DNA of 42,517 nt from an uncultured Pelagibacteraceae bacterium (GTDB lineage Bacteria > Pseudomonadota > Alphaproteobacteria > Pelagibacterales > Pelagibacteraceae), in assembly GCA_902552805.1 (NCBI GenBank), contig CACDIC010000003.1, positions 1 to 42,517 of the forward strand, written 5' to 3'. Both the position numbers and the translations under genes were made by a program. Each line of letters opens with the position of its first letter. Within the stretch, counting starts at the first letter, position 1. Shown here piece after piece: positions 1 to 42,517 of this stretch. The notes beneath the pieces are model-generated. The model was not told the origin of the DNA and searched no databases. It saw only the letters and a list, made by a program, of their open reading frames with translations.

Positions 1-1
1 A

Positions 2-295
2 GAGTATGCCAAAAAAATGGAAGATAATGGGGCAGGAGAATTACTTGTAACCTCCATGGATAGAGATGGAACACAAATAGGTTATGACGTCGATTTGATG
101 AGTGAAATTGCATCAAAAGTAAATATACCTTTAATTGCTTCAGGAGGCGTTGGTAATTTAGATCATTTGGTTGATGGAATTAAGTTAGGAAATGCTAGCG
201 CAGTCTTAGCAGCCTCAATATTTCATTATGGAAAACATTCAGTGCAAGAGGCCAAGGAATATTTGGACTCAAAAGGAATTCCTGTTAGAATTTAG
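2..295 (+). CDS. hisF: Imidazole glycerol phosphate synthase cyclase subunit HisF (C-terminal part)
   Basis: The reading frame is open from the window edge, so the 5' part of the gene lies outside. The last ~98 residues match the C-terminal half of the HisF beta/alpha barrel: the [15 protein letters not shown] strand, which in this family carries the second catalytic aspartate, and [10 protein letters not shown] with the phosphate-binding glycines. HisF cyclises PRFAR with ammonia supplied by HisH to give imidazole glycerol phosphate and AICAR in histidine synthesis. hisE follows one base after its stop codon, the usual his-operon arrangement. The identification is firm; only the truncation is a limit. 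Confidence 0.95.
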
Positions 296-296
296 T

Positions 297-572
297 ATGT
301 TAAGTACACTTGAAAATTTATTTAAGCTTGCGCGTGAAAGAAAAGAAAAGCCAGTTGATGGATCTTATACTAATAAATTATTATCAGATAAATCGCTAAG
401 CAAATCAAAGGTTTTAGAAGAAATAAAAGAACTCATTGAGGCTGTAGACAAAGACACTAATAAAATACATGAAGCTGCTGATGTATTTTATCATTTGATA
501 ATATATCTTGAGGCACATAATATTAAAATTGAAGATATTGAAAGTGAGTTAGAAAAAAGAAAAAAATCATGA
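297..572 (+). CDS. hisE: Phosphoribosyl-ATP pyrophosphatase HisE
   Basis: This 91-residue protein is a MazG-like all-alpha pyrophosphohydrolase that converts phosphoribosyl-ATP to phosphoribosyl-AMP in histidine synthesis. The metal-binding pattern is visible: KVLEEIKELIEAV followed by HEAADVFYHLIIYL. The frame is open further upstream, but the ATG at 297, one base after the hisF stop, gives the usual family length and an N-terminus (MLSTLENLFKLA) typical of HisE. The stop overlaps the next start by four bases, so it is probably co-transcribed with hisF and the following genes. Confidence 0.93.
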   Translation: MLSTLENLFKLARERKEKPVDGSYTNKLLSDKSLSKSKVLEEIKELIEAVDKDTNKIHEAADVFYHLIIYLEAHNIKIEDIESELEKRKKS

Positions 573-913
573 GTAAAATAAAATATGTTGTAATTTTATT
601 AATTTGTTTTGGACTTTATAAGGGTTATGTTGCTTTCACAAACTTTGAAATAGGTGTTTCTTCTAGAGTTACTCAGTTAGAGGAAGGGTCTGATTTTGAA
701 AAGCAAGGCAAAGTTATTGCATTGATGATGTATTTGGGTGACCCTCCTGACTTAAATGAGCATTTATTGGTAAAAAGTAAATCAAAGTGTTTAGATATGA
801 AAAGAATAGCTGAAGAAACATCTTTTGCTTATTACGAATGTGCTGTTGTAGATGCTAATATTAGAGGTGGTAAAATAATTAGCATAAATGAGGAGTTAAA
901 AGTTTTAGAATGA
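569..913 (+). CDS. Hypothetical protein with one N-terminal membrane segment
   Basis: I do not recognise this 114-residue protein. Residues ~4-24 (IKYVVILLICFGLYKGYVAF) form one hydrophobic segment after a basic start, so it is either a membrane-anchored or an exported protein. The rest is polar and holds two cysteines (SKCLDMK and YECAVV) about 23 residues apart that could form a disulfide outside the cytoplasm. It overlaps hisE by four bases upstream and the HIT gene by four bases downstream, so it sits in a tight transcription unit. No function is suggested. Confidence 0.75.
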   Translation: MSKIKYVVILLICFGLYKGYVAFTNFEIGVSSRVTQLEEGSDFEKQGKVIALMMYLGDPPDLNEHLLVKSKSKCLDMKRIAEETSFAYYECAVVDANIRGGKIISINEELKVLE

Positions 914-1275
914 CGTATGATGAAAACAATATTTTTGCAAAAATTTTAAAAGGTGAAATTCCTTGTAAAAAAATTTATGAAGATGAGTTTGTATTATCTT
1001 TTCACGATATAAATCCTCAAAAAAAAATTCACGCACTTGTAATTCCAAAAGGAAAATATATAGATTTAGATGATTTCAGCAATAAAGCTTCACCAGATGA
1101 GATGGTAGGATTATTAAAAGGTATCAATATAGTAGCAAAGAAACTTGGTATTTCAGTCGATACAGGCAAAGGATATAGAGCTTTAGCAAATATTAACGAA
1201 CATGGTGGTCAAGAAGTGCCTCACCTTCATTTTCATTTATTTGGTGGCGAACCAGTTGGTAAGATGGTGCAGTGA
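910..1275 (+). CDS. HIT-family (histidine triad) nucleotide-binding protein
   Basis: The 121-residue protein has the full histidine-triad signature near its C-terminus, HGGQEVPHLHFHLFGG, with the H-x-H-x-H catalytic motif. The N-terminal IFAKILKGEIPCKKIYEDE is typical of the HINT branch. Family members hydrolyse purine nucleoside phosphoramidates such as aminoacyl-AMP adducts; the physiological substrate in bacteria is often unclear. It overlaps both neighbours by four bases and lies just after the histidine genes, an arrangement common in alphaproteobacteria. Confidence 0.93.
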   Translation: MTYDENNIFAKILKGEIPCKKIYEDEFVLSFHDINPQKKIHALVIPKGKYIDLDDFSNKASPDEMVGLLKGINIVAKKLGISVDTGKGYRALANINEHGGQEVPHLHFHLFGGEPVGKMVQ

Positions 1276-1775
1276 ATAAGAAGGTCGAGAGAAATTATTT
1301 AGAAATATCTTATTTGGAAGATTTAAAAGATTCTTCAAATTTATCAGACCACTACTCAATAAATTTAGTCGATCCGGTTGATTTTCAGTTAAATAAATTT
1401 TTTTATAAAAATATTGGTAAAAGTCATTATTGGGTAGACCGATTAGTGTGGAGTGAAAAACAATGGCTGGACTATGTTTCTGACAAAAAAGTTAAAACAT
1501 ATATATTAAAAGATGGGGATGAATTAGCAGGTTATTTTGAATTAATTTTACACACAGATAAAAATGAAGTTGAGATTGCTTATCTGGGATTATTGGAAGA
1601 ATATCAAAATAAAAAATTAGGTTCATATCTATTATCAGCAGCTATTAAAAATTCTTTTAAAGAAAAACCCAAGAGAGTTTGGGTCCATACGTGTTCATTA
1701 GACCACAAAAATGCATTAAATAATTATATTGCACGAGGTATGAAAGTTTTTAAAACTGAAACAGTCGTAATTTAA
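1272..1775 (+). CDS. GNAT-family N-acetyltransferase
   Basis: This 167-residue protein has a GNAT fold. The central strand and acetyl-CoA loop region are seen in EIAYLGLLEEYQNKKLGSYLLSAAIKNSF (residues ~97-125), where the Q/R-x-x-G/A pyrophosphate loop appears as QNKKLGSYL. It is followed by VWVHTCSLDHKNALNNYIARGMKVF, the usual C-terminal strand and helix. The start overlaps the HIT stop by four bases. The acetyl acceptor cannot be told from sequence. It is transcribed toward lolA, with only one base between the two stop codons. Confidence 0.88.
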   Translation: MNKKVERNYLEISYLEDLKDSSNLSDHYSINLVDPVDFQLNKFFYKNIGKSHYWVDRLVWSEKQWLDYVSDKKVKTYILKDGDELAGYFELILHTDKNEVEIAYLGLLEEYQNKKLGSYLLSAAIKNSFKEKPKRVWVHTCSLDHKNALNNYIARGMKVFKTETVVI

Positions 1776-1776
1776 G

Positions 1777-2325
1777 CTAGTTTTGTTGTGGAAGTTTAAA
1801 TATTTCTTTATCTAATTTTTGATTTCTTTTAATGGAAGAAAGATAAGTAATACTAACATTCTGGTAAATATCCACTGTTTGCCATCCGATTAAGTTATAA
1901 GTTTTCTTATCAAAAAATAGGTTTATCTCATTTTCATTTTCTACAAAATTGAAGTTTATAAAATCATTACCCGCATTTCTTTGATCTAAATTTTTTATTT
2001 TTTTTAATAAATAATCTTTATTTAGTATTGTATCCAATGGAGTTTTTTCAAGTGGATAAAAGTAATAACTACTTAATGTTTTAATTACTAATGATTTTCC
2101 ATTTGAAACCAAAACTTTCTGATTATTTAAATCGTATCTGCAATAAATTTTTTTTGGATACTCAATAATACAATTACCATTTTCAATTTTACCATTAATA
2201 TTTTGTTCAAAGTCGAATGATACATTTTTAATATCTGTAAATTTTTTAATTATGTTTCCCTTTACTGATGCTGAGACATTGGAAATTACTGATAGATAAA
2301 ATATAATAAAAAATAGTTTTTTCAT
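1777..2325 (-). CDS. lolA: Outer-membrane lipoprotein carrier protein LolA
   Basis: The protein has 182 residues and starts with a Sec signal peptide (MKKLFFIIFYLSVISNVSAS). The mature part has the LolA pattern: FEQNINGKIENGNCIIEYPKKIYCRYD, then KVLVSNGKSLVI and the YPLEKTPL loop. LolA carries lipoproteins across the periplasm from the LolCDE complex to the outer membrane. The start overlaps the ftsK stop by four bases; ftsK-lolA adjacency is common in proteobacteria and supports the call despite low similarity. Confidence 0.85.
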   Translation of the reverse strand: MKKLFFIIFYLSVISNVSASVKGNIIKKFTDIKNVSFDFEQNINGKIENGNCIIEYPKKIYCRYDLNNQKVLVSNGKSLVIKTLSSYYFYPLEKTPLDTILNKDYLLKKIKNLDQRNAGNDFINFNFVENENEINLFFDKKTYNLIGWQTVDIYQNVSITYLSSIKRNQKLDKEIFKLPQQN

Positions 2326-4442
2326 TTGAGAACATCTCTTTTTCCAACATGATTTGCTTTACTCACTATTCCCTCGGACTCCATCATATCAATTATTCTT
2401 GCAGCTCGATTATATCCAATTTGAAGTTTTCTTTGTAAAAATGAAGTTGAAGCTTTTCCCTCAGTTTTAATTATTTCAATAGCAGTTTGATATAATTCAT
2501 CCTGTTCACCTTGATTTTTTGATTCATTTAATTCCTTTTCATCAGCAAAATTAAGTATTTCATCAACATAATCAGGCTCAGCTTGAGATCTTAAAAAGTT
2601 ATTAATTTTTTCTATTTCTGTGTCTGAGACGAATGGAGCATGAATTCTTACAATTCTATTTGCGGACGACATATATAGCATATCACCTTTTCCTAACAAT
2701 TGCTCAGCTCCTTGTTCACCTAAAATTGTTCTACTATCTATTTTAGAGGTGACTTGAAAAGAAATTCGGGTTGGAAAATTTGCTTTAATAGTACCTGTAA
2801 TCACATCAACACTGGGTCTTTGAGTGGCCATAATAATATGAATACCAGCAGCTCTAGCCATTTGTGACAATTTTTGAATATAATTTTCAATTTCTTTTCC
2901 TGCGACTAACATTAAATCAGACATCTCATCAACTACCACCACTATGTAGGGCATGGGCAATTTATGTTTTGAATTATAACTATCAATATTTCTCACTCCC
3001 TCTTTGGTCATTAGCCTATATCTGCTCTCCATTTCTTTAACCACCCAACCAAGAACAGAGGCAGCCTTTTTAGCCTCAGTAATGACAGGGCAAAGTAGGT
3101 GTGGGATACCTTCATAAGTAGAAAGTTCTAACATCTTAGGATCAATTAGAATAAATTTACATCTTTCTGGAGTATGCTTGTAAAGAAGAGATAAAATAAT
3201 TGTATTGATACATACAGATTTTCCTGATCCTGTAGTACCAGCAATAAGCAAATGAGGCATTGCAGACAAGTCTCCAATTATTGGAGCACCAGAAATATTT
3301 TTCCCTAGAGCAATAGGTAATTTGATTTCTTTCTTTTTAAAGTTTGAATTATCTAGAATTTCACTGAGATATACATTCTCTCTGTTTAAATTTGGAAGTT
3401 CTATACCTATGGTATTACTTCCTGGAATAGTTGCTATACGTGCTGACTCTGAACTTGTATTTCTTGCAATATCATCAGATAGATTAATTATTTTAGAAAC
3501 TTTGATACCCGCTGCAGGTTCAAATTCATTTAGAGTAACTACTGGGCCGTGACTAACCTTTTTAATCTTTCCATTAACACCAAAATCTAAGAGAATTTTT
3601 TCTAAAAATTCTGGATTATTATTTTCATTTTTATTAAGATTTTCTCTTTCTTTTTTGGTTGGAGTTTTTAACAAATCAATTGAGGGCAGAGAAAATTTTG
3701 TTTTTGTAGACCTATTATTTTCAGCTTTAATAAATGGTAAATCTTCTTGTATTATGTCTTTTATTTCATCTTGAGGAATAAATTCGTTTATAAGCTCATC
3801 TTTATTTGTATAACTTTTAGGGCTTTTATTGAATAAATAATTTGATATTTTTTTTACACTCGAAATAAAATTTTTTAAATTAAAATTTATACTTAAAATG
3901 AAAAATAATAGAGTGAGTATTAGAAGTAAATAAAATGAATAATCATCATAATTATTTAATAAATTAATTAAAAAGTTTTCTGATAAGTAATTTCCAACAA
4001 AACCACCACTACCATTAATATAAAGTGTAAAATTTTCAGAGTAAAATTTTGAAAAAAACAAAGATCCAAATAATATATAAATTGTGACAAAAAAGGTGTT
4101 TTCTATGATAACTAAAATTTCTTTTTTTCTAAAAATGTTTAAACCTGTAAAGATATAAGTGACGGGTAATAAGTAACCTATTAAGCCTATAGATTGTAAA
4201 ATAAAGTCTGAAGTAACACTTCCCTGATAACCTAAAACATTTTTTATAATAGTATTTTCTGGGAAAATAAAATTTGGGTCTTCAGGAGAGTATGAAATTA
4301 AGGCTATTAAAATTAAAAACCCCAATAAAAGAACACAAATACCAAAAATTTCAATTAATCTATTTGTGATGAATGTTAGAGCTGTGTTTGATAGTTTTTT
4401 TATATCCATATCAGATGAATCAAATTTATCACTTTGTATCAT
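2322..4442 (-). CDS. ftsK: DNA translocase FtsK
   Basis: At 706 residues this is a short FtsK/SpoIIIE protein. Several hydrophobic helices lie in the first ~190 residues and anchor it in the membrane at the septum. A short K/E/N-rich linker follows. The motor domain has Walker A in LIAGTTGSGKSVCINT, Walker B in MPYIVVVVDEMSDLM, and the ATQRPSVDVITG segment. The C-terminal winged helix (EGKASTSFLQRKLQIGYNRAARIIDMMES) is the gamma domain that reads KOPS sites. It pumps DNA during division and promotes dimer resolution at dif. It is transcribed with lolA. Confidence 0.96.
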   Translation of the reverse strand: MIQSDKFDSSDMDIKKLSNTALTFITNRLIEIFGICVLLLGFLILIALISYSPEDPNFIFPENTIIKNVLGYQGSVTSDFILQSIGLIGYLLPVTYIFTGLNIFRKKEILVIIENTFFVTIYILFGSLFFSKFYSENFTLYINGSGGFVGNYLSENFLINLLNNYDDYSFYLLLILTLLFFILSINFNLKNFISSVKKISNYLFNKSPKSYTNKDELINEFIPQDEIKDIIQEDLPFIKAENNRSTKTKFSLPSIDLLKTPTKKERENLNKNENNNPEFLEKILLDFGVNGKIKKVSHGPVVTLNEFEPAAGIKVSKIINLSDDIARNTSSESARIATIPGSNTIGIELPNLNRENVYLSEILDNSNFKKKEIKLPIALGKNISGAPIIGDLSAMPHLLIAGTTGSGKSVCINTIILSLLYKHTPERCKFILIDPKMLELSTYEGIPHLLCPVITEAKKAASVLGWVVKEMESRYRLMTKEGVRNIDSYNSKHKLPMPYIVVVVDEMSDLMLVAGKEIENYIQKLSQMARAAGIHIIMATQRPSVDVITGTIKANFPTRISFQVTSKIDSRTILGEQGAEQLLGKGDMLYMSSANRIVRIHAPFVSDTEIEKINNFLRSQAEPDYVDEILNFADEKELNESKNQGEQDELYQTAIEIIKTEGKASTSFLQRKLQIGYNRAARIIDMMESEGIVSKANHVGKRDVLK

Positions 4443-4473
4443 CTAATTTTTATTGTTAAAATTAAAAATTAAT

Positions 4474-5544
4474 ATGAAACTTTGTATTCTAGGTGGTGGA
4501 TTAACTGGATTAAGTTTAGCAAAATCTTTAGTTAAAAAAGGATTATCTATTGATATTTTTTTAAATAAAAAAAAATCAGATTTTAATAGGAGTCGAACCA
4601 TTGGTATTTCTAATGATAATCTGATGTACTTTAATAAAGAAATATTAGATATTAAAAAATTATTTTGGGATATAAAAAAAATTGAAATTTATTCAGAAAA
4701 TCTAAGAAATGAAAAAATTTTAAATTTTGAAAATAATAATAAAACTGTTTTTGCAATAATTAGAAATTATCAATTACAAAGTAAATTACTCAAAAGTTTA
4801 AAAAAAGATAAGTTATGTAAATTTAAACAAAATTTTGATTACAATTTTTCAAATTTGAAAAAATATAAGTTAATAATCAATTGTGAAAATGATAACTATT
4901 TTACAAAGAAGTTTTTTGCAAGAAGTTTGAAAAAAAAATATGATAGTCTTGCGTATACTACAATTTTAAAACACAAAAAAATTCAGAATAATACAGCATC
5001 TCAAATATTTACGAAAAATGGACCATTGGCATTTTTACCATTATCAGAAATAGAAACTTCTATTGTTTATTCAATTAAAGGTAAAAAAAATATTAATCTC
5101 AAAGAATTAATTAAAAAATATAATACCAAATATTCAATTACAAATTTTGGTATTTGCAACTTTTTTGAGTTGAAAGCTTCGAATTTGAGAACTTATTATC
5201 ATAAAAATATTCTGGCTTTTGGTGATGTATTACATCGCCTTCATCCTTTGGCTGGCCAGGGTTTCAATATGACTTTAAGAGATATTCGAGATTTGGCTAA
5301 TTTAATTGAACTTAAGTTAAAGAATGGATTAGAGATAGATAATTCAATTTGTGATGAATTTCAAAATATGACTAAACATAAAAACTATCTTTTCTCTAGT
5401 GGCATTGATTTTGTATACGAATTTTTTAATTTTGAAAGCAAGATGAATAATAATATCCTTAGCAAATCTGTGAGATTTATAGGAAGAAATAAATTCCTAA
5501 ATAGATCTTTTAAAAATATAGCGAATAGAGGTTTTGAAATTTAG
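4474..5544 (+). CDS. UbiH/UbiF/COQ6-type FAD-dependent ring hydroxylase
   Basis: This protein (356 residues from the ATG at 4474) has an N-terminal FAD-binding GxGxxG-type fold, KLCILGGGLTGLSLAKSLVKKG, and the second FAD motif AFGDVLHRLHPLAGQGFNMTLRDI near residues 248-271. Both are typical of the UbiH family, which hydroxylates the aromatic ring in ubiquinone synthesis. An in-frame TTG at 4453 would add seven residues, but ATG at 4474 starts exactly at the Rossmann strand and is preferred. The central part is diverged and very Lys/Asn-rich, so which ring position it attacks cannot be told. Confidence 0.82.
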   Translation: MKLCILGGGLTGLSLAKSLVKKGLSIDIFLNKKKSDFNRSRTIGISNDNLMYFNKEILDIKKLFWDIKKIEIYSENLRNEKILNFENNNKTVFAIIRNYQLQSKLLKSLKKDKLCKFKQNFDYNFSNLKKYKLIINCENDNYFTKKFFARSLKKKYDSLAYTTILKHKKIQNNTASQIFTKNGPLAFLPLSEIETSIVYSIKGKKNINLKELIKKYNTKYSITNFGICNFFELKASNLRTYYHKNILAFGDVLHRLHPLAGQGFNMTLRDIRDLANLIELKLKNGLEIDNSICDEFQNMTKHKNYLFSSGIDFVYEFFNFESKMNNNILSKSVRFIGRNKFLNRSFKNIANRGFEI

Positions 5545-5546
5545 TT

Positions 5547-6191
5547 TTATTGAACAGTTGTATTATTATAATTGTCAAAAGAATATGTAGTTAAAATTTC
5601 AGAAATTTTAGTTTTTCTAAGCTCTAAATTTTTGGCCTCTAATAAGATTTGTTTTTCTTCTAGCGTAAAAGGAGATGCCATCGCTAGAGCGTTTATTGTT
5701 TCATCTAAGCTTTGTTTCTCTAATCCTTTCCAATTAATAATAAATCCTCTTTTTTCAAAAAGATTTTTTAAGTCTTTAAATATCAATTTTAAATCAGAAA
5801 ATTGTAGATTTTCACTTTGATAACTTAGATCATCATAAAAATTATTAAAATCTACATTGCATTCTCTGTATTTTTTATCTGATTTTACTTCATCTGTTTT
5901 TTTAAATCTGATTATACCCTTAAGTTCTATCAAAAATTGACCATTATCATTTTCTCTAAAGCTTGTAATTTTGCCCATACACCCAATATCATATAATTCA
6001 GGGTTAACTTCACTTTCTTTTGATTTTTTAGGTTGTATCATCCCAATAAACTTGTTTGACTTCATACTATCATTAATCATATCGACATATCTTGGCTCAA
6101 ATATATTTAATGGAACAGTAGTTCTTGGAAAAATGATAAAGTTACTTAATGGAAAAACTGGTATTGTTTTTGGTAAATCTTCTTTTTTCAT
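5547..6191 (-). CDS. LON-domain protein (Lon N-terminal-like, no protease)
   Basis: The 214-residue protein matches the N-terminal substrate-binding domain of Lon protease alone: IPVFPLSNFIIFPRTTVPLNIFEPRY, then GCMGKITSF and a beta-rich region. No AAA ATPase or Ser-Lys protease domain follows. Such stand-alone proteins are common in alphaproteobacteria. Their exact role is not established and substrate recognition is the usual guess. It is convergent with the UbiH-type gene (two bases apart) and starts just upstream of the tRNA-Gly promoter on the opposite strand. Confidence 0.88.
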   Translation of the reverse strand: MKKEDLPKTIPVFPLSNFIIFPRTTVPLNIFEPRYVDMINDSMKSNKFIGMIQPKKSKESEVNPELYDIGCMGKITSFRENDNGQFLIELKGIIRFKKTDEVKSDKKYRECNVDFNNFYDDLSYQSENLQFSDLKLIFKDLKNLFEKRGFIINWKGLEKQSLDETINALAMASPFTLEEKQILLEAKNLELRKTKISEILTTYSFDNYNNTTVQ

Positions 6192-6219
6192 TAAAAAAAC
6201 ATACCATAATTAATATTAC

Positions 6220-6248
6220 TTGAATTAAAAAAAACGACACACTATATT
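6220..6248 (+). promoter_or_regulatory. Sigma70-type promoter, original tRNA-Gly promoter
   Basis: TTGAAT at 6220-6225 and TATATT at 6243-6248 are separated by exactly 17 bases. The predicted start lies a few bases before the tRNA 5' end at 6259. This position suits a tRNA promoter. After integration of the element it leads only into the broken tRNA copy and the integrase gene. The call rests on spacing and consensus match only. Confidence 0.65.
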
Positions 6249-6258
6249 AATTTCTTTT

Positions 6259-6299
6259 GCGGGCGTAGCTCAGTGGTAGAGCGTCTCGTTGCCAACGAG
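6259..6299 (+). repeat. Left attachment site (41-bp direct repeat, copy 1)
   Basis: These 41 bases are identical to 12325-12365 and correspond to the tRNA acceptor strand, D arm, anticodon loop and most of the 3' anticodon stem. The identity stops one base before the end of the anticodon stem and does not extend upstream of the tRNA 5' end. This places the crossover within the 5' half of the tRNA, most likely around the anticodon loop. Confidence 0.92.
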
Positions 6300-6322
6300 G
6301 TAGTCTTTGGTTTATGCCCCGC
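6259..6322 (+). pseudogene. Broken tRNA-Gly: intact 5' half joined to a degenerate 3' half
   Basis: The first 41 bases match the functional tRNA-Gly(GCC) exactly. The next 21 bases align without gaps to the intact gene (12366-12386) with 11 matches, keeping GTC, GGTT and CCCC blocks. They cannot form a T stem, and only five of seven acceptor pairs are possible. The element side therefore seems to carry a decayed tRNA 3' half. A functional tRNA is not expected from here. Confidence 0.75.
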
Positions 6323-6356
6323 AGTTTCTCTAACTTTTTTTAATCACACTTTAATC

Positions 6357-6388
6357 TGGTCGCAGTATGGGACGCAGTTGGTCGCAAA
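6357..6388 (+). repeat. Left integrase arm-type sites, three tandem copies
   Basis: Three near-identical units lie in tandem between the left attachment site and the integrase start: TGGTCGCAGT (6357-6366), TGGGACGCAGT (6368-6378) and TGGTCGCAAA (6379-6388). The spacing is about one helical turn. A 16-bp stretch (6363-6378) is repeated exactly at 12199-12214 near the other end. Tandem TGG(T/G)(A/C)CGCA-like repeats beside the integrase gene are typical of arm-type binding sites; the binding itself is inference. Confidence 0.7.
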
Positions 6389-6406
6389 AAACAGAAAGGA
6401 TAACCA

Positions 6407-7360
6407 ATGGCGTACCTAAGAAAACACAGAGACAAATGGCAATCAATTGTTCGGATACATGGACACCCACATTTAGCAAAAAGTTTTAAGTCTAAAACTG
6501 ATGCAACACGTTGGGCAACAGAAACAGAGCTGAAGATTAGACGTGAAGATGCAGGAATTGCAAAGATACATTTTGCAAAGTTCGAAGATCTTGCACGAAA
6601 ATATATCGAAGAAATCTCAGTATTAAAAAAATGTTACAGAGATGAAAGATATACAATCTTAGGCTTGTTGAAAGAGGCTTGGTCAAGTTACCCAATAAAT
6701 AAAATTAAGCCTGCAACAATCAATAAGTACAAAGACACATTAGCAAAGCGTGTTAGTGGTGGCACAATCAATCGAAGATTAGATGTCATTAGCAGCATGT
6801 TCACAACATTCAAAAAAGAATGGGGCTTTCCAGTGGACAATCCAGTCTTAGCAATAAGACGACCAAAAAGAGCTGCACCCCGAGATCGTAGATTTAGCGA
6901 AGCTGAGCTTAATTTATTAATCAGAGGAAATCACACAACACCAGAGCTTAGATCTATTATTAATATTGCATTATTAACTGGCATGAGATTGTCAGAAATT
7001 TTGCGAATAGATGTAAGAAATATTGAGGGCAATACTCTTTCAATACCAGTTGCCAAAACTAAGCCGAGAGTAATACCTTTAACAAAAGATGCAGCTGCTG
7101 AAATTAAAAATGCAGATCTACCATTTAGATTAAGTAAATATGTATTGGATAAAAAGTTCAGAAGACTATGCAAAAAATATAAAATCAAAGATGCACACTT
7201 TCATGATTTACGACATCAGGCATTAACTAATTTTATGAAAGATAAAGGATTGAATGTTCCAGAGACAATGATGATTGCAGGACATTCAGATCCTAGAATG
7301 TTGTTGCGAGTTTATAATAATTTAGAAGCGCAGCATGTTGCAGATAAATTAAATAAATAA
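6407..7360 (+). CDS. int: Tyrosine recombinase (integrase)
   Basis: The 317-residue protein has the layout of a phage-type integrase. Residues 1-50 form a small basic arm-binding domain, ~55-155 a SAM-like core-binding domain, and ~165-317 the catalytic domain. Catalytic residues are visible: R194 in TGMRLSEI, a lysine in VAKTKPRVIPL, H266 and R269 in HDLRH, H293 in AGHSD, and nucleophile Y303 in LRVYNN. The ribosome site AAAGGA lies eight bases before the ATG. It adjoins the left attachment site and reads inward, so the former tRNA promoter may transcribe it in the integrated state. It should catalyse integration and excision at tRNA-Gly. Confidence 0.96.
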   Translation: MAYLRKHRDKWQSIVRIHGHPHLAKSFKSKTDATRWATETELKIRREDAGIAKIHFAKFEDLARKYIEEISVLKKCYRDERYTILGLLKEAWSSYPINKIKPATINKYKDTLAKRVSGGTINRRLDVISSMFTTFKKEWGFPVDNPVLAIRRPKRAAPRDRRFSEAELNLLIRGNHTTPELRSIINIALLTGMRLSEILRIDVRNIEGNTLSIPVAKTKPRVIPLTKDAAAEIKNADLPFRLSKYVLDKKFRRLCKKYKIKDAHFHDLRHQALTNFMKDKGLNVPETMMIAGHSDPRMLLRVYNNLEAQHVADKLNK

Positions 7361-7374
7361 AAAATAAAAAAAGT

Positions 7375-7412
7375 TAAGGGACATTCTGTATATTATCCTA
7401 GAGTGTCCCTTA
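7375..7412. terminator. Hairpin after integrase, probable terminator
   Basis: Bases 7375-7387 and 7400-7412 form a 13-bp stem with one wobble pair (core AAGGGACA/TGTCCCTT) and a 12-base loop. It lies 15 bases after the integrase stop. On the plus strand only a short GAAATTTT follows. On the minus strand a long T-rich tract follows directly, so the better-formed terminator reads leftward, although no minus-strand gene is recognised just to the right. It may work in both directions. Confidence 0.6.
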
Positions 7413-7516
7413 GAAATTTTCAAAAAGTTCGCATAAATAGACTCTTAAAAAGACTCTTGAAATTGCCACAATTGATCTTTAAATAAGGTTTATCGTTGAT
7501 AGTCCGATATAAAATA

Positions 7517-7590
7517 AATTCCTGTCATACCGAAGAAAAAATAATCAAGAGACATTGCTAGAACGCACAAACTGCAAATAGACAGGAATT
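7517..7590 (+). promoter_or_regulatory. 10-bp inverted repeat spanning the leader and ribosome site of the first small gene
   Basis: AATTCCTGTC at 7517-7526 is the exact reverse complement of GACAGGAATT at 7581-7590, 54 bases apart. The right arm contains the AGGA ribosome site for the ATG at 7593. If transcribed together the two arms could pair and block translation, or the two copies could be a protein operator. A related AATTCCTGTT occurs at 7697-7706. The element leader 7361-7592 also has a tandem pair of AGACTCTT (12-base period, around 7440-7458). Confidence 0.4.
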
Positions 7591-7592
7591 AT

Positions 7593-7799
7593 ATGAAAAA
7601 AATATTAAAGATTAATGAATGTATATACAGAGATATTTGGATTGATCGTTGCAACGATTATAATATTTCCAATACTCACACCGACTTTCATCTTGTAATT
7701 CCTGTTGATGAAATTAACGAGAGCTGCAGCTTTGCAGGGCTGCACTCTCACAATTCAATAGGAAATAAATATGAAAAAAGAAAACAATGTTGTTGTTAA
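7593..7799 (+). CDS. Hypothetical small protein or leader peptide
   Basis: This possible 68-residue protein has an ATG preceded by ACAGGAATT, a good ribosome site. I do not recognise it. It has six cysteines, three of them consecutive at the C-terminus (KRKQCCC), and several histidines, but no clear metal motif. Its last 29 bases overlap the next gene in another frame, and a strong hairpin lies inside it. It could be a real gene, or a leader whose translation affects the downstream operon. Confidence is moderate to low. Confidence 0.45.
   Translation: MKKILKINECIYRDIWIDRCNDYNISNTHTDFHLVIPVDEINESCSFAGLHSHNSIGNKYEKRKQCCC
7719..7749 (+). other. Strong RNA hairpin upstream of the unknown-gene series
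   Basis: GAGAG then TGCAGC pair with GCTGCA then CTCTC to give an 11-bp stem with one bulged C and an 8-base loop. This is much more GC-rich than its surroundings and ends 21 bases before the ATG at 7771. No T-tract follows, so it is not a standard terminator. A role as attenuator, protection or translational control element is inference. Confidence 0.5.
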
Positions 7800-8208
7800 A
7801 TTAGAACAACACAATTCAAACAGATCAATATCTCTTGAAGCTTATGAGAAACTTGCAAAAAATTTTATGCAAATTTTGGAACAAGTTACATCTAACCTTG
7901 CATTCCTAGAGGTAAATTACTGGGAAGCATTCACTAAATATCCATTTAGGCAAAAATATAATAAATGGGAAAAAATACCAAAGCTCAAAGATTATGAAAT
8001 CCATGAGAAAAAAATTAAGGCAGATAAAACACTTAATGATCTCATGAAATTAATGCTGAAAGAAGAAGACAGATTATCTGAGCAGCTGCTTGAAAAATAT
8101 GGAGTTGAAGTTTTAAGTGAAAGACAGAGACACATAAAAGCAGATGCAGAATTTGAGGCAGCTGAAGCAGCAAAAGAAAAAGCTGAGAAAGAGGGGCAGC
8201 ATGACTAA
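7771..8208 (+). CDS. Hypothetical protein, charged and helical
   Basis: I do not recognise this 145-residue protein. The ATG follows ATAGGAAATAAAT, an acceptable ribosome site. Residues ~20-45 look like an amphipathic helix, ~50-70 hold an aromatic-rich stretch (NYWEAFTKYPFRQKYNKWEKIP), and the C-terminus (AEFEAAEAAKEKAEKEGQHD) is a highly charged helix or coiled coil. There is no signal peptide or membrane segment. It is the first of a series in which each gene overlaps the next by a few bases up to the primase-helicase, so the products are probably made together. Confidence 0.75.
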   Translation: MKKENNVVVKLEQHNSNRSISLEAYEKLAKNFMQILEQVTSNLAFLEVNYWEAFTKYPFRQKYNKWEKIPKLKDYEIHEKKIKADKTLNDLMKLMLKEEDRLSEQLLEKYGVEVLSERQRHIKADAEFEAAEAAKEKAEKEGQHD

Positions 8209-8644
8209 GAAGAAACAATTAGAGTTTAACTTTAATAAAACTTTTGCAGAGGCTTCAAATAAATATGATGACACAAATTATATTTACAACCCTGCTGACA
8301 ATGGGATCTATACTGAGAAAGAACTTAAAAAAAAGTTCTCAGCAACAGATACTTATAATCTTTTAAAGTCAGTTGCTAATCAGCAAGAAAAGAAAGAATT
8401 TCGTGATATTGAACGAAAGTACAAAAAAAAGAAGCCCATAGCTCAACGCACAGAGCCATTCAGCAACAAAGATGATACTGGGGCTGCAGTAAAAATCGAC
8501 ATCGCACCATTCCCATTTGAGAATACTATTACTCACACTTATGGTGCAATTGAAGATGCAAAAGTTGAAGAAGCAAAACCAGTTGTAAAACCAAAAAAAC
8601 AGTTAGCGGGTCTTGCTTATATTTTGGGGGTGGATGATGCCTAA
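8201..8644 (+). CDS. Hypothetical protein, unrecognised, basic N-terminal half
   Basis: The preferred ATG at 8201 follows GAGGGG by a few bases and overlaps the preceding stop by eight bases, giving 147 residues; a longer in-frame start at 8144 would run deep into the previous gene and is less likely. The protein begins MTKKKQLEFNFNKTFAEASN. It has a Lys/Arg/Glu-rich middle (QEKKEFRDIERKYKKKKP) and a Val/Pro/Lys-rich C-terminal part. No known domain, membrane segment or catalytic motif is visible. The basic middle would allow nucleic-acid binding, but this is speculation. Confidence 0.72.
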   Translation: MTKKKQLEFNFNKTFAEASNKYDDTNYIYNPADNGIYTEKELKKKFSATDTYNLLKSVANQQEKKEFRDIERKYKKKKPIAQRTEPFSNKDDTGAAVKIDIAPFPFENTITHTYGAIEDAKVEEAKPVVKPKKQLAGLAYILGVDDA

Positions 8645-8915
8645 GATCCCGAAAGAACATTTAACTAAAAGATATCCAGAAAGTAAAACTATCAGAAATG
8701 CGCTGCTTAAACGAAATAAGTTAGACAGAAAAATTGCAGTATGTGAGCATGACAATATTGATTATAAATCAATGTTATATCTTGCAAAAAAATCTGTAAG
8801 GGTCATTGAAAATCTTGCAGCTGCAGTTGCATCTCTGGAAAAGCAAAATAAAGAACAGAAAGAAGAAATTACCACACTGAAAAAAAGATTGGGGGTAATG
8901 AAAAATGTCCACTAG
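8637..8915 (+). CDS. Hypothetical protein with C-terminal coiled coil
   Basis: Two ATG codons in a row (8634 and 8637) follow the run GGGGGTGG; the second gives 92 residues starting MPKIPKEHLTKRYPES. Residues ~50-85 (VIENLAAAVASLEKQNKEQKEEITTLKKRL) have a clear heptad pattern, so a coiled coil and oligomerisation are likely. The N-terminal part is basic. The start overlaps the previous stop by eight bases and the end overlaps the next gene by 11 bases. I do not recognise a family. Confidence 0.72.
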   Translation: MPKIPKEHLTKRYPESKTIRNALLKRNKLDRKIAVCEHDNIDYKSMLYLAKKSVRVIENLAAAVASLEKQNKEQKEEITTLKKRLGVMKNVH

Positions 8916-9342
8916 AACAATTAAAGATCCTACATTTAACATCTATAAAAAAGGTGGAAATGTAGAGAATAAAAATCGACCAATAGGCAAAGAGCAGCTC
9001 ATGCAATTAGCAAAAGATGAAGCTGATATATTGTTTGATTTAGAGAATGACATAATCCAACAAATGAAACTCGACTACATGAAAGAAGGTGGTAAGGGTC
9101 AATCATTTACAGATTGGTTAAAGTCCAAACCCAAAAGCTATTTCAAAAATATACCTTTGCAAATGGCGGGGGGTGGTAAAGTTGTAATGCTATCTGACTA
9201 TTTGAAACAAAAAGAAAAACCAAAGATTAAAAAATTAAATCTTGATAGTGTTGCAATTGGTAAAAGTCTTTCAGAGCTTACAGAAGCTGAAAGAGCTGCA
9301 GTAAATAAGCTGCTTAGACTTACATTCGGAAAGGGGGATTAA
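8905..9342 (+). CDS. Hypothetical protein with glycine-rich loop, possibly phage-related
   Basis: This 145-residue protein starts at an ATG nine bases after GGGGG. It has an acidic helical part (KDEADILFDLENDIIQQMKLDYM), then GGKGQSFTDWLKSKPKSYF, a glycine-rich turn in QMAGGGKVVMLSDYLKQ, and a C-terminal helix ELTEAERAAVNKLLRLTFGK. Short GGGK-type loops followed by a helix are frequent in small proteins of marine phages, in my recollection, but no function is assigned. The stop TAA shares a base with the ATG of the primase-helicase, so translation of the two is probably coupled. Confidence 0.72.
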   Translation: MSTRTIKDPTFNIYKKGGNVENKNRPIGKEQLMQLAKDEADILFDLENDIIQQMKLDYMKEGGKGQSFTDWLKSKPKSYFKNIPLQMAGGGKVVMLSDYLKQKEKPKIKKLNLDSVAIGKSLSELTEAERAAVNKLLRLTFGKGD

Positions 9343-11462
9343 TGACGTCAGATGCCCCTATAAATGGCAGTAATGCTGCATTATTGAATAAGGAAGCAAT
9401 TGCAGCGTTACTCCGAGAGAATGCAACAATCTTCGAATATGATTATGGAACAAAGCGAGTTGAAATTTCATGGGATCAGCGAAGAAAAAAAACAGTCAAG
9501 TCAGTTGAAGATATAAAACCATTTGCCAATTATCACATAATAACTGGTGAGGGAAATTTTTTAGATTTAGATCTGGATTGCAAAGAGACCAGAGATCTTG
9601 CACCACACTTTATGCCGCCGACTGAGTTTAAATTTGGTAGGGAAAGTACCCCTGCATCTCATTGGCTTTATAAAGTTTTAGATCTGAATAAAAAACATAC
9701 TCGCAAATATTTTATATTTGAAGATAAAGATGTTACTAAAAAAACATTAGTTGAGCTTAGAGCATACGATCACTATTCAATGTGTTCGGGTAAATACCCA
9801 GAAAATGAACATGTAAAATATAATGAATGTTCAGCAGTTGGGGAAACCACATTCGACACTTTATATAAAGCAACAGCAATGTTAGCAGCTGCAGCTGTAG
9901 TTCTAAGAAATTTTCCTGCAGCAGATAGGAATGTTTATGTTTGGTATGTAGCAGCAACATTATGGCATCACAAAGTCGAAGAAGATGATGCGATGCATTT
10001 AATAAAAGTTGTTTGTGACGCTATGCGAGATGACACAAAAGAGCGATTAGCAAAAGTAAAACATGTCTATAAAAATGAAGATCCAAATAAAGAAGTAGTT
10101 GGATTACCGACATTAGTAAAATATTTGAAATGGAACGATAAGCAAAGAGATAATTTCAAAGATATACTATTTGCAATAACTGGTAGATCAGAGCTGCCAA
10201 AATTTACTCATGAATTTGTTGATCGAATTGCATACATGATGAAACAAAAAAAATACTATGATCTGGAAGATAAGGAAATGTATGACGCAGAAGCTATTGA
10301 TGTGAAATACGCAAAATATTTTAGAGATGCAAAATACACTCCATTATTATTTTGGAAAAAGCACCCAGATAGCAAAGTGTGTGTTGACTTTACTTATAAG
10401 CCAAATGATCCAAAAAGATTTGTCATGGTAGATAAAAAGCTCATGATAAATGTTTATGAAAAAAATGATCTGTTACCTAATCCAAAAGCTGACACAGATA
10501 TATTCTGGGATCTAGTAAAACATGTAATACCGCATGATGAATGTAGAGAACATTTTTTAAATTGGTATGCATTCCCTTTACAAAATCCAGGTGTAAAAAT
10601 TAGACATGCATTGATTATGCAATCTGATGAATTTCAGTTGGGTAAAGGATCATTGTTTGATCTTCACAGAGATATTCTTGGACACAAAAATACTCGTAAG
10701 ATTGAATTAGCTGAAGCTCTTGATAAGGGTAAAAATTATTTATTAAATTATCAATCTGTTTTAGTTGATGAAGCAAAAAGCTCTGGCAGTTGGAGTGAAA
10801 AAGCGCAGCTGATAAATACTCTAAAAACAATTATCACTGAGGGTAGCATCGGAGTAAGGCAGTTGTATAAAGAATACACTGAGCAAGATACTTGCACTAA
10901 CTATTGGATTAACACCAATTACAAAGATGCATTTCCGCTGCCAAAAAATGAGGTTAGGTACTGGGTGTATTTTAGTCCTGCAAAAAGAAATCAGCAGCTG
11001 CTTGATGAGTTTCATAATCAAAGATTGTCTGGGGATCTTGCTGCAGGTGTCATGGCAGAATTACTGGATCGAGATCTAAGTAAATTTAATCCATTAGCAC
11101 CCGCACCAGAAACCAGTTTCAGATTTGAAATGTCAAACATGGCGGATCGACCTTTGAATGATTATGTTAAGGAACAATTTGATCAAGGTGCATTCCCATT
11201 TGATAGGGACATGGTCACAACATTAGAGTTGTTTGATTGGTTAAAAAAAGAAGCTCGAATGAAAGTAACCAGAGAAAGAGAGGTTGCAGCTGCGCTTGAT
11301 GCCATTGGTGGTAAATGTGTGAAGCAAGTTCCAATTGCAAATGTTGGTAGTAGAGCAACACTCTGGATTATTAGAGACCACAAAATACATTTAGCAAAGA
11401 CTGCTGCAGAACTTGGTAAAAAATATGTTGGCTTCTATACTGATAAGAGAGCAAAAAAATAA
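9342..11462 (+). CDS. Primase-helicase, prim-pol plus D5-like SF3 helicase
   Basis: This 706-residue protein is the likely replication initiator of the element. Residues ~60-145 look like an archaeo-eukaryotic prim-pol domain: the acidic DLDLD (75-79), a Ser/His pair in TPASHWLYK (~103-111) and VELRAYDHY (~137). Residues ~400-545 look like a D5/DUF5906-type SF3 helicase: a Walker A-like QLGKGS (432-437), Walker B SVLVDEA (472-478), and motif C with N525 in YWINTNYKDAFPLP. The Walker A is atypical, lacking the usual leading glycine. A winged-helix-like C-terminus follows (~625-670). AAGGGGG before the ATG is a strong ribosome site. A repeat-rich region directly downstream may be its origin. 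Confidence 0.82.
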   Translation: MTSDAPINGSNAALLNKEAIAALLRENATIFEYDYGTKRVEISWDQRRKKTVKSVEDIKPFANYHIITGEGNFLDLDLDCKETRDLAPHFMPPTEFKFGRESTPASHWLYKVLDLNKKHTRKYFIFEDKDVTKKTLVELRAYDHYSMCSGKYPENEHVKYNECSAVGETTFDTLYKATAMLAAAAVVLRNFPAADRNVYVWYVAATLWHHKVEEDDAMHLIKVVCDAMRDDTKERLAKVKHVYKNEDPNKEVVGLPTLVKYLKWNDKQRDNFKDILFAITGRSELPKFTHEFVDRIAYMMKQKKYYDLEDKEMYDAEAIDVKYAKYFRDAKYTPLLFWKKHPDSKVCVDFTYKPNDPKRFVMVDKKLMINVYEKNDLLPNPKADTDIFWDLVKHVIPHDECREHFLNWYAFPLQNPGVKIRHALIMQSDEFQLGKGSLFDLHRDILGHKNTRKIELAEALDKGKNYLLNYQSVLVDEAKSSGSWSEKAQLINTLKTIITEGSIGVRQLYKEYTEQDTCTNYWINTNYKDAFPLPKNEVRYWVYFSPAKRNQQLLDEFHNQRLSGDLAAGVMAELLDRDLSKFNPLAPAPETSFRFEMSNMADRPLNDYVKEQFDQGAFPFDRDMVTTLELFDWLKKEARMKVTREREVAAALDAIGGKCVKQVPIANVGSRATLWIIRDHKIHLAKTAAELGKKYVGFYTDKRAKK

Positions 11463-11874
11463 TTCTTACATGGCTACATGGCTAATTTTCAAAGTTGCCA
11501 AAAAATTATTCCTGTTGCAGTTTTCAAAATTTTTTTGATGACTATGGATTTTAAGGTAGTTGCAATGTAAGAAAGATATGGGGGTGGTATCTGTGAATTT
11601 TTGTTCGGGATAACTAATTCAGAAAGATTTAATAAGTTATTAACTTGCCATTCCCACCAGTTACCCAGAATTTGAAAAAGTTTTGGGAGTTCCCCTCAGT
11701 TACCCTTAATAGGGATTTGTAACGTCCCAGTAACGTCAAAAATTACTCTGACTTACGTTGAAATAACTAGCTTTTATGCATAAACACTCAATTTTTTTAA
11801 AGTAATAATTTGAGGGAATTCAAGGTTACTACTGCATGCAAATTACCTCGAATGTCCGAGATCCATGATGCTTG
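11463..11874. other. Non-coding repeat-rich region, candidate origin of the element
   Basis: No convincing gene lies here. The stretch holds a tandem ACATGGCT pair just after the primase-helicase stop, and a 9-bp inverted repeat TTCTTACAT (11463-11471) with ATGTAAGAA (11565-11573). There are three GTTGC words between 11494 and 11564, and a GATA-TGGGGGTGG-TATC block (11575-11591). The repeated words described separately at 11658-11759 follow. Position beside a replication protein and density of short repeats suggest an origin or partition site; this is inference. Confidence 0.4.
11658..11759. repeat. Iteron-like repeats CAGTTACCC and GTAACGTC
   Basis: CAGTTACCC occurs at 11658-11666 and 11697-11705. 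GTAACGTC occurs at 11719-11726 and 11730-11737, an 11-base period, equal to one helical turn. A related inverted word CTTACGTT lies at 11752-11759. The same-face spacing of the GTAACGTC pair suggests binding of a dimer or of adjacent protein copies. Confidence 0.5.
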
Positions 11875-12015
11875 TTACTTGCTTCTTTTGCCTGCTTTAA
11901 ATCCTGCCATGTATTGAGCTGCCATTGCCTTAGGACGTTTCATTCCACGCTTCTTATATTCAGCAGTCATTGATGACAGAGTAGGTTTTGAAGATTTTTT
12001 CTTTCTAGCTTTCAT
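11875..12015 (-). CDS. Small very basic protein (46 residues)
   Basis: A complete reading frame on the minus strand runs from ATG at 12015 to TAA at 11875. It begins MKARKKKSSKPTLSSMTAEY and ends AAQYMAGFKAGKRSK, with Lys/Arg making up about a third of the residues. It could be a DNA-binding protein, an excisionase-like factor near the right attachment site, or a packaged phage-like peptide; I cannot tell which. It is the only minus-strand gene of the element. No clear ribosome site precedes it, but amino-acid usage (Lys, Arg, Ala, Met) is protein-like and the frame fills an otherwise empty stretch. Confidence 0.55.
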   Translation of the reverse strand: MKARKKKSSKPTLSSMTAEYKKRGMKRPKAMAAQYMAGFKAGKRSK

Positions 12016-12192
12016 TGCTGCATGGTACCAAAATGTTTTAAGTAAGTCTAAGGATATAGATCTTGCTATATAGCTGAACTATTAGGATCCCTATTGCAAA
12101 AAAGGGGGGTGGGGTGTCTTTAACTTTTTGATTTTTGGATCTGTTTTAGGATCCATGAGCGAAGCTGCAACAGCAGCTGAGCGCTGTAATTC
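12016..12192. other. Non-coding right end of the element with G-run and paired TTAGGATCC
   Basis: This stretch has no credible gene. TTAGGATCC, containing a perfect 6-bp palindrome, occurs at 12082-12090 and 12146-12154. Between them is GGGGGGTGGGG (12104-12114), a rare G-run in such AT-rich DNA. It lies between the small basic gene and the right arm sites. A role in termination, packaging or replication cannot be judged from sequence. Confidence 0.35.
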
Positions 12193-12223
12193 TGGACTCA
12201 GTATGGGACGCAGTGGTCTCACA
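12193..12223 (+). repeat. Right integrase arm-type sites, three tandem copies
   Basis: TGGACTCAGTA (12193-12203), TGGGACGCAG (12204-12213) and TGGTCTCACA (12214-12223) mirror the left-end series in the same order and orientation. The middle unit lies in a 16-bp exact match to the left end (12199-12214 versus 6363-6378), while the outer units have diverged. Matching arm sites at both ends support the element boundaries. Confidence 0.65.
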
Positions 12224-12229
12224 AGAATC

Positions 12230-12258
12230 TTGATTTGTTCTACTTATAATGAGATAAT
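12230..12258 (+). promoter_or_regulatory. Candidate element-borne promoter for the rebuilt tRNA-Gly
   Basis: TTGATT (12230-12235) and GATAAT (12253-12258) are 17 bases apart; a consensus TATAAT also lies at 12245-12250 without a good -35 partner. Transcription would start about 60 bases before the tRNA. Because the original tRNA promoter is at the other end of the element, some promoter is needed here. In the excised circle this same promoter would point at the integrase. Confidence 0.4.
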
Positions 12259-12324
12259 CATTTTAAGATTAATTGCGTTTAAAAGGTCGAGATTATTTGA
12301 ACGATTAATTAGTTAAAAGGATAA

Positions 12325-12365
12325 GCGGGCGTAGCTCAGTGGTAGAGCGTCTCGTTGCCAACGAG
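12325..12365 (+). repeat. Right attachment site (41-bp direct repeat, copy 2)
   Basis: Identical to 6259-6299 over all 41 bases, with no shared sequence on either side. Here the repeat is the 5' half of the intact tRNA-Gly gene, so the element restores the tRNA 5' portion on integration. Confidence 0.92.
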
Positions 12366-12399
12366 AAGGTCGAGGGTTCGATCCCCTTTGCCCGCTCCA
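12325..12399 (+). tRNA. tRNA-Gly (GCC)
   Basis: The 75-base gene folds as a full cloverleaf. The acceptor stem GCGGGCG pairs with TGCCCGC with one G-T wobble, and the D stem is GCTC/GAGC. The anticodon stem TCTCG/CGAGA carries loop TTGCCAA with anticodon GCC. The T stem GAGGG/CCCTT carries TTCGATC, followed by discriminator T and an encoded CCA. It reads GGC and GGU codons. Its 5' 41 bases come from the element side of the junction and its 3' part from the host. The matching copy at 6259 is broken, so this is the only functional tRNA of this type in the window. Confidence 0.96.
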
Positions 12400-12448
12400 T
12401 TTTTAAGTAATATAATAAAAAATTTAACTAGATGAGGATGTAAATTAA

Positions 12449-12784
12449 ATGAGCGAACTATTCGATAAAAAATGCGTTCCTTGTGAAGGTGGTGTACCTG
12501 CACTTGATATAAGTGAAATACATAAATATCAAAAAAAAATTAATGGATGGGACGTTATTAAAAATGAGAAAAATATACATTTTTTAGAAAAAAAATTTAC
12601 ATTTAAAAACTTTGTTGAGAGTCAAAAATTTGTAAATGAAGTAGGTAGAATATCAGAAGAGGAAGGCCATCACCCTGAAATTTTATTTGGATGGGGTTAT
12701 GCGAAAATAAACATCTCAACCCATGCAATTGAGGGATTATCAGAAAACGATTTCATCTTAGCTTCAAAGATTGACAAGATTTAA
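12449..12784 (+). CDS. Pterin-4a-carbinolamine dehydratase
   Basis: The 111-residue protein matches the PCD/PhhB family: an N-terminal CVPCEGGVPALD segment, then INGWDVI, FKNFVESQKFVNEVGRISEEEGHHPEILFGWGYAKI and STHAIEGLSENDFILASKID. The conserved EEEGHHPE carries the paired histidines of the active site. It dehydrates 4a-hydroxytetrahydrobiopterin to recycle the cofactor of aromatic amino acid hydroxylases. It is convergent with purH and their ends overlap by four bases. Before the insertion it would have lain directly after the tRNA promoter region. Confidence 0.93.
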   Translation: MSELFDKKCVPCEGGVPALDISEIHKYQKKINGWDVIKNEKNIHFLEKKFTFKNFVESQKFVNEVGRISEEEGHHPEILFGWGYAKINISTHAIEGLSENDFILASKIDKI

Positions 12785-14337
12785 TGTCTAAAATGTCTTG
12801 TTTTTGAAAAAATTAAAATAGTATTAGTTTTATCTGCAAACTTTATAATTTCTTTATCTCTGATTGATCCCCTAGGTTGGATTACAGCAGAAACACCGGA
12901 TTGAATTAATTTTTCAATACCATCAACAAATGGAAAAAAAGCATCAGATGCGGCAACAATTTCTTTTTTATTTTTTTTGAACTTTCTCATTTTATTTATC
13001 GCAATTTGACAGCTATCAAGCCTACTAGGTTGTCCAGATCCGATACCAACTGTTGTTTTATCACCAACGAGTACAATAGCATTGGATTTAACATGACGTG
13101 AAATATTGAATGCAAATAATAAATTTTCAAATTGTATTTTGTTTGGTTTTTTCTTTGAAACAACTTTGAAATCTTTTTTTTTAAAAACAAGATTATCTTG
13201 AGATTGAATTAACATTGAGCTTGATACAGAGTTAATTTGAAGAACATCATCAAAATTAAAGTTTGTTGAATCTATAATTCTAACATTTTTTTTAGATTTT
13301 AATAATTTAAGAGCGCTTGTTTCAAAACCATTAGCAATAATTACTTCTAAAAAAGTTTTGTTTAACTCAATAGCTAAGCTTTTATTAATCTTAAAATTAC
13401 AAGAGACAATACCTCCAAATGCGCTCACAGGATCACATTCAAATGCAGATTTATAACTGCTTACTCTATCCTTTAGAATAGAAACTCCACAAGGGTTAGC
13501 ATGTTTGATAATTACAGTGCCTATATTTTTTGGAAGACTTTTGGATATCGTTAAAGCAGCAAAAATATCATTATAATTGTTATAGCTTAATTGTTTTCCG
13601 TGAATTTTTCTTAATTTGAAATCTTTATTTTTAGAGTAAATAGCAGATATTTGGTGTGGATTTTCTCCATATCTTAATCTCTCAATTAAGTTTCCGTAAA
13701 TAATTTTTTTCTCTGTAAAATTTTCACTTGTGACTGAATTGAAGTAATCTGAAATTACGGAGTCATAATATGCTGTTTCATTAAAGGCTGATTGAGATAA
13801 TTTTTTTCTAAATTCTAATTTTGTTGCACCCTTAAATCTTTTTAACTGATCAATCAATGCTGAATACTGATTGATGGATGTTATTACTGCAACGTCATTG
13901 TAATTTTTTGCAGCACTCCTAACTAATGCAGGACCACCAATATCAATTTTTTCAATTATTTTATTGTGATTTTTTGTTGTGTTTAAAGTTTTTTCAAATG
14001 GATAAAAGTTGACTATAACTAAATCAATATTTTGAAAATTATTTTTTTTTATTTCTCTTTTGTGAGAATTATTATTTCTTTTATTCAAGATTCCCGCATG
14101 AATTTTTGGATGAAGTGTTTTAACACGTCCATCTAAAATTTCATTAAAACCAGTATAATCAGAAACTTCAAGGCATCGATAGCCTAATTTTCTAATTGCC
14201 TTAAATGTACCTCCTGAACTAATCAGTTTAACATTATACCTGTTTAAAGTTTGTAATAATGGTTTTAAGTTTGATTTATCTGAAACAGAAATTACAGCTG
14301 ATTTTATTCTTCTTACTATATTTTTTTTATTTGCCAT
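12781..14337 (-). CDS. purH: Bifunctional AICAR transformylase/IMP cyclohydrolase PurH
   Basis: The protein has 518 residues, the normal family size. The N-terminal IMP cyclohydrolase part (1-~200) shows SVSDKSN, ISSGGTFKAIRKLG, RVKTLHPKIHAGIL and the NFYPFEKT loop. The transformylase part shows LRYGENPHQ, IIKHANPCGVS with the catalytic Lys-His pair, and FFPFVDGIEKLIQSGVSA. It performs the last two steps of IMP synthesis. The start overlaps the heparinase gene by 22 bases, and purH downstream of heparinase is a common alphaproteobacterial order. Confidence 0.97.
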   Translation of the reverse strand: MANKKNIVRRIKSAVISVSDKSNLKPLLQTLNRYNVKLISSGGTFKAIRKLGYRCLEVSDYTGFNEILDGRVKTLHPKIHAGILNKRNNNSHKREIKKNNFQNIDLVIVNFYPFEKTLNTTKNHNKIIEKIDIGGPALVRSAAKNYNDVAVITSINQYSALIDQLKRFKGATKLEFRKKLSQSAFNETAYYDSVISDYFNSVTSENFTEKKIIYGNLIERLRYGENPHQISAIYSKNKDFKLRKIHGKQLSYNNYNDIFAALTISKSLPKNIGTVIIKHANPCGVSILKDRVSSYKSAFECDPVSAFGGIVSCNFKINKSLAIELNKTFLEVIIANGFETSALKLLKSKKNVRIIDSTNFNFDDVLQINSVSSSMLIQSQDNLVFKKKDFKVVSKKKPNKIQFENLLFAFNISRHVKSNAIVLVGDKTTVGIGSGQPSRLDSCQIAINKMRKFKKNKKEIVAASDAFFPFVDGIEKLIQSGVSAVIQPRGSIRDKEIIKFADKTNTILIFSKTRHFRH

Positions 14338-15923
14338 TTAATATCTTCAGTCTGGTTATTTGAAATTCCAGAAATAAATATATTTTGATTATCAATATAT
14401 GAATTTTTATTACCGAAATATAAACCATTATCAATATTTATATCATAATTATCACAAGTAAATTTCCAACCCTCATCCTCCAATTCAATTAATATTGATT
14501 TACCATCCTGAGTTTTCATTAATTTTACGTCTGGTTCTACATGAAATCGAATATCAAATTTATAATTTTTATTAATCTTTTTTAGAATTTTATCACAACC
14601 AACAAAAGTTTCTTCTCCAGGATAAAATTCTATATTTCTTTCGTGAATAGTATTATATTTTTTTTGGTATCCATCATGAGAAGCATTAATTTTCCAATAG
14701 TTTTTTTCAAAAATAGTTTCTCTTTTTGTGATTTTTAAACCCCTGGTAACAAAAAAAGATTTATCACTGTTTGTAAATTTGCAGGAGGAATTATCATCGA
14801 TTATCAAGGTATTCTGAGCGGCAGTTGATCTTGATAAATGATTTAGTTTTATATTTGTTTCACTATGATAGCCGCAATTGCTAATTAATTTTTTTCCATT
14901 AGAAATTATTTCAAAAGATAAAGCTCCAGATTGATAATTTTTAGAAAAAAATGAATTTGGTGAAGGACCGGCATCCATAGTCAGACACATCCTTTTATTT
15001 CTCAAAATTATATATCCACCATAGTCTTGATTGTCATTTTTAAATTTATAGCCTAGTCTTTGAAGATAATTATCAAAATTATTATTATCTGAAATGTTAT
15101 TACCGTTGTAAAGAATATCACTTTTTAGATTTTGCCAAACAAAAGCGTAACCTTGTCCAAGGTAGTAAATTGTTTCATTGATATGTTCTGGAATATTAAT
15201 TTGAGATTCTTTAAACCACTCTCTGATTAAAATATAATATTTCAAATAAAATATTAATTGTTTAATATTCCTTGATTTAGGAAAACCAGAATTATCAAGA
15301 GTAATTTTAGATATATTTTTTAGTAAATTTAAACCATATGGCAAATACTTTTTTTCATCCTTATAACAAAGGCCAACTAATATAATAGATGCACAACCTA
15401 TCAATTTATCTTCAACAAATTTTGATTTATTAATTTCATTTATGAGGTGATTTGCTTGTTTTTGTACCATAGTGTTGAAATCAATTTTATATTGTCCGTT
15501 ACCATCTTCATAAGTTAGATTATGACTAGATAGCCAAGCAATAATTCTTTTTGCAGTTAAATCGAAATTCCAACTTTTTGCATTGTATTTATGATTTAAA
15601 GTCATCCAGTTTTTTATAACTGATTGGGTATTTTTTTTTGAAGACTTAAGATCTAAACTAAAAAGCCAATAAAAATTATTAAGTTTTCTTAAGTTTTTTT
15701 TGGTTATTTTTTTATTATCCCAAATTTCATTTAATGCAAAATCTTCAATCCTAAATTTTTTTTTTTGATATTTAATTAAGGATGAAAGTAAATGAGGACT
15801 AGGCTTATAAATCAAATTTTGATAATAAGTTTTTGAAATTTTTTTATCGTACAGACTAGAATTTAAATATAATTCTCTTATTTTATCGAAAGTATTAAAA
15901 AAAAACCGATTTATGTAAACCAT
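14316..15923 (-). CDS. Heparinase II/III family protein
   Basis: This 535-residue protein has the two-part layout of the heparinase II/III family: an alpha-helical N-terminal toroid (~60-280, with WNFDLTAKRIIAWL and the KSKFVEDKLIGCASIILVGLC stretch) and a C-terminal beta-sandwich starting near residue 300 (DYGGYIILRNKRMCLTMDAGP, SGALSFEIISNGKKLISNCG). No signal peptide is clear. Relatives cleave uronic-acid polysaccharides, but the substrate of this genome-context group next to purH is not known to me, and sugar degradation is not certain. It lies between rpe and purH. Confidence 0.88.
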   Translation of the reverse strand: MVYINRFFFNTFDKIRELYLNSSLYDKKISKTYYQNLIYKPSPHLLSSLIKYQKKKFRIEDFALNEIWDNKKITKKNLRKLNNFYWLFSLDLKSSKKNTQSVIKNWMTLNHKYNAKSWNFDLTAKRIIAWLSSHNLTYEDGNGQYKIDFNTMVQKQANHLINEINKSKFVEDKLIGCASIILVGLCYKDEKKYLPYGLNLLKNISKITLDNSGFPKSRNIKQLIFYLKYYILIREWFKESQINIPEHINETIYYLGQGYAFVWQNLKSDILYNGNNISDNNNFDNYLQRLGYKFKNDNQDYGGYIILRNKRMCLTMDAGPSPNSFFSKNYQSGALSFEIISNGKKLISNCGYHSETNIKLNHLSRSTAAQNTLIIDDNSSCKFTNSDKSFFVTRGLKITKRETIFEKNYWKINASHDGYQKKYNTIHERNIEFYPGEETFVGCDKILKKINKNYKFDIRFHVEPDVKLMKTQDGKSILIELEDEGWKFTCDNYDINIDNGLYFGNKNSYIDNQNIFISGISNNQTEDIKWQIKKI

Positions 15924-15927
15924 AAAA

Positions 15928-16587
15928 TTATTTTGATTTTAATAGTTCGATATTCTTTTTTATATCTCCATTATTACTTTTAAAAATTGTTGTTCCAGAA
16001 ACGAGTATATTTGCTCCTGCTTCTATTGCCTCTTTTGAATTGTCAAAATTGATACCTCCATCAATTTCAATATCAAAATTGAGATTTTGAGTTTTCTGTA
16101 TTTCTTTTAGCTCCTTAATTTTTACTAAAACTTCTGGCATAAATTTTTGACCACCAAAACCGGGGTTAACACTCATTATTAAAACTAAGTCAATTTCGTT
16201 CAAGTGTTTTCTAATTACATCAATTTTAGTTTCAGGATTTAAAGATACTCCAACCTTTTTATTTAATTGTTTTATCTTTGAAATAGATGAACTTAGATCT
16301 TCCGTAGCTTCTGGATGAATAGTAATAATATCTGCACCTGCATCAGAATATGCATCGATATATTTGTGTACTGGAGAAATCATTAAATGTACATCAAATA
16401 TCATTGATGATTGTTTTTTTAATGCTTTTATAACTGGAGGTCCGATGGTTAAATTTGGAACAAAATGCCCATCCATCACATCTACATGAATCATATCGGC
16501 CCCAGCATCTTCCAAACGTTTTATTTCATTTCCTAATTGACTAAAGTCAGCAGATAAGATTGACGGTGATATTTGTATTTTTTTCAT
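15928..16587 (-). CDS. rpe: Ribulose-phosphate 3-epimerase
   Basis: The 219-residue TIM-barrel protein has ISPSILSADFSQL, the metal-binding HVDVMDGHFVPNLTIG, FDVHLMISPVHKYID, and MSVNPGFGGQKFMPEVL, plus the C-terminal IDGGIN and VSGTTIF phosphate loops. It interconverts ribulose 5-phosphate and xylulose 5-phosphate in the pentose phosphate pathway. The heparinase gene follows after four bases. The length and motifs are complete. Confidence 0.97.
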   Translation of the reverse strand: MKKIQISPSILSADFSQLGNEIKRLEDAGADMIHVDVMDGHFVPNLTIGPPVIKALKKQSSMIFDVHLMISPVHKYIDAYSDAGADIITIHPEATEDLSSSISKIKQLNKKVGVSLNPETKIDVIRKHLNEIDLVLIMSVNPGFGGQKFMPEVLVKIKELKEIQKTQNLNFDIEIDGGINFDNSKEAIEAGANILVSGTTIFKSNNGDIKKNIELLKSK

Positions 16588-16614
16588 TGATAACTAAATT
16601 ACTAGTACCAATTT

Positions 16615-16971
16615 TTAAAATTTAATTGAATTAAAAAATTGATAAATTTGTCTAGAAATTTCACTTTCCAAAGGAAAAGATAACATTCCCATGACAGAAT
16701 ATCCCAAAATCCATGGCATTAAATAAAATCTTATCATAAAGAAAAACCAAGCAACATATAGTGGAACTATTGGTTGAATAATAAATTCGGGTGTAATTGG
16801 TTTAAAAATACGTAGTAATGGATTGGTAAATTTTACGAATACTTTCATGAAAAAAAATTGAGAGTCTTCTTTTTGGAAAATATTCATTGCAACTCTGCCA
16901 ATTAATGTCCACATTATAACCCCAAGTATGTAATCAATAATGTACACCATTGGGTGAAAATTAGCCGACAT
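16615..16971 (-). CDS. Small membrane protein, possibly YggT-like
   Basis: The 118-residue protein has about three hydrophobic segments (residues ~7-25, ~68-86 and ~88-100). The middle reads FTNPLLRIFKPITPEFIIQPIVPLYVAWFF, which resembles the pattern of YggT proteins (a PLLR/PFLR turn followed by a hydrophobic helix), but similarity is weak. A clearer YggT protein is encoded at 26197. It lies 27 bases upstream of rpe and probably heads that transcript. No function is assigned. Confidence 0.6.
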   Translation of the reverse strand: MSANFHPMVYIIDYILGVIMWTLIGRVAMNIFQKEDSQFFFMKVFVKFTNPLLRIFKPITPEFIIQPIVPLYVAWFFFMIRFYLMPWILGYSVMGMLSFPLESEISRQIYQFFNSIKF

Positions 16972-17005
16972 TTAAGAATTTATATTGGAAAAAGACTTGA
17001 ATTAA

Positions 17006-17029
17006 AAGGGGCGAAATTAATCGCCCCTT
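17006..17029 (-). terminator. Intrinsic terminator of the symporter operon
   Basis: AAGGGGCGA and TCGCCCCTT form a perfect 9-bp stem with a 6-base loop, 12 bases after the symporter stop. Read on the minus strand it is followed by TTTTAATT. It stands out as GC-rich in this region and lies between two genes transcribed in the same direction, so it should separate the symporter from the downstream genes. Confidence 0.8.
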
Positions 17030-17040
17030 AAAATAATTAT

Positions 17041-18855
17041 TTAGTGTTGTTTGCCAAGGATCGATTTACCTGATGGTATTCGAACCTCATCAACCATTTT
17101 CTGCGTTGCAGCGTTTGGCGCTGAAGTCATTAGACTTACAACAACCATAGCTACTAAGCTGACAGCTGAACCAAAGATACCAAATGTTAACTGTGTAATA
17201 CCTAGGAATCCACTTCCACCTGTTCTTACCCAAACTAGGTAAGCAGCACCAGAAACTAATCCTAAGAACATACCAGCTACAGCACCTTCTTTGTTAGCTC
17301 TCTTCCACCATACACCAAGTACAAGTGGGAAGAATAATCCTGACATCGCAAAGTCAAAAGCCCAGATGACTGAACCTAAGATACCTTGAATCTCAAGAGC
17401 CGCAATAGTTGCTCCAGCAAAACCAATTACCACAAGTAGTACCCTTGCAACAACTAGTCTCTTAGCAGTCTCAGCTTTTGGATCGATGATTTTATAATAA
17501 ACATCGTGTGAGATTGCGTTTGCGATTGCTAGAATCAAACCATCAGCTGTTGACATGGCAGCAGCCATACCTCCAGCAGCAACTAGACCTGAGATTACGT
17601 ATGGTAATCCAGCTATTTCTGGAGTTGCTAACACAACGGCTTTACCACCCATGAAAAACTCATTTAATTCAAGAGTTCCATTTCCGTTAAAGTCGCTTAC
17701 AAACATTAAGTTTGCTTGGTTCCAGTTTTGATACCAATCTATCGCTTGAACTTCTGAAATTGATTTACCAATAATACCTGTTGGTAATGTTGGATCAATC
17801 AATGACAACTTAGATAGTGTCGCTAACATTGGAGCAGAAGAATAAAGTAGGAAGATAAAGAATAAAGACCAACCTACTGATTTTCTAGCTGCTTTTACAC
17901 TTGGAGTAGTGAAATATCTCATCATCACGTGAGGCAATGAAGCTGTTCCCATCATCATCGCTAGTGCTAATGAAATAAACGCCCAAGGCGTTGCATTCAC
18001 CGCTGAGTGAGCTTTAGTTATACCAGCCAAACCTTTTGGCACCTCTTTTAGATTTTCAGCAGAGTTTTTCACAAAACCAAACTGAGCTTCTAATTCAGCA
18101 ATTCTTGATACTTCATCAGCTAACATAAAGTGTGGGAAGAAACCCGCACCCATTTTGTTACTGATCCAGAATACTGGTAATAAGTAAGCTATGATTAGTA
18201 CAATATATTGTGCAACCTGTGTCCAAGTTACTCCTCTCATACCACCTAACATTGAACATAGTAAGATACTTACTAATCCAACATAAACTGCGTATTGGAA
18301 TGGAATATCAAGTGCAACAGATGCAATAGTACCTGTAGCGTTAATTTGTGCAGTCACATAAGTAAATGATGCGACAGTTAAAACTACTACCGCCATGAAT
18401 CTACTTAAATTACCACCATATCTTGTACCAATAAAATCTGGAACTGTGTAACAACCAAATTTTCTCAAGTAAGGTGCTAATAAAGATGCAACTAATACAT
18501 ATCCACCAGTCCAACCTACAAGTAGTGCCATATATCCGTAACCTTTGAAGTAAATACCTCCTGCCATTGCAACGAATGATGCACCAGACATCCAGTCTGC
18601 TGCAGTAGCCATTCCATTGAATACAGTTGGCACTTGTCTTCCAGCTACGTAATAAGCATCAGCTTGAGCTGTACGTGATAGATAACCAATTATAGCATAG
18701 ATGGCTACTGTGAAAGCAACGAAACAAATTCCGATTGTTTTCGCAGTCATACCCATCTGCTCGGCAATTGACATAATGATTATGAAAGCTAAAAAACCAC
18801 CTGTATAGATTCCATAAACCTTAGGTAAATTGTCTATAAAATTACCTTTGATCAT
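17041..18855 (-). CDS. Sodium/solute symporter, VC_2705 type, with EF-hand-like loop
   Basis: This 604-residue protein belongs to the SSS family with about 13 membrane helices. The motifs YVAGRQVPTVFNGMATAADWMSGASF and GLVAAGGMAAAMSTADGLILAIANAISHD are typical of the acetate-permease-like subgroup that pairs with a DUF4212 subunit. It probably takes up a small organic acid such as acetate with sodium. Residues 388-399 (DFNGNGTLELNE) fit a canonical EF-hand calcium loop. Codon use is noticeably less AT-biased than in neighbours, as expected for a highly expressed transporter. The start abuts the stop of the DUF4212 gene. Confidence 0.93.
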   Translation of the reverse strand: MIKGNFIDNLPKVYGIYTGGFLAFIIIMSIAEQMGMTAKTIGICFVAFTVAIYAIIGYLSRTAQADAYYVAGRQVPTVFNGMATAADWMSGASFVAMAGGIYFKGYGYMALLVGWTGGYVLVASLLAPYLRKFGCYTVPDFIGTRYGGNLSRFMAVVVLTVASFTYVTAQINATGTIASVALDIPFQYAVYVGLVSILLCSMLGGMRGVTWTQVAQYIVLIIAYLLPVFWISNKMGAGFFPHFMLADEVSRIAELEAQFGFVKNSAENLKEVPKGLAGITKAHSAVNATPWAFISLALAMMMGTASLPHVMMRYFTTPSVKAARKSVGWSLFFIFLLYSSAPMLATLSKLSLIDPTLPTGIIGKSISEVQAIDWYQNWNQANLMFVSDFNGNGTLELNEFFMGGKAVVLATPEIAGLPYVISGLVAAGGMAAAMSTADGLILAIANAISHDVYYKIIDPKAETAKRLVVARVLLVVIGFAGATIAALEIQGILGSVIWAFDFAMSGLFFPLVLGVWWKRANKEGAVAGMFLGLVSGAAYLVWVRTGGSGFLGITQLTFGIFGSAVSLVAMVVVSLMTSAPNAATQKMVDEVRIPSGKSILGKQH

Positions 18856-19116
18856 TTAGTCATCCCCTCTTTCTGAGAAGCCAAACTCTTCATCAATTTT
18901 CTCCTGCCTGTTCGCAAACCAGAAAATTAGGATTACGAAAGCACCAAGAGAACCTTGACAAGTGAACCAATAAGTTAACGGATAACCAAATGGTCCCGTA
19001 ACTTCATTCATTTCAGCCCCGAATAAGAAGATGCCAATTGAGAATACAAACCAGATTGCTAGTGTCATGAATAGCAAACCTCTGGATTTTTCCCAGTGTT
19101 GTTCTTGTTTTGACAT
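18856..19116 (-). CDS. DUF4212 small subunit of solute symporter
   Basis: The 86-residue protein has two membrane helices (residues ~12-33 and ~48-67) and the DUF4212 pattern: HWEKSRGLLFMTLAIWFVFSIGIFLFGAEMN, then FGYPLTYWFTCQGSLGAFVILIFWFANRQ, and an acidic C-terminus. Proteins of this family are encoded directly upstream of VC_2705-type sodium/solute symporters and are thought to be their small subunit. AGAGAGG lies just upstream of its ATG as ribosome site. It heads the two-gene operon. Confidence 0.92.
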   Translation of the reverse strand: MSKQEQHWEKSRGLLFMTLAIWFVFSIGIFLFGAEMNEVTGPFGYPLTYWFTCQGSLGAFVILIFWFANRQEKIDEEFGFSERGDD

Positions 19117-19241
19117 TTATACCTCTCTCTTTTTAGTTATAACTGGTAAAAACCATAACCATTATCGAGGAGATTTAAAGTGTTAAAATTGCTCAAATTA
19201 GTCCGATTTATGGGTTATAACTATCAAAAATAGCTTATTTT
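19117..19241. promoter_or_regulatory. Divergent intergenic region with repeated GTTATAAC palindrome
   Basis: This spacer serves the symporter operon on the left and the hypothetical gene on the right. The 10-bp palindrome AGTTATAACT lies at 19135-19144 and a near copy GGTTATAACT at 19213-19222, one close to each gene start. Two half-sites of related sequence (CCATAACCATTATC) lie between. A shared operator is plausible; no clean sigma70 promoter could be fixed. Confidence 0.4.
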
Positions 19242-19865
19242 ATGGGAAAATATAAACTTACCTGGAAAGATCTTACCTTGAGGGACTTTAAGATCTATCT
19301 ATTTGCCCTTTTTAAAGCATTTATCCCTAAAAAAAAAATAAAATCATTAGATGAATTAGAGGATTTTATTCAAACAAAATCAGCTTGGGTTTCACAAGTT
19401 ACTTTGTATGGTTATTTAAAAACCAGGATGGGTACTAGGTATGTCCTTCATTTTGAAAATGATGAATTTATGAAGTCAGTTAATTTAGCTAAGTGGAATA
19501 TCTATGCTGTAGCTTTACAAGATCTTACGTTTTTTACTTTCTCTTATTTAAAAGCAACTACAAACTATGAAGATACCAATAAAGCTAAAGAAATTTTTTT
19601 TAAAATTCTAGACGATGAAATTTCAAATAAAATGCCTTTAGATATTATCGAAAACACTAAAAAAAATTTTGATGAAAGATTTGAGAAAATGAATTGGGAT
19701 ACTTATCATAGTGATCTCCCTTTTAATCCGAGCGCATTATCTTTATACAAGTGGGCTCCGATTGCAGAGGAGCTAAAAACTTTAGATCGTAAAATAGTTT
19801 TGAATTCAGTCATTCTCAAATGGGATATCGTTAAGAAAGAATTTCAAGAAAGATTAGGTCTCTAA
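19242..19865 (+). CDS. Conserved-looking hypothetical protein
   Basis: I cannot name this 207-residue cytoplasmic protein. It begins [29 protein letters not shown] and has a predicted beta-helix mixture with no signal peptide. A recognisable block is [37 protein letters not shown]. The length and even amino-acid use indicate a real gene. It is divergent from the symporter operon and convergent with acs, ending four bases into it. The link to acetate use is only positional. Confidence 0.7.
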
Positions 19866-21940
19866 GTATTTTTTCTATTGTCAACTAAACTATCAACAAC
19901 ACTTGGATCAGCTAAAGTAGTAGTATCACCTAATTGACCATGTTCATTTGCTGCAATCTTTCTAAGAATTCTTCTCATTATTTTTCCAGATCTTGTTTTT
20001 GGAAGCCCTGGAGTAAAGTGAATTAAGTCAGGAGTTGCTAATGGACCTATTTGTTTTCTAACCCATAATTTTAGTTCTCTTTCAAGATCTCCTGTCTCAG
20101 TTTCACCTGCGTTAAGAGTTACATAACAATAAAGTCCATTTCCTTTAATGTCATGTGGATAACCAACCACAGCAGCTTCAGCAACTTTAGGATGAGCAAC
20201 AAAAGCACTTTCAATTTCAGCAGTACCCAAGTTGTGTCCTGATACAATTATTACATCATCTACTCGTCCAGTGATCCAGTAATACCCATCCTTGTCTCGC
20301 CTGCACCCATCTCCAGTAAAATATTTTCCATCAAATTGAGAAAAGTAAGTATCAATAAATCTTTGATGATCGCCATAAACAGTTCGCATTTGGCCTGGCC
20401 ACGACTGAGCTATACAAAGTCTCCCTTCTCCAGCACCTTTAATTTCTTTTCCATCTTTATCGACAAGAACAGGTTTAATTCCATAAAAAGGTTTTGTTGC
20501 TGATCCAGGTTTTAAAGGTATAGCTCCTGTTTGAGGTGCAATTAAAATTCCACCTGTCTCTGTTTGCCACCAGGTATCTACGATTGGACACTTTGAGTTT
20601 CCAACTGTTTTGTAATACCACATCCAAGCCTCTGGATTTATAGGCTCTCCGACTGTACCCAATAATTTTAAAGATTTTCGAGATGTTTTATTTACTGGAT
20701 CATCACCCTCTCGCATAAGGGCTCTTATAGCTGTTGGAGCAGTATAAAAAGTGTTAACTTTATATTTATCAACAATCTGCCACCATCTTGAGCTGTCCGG
20801 ATAATTTGGTACTCCCTCAAACATTATTGTAGTAGCTCCGTTAGATAAGGGACCATAAATAATATAACTATGACCTGTTACCCAACCAATATCTGCAGTA
20901 CACCAATAAATATCTTTAGGCTTATAGTTAAATATGTATTGATGAGTCATGGAAGCATAAACCATGTACCCGCCTGTTGTATGTAGTACACCTTTCGGTT
21001 TACCTGTAGATCCAGACGTATAAAGAATAAATAAAGGATCTTCAGCATTCATTTCCTCAGGTTCACAATGACTTGGGACATCTTTAATTAGATCATGATA
21101 CCAAACATCTCTGTTGTCATCCCAATAAACATAGTTTCCTGTTCTTTTGACAACAATACATTTTTTAACATCAGGACAATTACTTAATGCTTCATCGGTT
21201 GTTGCTTTTAAGGGAATTGTTTTTCCACCTCTAACACCCTCATCAGCTGTTATAATGTATTCTGATTTACAATCATTTACTCTTCCAGAAATAGACTCTG
21301 CTGAAAACCCTCCAAATATTATAGAATGTATGGCTCCTATTCTTGCACAAGCTAACATCAAAACAGCCAGCTCGGGTATCATAGTTAAATATATTGTTAC
21401 TCTGTCTCCTTTTTGTATCCCTAATTTTTTTAGACCATTAGCTGCTTTTGAAACTTTTTGATGAAGTTGTTTATAAGAAATTTTTTGAGTATCCTTAGGA
21501 TCATCACCTACCCAAATTATAGCTGTTTTATCTTTTTTATCTTTTAAATGTCGATCAATACAATTAGCAGAGGCATTTAAAGTTCCATCTTCAAACCATT
21601 TTATTTTAACTTCATCTTTGCTATACTTCACATCTTTAATTTTTTTATATGGTTTTATCCATGAAATTCTTTTTCCTTCTTTTTTCCAAAAAGCATTATT
21701 GTTCTTAATAGAGTCAGTATATTTATTCTGATATTGAGATTTATTAATTAAACCACTTTTCACCCATTCTGGTTTTGGTTTAAAAATTAGTTCTTGAGTT
21801 GAGCCTTCGTTATTAATTTTAACTTTTTTAATCTTACTTCTAATCTTTTTTTTTCTTTTAAGAATTTTTTTTCTTTTTTTAACCTTCTTTCTTTTTGAGG
21901 TTTTTTTTCTTGATTTAGATTTTTTCTTTTTTTTAGGCAT
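19862..21940 (-). CDS. acs: Acetyl-CoA synthetase with polybasic N-terminal tail
   Basis: This 692-residue protein is a full-length AMP-forming acetyl-CoA synthetase. It has the P-loop-like [20 protein letters not shown], the [10 protein letters not shown] motif, the hinge [21 protein letters not shown], and the C-terminal catalytic lysine in [14 protein letters not shown]. The usual family start corresponds to about residue 50. Residues 1-41 are an extra tail with 28 Lys or Arg residues. No other Met lies before the core, so the tail is probably translated. It activates acetate, which fits the nearby acetate-type symporter. It follows the EVE gene. Confidence 0.95.
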
Positions 21941-21951
21941 AAATATTATTT

Positions 21952-22365
21952 CTAAATCTTACCCATGTTATTTAAAATTTTCCAGCTTTTAGAATCTATT
22001 GGCATTACTGATAGTCTGCTTTGTTTAATAAGTGATAAATGGCTTAATTGCTTGTTTTTCTTAATATCCTCAAGACTTACTGGCTTATTTAATTTTTTTA
22101 GAAACTTTACTGTAACAGCAACAAATCGACCAGATTTATCTGTCTTGTCTAAATATGCTTCCTTGATAACTTCAACAATACCAACAATTTCCTTTCCTAT
22201 GTTCGAATGATAGAAAAAACATTTATCTCCTTCTCTCATTGATTTTAAATTTTTGGCAGCTTGATAATTTCTTACTCCATCCCAAGGAGCACCTTTAATA
22301 CCAGCTTTTTTTTGTTGTTCAATTGACCAAACGTCAGGTTCTGACTTAAGTAACCAATATTGCAT
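21952..22365 (-). CDS. EVE-domain protein
   Basis: The 137-residue protein has the EVE (PUA-like) pattern of the THYN1 family: [55 protein letters not shown] and [15 protein letters not shown] domains bind modified bases in DNA or RNA in an aromatic pocket. This chromosomal bacterial form has no settled role. Its start shares one base with the tsaD stop, and acs follows after 11 bases, so the three genes look like one operon. Confidence 0.93.
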
Positions 22366-23438
22366 TAAAGTTTAACCCCAGCACCTTTTAAAAATAATGC
22401 ATTTTCATCTAAGGGCCATCTTGGTTTTGCTGGATGATCTAGGTTATTAAAAAGTTTTAATTTATACTTTTCCAAACCTACCATTGCTATCATTGCAGCA
22501 TTGTCCCCACATATTTCAATTGGTGGAAAAACACTTTGATAATCATTTTCTTTACACAAGTTTATCAACATAGATCTTATTTTTTTATTTGCTGCTACAC
22601 CACCCGCAACAACAAAAATTTTATCTTGTATATCATTTTGTTTTTCAAATTCATTAAAAGCAATTTTGGTTTTTTTTTTCAATATTTCTTCAATTGTTTT
22701 TTGAAAAGAAGCTGCCAAATTAAATTTTTCTTGCTCTGTTTCAATGGTTTTACTTATCTTCAGGATTGCAGTTTTAAGACCAGCAAATGACAAATTACAA
22801 CCACCCTTATTAATGATAGGTTTTGGTAGATCATAAGAATTTGGATTACCTTTTTCTGCCCAAAGCTCGATTTGGGGTCCTCCAGGAAATTCTATTCCTA
22901 AAAGTTTTGCAGTTTTGTCGAAAGCTTCACCTAGTGCATCGTCAATAGTTGTTCCGAGTCTTTTATATTTTCCAAGACCTTGAACATTTAAATATTGTGA
23001 ATGACCACCCGAAATTAATAGCAGGAGGTAAGGATAATTTAAGTTTGAAACTAATTTTGGACTCAACGCATGTCCTTCTAAATGATTTACAGCTATAAAA
23101 GGCTTGTTTATTGAAGAGGCAAAAGCTTTCCCAAAGCTTAAGCCTACTGACAAACAAACGATTAGACCAGGACCTGCAGTCGAAGCTACTGCATCAATAT
23201 CTTTAATTTTTATTCCACTTTCATCCAAAGCTTTCTTCACGATTAAATCTATTTTTTCGATATGTGATCTGGCCGCTAACTCTGGAACTACACCTCCAAA
23301 TTCTTTGTGGACATCAGTTTGGCTAGAGACAATGTTTGATAAAATTATAGGTTTCCCTTGGTCATTCTCAGTTATAACTGAGGCAGCTGTTTCATCACAA
23401 CTAGTTTCAATTCCAAGAATTAAGGGTTTTTTACTCAT
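22365..23438 (-). CDS. tsaD: tRNA N6-threonylcarbamoyladenosine transferase TsaD
   Basis: The 357-residue protein shows the ASKHA fold of TsaD/Gcp: LGIETSCDETAASV at the start, the metal-binding HLEGHALS (H-x-E-G-H), LLLISGGHSQY, and GCNLSFAGLKTA. It transfers the threonylcarbamoyl group to A37 of ANN-decoding tRNAs, together with TsaB and TsaE. It is divergent from hemC with a 56-base spacer. tsaD next to hemC on the opposite strand is a frequent alphaproteobacterial arrangement. Confidence 0.97.
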   Translation of the reverse strand: MSKKPLILGIETSCDETAASVITENDQGKPIILSNIVSSQTDVHKEFGGVVPELAARSHIEKIDLIVKKALDESGIKIKDIDAVASTAGPGLIVCLSVGLSFGKAFASSINKPFIAVNHLEGHALSPKLVSNLNYPYLLLLISGGHSQYLNVQGLGKYKRLGTTIDDALGEAFDKTAKLLGIEFPGGPQIELWAEKGNPNSYDLPKPIINKGGCNLSFAGLKTAILKISKTIETEQEKFNLAASFQKTIEEILKKKTKIAFNEFEKQNDIQDKIFVVAGGVAANKKIRSMLINLCKENDYQSVFPPIEICGDNAAMIAMVGLEKYKLKLFNNLDHPAKPRWPLDENALFLKGAGVKL

Positions 23439-23494
23439 ACAAATAGTTTTTAATAATTGTACATTTCCAATACAAGAAAGAAATAAATTTATTT

Positions 23495-24412
23495 ATGACT
23501 AAAAAAATTATCATAGGTTCAAGAGGTAGTAAATTAGCATTGTTGTATGCCCAAAAAGCTAAAGAACAAATTATTAAAAAAACTACTTTAGATACAAATG
23601 ATATTGAAATTAAATCTATTTCAACAAAAGGCGATCAAGTTAAAGATACTAGGTTATCTGATATAGGTGGCAAAGGATTGTTTTCAACTGAAATTGAAAA
23701 AGAGTTAGAGAATAAAAGTATCGACATTGCAGTACATGCATTAAAAGATATGCCAGCAACAGAAACTAGCGGACTTAAAACAGACTGTTTTTTGGAGAGA
23801 AATGATCCAAGAGAAATTTTGATAACAAATAACAAGAAAAAATTAAATGATCTTAAGCTAAAATCAATTATAGGAACATCTTCATTTAGAAGGGAATTTC
23901 AAATTAAAAAATTAAGATCTGATCTAACATGCAAAATAATTAGAGGTAATGTGGATACTAGAATTAAAAAACTAAAAGATGGAAATTATGATGCAATAAT
24001 TTTGTCTTATGCAGGGATTAAAAATTTAAATCTTGAGAATGAAATAGCTGAAATTTTCTCAGCACAAGAAATCATACCAAGTGCTGGACAAGGAATAATT
24101 GCACTCCAATGTCGTGAAGCAGATAAAGAAATTATTTCAATTTTAAAAAAAGTAAATCATGAAGAAACCTTTAAAAGAGCTCATGCTGAGAGAAATGTCC
24201 TCAAAGTTTTAGAGGGAGATTGTGAAACAGCAATAGGCGTTTATTCAAAAATAGAAAGTGATAAAATTGTAGTTGAGGCTGAACTTTTTTCAATAGATGG
24301 CTCTCAAAGATTTTATGAAAAGAAATCTGGCCAGATTGATAAATTTAAAGAGATAGGTAAACAAATTGGGCAGAATTTAAAAATGCAATCAAATAATTCT
24401 TACAAAAAATAA
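23495..24412 (+). CDS. hemC: Porphobilinogen deaminase HemC
   Basis: The 305-residue protein has IIGSRGSKLALLYAQKAKE, STKGDQVKDTRLSDIGGKGLFSTEIEKEL, VHALKDMPAT, RREFQIKKLRSDL and the dipyrromethane-cofactor cysteine in LEGDCETAIGVY. It condenses four porphobilinogens into hydroxymethylbilane, the substrate of HemD, whose gene starts two bases downstream. The two form the tetrapyrrole segment of this strand. Confidence 0.97.
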   Translation: MTKKIIIGSRGSKLALLYAQKAKEQIIKKTTLDTNDIEIKSISTKGDQVKDTRLSDIGGKGLFSTEIEKELENKSIDIAVHALKDMPATETSGLKTDCFLERNDPREILITNNKKKLNDLKLKSIIGTSSFRREFQIKKLRSDLTCKIIRGNVDTRIKKLKDGNYDAIILSYAGIKNLNLENEIAEIFSAQEIIPSAGQGIIALQCREADKEIISILKKVNHEETFKRAHAERNVLKVLEGDCETAIGVYSKIESDKIVVEAELFSIDGSQRFYEKKSGQIDKFKEIGKQIGQNLKMQSNNSYKK

Positions 24413-24413
24413 T

Positions 24414-25112
24414 ATGCATATTTTATTAACAAGACCACTGGAAGATTGTTCAGAAATGATTTTAAAGTTTAAATCATTAGGTCATCAAGTTTCGCACATC
24501 CCACTGCTTAATATTGAAAAGGTTAATTATGAGGAAATTAAATTTTCTGAATATGGAGGAATTATTTTTACCAGTGCTAATGCAGTGAAATATTTAGATC
24601 AAAATAACATAGACAAAAATATCAAATGTTTTTGTGTTGGTAATTCAACTGAAAAAAAGGCTAGATCATCAGGATTTCAAAACACAATAGCTGCAGAGGG
24701 TAATGTTTCTAATTTAAAAGAGTTAATTTTACAAACTTACGAAACAAAAAGTAAAAAGTTACTTTATGTCAGCGGTGAAATTATATCTGTTGATTTAGAT
24801 CAACAACTCATGAAAGAGGGCTATGGCATAAAAAGAGTGATTAATTATAGAGTAAAACATAATCAAAAATTCAATGAAAGTTTTGTAAAAGATTTAAAAT
24901 TGAACATGCCTGATATGGTTTATATTTATTCACAGAATAGTGCTCAAAGTTTTTTGAGTTTTGTCAAAAATCATCAATTTGAAAGCTTATGGATGAATAC
25001 TAATTTATCGTGTATTGGCGAGAAAACTTCATCTATATTGAATGAAATTAAGTGGAAAAAAATATTTCTTTTTAATCCTGGAGAAGAAGAGTTTTTGTTA
25101 TATAAAATTTAA
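24414..25112 (+). CDS. hemD: Uroporphyrinogen-III synthase HemD
   Basis: The 232-residue protein is diverged, as usual for HemD, but shows the family pattern: ILLTRPLEDCSEM, the FTSANAVKYL block, FCVGNSTEKKARSSGF and a late YIYSQNSAQSFLSF. It closes and flips ring D of hydroxymethylbilane. Position immediately after hemC makes the call secure despite low similarity. The mechanosensitive channel gene follows after two bases. Confidence 0.9.
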   Translation: MHILLTRPLEDCSEMILKFKSLGHQVSHIPLLNIEKVNYEEIKFSEYGGIIFTSANAVKYLDQNNIDKNIKCFCVGNSTEKKARSSGFQNTIAAEGNVSNLKELILQTYETKSKKLLYVSGEIISVDLDQQLMKEGYGIKRVINYRVKHNQKFNESFVKDLKLNMPDMVYIYSQNSAQSFLSFVKNHQFESLWMNTNLSCIGEKTSSILNEIKWKKIFLFNPGEEEFLLYKI

Positions 25113-25114
25113 TT

Positions 25115-26200
25115 ATGGAATTGTTTAATAATTTTTCTGAAATATTTCTATCGGTATGGAACAAAGGTATTTTAGGTGTTGATATCTTACAAATATTAAT
25201 TGGTTTAGGAATTTTTTTAATTTTTTTAATTTTCAGAGGTCTTATTAGTAAACTTGTAATCAAAAAGTTAGAAATTATTTCAAAAAGAACAACAAATAAA
25301 TTAGATGATACTTTCGTAAAATCTTTAATTGGTCCTGCAAGATTTTTACCAATTGTTTTAGGTTTTTTTATAGCAAGTTATTACATGACATTTTCTATGG
25401 AAGGTAGAGAAATTGTCGATACTATAAATAGAACTCTAATAACCATATTAATTTTTTGGGTTATTCATCAAATTATAGAACCAGTCTCATATATCTTAAG
25501 TGGTCTTGATAAATTATTAACAAGAGAACTCATTGGATGGATTATTAAATCTTTAAAGATATTAATATTCATACTAGGGCTTGCAGCAGTCTTAGAATTA
25601 TGGGGAATAAAGATTGGACCAATTATTGCTGGTTTAGGTTTGTTTGGAGTAGCAGTTGCATTGGGTGCTCAAGATTTGTTTAAAAATTTAATTTCTGGGA
25701 TTTTGGTATTAGTTGAAAAAAGATTTAAAATCGGTGATTGGATTTCTGTTGATGGAATAATTGAGGGTATTGTTGAAAAAATTGGTTTTCGATCAACAAC
25801 AATCAGAAAATTCGATAAATCATTAGCAATAATTCCAAATTTTCAATTTGCAGAAAATGCTGTTGTAAATGTAAGTGAAACTTCAAACTGGTTAATTAGC
25901 TGGATTATTACTCTCCAATATGACACTTCGGTTGATCAATTAAAAAATATAAGAGATCAAATTGAAGATCACATAAAAAAAAGTGATGATTTTGACACTA
26001 ATATAGGAATTGCAGTTAGGGTCGATAAGTTTTCAGATAGTTCTATAGACATGTATGTGCGTTGTTTCACAAAATCGGATAGTTGGAACGAATGGCTTTC
26101 AGTAAAAGAAAAACTTGCAATTGCAATAAAACAAATTGTTGAAAATAATAAGGCCTCTTTCGCATTTCCAAGTTCTTCGATTTATATTGAAAAAAAATGA
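25115..26200 (+). CDS. MscS-type mechanosensitive ion channel
   Basis: The 361-residue membrane protein has several N-terminal helices (~20-45, ~68-90, ~103-125 and ~140-165). The pore helix and beta domain of MscS follow: GPIIAGLGLFGVAVALGAQDLFKNLISGILVLVEKRFKIGDWISVDG, then IEGIVEKIGFRSTTIRKFDKSLAIIPN. It opens under membrane tension to release solutes in osmotic downshock. It overlaps the YggT gene by four bases. Confidence 0.94.
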   Translation: MELFNNFSEIFLSVWNKGILGVDILQILIGLGIFLIFLIFRGLISKLVIKKLEIISKRTTNKLDDTFVKSLIGPARFLPIVLGFFIASYYMTFSMEGREIVDTINRTLITILIFWVIHQIIEPVSYILSGLDKLLTRELIGWIIKSLKILIFILGLAAVLELWGIKIGPIIAGLGLFGVAVALGAQDLFKNLISGILVLVEKRFKIGDWISVDGIIEGIVEKIGFRSTTIRKFDKSLAIIPNFQFAENAVVNVSETSNWLISWIITLQYDTSVDQLKNIRDQIEDHIKKSDDFDTNIGIAVRVDKFSDSSIDMYVRCFTKSDSWNEWLSVKEKLAIAIKQIVENNKASFAFPSSSIYIEKK

Positions 26201-26487
26201 TTGCTATCTTTTATTTAGTTTTACAATTATTAAAACTTTATTCATATGTAGTGATTGCCAATGTTATCATCAGCTGGTTAATCGCTTTTAATGTATTGAA
26301 TACTCAAAATAGATTTGTTTATGCAGTTTTAGATTTTACTTACAGGTTGACAGAACCATTTTTAAGAAGAATAAGACGATTTTTACCAAATTTGGGAGCG
26401 TTAGATATTTCTCCAATTATTTTACTGCTATTGATTTGGTTTATAGAAATGTGTATGAAGCTCTACATCGCACCAATGATATTCTAG
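26197..26487 (+). CDS. YggT-family membrane protein
   Basis: The 96-residue protein has two hydrophobic helices around the YggT signature: YSYVVIANVIISWLIAFNVLN, then VLDFTYRLTEPFLRRIRRFLPNLGALDISPIILLLLIWFI. The TEPFLRRIR and DISPIILLL blocks are diagnostic. YggT proteins may help osmotic or potassium homeostasis; a neighbouring mechanosensitive channel agrees with that but does not prove it. folD starts five bases downstream. Confidence 0.9.
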   Translation: MIAIFYLVLQLLKLYSYVVIANVIISWLIAFNVLNTQNRFVYAVLDFTYRLTEPFLRRIRRFLPNLGALDISPIILLLLIWFIEMCMKLYIAPMIF

Positions 26488-26492
26488 AATAT

Positions 26493-27338
26493 ATGATTTT
26501 AATTGATGGAAAAAAAGAAGCAGCACTATTAAGGGAACAGCTTAAAAAGGAAGTATCTGATCTTAAAATTAAGTACAATAAAGTTCCAGGGTTAACAGTA
26601 ATTTTGATTGGAGACTTAACTCCTAGTCAGATTTACGTTCGAAATAAAGAAAAATCTGCTAACGAAGTTGGACTTAAATCAGATGTAATTAAATATCCAG
26701 ATAGTGTCGAAGAAAAAGTTATTTTAGAGAAGATAGATGAATTAAATAAAGATAACTCTGTGTCAGGTATTTTAGTTCAATTACCATTACCAAAACATAT
26801 TGATAAACAAAAAATTATTGAAGCGATTGACCCATCAAAAGATGTAGATGGATTTCATCCAATGAATGTTGGAAATCTTTCATCAGGTTATGAGAGTTCT
26901 GTTCCATGCACACCATTAGGATGTTATTTGTTAATTAAAAAGATAGAACCTAACTTAAATGGTAAAAAAGCAGTTGTTGTTGGTCGGTCTAACTTAAATG
27001 GTAAACCAATGTCTCAACTTTTACTAAAAGAAAATTGCACTGTTACTATAACACACTCTAAAACAAAAGATTTAAAAGCAGAGTGTTTAGAAGCTGATAT
27101 AATTATTGCAGCCGTTGGTATTCCCGAATTAGTTAAAGGTGATTGGGTTAAAAAAGATACTATCGTGATCGATGTTGGAATCAATAAAACTGAGAAAGGT
27201 ATCGTTGGTGATGTTGCATTTGATGAAGTTTCAAAAAATGCTAAGGCACTCACGCCTGTTCCTGGTGGAGTTGGTCCAATGACAATCGCTTGCTTGCTAA
27301 AAAATACGATTGACTGTTTCAAAAGATCGCAAGCATAA
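26493..27338 (+). CDS. folD: Methylenetetrahydrofolate dehydrogenase/cyclohydrolase FolD
   Basis: The ATG at 26493 starts the protein at MILIDGKKEAALLREQ, the family N-terminus, giving 281 residues; an earlier in-frame ATG at 26436 would overlap yggT. Motifs are PGLTVILIGDLTPSQIYVRNKEKSA with the active-site tyrosine and lysine, VSGILVQLPLPKHI, DVDGFHPMNVG, CTPLGCYLL and VVVGRSNLNGKPMSQLLL. FolD links 5,10-methylene-THF and 10-formyl-THF, the cofactor also used by PurH. Confidence 0.97.
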   Translation: MILIDGKKEAALLREQLKKEVSDLKIKYNKVPGLTVILIGDLTPSQIYVRNKEKSANEVGLKSDVIKYPDSVEEKVILEKIDELNKDNSVSGILVQLPLPKHIDKQKIIEAIDPSKDVDGFHPMNVGNLSSGYESSVPCTPLGCYLLIKKIEPNLNGKKAVVVGRSNLNGKPMSQLLLKENCTVTITHSKTKDLKAECLEADIIIAAVGIPELVKGDWVKKDTIVIDVGINKTEKGIVGDVAFDEVSKNAKALTPVPGGVGPMTIACLLKNTIDCFKRSQA

Positions 27339-27375
27339 TATTGAATTCCATAAATTTTTTTTGATAAGATAGGTT

Positions 27376-27579
27376 ATGAAAAAACCTAGATACCCCTATA
27401 GAATTGCACTTCTTATGCTCATACTGACAGTTCCACCAATTGGCGCGACACAATTAGGTTGGTATTTATATGATAAACAAACTGGATTTGATTATGGTAT
27501 GATAGTTGGAACATTTTCAGTAATTTATGCTGCATGGTTAATGTATGAAAAAAATTGGAGAGAAGATGATGAGGATTAA
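27376..27579 (+). CDS. Small membrane protein
   Basis: The 67-residue protein has two hydrophobic helices (residues ~10-29 and ~40-57) and an acidic tail (KNWREDDED). It starts MKKPRYPYRIALLMLILTVPPIGA. I do not recognise a family. A GTG-started small membrane protein follows after three bases, so the pair is likely co-transcribed and may act together. Confidence 0.65.
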   Translation: MKKPRYPYRIALLMLILTVPPIGATQLGWYLYDKQTGFDYGMIVGTFSVIYAAWLMYEKNWREDDED

Positions 27580-27582
27580 ATT

Positions 27583-27849
27583 GTGGAAAAAATAATTTTT
27601 TTCGGATTAGCGATACCAATTTTAGCATTTGTCCTTTACTTGGGCGGAACAGCTATCATGAAAGGCTTTGAGGCCAAAAGAGAAAATAAATCCAATGAGA
27701 GCTTAGAAGATCAGGACCATGAAGACAACTTATCTGATAATAATGATAAGTTAACAGATGAATTGAATAAATTAAATCAACTCCTTAAAGATGGTGTTTT
27801 AACTGAAGAAGAATTTAAAAAAGCTAAAAAAAAAATTTTAGATAATTAA
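27583..27849 (+). CDS. SHOCT-domain small membrane protein
   Basis: The 88-residue protein starts at GTG, three bases after the preceding stop. One N-terminal membrane helix (IIFFGLAIPILAFVLYLGG) is followed by an acidic linker and a C-terminal SHOCT motif, LNKLNQLLKDGVLTEEEFKKAKKKIL. SHOCT helices are found at protein ends and are thought to promote oligomerisation. It is convergent with the metallo-hydrolase gene and overlaps it by four bases. Confidence 0.8.
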   Translation: MEKIIFFGLAIPILAFVLYLGGTAIMKGFEAKRENKSNESLEDQDHEDNLSDNNDKLTDELNKLNQLLKDGVLTEEEFKKAKKKILDN

Positions 27850-28850
27850 TTATAATTAAGTAATTTTTTTAAAGATCCAAATTCACCTATTTTATAAATA
27901 ATTGTATCTTCTTTTTTAAATCCATATTTTTCCGCTCCAGCTTTAAATCTTACAGGTGGCTCCATGATTGGTTCTAGGGATAAAACAAACGTGCCCCAAT
28001 GCATTCCAATCACTTTTTTGCTCTTTAAATTTTTTGCAACCTCTAAAGCTTCTTCTGGATTAGTGTGATAAACCGACCTATCTTTATAAGGCATTATTGG
28101 ATAAAAATTATAGGCACCAATATTTATAAATGTAAGATCAATTGGACCATACTTATTACCTATATCTTTATAAATATTTCCTACTCCAGTGTCACAACCA
28201 AATAATAACTTTATATCTTTATATTCGATCAAAAAATTTCCCCATAAAGTTTTATTAGTATCTGTTAGACTTCTTTTTGACCAATGCACAGCAGGTAAAA
28301 AAGTAATTCCTAAATATTTATTTATTTCAATTTTATCATACCAGTCCATTTCATTCACATTGCTATAACCATTACTGGTAAAATATTTACCAAGTTTTAA
28401 TGGAAGTAAAACTTTGGAATTTTTAAAAGGAAATCTCCGGATCGTCATCATATCTTGATGATCATAATGATTATGGGTGAGTAAAAAAATATCTGTTTGT
28501 GGAATTTCGTTTAATTTTAGTGCTGGTTCGGTAAATCTCTTAGGTCCAAAAATTAGCGGCCCAGCATTTTTTGAAAATACTGGATCTGTAATAATTGTTG
28601 TTTCACCAAGCTTAATTAAAAATGTTGCATGGCCAATCCATGCTACATAATCGTCTTCTTGAAATTTTTTTAAGTCTGTCAAAACTTTCTCTTTTTCAAT
28701 AACATGTTCTTTGGGAACTGTCATATCAAGCTTTTTTTTCTCTCTATTAAAAATTTTGAAGGACCATTTAACATTTGGATCTGGTTTTGGTGAACCCTCA
28801 GGATTTCTAAAAGTACCGTCTGGTAAATGGTGATAAGGTTTTTTTTCCAC
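27846..28850 (-). CDS. MBL-fold metal-dependent hydrolase, NAPE-PLD/RomA-like
   Basis: The 334-residue protein has the metallo-beta-lactamase signature LLTHNHYDHQD, with the H-x-H-x-D-H metal site, and AWIGHATFLIKLGETTIITDPVFS, VHWSKRSLTDTNKTLWGNFLI, LLFGCDTGVG and IGMHWGTF. This pattern fits the NAPE-PLD/RomA subgroup, which includes phospholipase D-type enzymes. The natural substrate in bacteria of this kind is unknown. It lies just downstream of the tesA-like gene on the same strand. Confidence 0.88.
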   Translation of the reverse strand: MEKKPYHHLPDGTFRNPEGSPKPDPNVKWSFKIFNREKKKLDMTVPKEHVIEKEKVLTDLKKFQEDDYVAWIGHATFLIKLGETTIITDPVFSKNAGPLIFGPKRFTEPALKLNEIPQTDIFLLTHNHYDHQDMMTIRRFPFKNSKVLLPLKLGKYFTSNGYSNVNEMDWYDKIEINKYLGITFLPAVHWSKRSLTDTNKTLWGNFLIEYKDIKLLFGCDTGVGNIYKDIGNKYGPIDLTFINIGAYNFYPIMPYKDRSVYHTNPEEALEVAKNLKSKKVIGMHWGTFVLSLEPIMEPPVRFKAGAEKYGFKKEDTIIYKIGEFGSLKKLLNYN

Positions 28851-28855
28851 TAAAA

Positions 28856-29476
28856 CTAATTTTTTCTATTGTAAGTTTTTACAATTGTCTCCTCTAAAGT
28901 TCTACTCATTATTATGGTGCCCTTTTCATTTGGATGTATACCATCACTTAGATTAAACTCCGGCTTCATAGCCACTCCCTCAAGTAAAAAAGGAATAAGC
29001 TCTATTTTAAATTTTTTAGCTAGATCAGGAAAAATTTTGTCAAATTTTTTCTTATAAGAAAAACCATGCGAGGTTGGAGCAATCATCCCGGCAAGGATAA
29101 TTTCAATATTTTTATCTTGAGCAATTTTTATAATTTTTTCTAAATTGCTTTTTGTTTCTTTTGGCTGGATGCCTCTTAACATGTCATTAGCCCCTAAGCA
29201 TAAAATTATTAGATCTATATCTGGCTCACTTAAAGTCCAATCAGCTCTATTTAATCCCCCTGACGATGTACTACCAGAAACACTGCCATCAACAATCTCA
29301 ATATTATAACCCTTTGCTTCTAAATTCTCTTCTAAAACCACTGGTAAACTATTGTCATCAGACAAACCATAACCAGCCATCAAACTATCACCAAATAATA
29401 CAATCTTTTCGATTGCATATGCATTAATGGTTAGTAGACAGATAATAATTATTTTAATAATAAAACTTTTGCTCAT
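28856..29476 (-). CDS. SGNH-hydrolase esterase, TesA-like
   Basis: From the ATG at 29476 the protein has 206 residues: a signal peptide (MSKSFIIKIIIICLLTINAYA) and then VLFGDSLMAGYGL with the catalytic serine, LGANDMLRG and the DGIHPN block with Asp-His. This fits arylesterase/thioesterase TesA, a periplasmic enzyme. The frame is open further upstream to 29665, but that would lie inside the divergent ABC gene and would hide the signal peptide. The ATG overlaps the ATG of the divergent ABC ATPase gene by two bases. Confidence 0.9.
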   Translation of the reverse strand: MSKSFIIKIIIICLLTINAYAIEKIVLFGDSLMAGYGLSDDNSLPVVLEENLEAKGYNIEIVDGSVSGSTSSGGLNRADWTLSEPDIDLIILCLGANDMLRGIQPKETKSNLEKIIKIAQDKNIEIILAGMIAPTSHGFSYKKKFDKIFPDLAKKFKIELIPFLLEGVAMKPEFNLSDGIHPNEKGTIIMSRTLEETIVKTYNRKN

Positions 29477-30140
29477 GAGTATTCTTCTTAAATTAAAAAA
29501 GATAAATCTTAAATACCAAACTGGTAAAGACAATATTTGTGTTTTAAAAGATATAAATTTGACCACAAAAAAAAAAGAAACTATTTCAATAGTAGGTGAA
29601 AGTGGTTCAGGAAAAACAAGTTTAATCATGTTAATTGGTGGTTTAGAGCGTCCAACTTCAGGCAAGATATACTTTCAAGACCACGAAATTACAAAATTAA
29701 ATGAGGATCAAGTGTCAAAAATCAGAAAAAAAAATATTGGTATAATTTTTCAGTCTTTTTATCTAATCCCAAATTATACAGCCCTAGAGAATGTAACCTT
29801 AATTCTTGAATTGAACAAATTTAAAAATCCTGAAAAAGAAGCCAAATCTCTTTTAGATAGATTTGGCTTAAAACATCGACTAAATAATTTACCTAGTCAG
29901 TTATCTGGGGGAGAACAACAGCGTGTCGCTATCGCAAGAGCTATTGCTATGAAGCCAGAGTTAATTTTAGCAGATGAACCTACAGGAAATTTAGATACAG
30001 AAAATTCCGATATGATTTCTAAAATTTTATTTAGGTATGTTAAAGAGGAGGGTTCCTCATTAATTATGGTAACACACGACCCAAAACTTGCTAACCGCGC
30101 AAGCAGAAAAATTAAAATTAAAGATGGAAAAATTAAATAA
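29475..30140 (+). CDS. ABC transporter ATP-binding protein, YbbA-like
   Basis: The 221-residue protein starts at ATG 29475 (an upstream ATG at 29427 lies in the divergent gene and is unlikely). It has Walker A GESGSGKTSL, the Q-loop in IIFQSFYLIPNYTALENV, signature LSGGEQQRVAIARA, Walker B LILADEPTGNLD and the switch histidine in MVTHDPKLA. It belongs to the LolD/MacB/YbbA branch. Divergence from a tesA-like esterase and a following FtsX-like permease match the ybbAP-tesA locus of other proteobacteria. The exported substrate is not established. Confidence 0.93.
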   Translation: MSILLKLKKINLKYQTGKDNICVLKDINLTTKKKETISIVGESGSGKTSLIMLIGGLERPTSGKIYFQDHEITKLNEDQVSKIRKKNIGIIFQSFYLIPNYTALENVTLILELNKFKNPEKEAKSLLDRFGLKHRLNNLPSQLSGGEQQRVAIARAIAMKPELILADEPTGNLDTENSDMISKILFRYVKEEGSSLIMVTHDPKLANRASRKIKIKDGKIK

Positions 30141-32661
30141 TTTTTATCAATACAAGTTTATCTTAATATATGCTCTGCGAGATTTAAAAAGGAACTATAA
30201 AAAAATCTCTAGTATAATCATCACTCTGTTCATTAGTCTTTTTATATTAAGTGCAATATTTACTATTGAGGATAGTTTAAAAAAGGAACTCAAAGAAAAT
30301 GCTAAAGAGCTTTTAGGTGGAGACTTAGAAATTGATTATAATAGAAATCAAGGAAATATAGATTTATTAAATAAAGTTGAAGAATTTACAACTATATCAG
30401 AGATGGTTGAATTCAGCACAATGCTTTCGACAACAAATCGAAAGAAAAATAAATCTTTATTCACTAGAATAAAAACAGTTGACCAAAAGTATCCTTTATA
30501 TGGTGAAGTAACTTATGAACCAGCTGATGCTTATGAAAGAATGCAAACTGAACCTTATACAATTTTAATTAATGAGAGTTTATCAAAAACCTTAAATATC
30601 AAAACAAATGAAATTGTAAAAATTCAAGATCAAAAATTTCTTGTTATTGGTAAGGTAAGATCTGTTCCAGATGTAAGTGGATTTGTGACTTTTGGAGATT
30701 GGGTTTTAACAGGTAAACAAACTTTAGATATCTTAAAACTTAACGGAATAGGAAATTTTTTAAATTATGAATATAAAGTCAAATTCAATAACAATGATAA
30801 TCCAGAAATAATTATAAAAAAAATCGAAAGTATTTTTAAAGATGATCAAAAGGTAAAAATTAGATATCCAGAAAATGCAGCAAGTGGATTAAAAAGAGTA
30901 ATTGGTAACTTTTCACAATTTTTATCCCTTGTCTCAATAAGTGCGATGCTTATTGCTGGTATTGGTATTGCTAATACTCTTTTGTCTTTTATAAATCAAA
31001 ATAACTTGTCTATAGCAGTAAGAAAGGCCTTAGGTTTCTATTCTGGTAATATTAAAAAACTTTATTATCTTCAATTGGTAATATTATTATTTATAATTAC
31101 TATTTCAGCATATTTAAGTAGTTTATTAATTGTGCCATTAGCAGACAAATATTTGTCAAGTAGCTTTGGACTTAAGATAAATTTATTTTTTTCTTTTTTT
31201 AATTTTTTAAAAATATTTTTAATAGGTTTATTAGTTTTGATAATTTTTTCGATTCCTACAATTAGTTCTATCGATCAAGTCAAAGCTTCAAGTCTATTTA
31301 GAAATGTATTCCAAAACTTACAATTTTATTATTCAAAAAAATTAATTTGCATGAGTATTATAATGTTGTCGATTTTGATTTTAATATTTACTTATAGATC
31401 AGAAAATCTTGTTTATAGTCTTGGGTATTTTGGGGCATTTTTTATTTGTTTGATTATCTTTTTTCTACTTTCGAAGTTAATCATATTTTCTCTAAAAAAG
31501 TTTAAATTTAATTCGAGCACTCCTTTAAAAGTATCTATTAAAAATATTACACAATCAAAAAGTATTACACCTATAACAATTATGTCTTTAGGCCTTGGTG
31601 TTACATTACTTTTGACCTTGGCATTAGTTGGAACTAATTTTAAAAGAGAGATAGCAAAATCAATACCTGACATCGCTCCTGATTATTTTTTTGTGGGCAT
31701 TCAAAATGGAGAGCGTGAAAAGTTTGAACAAAGAATTTTATCAATGGATCCTGGAGCAAATATTGAAATTGTGCCAATGGTTTCTTCAGGAATAGTAAAA
31801 ATTAATGGTATAAATCCAAACACATATATTACTCCTGAAAATGATAGTTATTGGGTTATTGGCAGTGAACGGAGATCATCTTGGACAAAAGAAGTTCCTG
31901 AGGATAATCTAATTATTGATGGTAAGTGGTGGGATTTGTCTAAACCAAATCAACTTCAGATATCATTAGACGCTAAGGTTGCAAAAGATTTTAATATTAA
32001 ATTAGGGGATATATTTACTTTAAATATTTATGGTAGAGAAATTGATGGTGAAATAGTCAACTTTAGACAAGTTGATTATAGAGATCTAAATATAAATTTT
32101 GCAATGCTTTTTAACCCTGACTTTGCAAAAAATATTCCTCACGAATATTTAGCAACCACAAAGTTCTATGATTTAAATAAATTTGATGAAACAAAAATGC
32201 TTGAAATTTTCCCTAGTTTATCAATGATTAAAATTTCTGATTATTTAAATAAAGTAACTAATGTCTTAAATAAAGTTTTCATAGCAGTTATTGTAATTTC
32301 AACAGTCACTATCGTCATTGGTTTAATTGTAATATCAAGTGCAATAATGGTCCAAGGAAAAGTAAGAGAATACCAAAATTTGGTTTTTAAAATTCTAGGT
32401 TTTTCAAGAAAAGAGATTGTTTTTTCTTCGCTGATTGAATTTGTGATTATCTTTATATCTGTAATAATGATTGCAATTTTGTTTGCTGTAGTTGGTTCAA
32501 AATTTATTATTGAAAATATATTTGAATTATTCTGGAGGTTTGATCTTAAAGTTTTGATTTATCTTGGTTTATCCGTTGGTTTAGTAACGTTGGTGTTAAT
32601 ATTATTAACTAATATCAAATATTTAAATCCAAAGGTTTATCCTCTTATAAGAAATCAATGA
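30124..32661 (+). CDS. FtsX-like ABC permease, YbbP-like
   Basis: From the ATG at 30124 the protein has 845 residues and overlaps the ATPase gene by 17 bases. It has the ten-helix YbbP layout: one N-terminal helix, a periplasmic domain (~50-250), a first FtsX block around 265-400 (FLSLVSISAMLIAGIGIANTLLSF), a middle block, a second periplasmic domain and a final FtsX block (VFIAVIVISTVTIVIGLIVISSAIMVQGKVREYQNLVFKILGFSRKEI). Its ATPase partner is encoded directly upstream. Such permeases usually move or extract lipid-like molecules or drive periplasmic work. Confidence 0.92.
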   Translation: MEKLNNFYQYKFILIYALRDLKRNYKKISSIIITLFISLFILSAIFTIEDSLKKELKENAKELLGGDLEIDYNRNQGNIDLLNKVEEFTTISEMVEFSTMLSTTNRKKNKSLFTRIKTVDQKYPLYGEVTYEPADAYERMQTEPYTILINESLSKTLNIKTNEIVKIQDQKFLVIGKVRSVPDVSGFVTFGDWVLTGKQTLDILKLNGIGNFLNYEYKVKFNNNDNPEIIIKKIESIFKDDQKVKIRYPENAASGLKRVIGNFSQFLSLVSISAMLIAGIGIANTLLSFINQNNLSIAVRKALGFYSGNIKKLYYLQLVILLFIITISAYLSSLLIVPLADKYLSSSFGLKINLFFSFFNFLKIFLIGLLVLIIFSIPTISSIDQVKASSLFRNVFQNLQFYYSKKLICMSIIMLSILILIFTYRSENLVYSLGYFGAFFICLIIFFLLSKLIIFSLKKFKFNSSTPLKVSIKNITQSKSITPITIMSLGLGVTLLLTLALVGTNFKREIAKSIPDIAPDYFFVGIQNGEREKFEQRILSMDPGANIEIVPMVSSGIVKINGINPNTYITPENDSYWVIGSERRSSWTKEVPEDNLIIDGKWWDLSKPNQLQISLDAKVAKDFNIKLGDIFTLNIYGREIDGEIVNFRQVDYRDLNINFAMLFNPDFAKNIPHEYLATTKFYDLNKFDETKMLEIFPSLSMIKISDYLNKVTNVLNKVFIAVIVISTVTIVIGLIVISSAIMVQGKVREYQNLVFKILGFSRKEIVFSSLIEFVIIFISVIMIAILFAVVGSKFIIENIFELFWRFDLKVLIYLGLSVGLVTLVLILLTNIKYLNPKVYPLIRNQ

Positions 32662-32671
32662 TCACTAAGAT

Positions 32672-33739
32672 CTATTTAGCCTTCTCCATCAGCCAAAGGT
32701 TATCACTCGCCAAAAAATAAATTTTTCCATTTTTTGGATGAACCTGGATATCTCTAATTCGTCCGATCTCATCTTTAAAAATTATATCTTCTTTTATGTT
32801 GGACAAATCATTGAAGATAAGTTTTCTTAAGGATTGATCTTTTAGTGATGTAATTAAAGCATGACCATTCCATTCATTAAATTCCTTTCCTTCATAAATT
32901 GTAATTGCACTTGTTGCAATTGAAGGCACCCAATATTGGATTGCTTTTGTAAAGCCAGGTTTCCACTTTGGACCAATAGGAAAGCCAGAATAATTTTTTC
33001 CTCCCCAGCCTAATATTTTCCAACCATAATTTTCACCTTTTTTTACTTCACCAAACCAATCGCCACCTTTGGCACCATGATTACTCATATAAATTTTACC
33101 ATCATATGATGATAAAGTTAGACCTTGAGGATTTCTTATACCAATTTGATAAATTTCAGGTAGCCAATCTGGTTTATCTACAAATTTAGGATTGTCATTT
33201 GGAATACTTCCATCAAGATTAATTCTTATAATACTCCCAGGATGTTTTGAGGGGTCTTGGGCAATCATGCCTTTACCTCTTTCACCGGCAGAGGCAAATA
33301 TGTGATTATCTTTGATCGCTAACCTTGAACCAAAATGATAACCAGAATCAATAGGAGGTTCAGCTTGAAAAATATTTTTAAAATTTAATTTTTTTTTATC
33401 AAAAATAGCTTTAGCAATAGAGGTACTTGTTTTCCCATTACCTCTGTTTTCAGAATATGAAACATAAATAAAATTATCTTTATATAAGATATCCAAAAGT
33501 CCGCCTTGTCCATGTTCTAAAAAATTTAGGTTATGATCAACTTCAAAAGCTTTTTTTTGGAATATATCTATGATCTTAATTTTTCCACTTTTTTCAGTAA
33601 TAATTAGTTCTTGATTATTAATAAAAGACGAACCCCATGGGTCGTTAAGAGTAACTAATTTTTTTAATTTTAAATTTTGAGCAAATAAATTAGTTGAAAA
33701 AAATGTAAAAAATATAATTACAAAAAAAAGTTTTTTCAC
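32672..33739 (-). CDS. PQQ-type sugar dehydrogenase (glucose/sorbosone dehydrogenase family)
   Basis: The preferred start is the GTG at 33739, which puts a clean signal peptide (VKKLFFVIIFFTFFSTNLFA) at the front and follows the SDR stop by one base; an ATG at 33766 would add nine residues. The mature protein is a six-bladed propeller: NDPWGSSFINNQELIITEKSGKIKII, FLEHGQGGLLDI, PPIDSGYHFGSRLAI, PEIYQIGIRNPQGLTLSSYDGKIYMSNHGAKGGD and GENYGWKILGWG. Relatives oxidise sugars in the periplasm with PQQ. Whether this one binds PQQ or the genome makes it cannot be told here. Confidence 0.9.
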   Translation of the reverse strand: MKKLFFVIIFFTFFSTNLFAQNLKLKKLVTLNDPWGSSFINNQELIITEKSGKIKIIDIFQKKAFEVDHNLNFLEHGQGGLLDILYKDNFIYVSYSENRGNGKTSTSIAKAIFDKKKLNFKNIFQAEPPIDSGYHFGSRLAIKDNHIFASAGERGKGMIAQDPSKHPGSIIRINLDGSIPNDNPKFVDKPDWLPEIYQIGIRNPQGLTLSSYDGKIYMSNHGAKGGDWFGEVKKGENYGWKILGWGGKNYSGFPIGPKWKPGFTKAIQYWVPSIATSAITIYEGKEFNEWNGHALITSLKDQSLRKLIFNDLSNIKEDIIFKDEIGRIRDIQVHPKNGKIYFLASDNLWLMEKAK

Positions 33740-33740
33740 C

Positions 33741-34451
33741 TTATGAAAGTTTAGATCTTCCACCATCTACTGCAATAATTTGACCTGTTATCCAGGAGCT
33801 ATCTTCAGTGATTAAAAATCTAGCCAAAGAGGCAGAGTCTTTACCCTCTCCCAATCTTTTTAGTGGGTGGGCCTTTGCAATTCCATCTGCTAAGGCTTTA
33901 TTCTTTAACATAGGCTCAGCAATTTTTGAATTAGTTAAGCTTGGTGCAATACAATTCACTCTTATGTTTGGAGCAAATTCAGCTGCAAGCGAGACCGTTA
34001 AACCCTCAACAGCTGCTTTTGTTGATGCAATAATTGCGTGATTAGTAAATCCTCTTTGAGCAGCAACGGTTGAAAATAAAACTATTGAGCCTTTATTTTT
34101 TTTCAAACTCTCTTGATACCCCTTAATAACTTCAACTGCAGAATAAAGATTCAATTTCATACATTTTACAAAATCTTGCTCTGCTACCATTCTTACAGGT
34201 TTTAAATCAATTGAACCAACACAATAAGCAACTCCTTTTACATCTGAAATATCATTTTTAACTTTTTCTATAAATCCTTCTTCCAAAACATCTGCGATAG
34301 TAAAAGGACACCCTAATCTCTCTGAAATATTTTTGACCTCGTTTTCATCTCTACCTACTAAATGTACGCTATTTCCAGAATTTACTAATTGTTCAGCCAA
34401 GCTAGATCCGATTGAACCTGTCGCACCAAAAATAAGATATTTTTCTGACAT
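33741..34451 (-). CDS. SDR-family protein lacking the catalytic tyrosine
   Basis: The 236-residue protein has an SDR Rossmann fold: IFGATGSIGSSLAEQL at the start, NLYSAVEVI, GSIVLFSTVAAQRG with the catalytic serine region, and a family-typical C-terminus. At the place of the Tyr-x-x-x-Lys pair the sequence reads HAIIASTKAAVEGL, so the lysine (K145) is present but isoleucine replaces tyrosine (I141). Normal SDR reduction is therefore doubtful; binding or a changed chemistry is possible. It is divergent from a photolyase-related gene, 28 bases apart. Confidence 0.9.
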   Translation of the reverse strand: MSEKYLIFGATGSIGSSLAEQLVNSGNSVHLVGRDENEVKNISERLGCPFTIADVLEEGFIEKVKNDISDVKGVAYCVGSIDLKPVRMVAEQDFVKCMKLNLYSAVEVIKGYQESLKKNKGSIVLFSTVAAQRGFTNHAIIASTKAAVEGLTVSLAAEFAPNIRVNCIAPSLTNSKIAEPMLKNKALADGIAKAHPLKRLGEGKDSASLARFLITEDSSWITGQIIAVDGGRSKLS

Positions 34452-34479
34452 AAAAAATTTAATTAGTTATATTTTATTT

Positions 34480-35970
34480 ATGAAGTTATTTTTTATACTG
34501 GGCAATCAATTATTTCCATCAAAATACTTAGACCGCTTCAAAAAAGACCACCTTTTTTTCATGGCTGAAGATTATGAGTTATGTACTTATGAAAAACATC
34601 ACAAACAAAAAATTCTTTTATTTTTGTCATCAATGCGATCCCACGCTGATGTACTTAAAAAAGATAAATTTAAAATTGAATACTCTAAAATAGAGGATAA
34701 AGAATTTAAAGATAGTTATTTCAAAAAGCTTAAAAAAGTAATTAGCTCAAAAAAAATAAGGGAAATATCCAGTTTTGAAGTTGAAGATAAGTTTTTTGAA
34801 AAAAAAATAAATCAATTTACTAATAAAGAAAAAATAAAATGGAATATTATCCAGACTCCAATGTTTTTAAATTCAAGAGAGGATTTTAAAAAATATTTAT
34901 CTAAATCTAAAAAACCATTTATGGCAACTTTCTACAAAGATGTCAGAAAAAAATCTGGAATACTAATGGGTGCTGATGGGAATCCTTCTGGAGGTAAGTG
35001 GAGTTTTGATGAGGATAATAGAAATAAATTACCAAAAAATATTTCAATCCCAAAATTTCCAAAAATAAATGAAACCTCTCATACTAAAAACCTAAAGCCT
35101 ATTGTTGAAAAGCTATTTAAGGATCATCCCGGGAGTACTAAAAATTTCTGGTTTGCTACAGAACACAATGATGTATTGAAGCTTTTAAATTTTTTTATTA
35201 AAGAAAAATCAAATTTATTTGGTGATTATGAGGATGCAGTTGATCAAAAAGATAATATTTTATTTCATAGTGCACTAAGCCCTTATGTAAATTTAGGTTT
35301 AATCACACCGGAATTTATAATAAAAAAAATTTTAGATTTTCATAAAAGTAAAAAAATAAGACTAAATTCTTTAGAAGGGTACGTTCGTCAATTAATTGGT
35401 TGGAGAGAATTTATGAGAGGAATTTATCAAAGTTATTCTAATGAAATGGAGACAGGAAATTTTTTCAAACAAAATCGTAAGATGAAAAAATCCTGGTATG
35501 ATGGGACTACTGGATTACCACCATTGGATTATGCAATTAAGAATGCATTAAATCATGGATGGTCTCACCATATTGAAAGACTCATGATTTTATCAAACAT
35601 CATGAACCTCTGCGAGATTAAACCCACTATTGTTTACAAGTGGTTTATGGAGATGTTTGTGGACTCATCAGATTGGGTGATGGTTCCAAATGTTTATGGA
35701 ATGGGATTGTTTAGTGATGGTGGAATATTTGCAACTAAACCATACATTTGTGGATCAAGTTATTTTATGAAGATGATGGATTTTAAAAGAGGTGATTGGT
35801 GCAATATAATGGATGGTCTTTATTGGAGATTTATAGATAGAAATAGAAAGTTTTTTTTAAAAAATCCAAGGCTTTCAATGATGGTCAGAATTTTCGATAA
35901 AATGAAAAATGAAAGAAAAAAATTGATTTTGTCAGCTGCGGATAAATTCATTAAAGAAAATACAATTTAG
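34480..35970 (+). CDS. Cryptochrome/photolyase-related protein (DPRP, PF04244 type)
   Basis: From ATG 34480 the protein has 496 residues. The N-terminal part ([30 protein letters not shown]) and C-terminal FAD region ([50 protein letters not shown]) match deoxyribodipyrimidine photolyase-related proteins. Members of this family usually bind FAD, a lumazine and a [4Fe-4S] cluster. Here the region that normally carries three cluster cysteines is shortened (TKPYICGSS to [14 protein letters not shown]), and the first cysteine appears replaced by proline in GLPPLDYAI. The cluster is thus probably missing. A DUF2256 gene follows with a one-base overlap. An open frame upstream to 34333 lies in the SDR gene and is not used. 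Confidence 0.9.
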
Positions 35971-36098
35971 TGAAAAAAGAAAATTTACCAATTAAGGTTT
36001 GTCCAATATGTCAAAGGCCTTTTAAGTGGAGAAAAAAATGGAGACTTAATTGGGAAAAAGTTAAGTATTGTTCAAAAAAATGTTCATCAAAAAAATGA
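35970..36098 (+). CDS. DUF2256 small zinc-finger-like protein
   Basis: This 42-residue protein starts with GTG overlapping the last base of the previous stop. It carries two CxxC-type pairs, [16 protein letters not shown] and [11 protein letters not shown], the DUF2256 pattern of a likely zinc ribbon. In marine bacteria DUF2256 genes are regularly found next to cryptochrome or photolyase genes, in my recollection, which fits here. Its stop overlaps the ATG of the next gene by four bases (ATGA). A role with the flavoprotein is inference. Confidence 0.85.
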
Positions 36099-37525
36099 AA
36101 AATTTTTATAACTATTTGATTTTATTTTTATTAATAATTCTTACAAACAACGTTCGCGCAGAATTTTTTGAGGATCTATCAAAAATTATTGAGAATAATG
36201 AAAAAAGACTGAGTTATGGAATTTCAGTAACAGATTTTAATATGGATGGAAACTATGAGTTTTTAGTTACAGGTTTTGGTTTTCCGAATTTAGCGTTATC
36301 TTTTCAGGATGGAAAATTGAAAAATATAAACCAACAAAAAATTTTCTCAGACACTTCAAAGAAAGCCATTGGTGTTGCTGCTTGTGATATAGATAAAGAT
36401 GGCTTTGAAGAAATCTACTTTTTAAATACTGATACATATAGTGGAGTTAAAAAATATTCAGACAGATTATTGGACATAAAAGATAATAATTATTTTGATT
36501 TATTTGAATTAGAAAAAAATAGAGAAAATCTAAATTTAACAGCAGGAAGATCTGTTGTTTGTGTAGATAGAAAGGGAGATGGTGAATATGGAATTTATGT
36601 TGCAAACTACGGAGGACCAACAAGGTTTTATGAGATTGAAAATGAACTTATCAAAGATAAAGCTGAGAATTTAAATCTTGATAATATTACTGGTGGAAGA
36701 GCAGTTGTATCAGGGCATATCTTGACAGAAAGAGCAGATATTTTTGCGGCCAATGAGAGAGGAGCAAATTTTCTTTTTAAAAATAATAATGGAAATTTCG
36801 ATGATGTTGCATTTGATTATAGATTAGATGATTCAATCCAAAATGGAAGGGGCACAGCTCTATCAGACATATATTACCGGGGTAGATTAGATATTTTAAG
36901 TGGTAATTGGCTTGGATATCACAGAGCTTGGGTCTTGGAAAATAATAAATTTAAAGACATTGGAAATAAAGATTTTGATGAACCCTCTAGAATAAGAACA
37001 ATTATTTCCGCAGATTTTGATAATGATGGTTTTGATGAAGTTTTCATGAACAATATAGCAGAACCAAATAAGTTATTTCGTATTAAAAATAATGGAAAAT
37101 TTGAGCAGATAGATTTTAAGGTAGGGCTCGAAGCTAATGGATACGGAACTGGGGCTGCAGTCGCGGATATAGATAATGATGGAATTTTAGAGTTATTAGT
37201 TTCTCGTGGCGAAAGTAAAGCACAAACATTAACTTTGTATAAAGCAAAAGTAAATAAAGGAAATAAATACCTAAGGATTAAACCGTTAAATAAATATGGT
37301 TCACCAGCAAGAGGAGCCACTGTAACATTAATAACTAATCAAAGAAAACACTCAAAAACGATTGATGCAGGATCCGGTTACTTATGCCAAATGGAACCTG
37401 TGGCACATTATGGAATTAGAAAAAAAGAAAAAAATTTTAAAGTAGAAATTAGATGGACAAATGGAAGTAAAAAAATGATTGATATAAAGAAACTTAACCA
37501 AACAATTATTGTAAGGCAGAAATGA
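36095..37525 (+). CDS. Secreted FG-GAP repeat protein with ASPIC/UnbV domain
   Basis: From the ATG at 36095 the protein has 476 residues with a signal peptide ([22 protein letters not shown]). Several FG-GAP-like calcium loops follow: [35 protein letters not shown] and [15 protein letters not shown]. The C-terminal ~90 residues form an ASPIC/UnbV (CRTAC1) domain, [20 protein letters not shown] followed by [16 protein letters not shown]. It is probably a propeller-shaped exported or surface protein that binds calcium. A more upstream start at 36068 would remove the clear signal peptide. It overlaps the next gene by four bases. Confidence 0.87.
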
Positions 37526-38211
37526 AAAAAATATTCAATATATTTTTAATTGTATTTTTAATATCATTTCAGCTTAAGTCGTTTGCGGGAGAAAAAAATT
37601 ATCACAAAGAGCTCATTACTGATTGGTCTAGAATATTCCCAGATAAAAATAGAAATGCTGCAGGACCAAAATTTTTTAAATACATCATAGATAAAAAAAT
37701 AACTTACAAAGACTTTGTTGAATTTAACAAATTATATTGTGCAGTTTCTGGATCTTTAATTGACCCAAATAGTGACACAGAATTCTTATTTATAAAAGAA
37801 AGTAAAACGAATAAAAAAATTTGTGGAAACTATTATAGGTGTTGTGTTCCATGCTCGTGTGATCTTATGAAGTATTCTGAAGCCCAAAAGATGAAACATA
37901 AATTTGAGGATGGTTTTAGAGAATTCTATGTTTTAACAATAAAAAATCCTTGTTCTAAAAAAGATTTTCCTAATAGAGTAAATAAAGATTATTTTTGTGA
38001 TGGTGAAAAAATCAATAAATCAGAAGTGTATAGTTTTAATGATCGAATAGTAATAGGTTTATTGCACAATGGGAAAAATTGTGCGAAAGATGAGGTGGAC
38101 TTTGTTAAAAGTCATGAAGTGACGGGTAGATATTGCGAGTTGAGAAATAATACACCTTTAGAAAATTTAGATGCTGGTATGGGTGATATTTTCATAAAAC
38201 TAGCAAGATAA
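37522..38211 (+). CDS. Exported cysteine-rich hypothetical protein
   Basis: This 229-residue protein has a signal peptide ([23 protein letters not shown]) and about ten cysteines in the mature part, including a dense cluster CGNYYRCCVPCSCD. The pattern suggests disulfides or a metal site in the periplasm. I do not recognise a family. It overlaps the stop of the ASPIC/UnbV gene by four bases, so the two exported proteins are probably made together and may interact. Confidence 0.75.
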   Translation: MKKIFNIFLIVFLISFQLKSFAGEKNYHKELITDWSRIFPDKNRNAAGPKFFKYIIDKKITYKDFVEFNKLYCAVSGSLIDPNSDTEFLFIKESKTNKKICGNYYRCCVPCSCDLMKYSEAQKMKHKFEDGFREFYVLTIKNPCSKKDFPNRVNKDYFCDGEKINKSEVYSFNDRIVIGLLHNGKNCAKDEVDFVKSHEVTGRYCELRNNTPLENLDAGMGDIFIKLAR

Positions 38212-38234
38212 TAAATTTTAAGAAAACTTTTAGA

Positions 38235-38954
38235 TTGAACATAATTATTCTACAACACATTAAAATTGAAGATCCGGGTTATATAAAGGATTTAATGATG
38301 GCTGACGGATTTAATCTTACTACAATTGAATTAGATGAGGGTCAAAAAATTCCAACAAATTTGAATGAATTCGATGGAATGTTTTGTATGGGAGGTCCGA
38401 TGGATACTTATATGGAAAAAGAATTTCCTTGGTTAGTTGAGGAAAAAAAAAGAATTAAAGAATTTGTTATTGATTTAAAAAAACCATATTTAGGTTTTTG
38501 TTTAGGTTGTCAGTTGTTAGGTGAGGTTGTTGGTGGTAAAATTGTTAAATCAAGGCCAGCAGAGATTGGAATGATGGACATCAATTTCACCCAAGAAAAA
38601 AATAAAGACAACTTATTCTCAAAATTTCCTGACCAAATTAAAAGTTTACAATGGCACTCTTACGAGGTCCAAGAAATAGAAAATAATAATGATGTCACTT
38701 TGTTGGCGTCATCTCCAATTACTAAATATCAAATTTTTAAATATCAAGATCATGCTTACGGTATTCAATTCCACATTGAGATAAAAGAAACGACTGTAAA
38801 AGAGTGGGGATGTGTACCAGAATATAAAAAAGCCCTTGAAGATCAGTTAGGAAATGGAGCGTTAGAAAAATTTGATCAATCTGCTAAAGATAATATGACA
38901 GATATGAATAATTATTCTAAGATTCTTTATAATAACTTTAAAAAACTTTTATGA
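38235..38954 (+). CDS. Class I glutamine amidotransferase, GMP synthase-like
   Basis: The 239-residue protein most likely starts at a TTG (38235), reading MNIIILQHIKIEDPGYI; the next Met codons lie in LMMADG and would cut into the fold. It has FDGMFCMGGPMDTYMEKEFPWL, the nucleophile elbow PYLGFCLGCQLLGEVVGG with the catalytic cysteine, and YGIQFHIEI with the His and Glu of the triad. Stand-alone proteins of this type include putative glutamine amidotransferases and peptidases; the partner or acceptor is unknown. It overlaps the next gene by four bases. Confidence 0.88.
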   Translation: MNIIILQHIKIEDPGYIKDLMMADGFNLTTIELDEGQKIPTNLNEFDGMFCMGGPMDTYMEKEFPWLVEEKKRIKEFVIDLKKPYLGFCLGCQLLGEVVGGKIVKSRPAEIGMMDINFTQEKNKDNLFSKFPDQIKSLQWHSYEVQEIENNNDVTLLASSPITKYQIFKYQDHAYGIQFHIEIKETTVKEWGCVPEYKKALEDQLGNGALEKFDQSAKDNMTDMNNYSKILYNNFKKLL

Positions 38955-39172
38955 ATAATAAAATTTTTGAGTGGGCAGGTGTTATCACTGCAATAATGTA
39001 CTCATTATTTGTGGCTATGAACATTGGTATAGAGTTTTTTGGTTTTTGTTTACTACTTATATCTGCAATTCTAATTGGAATTTGGGCTTATCGAGGTGGT
39101 CATAGAGGAATATTATTTTTACAATTCTTTTATGCTACAGCTGGGATTATTGGCATGTTTAGATGGTTTTAG
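38951..39172 (+). CDS. Small membrane protein
   Basis: The 73-residue protein has three hydrophobic segments (residues ~8-26, ~28-45 and ~52-70) and a YRGGHRG turn between the last two. I do not recognise a family. It overlaps the amidotransferase gene by four bases and is convergent with the photolyase-like gene. Confidence 0.65.
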   Translation: MNNKIFEWAGVITAIMYSLFVAMNIGIEFFGFCLLLISAILIGIWAYRGGHRGILFLQFFYATAGIIGMFRWF

Positions 39173-40308
39173 TTAAGTGTTGAAATAATTTTTGGAATAT
39201 AATTTTTAAAGTTAAAGAAACCTTTATTACAATATTGCCAAGAGTTTTGATCAAGTTCTCTATAAAGGAAATTGATTTGCAAAGTATTTGAATTCAAATA
39301 ATCTAAATTTTCTCCAACAGTTGGATACAACCCGACTGCTTTTTCTATCTTTTTAATTTCGCTAATATCTATAACTTCACAATCAATAGATTGATTTTTA
39401 AATCTTTGTTCCTGGTCTTGAATAAGTGAAGACTTAAATTTTAGAACTTTTTCACTAAGTTTGATGCATCTATTTTCATTTTTATTCGAAATTATATAAA
39501 ATTTTTTAAATTTATTATTTTGAAAATCACTTGTTTCAAAGCAGAGGTTATTCTCGAATATTATCAAATTATTTTGATTAATATTTTCAGGATTAGTAAA
39601 ATCCTGTTTTAAAATTGAGTATTTCTTTTCAGAAATCTTGGGCGGAGCGTTTTCATTTAATTTAATATTACCAAATCTATTATTAGTAAATTTTTTGATA
39701 TTCCACTCACTTGCTAAATAATGTTTTCCCTGTGTTTGAACACCTGCAACCCATCTCCATCCAAGAGTGTTTGATGCAGCGTCTCCATCATAAAGATGTT
39801 GCATAAAAAATTCCGCTCCCAATTGCCATGGCAAATTTAGCGTAAAAATCCAAATACTGGCAAACCACATTCTAGTATGATTATGCAAATAATTATTTTC
39901 TTTGAGTTCGTTGACCCAATAGTTAAAGCACTCTACGTCTGTTTTTCCCTCAATCGCGTTTTTATAAGTTTGATTGTTTTGAAAATCTTCTTTAATCTTT
40001 TTTAGTTCAGTTAAAAAATCTGTCCAAACACTGGGTCTTAATTCTAACCAACCTTTCCAATATGTACGCCACAATACTTCTTGAATAAATTTTTCATTTT
40101 TTGCGAATGAAAATTTATTAAGAGATTTTTTGATAACTTCCTTTTCATTAATAATTCCGTGAGTAATATATGGAGATAAACAAGATATATTAGACCTGTT
40201 ATCAGGTCCGTAATCAAAGTTTCTGAGTTTTGAATACTCTGAGAGATTGTTTTCCACAAAATAATTTAGTTTGTCTAAGGCCTTAGCCCTTGAAGCTTCA
40301 AAATTCAT
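39169..40308 (-). CDS. Photolyase-family FAD-binding protein, FAD domain first
   Basis: The 379-residue protein begins directly with the helical FAD-binding domain of DNA photolyases. Visible motifs are CLSPYITHGII (~43-53), FIQEVLWRTYWKGWLE (~74-89), HNHTRMWFASIWIFTL (~142-157) and the DGDAASNTLGWRWVAGVQTQG stretch (~174-194). Canonical photolyases have an alpha/beta antenna domain in front of this; here none is present, while a ~150-residue mixed alpha/beta part lies after it (~225-379). It may repair DNA or sense light using FAD; activity is uncertain. It lies upstream of, and on the strand opposite to, the other photolyase-related gene. Confidence 0.88.
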   Translation of the reverse strand: MNFEASRAKALDKLNYFVENNLSEYSKLRNFDYGPDNRSNISCLSPYITHGIINEKEVIKKSLNKFSFAKNEKFIQEVLWRTYWKGWLELRPSVWTDFLTELKKIKEDFQNNQTYKNAIEGKTDVECFNYWVNELKENNYLHNHTRMWFASIWIFTLNLPWQLGAEFFMQHLYDGDAASNTLGWRWVAGVQTQGKHYLASEWNIKKFTNNRFGNIKLNENAPPKISEKKYSILKQDFTNPENINQNNLIIFENNLCFETSDFQNNKFKKFYIISNKNENRCIKLSEKVLKFKSSLIQDQEQRFKNQSIDCEVIDISEIKKIEKAVGLYPTVGENLDYLNSNTLQINFLYRELDQNSWQYCNKGFFNFKNYIPKIISTLN

Positions 40309-40314
40309 TTTAAA

Positions 40315-40695
40315 TTATTTCGATTTTTTTTTCTTTAGACCTAATTTATCGCTATGTCTTAATCTCAAGATTACAATAGCACCTGCAATTAAAACTATTG
40401 CTACTGCCTCATATACTAACGCACTTGGATCCATTTCTTTTCCTTGTAAAATAATAAATCGTGCTAATGCTGTAATAGCTATAAGTAGTGGTAATGTAAT
40501 ACTTATAGATTGCTGATTCCAAAAAACTCTAACCATCGCTAGCACTTCTAAGTAAAGAAACATTAGCAGCAAATCAGCTAAGGTTACTGATCGATTTTCA
40601 AACATTTTATAAATCTCTATTCCAACTGCAATTACAGTGCTTACTAGAATGATACACATTAAAAGAAGTTGTAGGTTTTTAGCTATCTTTTCCAT
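40315..40695 (-). CDS. PsiE-family membrane protein
   Basis: The 126-residue protein has four hydrophobic segments and the PsiE pattern: LADLLLMFLYLEVLAMVRVFW, LPLLIAITALARFIILQGKEMD and a final helix LVYEAVAIVLIAGAIVIL with a basic tail (KKKKSK). PsiE is induced by phosphate starvation in enterobacteria; its function is not known and regulation here cannot be inferred. Its start shares one base with the stop of the upstream hypothetical gene. Confidence 0.88.
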   Translation of the reverse strand: MEKIAKNLQLLLMCIILVSTVIAVGIEIYKMFENRSVTLADLLLMFLYLEVLAMVRVFWNQQSISITLPLLIAITALARFIILQGKEMDPSALVYEAVAIVLIAGAIVILRLRHSDKLGLKKKKSK

Positions 40696-41153
40696 TATTT
40701 ATCTTTACTAAATGGTAACCATTTTTCAAATACTGATTTTGAGGAACCATCATACGGAATTGAGTAAGAATATGGATTTGGACTTGTCAACACTTCAATT
40801 CCTTTTGAAAACACAAATATAAAAACGATTACAAAAACGAGCACCATTATTTTAAATGGGTCAAAATTTTTTGTTTTAAAAACGCTGGCAGAGTTTTCCT
40901 CAGCTCTATGAAAATGTTTAAATGTTAAATATACCGCAAATATCAATCCAATATGGGCTAAAAAAAGTCCAGTCCACCCAAATACGAAAGTTGTGTATGA
41001 GAATACGTACAAACTAAAAACAGTAGTCCAAATAAAACTTAACACCAATAAAATTTGCAATCTTACAGTTTTAGGTAATGATCTAAGATCATTTTTGCTA
41101 TCATCAAACAAAATGTTTGCTGTATCTTTCATCCAATTTTTAAACGATTCCAT
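40695..41153 (-). CDS. Hypothetical protein with three membrane helices
   Basis: I do not recognise this 152-residue protein. It has hydrophobic segments near residues 31-52, 56-78 and 102-122, a charged N-terminus (MESFKNWMKDTANILFDDSKND) and a hydrophilic C-terminus with serine and tyrosine. Its stop meets the psiE-like start, so the two membrane proteins are likely translated from one message. Confidence 0.7.
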   Translation of the reverse strand: MESFKNWMKDTANILFDDSKNDLRSLPKTVRLQILLVLSFIWTTVFSLYVFSYTTFVFGWTGLFLAHIGLIFAVYLTFKHFHRAEENSASVFKTKNFDPFKIMVLVFVIVFIFVFSKGIEVLTSPNPYSYSIPYDGSSKSVFEKWLPFSKDK

Positions 41154-41213
41154 TAATTTAAATTAAGTTTTTTTCAAAAATAAACAATCCCCAATTTGTC
41201 ACCAAATAATTAG

Positions 41214-42401
41214 CTAGTTTCTTAACTTTTTTTTATGAAAATTTATAAATTTCTCTACATTTGATTTAATAAATGATTTATTTTCTTCAAACGAAACTTT
41301 TTTCATTGAGTAAGCATTGCTTTTTGTCATTCTTGATTGAATTGTAATATTGCCTTTATAAAGTTTTAGTTTAACAGATCCATTTATTTTATTTTTTTTT
41401 AAATCCACAATTTTTTGAAGTTTAAACCTTTCTTTTGAAAACCAATATCCATTATAGATCAATTCTGCGTACCTTGGCATTATTGCATCTTTTTTGTGCA
41501 TTGTTTCTTTATCAAGCGTAACTGACTCAATCGCTCTATGTGCATGGATTAACAATGTACCTCCTGGAGTTTCATAAACTCCTCTAGACTTGATGCCTAG
41601 GAATCTATTTTCAACAAGATCAACTCTTCCTATTCCATTTTTTCCCGCCAATTGATTAAGTTTTAATAATAATTTTGCTGGTCCAAATTTTTTTCCATTA
41701 AGACCAATGGGGTCACCATTTTTAAAATTAATTGTTACATGAGTAGCTTTGTTAGGAGCTTTTTCTGGAGAAACAGTTCTTTGAAAAATAAATTCTGGTG
41801 CGGAATTTTTTGGATTTTCTAGCAACTTACCTTCAGTTGATGTATGAAATAAATTATCATCTACTGAAAAAGGAGATGCACCTTTTTTGTCTTTTGGGAT
41901 TGGAATATTGCGTTTCTTCGCATAATTAATTAAATCTGATCGAGATTTTAAATTCCATATTCTCCATGGTGCAATAATTTTTATTTTGGGACCAAAATAA
42001 TGATAACCAAGCTCAAATCTTATTTGGTCGTTTCCTTTTCCAGTAGCCCCATGAGATACTGCATATGCTTTGAATTTTTTTGCAACCTTTATTTGATCCT
42101 TTGCTATCAGAGGTCTGGCGATTGAGGTTCCTAATAGATAAACACCCTCATAAATTGCATGACCACGGATCATTGGAAATACATAGTCTTTAACAAAAAT
42201 ATCTTTTAAATCATTTATAATTATTTTTGTGACACCAAATTTTCTTGCATTAGAAAAAATTTTTTTTCTATTTATTTCTTGTCCGATATCTGCAGTGTAA
42301 CAAACTACCTCTGCATCATAATTTTCTTGAAGCCATTTAAGAATAATAGATGTGTCCAAACCGCCTGAGTAAGCTAATACAATTCTTTTTTTTGATTTCA
42401 T
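41214..42401 (-). CDS. argG: Argininosuccinate synthase ArgG
   Basis: The 395-residue protein has the ATP-binding AYSGGLDTSIILKWL, then VCYTADIGQE, YLLGTSIARPLIAK, VSHGATGKGNDQIRFELGYH, APWRIWNLKSR and the NGIGRVDLVENRFLGIKSRGVYETPGG block. It joins citrulline and aspartate in arginine synthesis. Length and motifs are normal for the family. It follows a partial upstream gene by three bases. Confidence 0.97.
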   Translation of the reverse strand: MKSKKRIVLAYSGGLDTSIILKWLQENYDAEVVCYTADIGQEINRKKIFSNARKFGVTKIIINDLKDIFVKDYVFPMIRGHAIYEGVYLLGTSIARPLIAKDQIKVAKKFKAYAVSHGATGKGNDQIRFELGYHYFGPKIKIIAPWRIWNLKSRSDLINYAKKRNIPIPKDKKGASPFSVDDNLFHTSTEGKLLENPKNSAPEFIFQRTVSPEKAPNKATHVTINFKNGDPIGLNGKKFGPAKLLLKLNQLAGKNGIGRVDLVENRFLGIKSRGVYETPGGTLLIHAHRAIESVTLDKETMHKKDAIMPRYAELIYNGYWFSKERFKLQKIVDLKKNKINGSVKLKLYKGNITIQSRMTKSNAYSMKKVSFEENKSFIKSNVEKFINFHKKKLRN

Positions 42402-42404
42402 TAA

Positions 42405-42517
42405 CTAGCTACAAGCTTTTTTTGCAGTGTTATAAGCTTTAGTGAATCCCAATAATGAATAATGGTCGATTGTTTGAGAGCCTTTTTCATTGTATCCCGT
42501 TACCATTATTCTTGACC
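42405..42517 (-). CDS. C-terminal end of a protein, possibly IalB-like
   Basis: The frame is open from the window edge to a TAG at 42405 and encodes the last 37 residues of a protein ending RIMVTGYNEKGSQTIDHYSLLGFTKAYNTAKKACS. The SLLGFTKAYN near the end resembles the C-terminus of the invasion-associated locus B (IalB) family of exported proteins. That is a weak match over a short stretch, so the name is tentative. argG starts three bases downstream. Confidence 0.45.
   Translation of the reverse strand, partial: SRIMVTGYNEKGSQTIDHYSLLGFTKAYNTAKKACS

Follow-up and report, generated by a model that had tools for sequence, protein, structure and literature searches.

A putative phage satellite in a tRNA gene of SAR11 carries a probable copy of a proposed packaging site of HTVC027P-like pelagiphages

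The DNA analysed here (hereafter the window) was a stretch of 42,517 nucleotides from an uncultured Pelagibacteraceae bacterium of the SAR11 group (GCA_902552805.1, contig CACDIC010000003.1, positions 1 to 42,517). Within it, a 6,066-bp element was situated in tRNA-Gly(GCC) between two exact copies of a 41-bp direct repeat covering tRNA positions 1-41, and comprised a tyrosine recombinase, five small open reading frames (ORFs), a primase-helicase and a noncoding region with two conserved blocks. Relatives of the element named below are L049, which is integrated in tmRNA, L012, and L042, an element with a different replicase. The features of the locus were as follows:

6259..6299, plus strand: attL, left copy of the 41-bp repeat (5' half of tRNA-Gly), preceded by host flank as in the empty site of a sister genome
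6355..6378, plus strand: integrase arm-like repeat, left copy, 92% identical to 12191-12214 over 24 nt
6407..7360, plus strand: tyrosine recombinase (integrase), 317 aa (Pfam Phage_integrase, 6.2e-18; PHROG_1, 1.2e-48)
7361..7592, plus strand: leader before the small-gene operon, 101 nt of it 81% conserved in L049
7593..7799, plus strand: s0, 68 aa, unknown, with a 40% identical ORF at the same place in L049
7771..8208, plus strand: s1, 145 aa, unknown and fast evolving, with an ORF of similar size at the same place in L049 but no sequence match found
8201..8644, plus strand: s2 (C8 family), 147 aa, 75% in L049, its C-terminal tail resembling the tail of phage proteins encoded after terL
8637..8915, plus strand: s3, 92 aa, probable coiled coil (weak bZIP and DivIC hits), 60% in L049, with a 35% homologue in L012
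8905..9342, plus strand: S4, 145 aa, hallmark of the element family (14-member alignment), distant relative of some phage proteins encoded after terL
9342..11462, plus strand: primase / SF3-type helicase, 706 aa (Pfam DUF5906, 2.8e-8; PHROG DNA primase, 7.5e-26; the family profile matches PDB 6k9c and 6k9e, 'Primase', at 6.4e-21)
11463..11860, no strand: conserved noncoding region, candidate replication origin, 72% over 424 nt with L049 downstream of the same gene
11572..11658, no strand: conserved block A, function unknown, 89% over 91 nt with L042
11875..12015, minus strand: 46-aa basic ORF, not conserved in L049, perhaps not a gene
12034..12160, no strand: block B, probable packaging (pac or cos) site shared with HTVC027P-type phages, GGATCC boxes at 12085 and 12149
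12191..12214, plus strand: integrase arm-like repeat, right copy
12325..12365, plus strand: attR, right copy of the 41-bp repeat
12325..12399, plus strand: intact tRNA-Gly(GCC), now with element-derived upstream DNA

An earlier note made from the sequence alone had described a compact integrative element with a perfect 41-bp repeat, a complete recombinase, matching arm sites at both ends, a primase-helicase and five overlapping small genes in about 6.07 kb, and we confirmed this observation. Only the right copy of the repeat belonged to an intact tRNA according to ARAGORN, whereas cmscan scored the left remnant at 30.9 bits against a cut-off of 29. The recombinase and the primase-helicase were both complete. 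With ATG starts that we chose at 8201 and 8637 (earlier starts exist at 8144 and 8613), neighbouring genes from s1 to the primase overlapped by 1-11 nt, and s0 and s1 by 29 nt. Pfam and PHROG scans of nine ORFs gave no significant match to any structural, packaging or conjugation family, the weak hits being S4 to a minor head protein (0.058) and s3 to a spanin (0.022). The note had found the small genes to resemble nothing it recognized; this required correction, as s0, s2, s3 and S4 do have relatives, though not in the family libraries searched.

The note had named two conditions that would refute it, namely presence of the region at the same site in all relatives and small genes that are ordinary host genes, and neither came true. 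In sister genome G390 (locus L118), 312 bp of left flank at 98% identity ran straight into an intact, 100% identical tRNA-Gly, showing that the site is empty there. Of the 29 relatives' loci retrieved at this place, 28 had one copy of the tRNA 5' part (allowing up to 6 mismatches) and no second copy within reach, and the remaining locus was cut by its contig end. As reach was about 1.5 kb on each side, this shows only that there is no repeat close by, and only the junction in G390 was compared base by base. S4, the small protein that was tested, was not an ordinary host protein, as its profile matched 13 of 397 genomes of the order and only the window's own among 289 genomes of the class.

The element belongs to a family of compact SAR11 elements found at several tRNA genes and tmRNA, with interchangeable integrases and replicases. 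L049 shared s2, S4 and the primase at 75-81%, but its integrase was only 28.7% identical to that of the window. Between the two primases, amino-acid identity was 81% against 56% at four-fold sites, indicating purifying selection. Four relatives were circular IMG/VR contigs. Some relatives encoded a small terminase (PF03592 above cut-off in 2 of 3 tested, PHROG_51 in 6 of 6), and the one searched, from element L041, matched 5 phage records, the best being Pelagibacter phage HTVC027P at 42.9%. No small terminase was found in the element itself. GC content of the element was 34.3%, compared to 27.0 and 29.8% in the host flanks and 34.9% in HTVC027P (first 50 kb).

Relatives were not recovered by every route. 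Single-protein scans of viral contigs with the window's primase and with s2, and a search with a narrow S4 alignment, confirmed no relative, although an alignment of the primase found 5 loci. The whole element had no DNA match in 50,697 phage records, and exact scans for two conserved noncoding words in or near block A returned nothing. AlphaFold models of S4 (mean pLDDT 57.3) and the primase (34.4) were too poor to use, and S4 had no convincing relative of solved structure (best E 0.068). In the noncoding region, GTTAC was one of five words tested and occurred 6 times over 11463-12324 against 1.0 expected. Support for reading these words as iterons is weak, since GTTAC was enriched in the window and L049 but not in L012, and two other words of the five were not enriched in the window. 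A sigma-70-like match at 12230-12258 was no better than in shuffled sequences.

Block B provided a connection, not seen in the note, to a group of lytic pelagiphages. An exact scan of IMG/VR for a 16-mer of the site (12077-12092 in the window) returned 22 contigs, of which 17 were HTVC027P-like phage contigs (12 distinct site sequences), 3 were satellites and 2 were unrelated. In 15 of the 16 phage contigs that show terL, the site was 13-104 bp upstream of this gene. A first profile of such sites hit the window at E 2.8e-7, but this value is inflated because its phage sites were picked by a 16-mer that the window holds exactly, and with the 16-mer left out neither remaining half of the profile hit the window. 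We therefore built a profile of 300 bp upstream of terL from the five phages with TerL at least 70% identical to HTVC027P, chosen by TerS or TerL homology alone. This profile hit 12 of 35 element loci at E<0.01, among them L044 (3e-12), L013 (1.1e-11) and, weakly, the window (12034-12117, E 0.0011). Without L060, it hit 8 of 35 loci (best 4.8e-8), with the window at 0.0062. The window scored 16.0 and 13.2 bits with and without L060, respectively, against 8.5 and 9.9 bits for the best of 20 shuffled sets. The second box of the window was GGATCC where the phages found by the 16-mer have GGTACC. Of the 30 phage contigs or records with a TerL match that were not in the first profile, 26 lacked a site at E<0.001; in 25 of these, TerL was 29-64% identical to that of HTVC027P, but in L076 it was 75% identical.

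Two of the small proteins resembled phage proteins encoded beside terL. Compared with seven phage proteins encoded after terL, S4 (E 7.3e-5) and the s2 tail gave hhalign scores of 34.4 and 36.2, respectively, against at most 16.3 and 20.4 in 200 shuffles. HTVC027P gp41 had a tail like that of s2, though the pattern used to detect it was written after the tails had been seen. A default hmmsearch with the S4 profile on 1,356 ORFs, mostly from phage contigs, reported only the two satellites among them; with filters off, it matched 5 of 9 after-terL proteins, not including HTVC027P gp41. No HTVC027P-type TerL was found in the window's genome.

The earlier note had left open whether this was a phage satellite or an integrative plasmid, and our evidence supports its interpretation and favours the satellite, a conclusion to which the shared site and the link to a helper, neither seen in the note, contribute. 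We consider it likely that the element is an integrated phage satellite of SAR11 that depends on lytic HTVC027P-type pelagiphages. Integration in the 5' half of tRNA-Gly by its integrase is shown by the anatomy of the locus and the empty site, whereas excision, replication, packaging and transfer are inferred from sequence alone. In this view, infection by such a phage would cause the element to excise as a circle of about 6.07 kb, as suggested by the circular relatives, and it would replicate with its own primase-helicase, perhaps from the conserved noncoding region downstream of that gene. The phage terminase would then recognize block B, a relative of the site next to terL in those phages, and package the element, probably as a concatemer of about nine copies in the roughly 58-kb head. 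We infer that S4 and s2, resembling helper-type proteins encoded next to terL, probably act on the helper's packaging or head assembly, or enter the virion. Some related elements add their own small terminase, whereas this one would rely on that of the helper. The sequence evidence for block B is strong for the family but weak for the window itself, and we lowered our confidence slightly because the first site profile was circular for the window.

A broader reading, which we regard as about as likely as not, is that SAR11 hosts a family of satellites specialized on HTVC027P-type pelagiphages. These would combine a version of the helper's terL-proximal packaging site with two small proteins (S4 and the C8/s2 family) derived by splitting a helper protein encoded between terL and portal, while integrase, replicase (primase-SF3, AAA helicase or family-A DNA polymerase) and small terminase are interchangeable modules.

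Alternatively, block B might be a regulatory or promoter element upstream of terL that the satellite shares in order to sense its helper, with packaging relying on something else. Its position directly upstream of terL fits this, and in the terL direction the minus-strand ORF at 11875-12015 starts about 60 bp away. However, we consider this unlikely, as that ORF is not conserved in L049 and the site sits past the last main gene, near the integrase-distal att, in the window, L013, L016, L036 and L049. Furthermore, two boxes keep a spacing of 61-65 bp in 16 of 16 phage contigs and in 9 of the 18 element loci inspected, whose other contents differ.

The remaining alternatives are considerably less likely. 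Integrase plus primase-helicase is a plan also seen in plasmids, and two plasmid records matched the primase-helicase at 20-21%, but an integrative plasmid or mobilizable element unrelated to phage, moving by its own replication and by conjugation or uptake, is hard to reconcile with the absence of relaxase or conjugation families in the nine ORFs scanned, the site and protein features shared with pelagiphages, and the small terminase of relatives. A decayed prophage remnant might explain the phage-like integrase and primase and a GC content closer to phage than to host; against this, the genes are intact, the primase is under purifying selection, the same compact plan recurs at other sites and relatives exist as circles. 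Least likely is a stable, tycheposon-like host island carrying genes useful to the host, for which only the tyrosine recombinase at a tRNA gene speaks: no metabolic cargo was seen among the ORFs scanned, the element was absent from G390, and S4 was rare in the order.

If the satellite reading is correct, the element would be a third player in the interaction between such a phage and its host, and could change how infection, gene transfer and mortality are estimated. The concrete shared site and a cultured phage-host pair (HTVC027P on HTCC1062) make the helper hypothesis directly testable. The element also shows that a streamlined genome can still carry a parasite, inferred here to be self-replicating. 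Literature searches showed no paper on SAR11 satellites by title or abstract start, and prior description is not excluded.

Among known systems, PICMI satellites of Vibrionaceae (PMC10803314) are similar in size (about 6.1 kb), in carrying integrase, primase and a few unknown genes without capsid-remodelling or terS genes, and in their marine setting; they use a virulent helper and concatemer packaging, as inferred here. PICMI integrates next to fis and has AlpA, whereas our element was in tRNA-Gly of SAR11 and no AlpA or HTH_17 match was detected in its small ORFs at E<=1, although a diverged regulator is not excluded. Capsid-remodelling genes were likewise not found. In our reading the element would work like PICMI satellites, but it lacks their defining integration site and AlpA and is not counted among them. 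The authors of the PICMI study could not identify cos or pac sites in the helper, whereas here a site shared with the terL region of a phage group is present. Like phage-inducible chromosomal islands (PICI), the element has an integrase and a primase, and some of its relatives have a small terminase, but all its main ORFs are on one strand, without the divergent regulator pair that characterizes PICI together with a small terminase or capsid-interference module, and it has no small terminase. VEIMEs (Eppley et al. 2022) are reported to be marine integrative satellites from virions of marine phages, and may include SAR11 members. Tycheposons (PMC10872708) share a tyrosine recombinase and tRNA site in streamlined marine bacteria, but are described as cargo-carrying and 4-200 kb in size, and no cargo was seen here. 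Pelagibacter phages HTVC027P and HTVC023P (57.6 and 60.9 kb), the former described as obligately lytic, both have the site upstream of terL and represent the proposed helper type rather than relatives of the whole element.

The window held an exact 41-bp repeat that equaled positions 1-41 of tRNA-Gly(GCC), the two copies starting 6,066 bp apart, and only the right tRNA was intact. Between the repeats lay an integrase, five small ORFs and a 706-aa primase-helicase, all encoded on the plus strand. Features of the window referred to below are:

6259-6299, left copy of the 41-bp repeat
6259-6323, tRNA remnant at attL
11572-11658, noncoding block A
12034-12117, hit of the phage profile to block B, noncoding
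12325-12365, right copy of the 41-bp repeat

The tRNA remnant at attL scored just above the Rfam tRNA cut-off (30.9 against 29 bits) and could be mis-annotated as a tRNA. A SAR11 sister genome, G390, showed the empty site, in which 312 bp of left flank at 98% identity ran directly into an identical intact tRNA-Gly. Of the 29 relatives' loci retrieved at this place, 28 had a single copy of the tRNA 5' part within about 1.5 kb, and one was cut by its contig end. At the same tRNA-Gly locus, another SAR11 genome (G391, locus L119, 391-1281) had a different single-ORF insertion of about 0.9 kb between the flank gene and the tRNA, without a second tRNA half. The anatomy described in the earlier note, an integrase, a primase-helicase and five small genes between 41-bp repeats in tRNA-Gly, was right. 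The host genome comprised 1.07 Mb in 22 contigs and was 87% complete. The host is SAR11, and two genomes of the same genus, G168 and G204, appear to be those of uncultured Pelagibacteraceae bacterium AG-390-G23 and AG-919-L02 (element genes 98.8-100% identical).

We searched for relatives of the element using its individual genes. The primase found 10 of 297 genomes of the family, its own included, and the integrase found 12 of 297 at E<=1e-20. Loci found by either gene or by S4, one of the small proteins, included compact elements of about 4.2 to 8.8 kb between their repeats, situated at tRNA genes for Asn, Leu, Thr, Pro, Met, Val, Ser and Glu and at tmRNA, some at the 5' and some at the 3' part of the gene, though not every one of these carried S4. 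The closest relative, locus L049 (AH-324-A02), had the order s0-s1-s2-s3-S4-primase, with s2 at 75%, s3 at 60%, S4 at 77% and the primase at 81% identity. Its integrase was only 28.7% identical to that of the window and it sat in tmRNA; the integrase is thus an exchangeable module. A third partial tmRNA repeat in L049 bounded a 2.4-kb segment (13487-15900) with two ORFs beside the element, perhaps an older insertion. Elements with S4 used three replicases: the primase-SF3 type, whose profile matched PDB 6k9c and 6k9e 'Primase' (the NrS-1 phage enzyme); an AAA_25 type (loci L034 and L042); and a family-A DNA polymerase (Pfam DNA_pol_A), encoded at the place of the replicase in loci L050 (12423-14276), L161 (9795-11645) and L165 (4073-5944). 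Window and L049 primases were 81% identical in amino acids against 56% at four-fold sites, indicating purifying selection. The S4 profile found 13 of 397 genomes of the order (7 of 151 of good quality, 2 of 13 genera) and only the window's own among 289 of the class.

Some relatives carried further links to phages. Loci L034, L039 and L041 encoded a terminase small subunit, with PF03592 above cut-off in two and just below it in the third, and loci L050, L051 and L056 also had one (PHROG_51 in 6 of 6 tested). The L041 protein, the only one searched against phage records, matched five, the best being Pelagibacter phage HTVC027P at 42.9%. No such gene was seen in the window element. In L041, three copies of a tRNA-Met 3' repeat (4692, 10365 and 11754) suggested two elements, or an element plus remnant, in tandem. 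A truncated integrase beside many small ORFs at tRNA-Val in locus L036 (genome G017, 8221-8634), with a block B-like site, looked like a decaying member of the family. Four IMG/VR contigs of relatives had terminal repeats that suggest circles: L044 (7,849 bp), L045 (7,700 bp), L174 (8,922 bp) and L180 (8,885 bp). The L045 repeat contained the tRNA-Leu 5' sequence that is the att repeat of element locus L013. These apparently complete circular satellites are filed as viral genomes in IMG/VR.

Comparison of the noncoding ends of elements with different replicases revealed two conserved blocks. Block A was 89% identical over 91 nt between the window and L042 (2850-2939), where it lay just downstream of S4, and no exact copy of a 19-nt part of it was found in viral contigs. 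Block B shared an 18-nt word with two phage contigs retrieved for their TerS, L060 and L067. An exact scan of IMG/VR for a 16-mer of the site returned 22 contigs: 17 HTVC027P-like phage contigs with 12 distinct site sequences, 3 satellites and 2 unrelated. In the 16 phage contigs that showed terL, the site was 13-104 bp upstream of it in 15 and 617 bp upstream in one (L166), and a second GGWWCC box followed at 61-64 bp in 16 of 16. Of 18 element loci inspected in the same way, 9 had such a pair at 63-65 bp, the window among them (12085 and 12149). In the whole window the only GGWWCC pairs at 61-65 bp were this one and 12024/12085; random placement gives any such pair with probability 0.015.

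A profile built from the 12 phage sites gave the window E 2.8e-7 and 14 other element loci of the 35 searched E<0.01, with at most 11.5 bits in 20 shuffled sets. However, its phages were picked by a 16-mer that the window and some elements hold exactly, so that this E is inflated; with the 16-mer left out, neither remaining half hit the window. We therefore built a second profile, as a fairer test, from the 300 bp upstream of terL of the five phages whose TerL was at least 70% identical to that of HTVC027P (HTVC027P, 023Pt_psg01, L060, L074 and L076), chosen by TerS or TerL homology alone. It hit 12 of 35 element loci at E<0.01, among them L044 (3e-12), L013 (1.1e-11), L164 (3e-10), L016 (3.3e-10), L050 (3.8e-10) and the window (0.0011). 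Without L060 it hit 8 of 35, best 4.8e-8, with the window at 0.0062. Shuffled sets reached at most 8.5 and 9.9 bits, against 16.0 and 13.2 in the window, respectively. The link is therefore strong for the family and modest for the window alone, at the expected place. With the first profile, phages outside it also showed the site upstream of terL (023Pt_psg01 2.5e-6, L074 1.3e-5, HTVC027P 2.1e-5, HTVC023P 5.1e-4), whereas 26 of the 30 phage contigs or records with a TerL match that were not in that profile showed none below 0.001, 25 of them with TerL only 29-64% identical to HTVC027P. In the window and in loci L013, L016, L036 and L049 the site lay past the last main gene near the integrase-distal att, which fits a packaging start, although this function is inferred.

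In HTVC027P, gp41 lies after terL, with gp42 between it and the portal gene gp43 (PHROG_1216). S4 and the tail of s2 resembled proteins at the gp41 position in other phage contigs (hhalign E 7.3e-5 and 7.9e-5, probabilities 62.5 and 61.4%, respectively). Their scores of 34.4 and 36.2 exceeded the maxima of 16.3 and 20.4 from 200 column shuffles, and four other pairs scored 10.7-15.2. Single-profile search with filters off matched S4 to 5 of 9 after-terL proteins, and not to HTVC027P gp41. A tail pattern, written after the fact, was met by one ORF of 74 in the first 50 kb of HTVC027P (gp41), by one ORF each in 5 of 6 other phage contigs (the gene after terL), by one ORF each in 11 of 27 element loci (the C8 gene, to whose family s2 belongs, or its position), and by none of 113 control or 32 window host ORFs. 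Common descent is likely, whatever the function of these proteins may be.

Site-specific integration, an intact gene set with selection on the primase, a site shared with phages and phage-like small proteins were all shown here from sequence, whereas excision on infection, self-replication, packaging as concatemers by HTVC027P-type phages and transfer are inferred. HTVC027P is obligately lytic and widely distributed (PMC12753301). By size, about nine copies of 6.07 kb would match a 57.6-kb genome. The GC content of the element (34.3%) was nearer to that of HTVC027P (34.9% over its first 50 kb) than to that of the host flanks (27.0 and 29.8%). The earlier note had proposed a phage satellite or an integrative plasmid, and the first of these is supported by the sequence evidence. 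VEIMEs could include this element. A PICMI of 6.1 kb uses a virulent helper and is packaged as an 8-copy concatemer, and its authors could not identify cos or pac sites (PMC10803314). By sequence evidence the SAR11 element is probably a phage satellite with a candidate helper group, which would work like a PICMI but is not one by the features tested.
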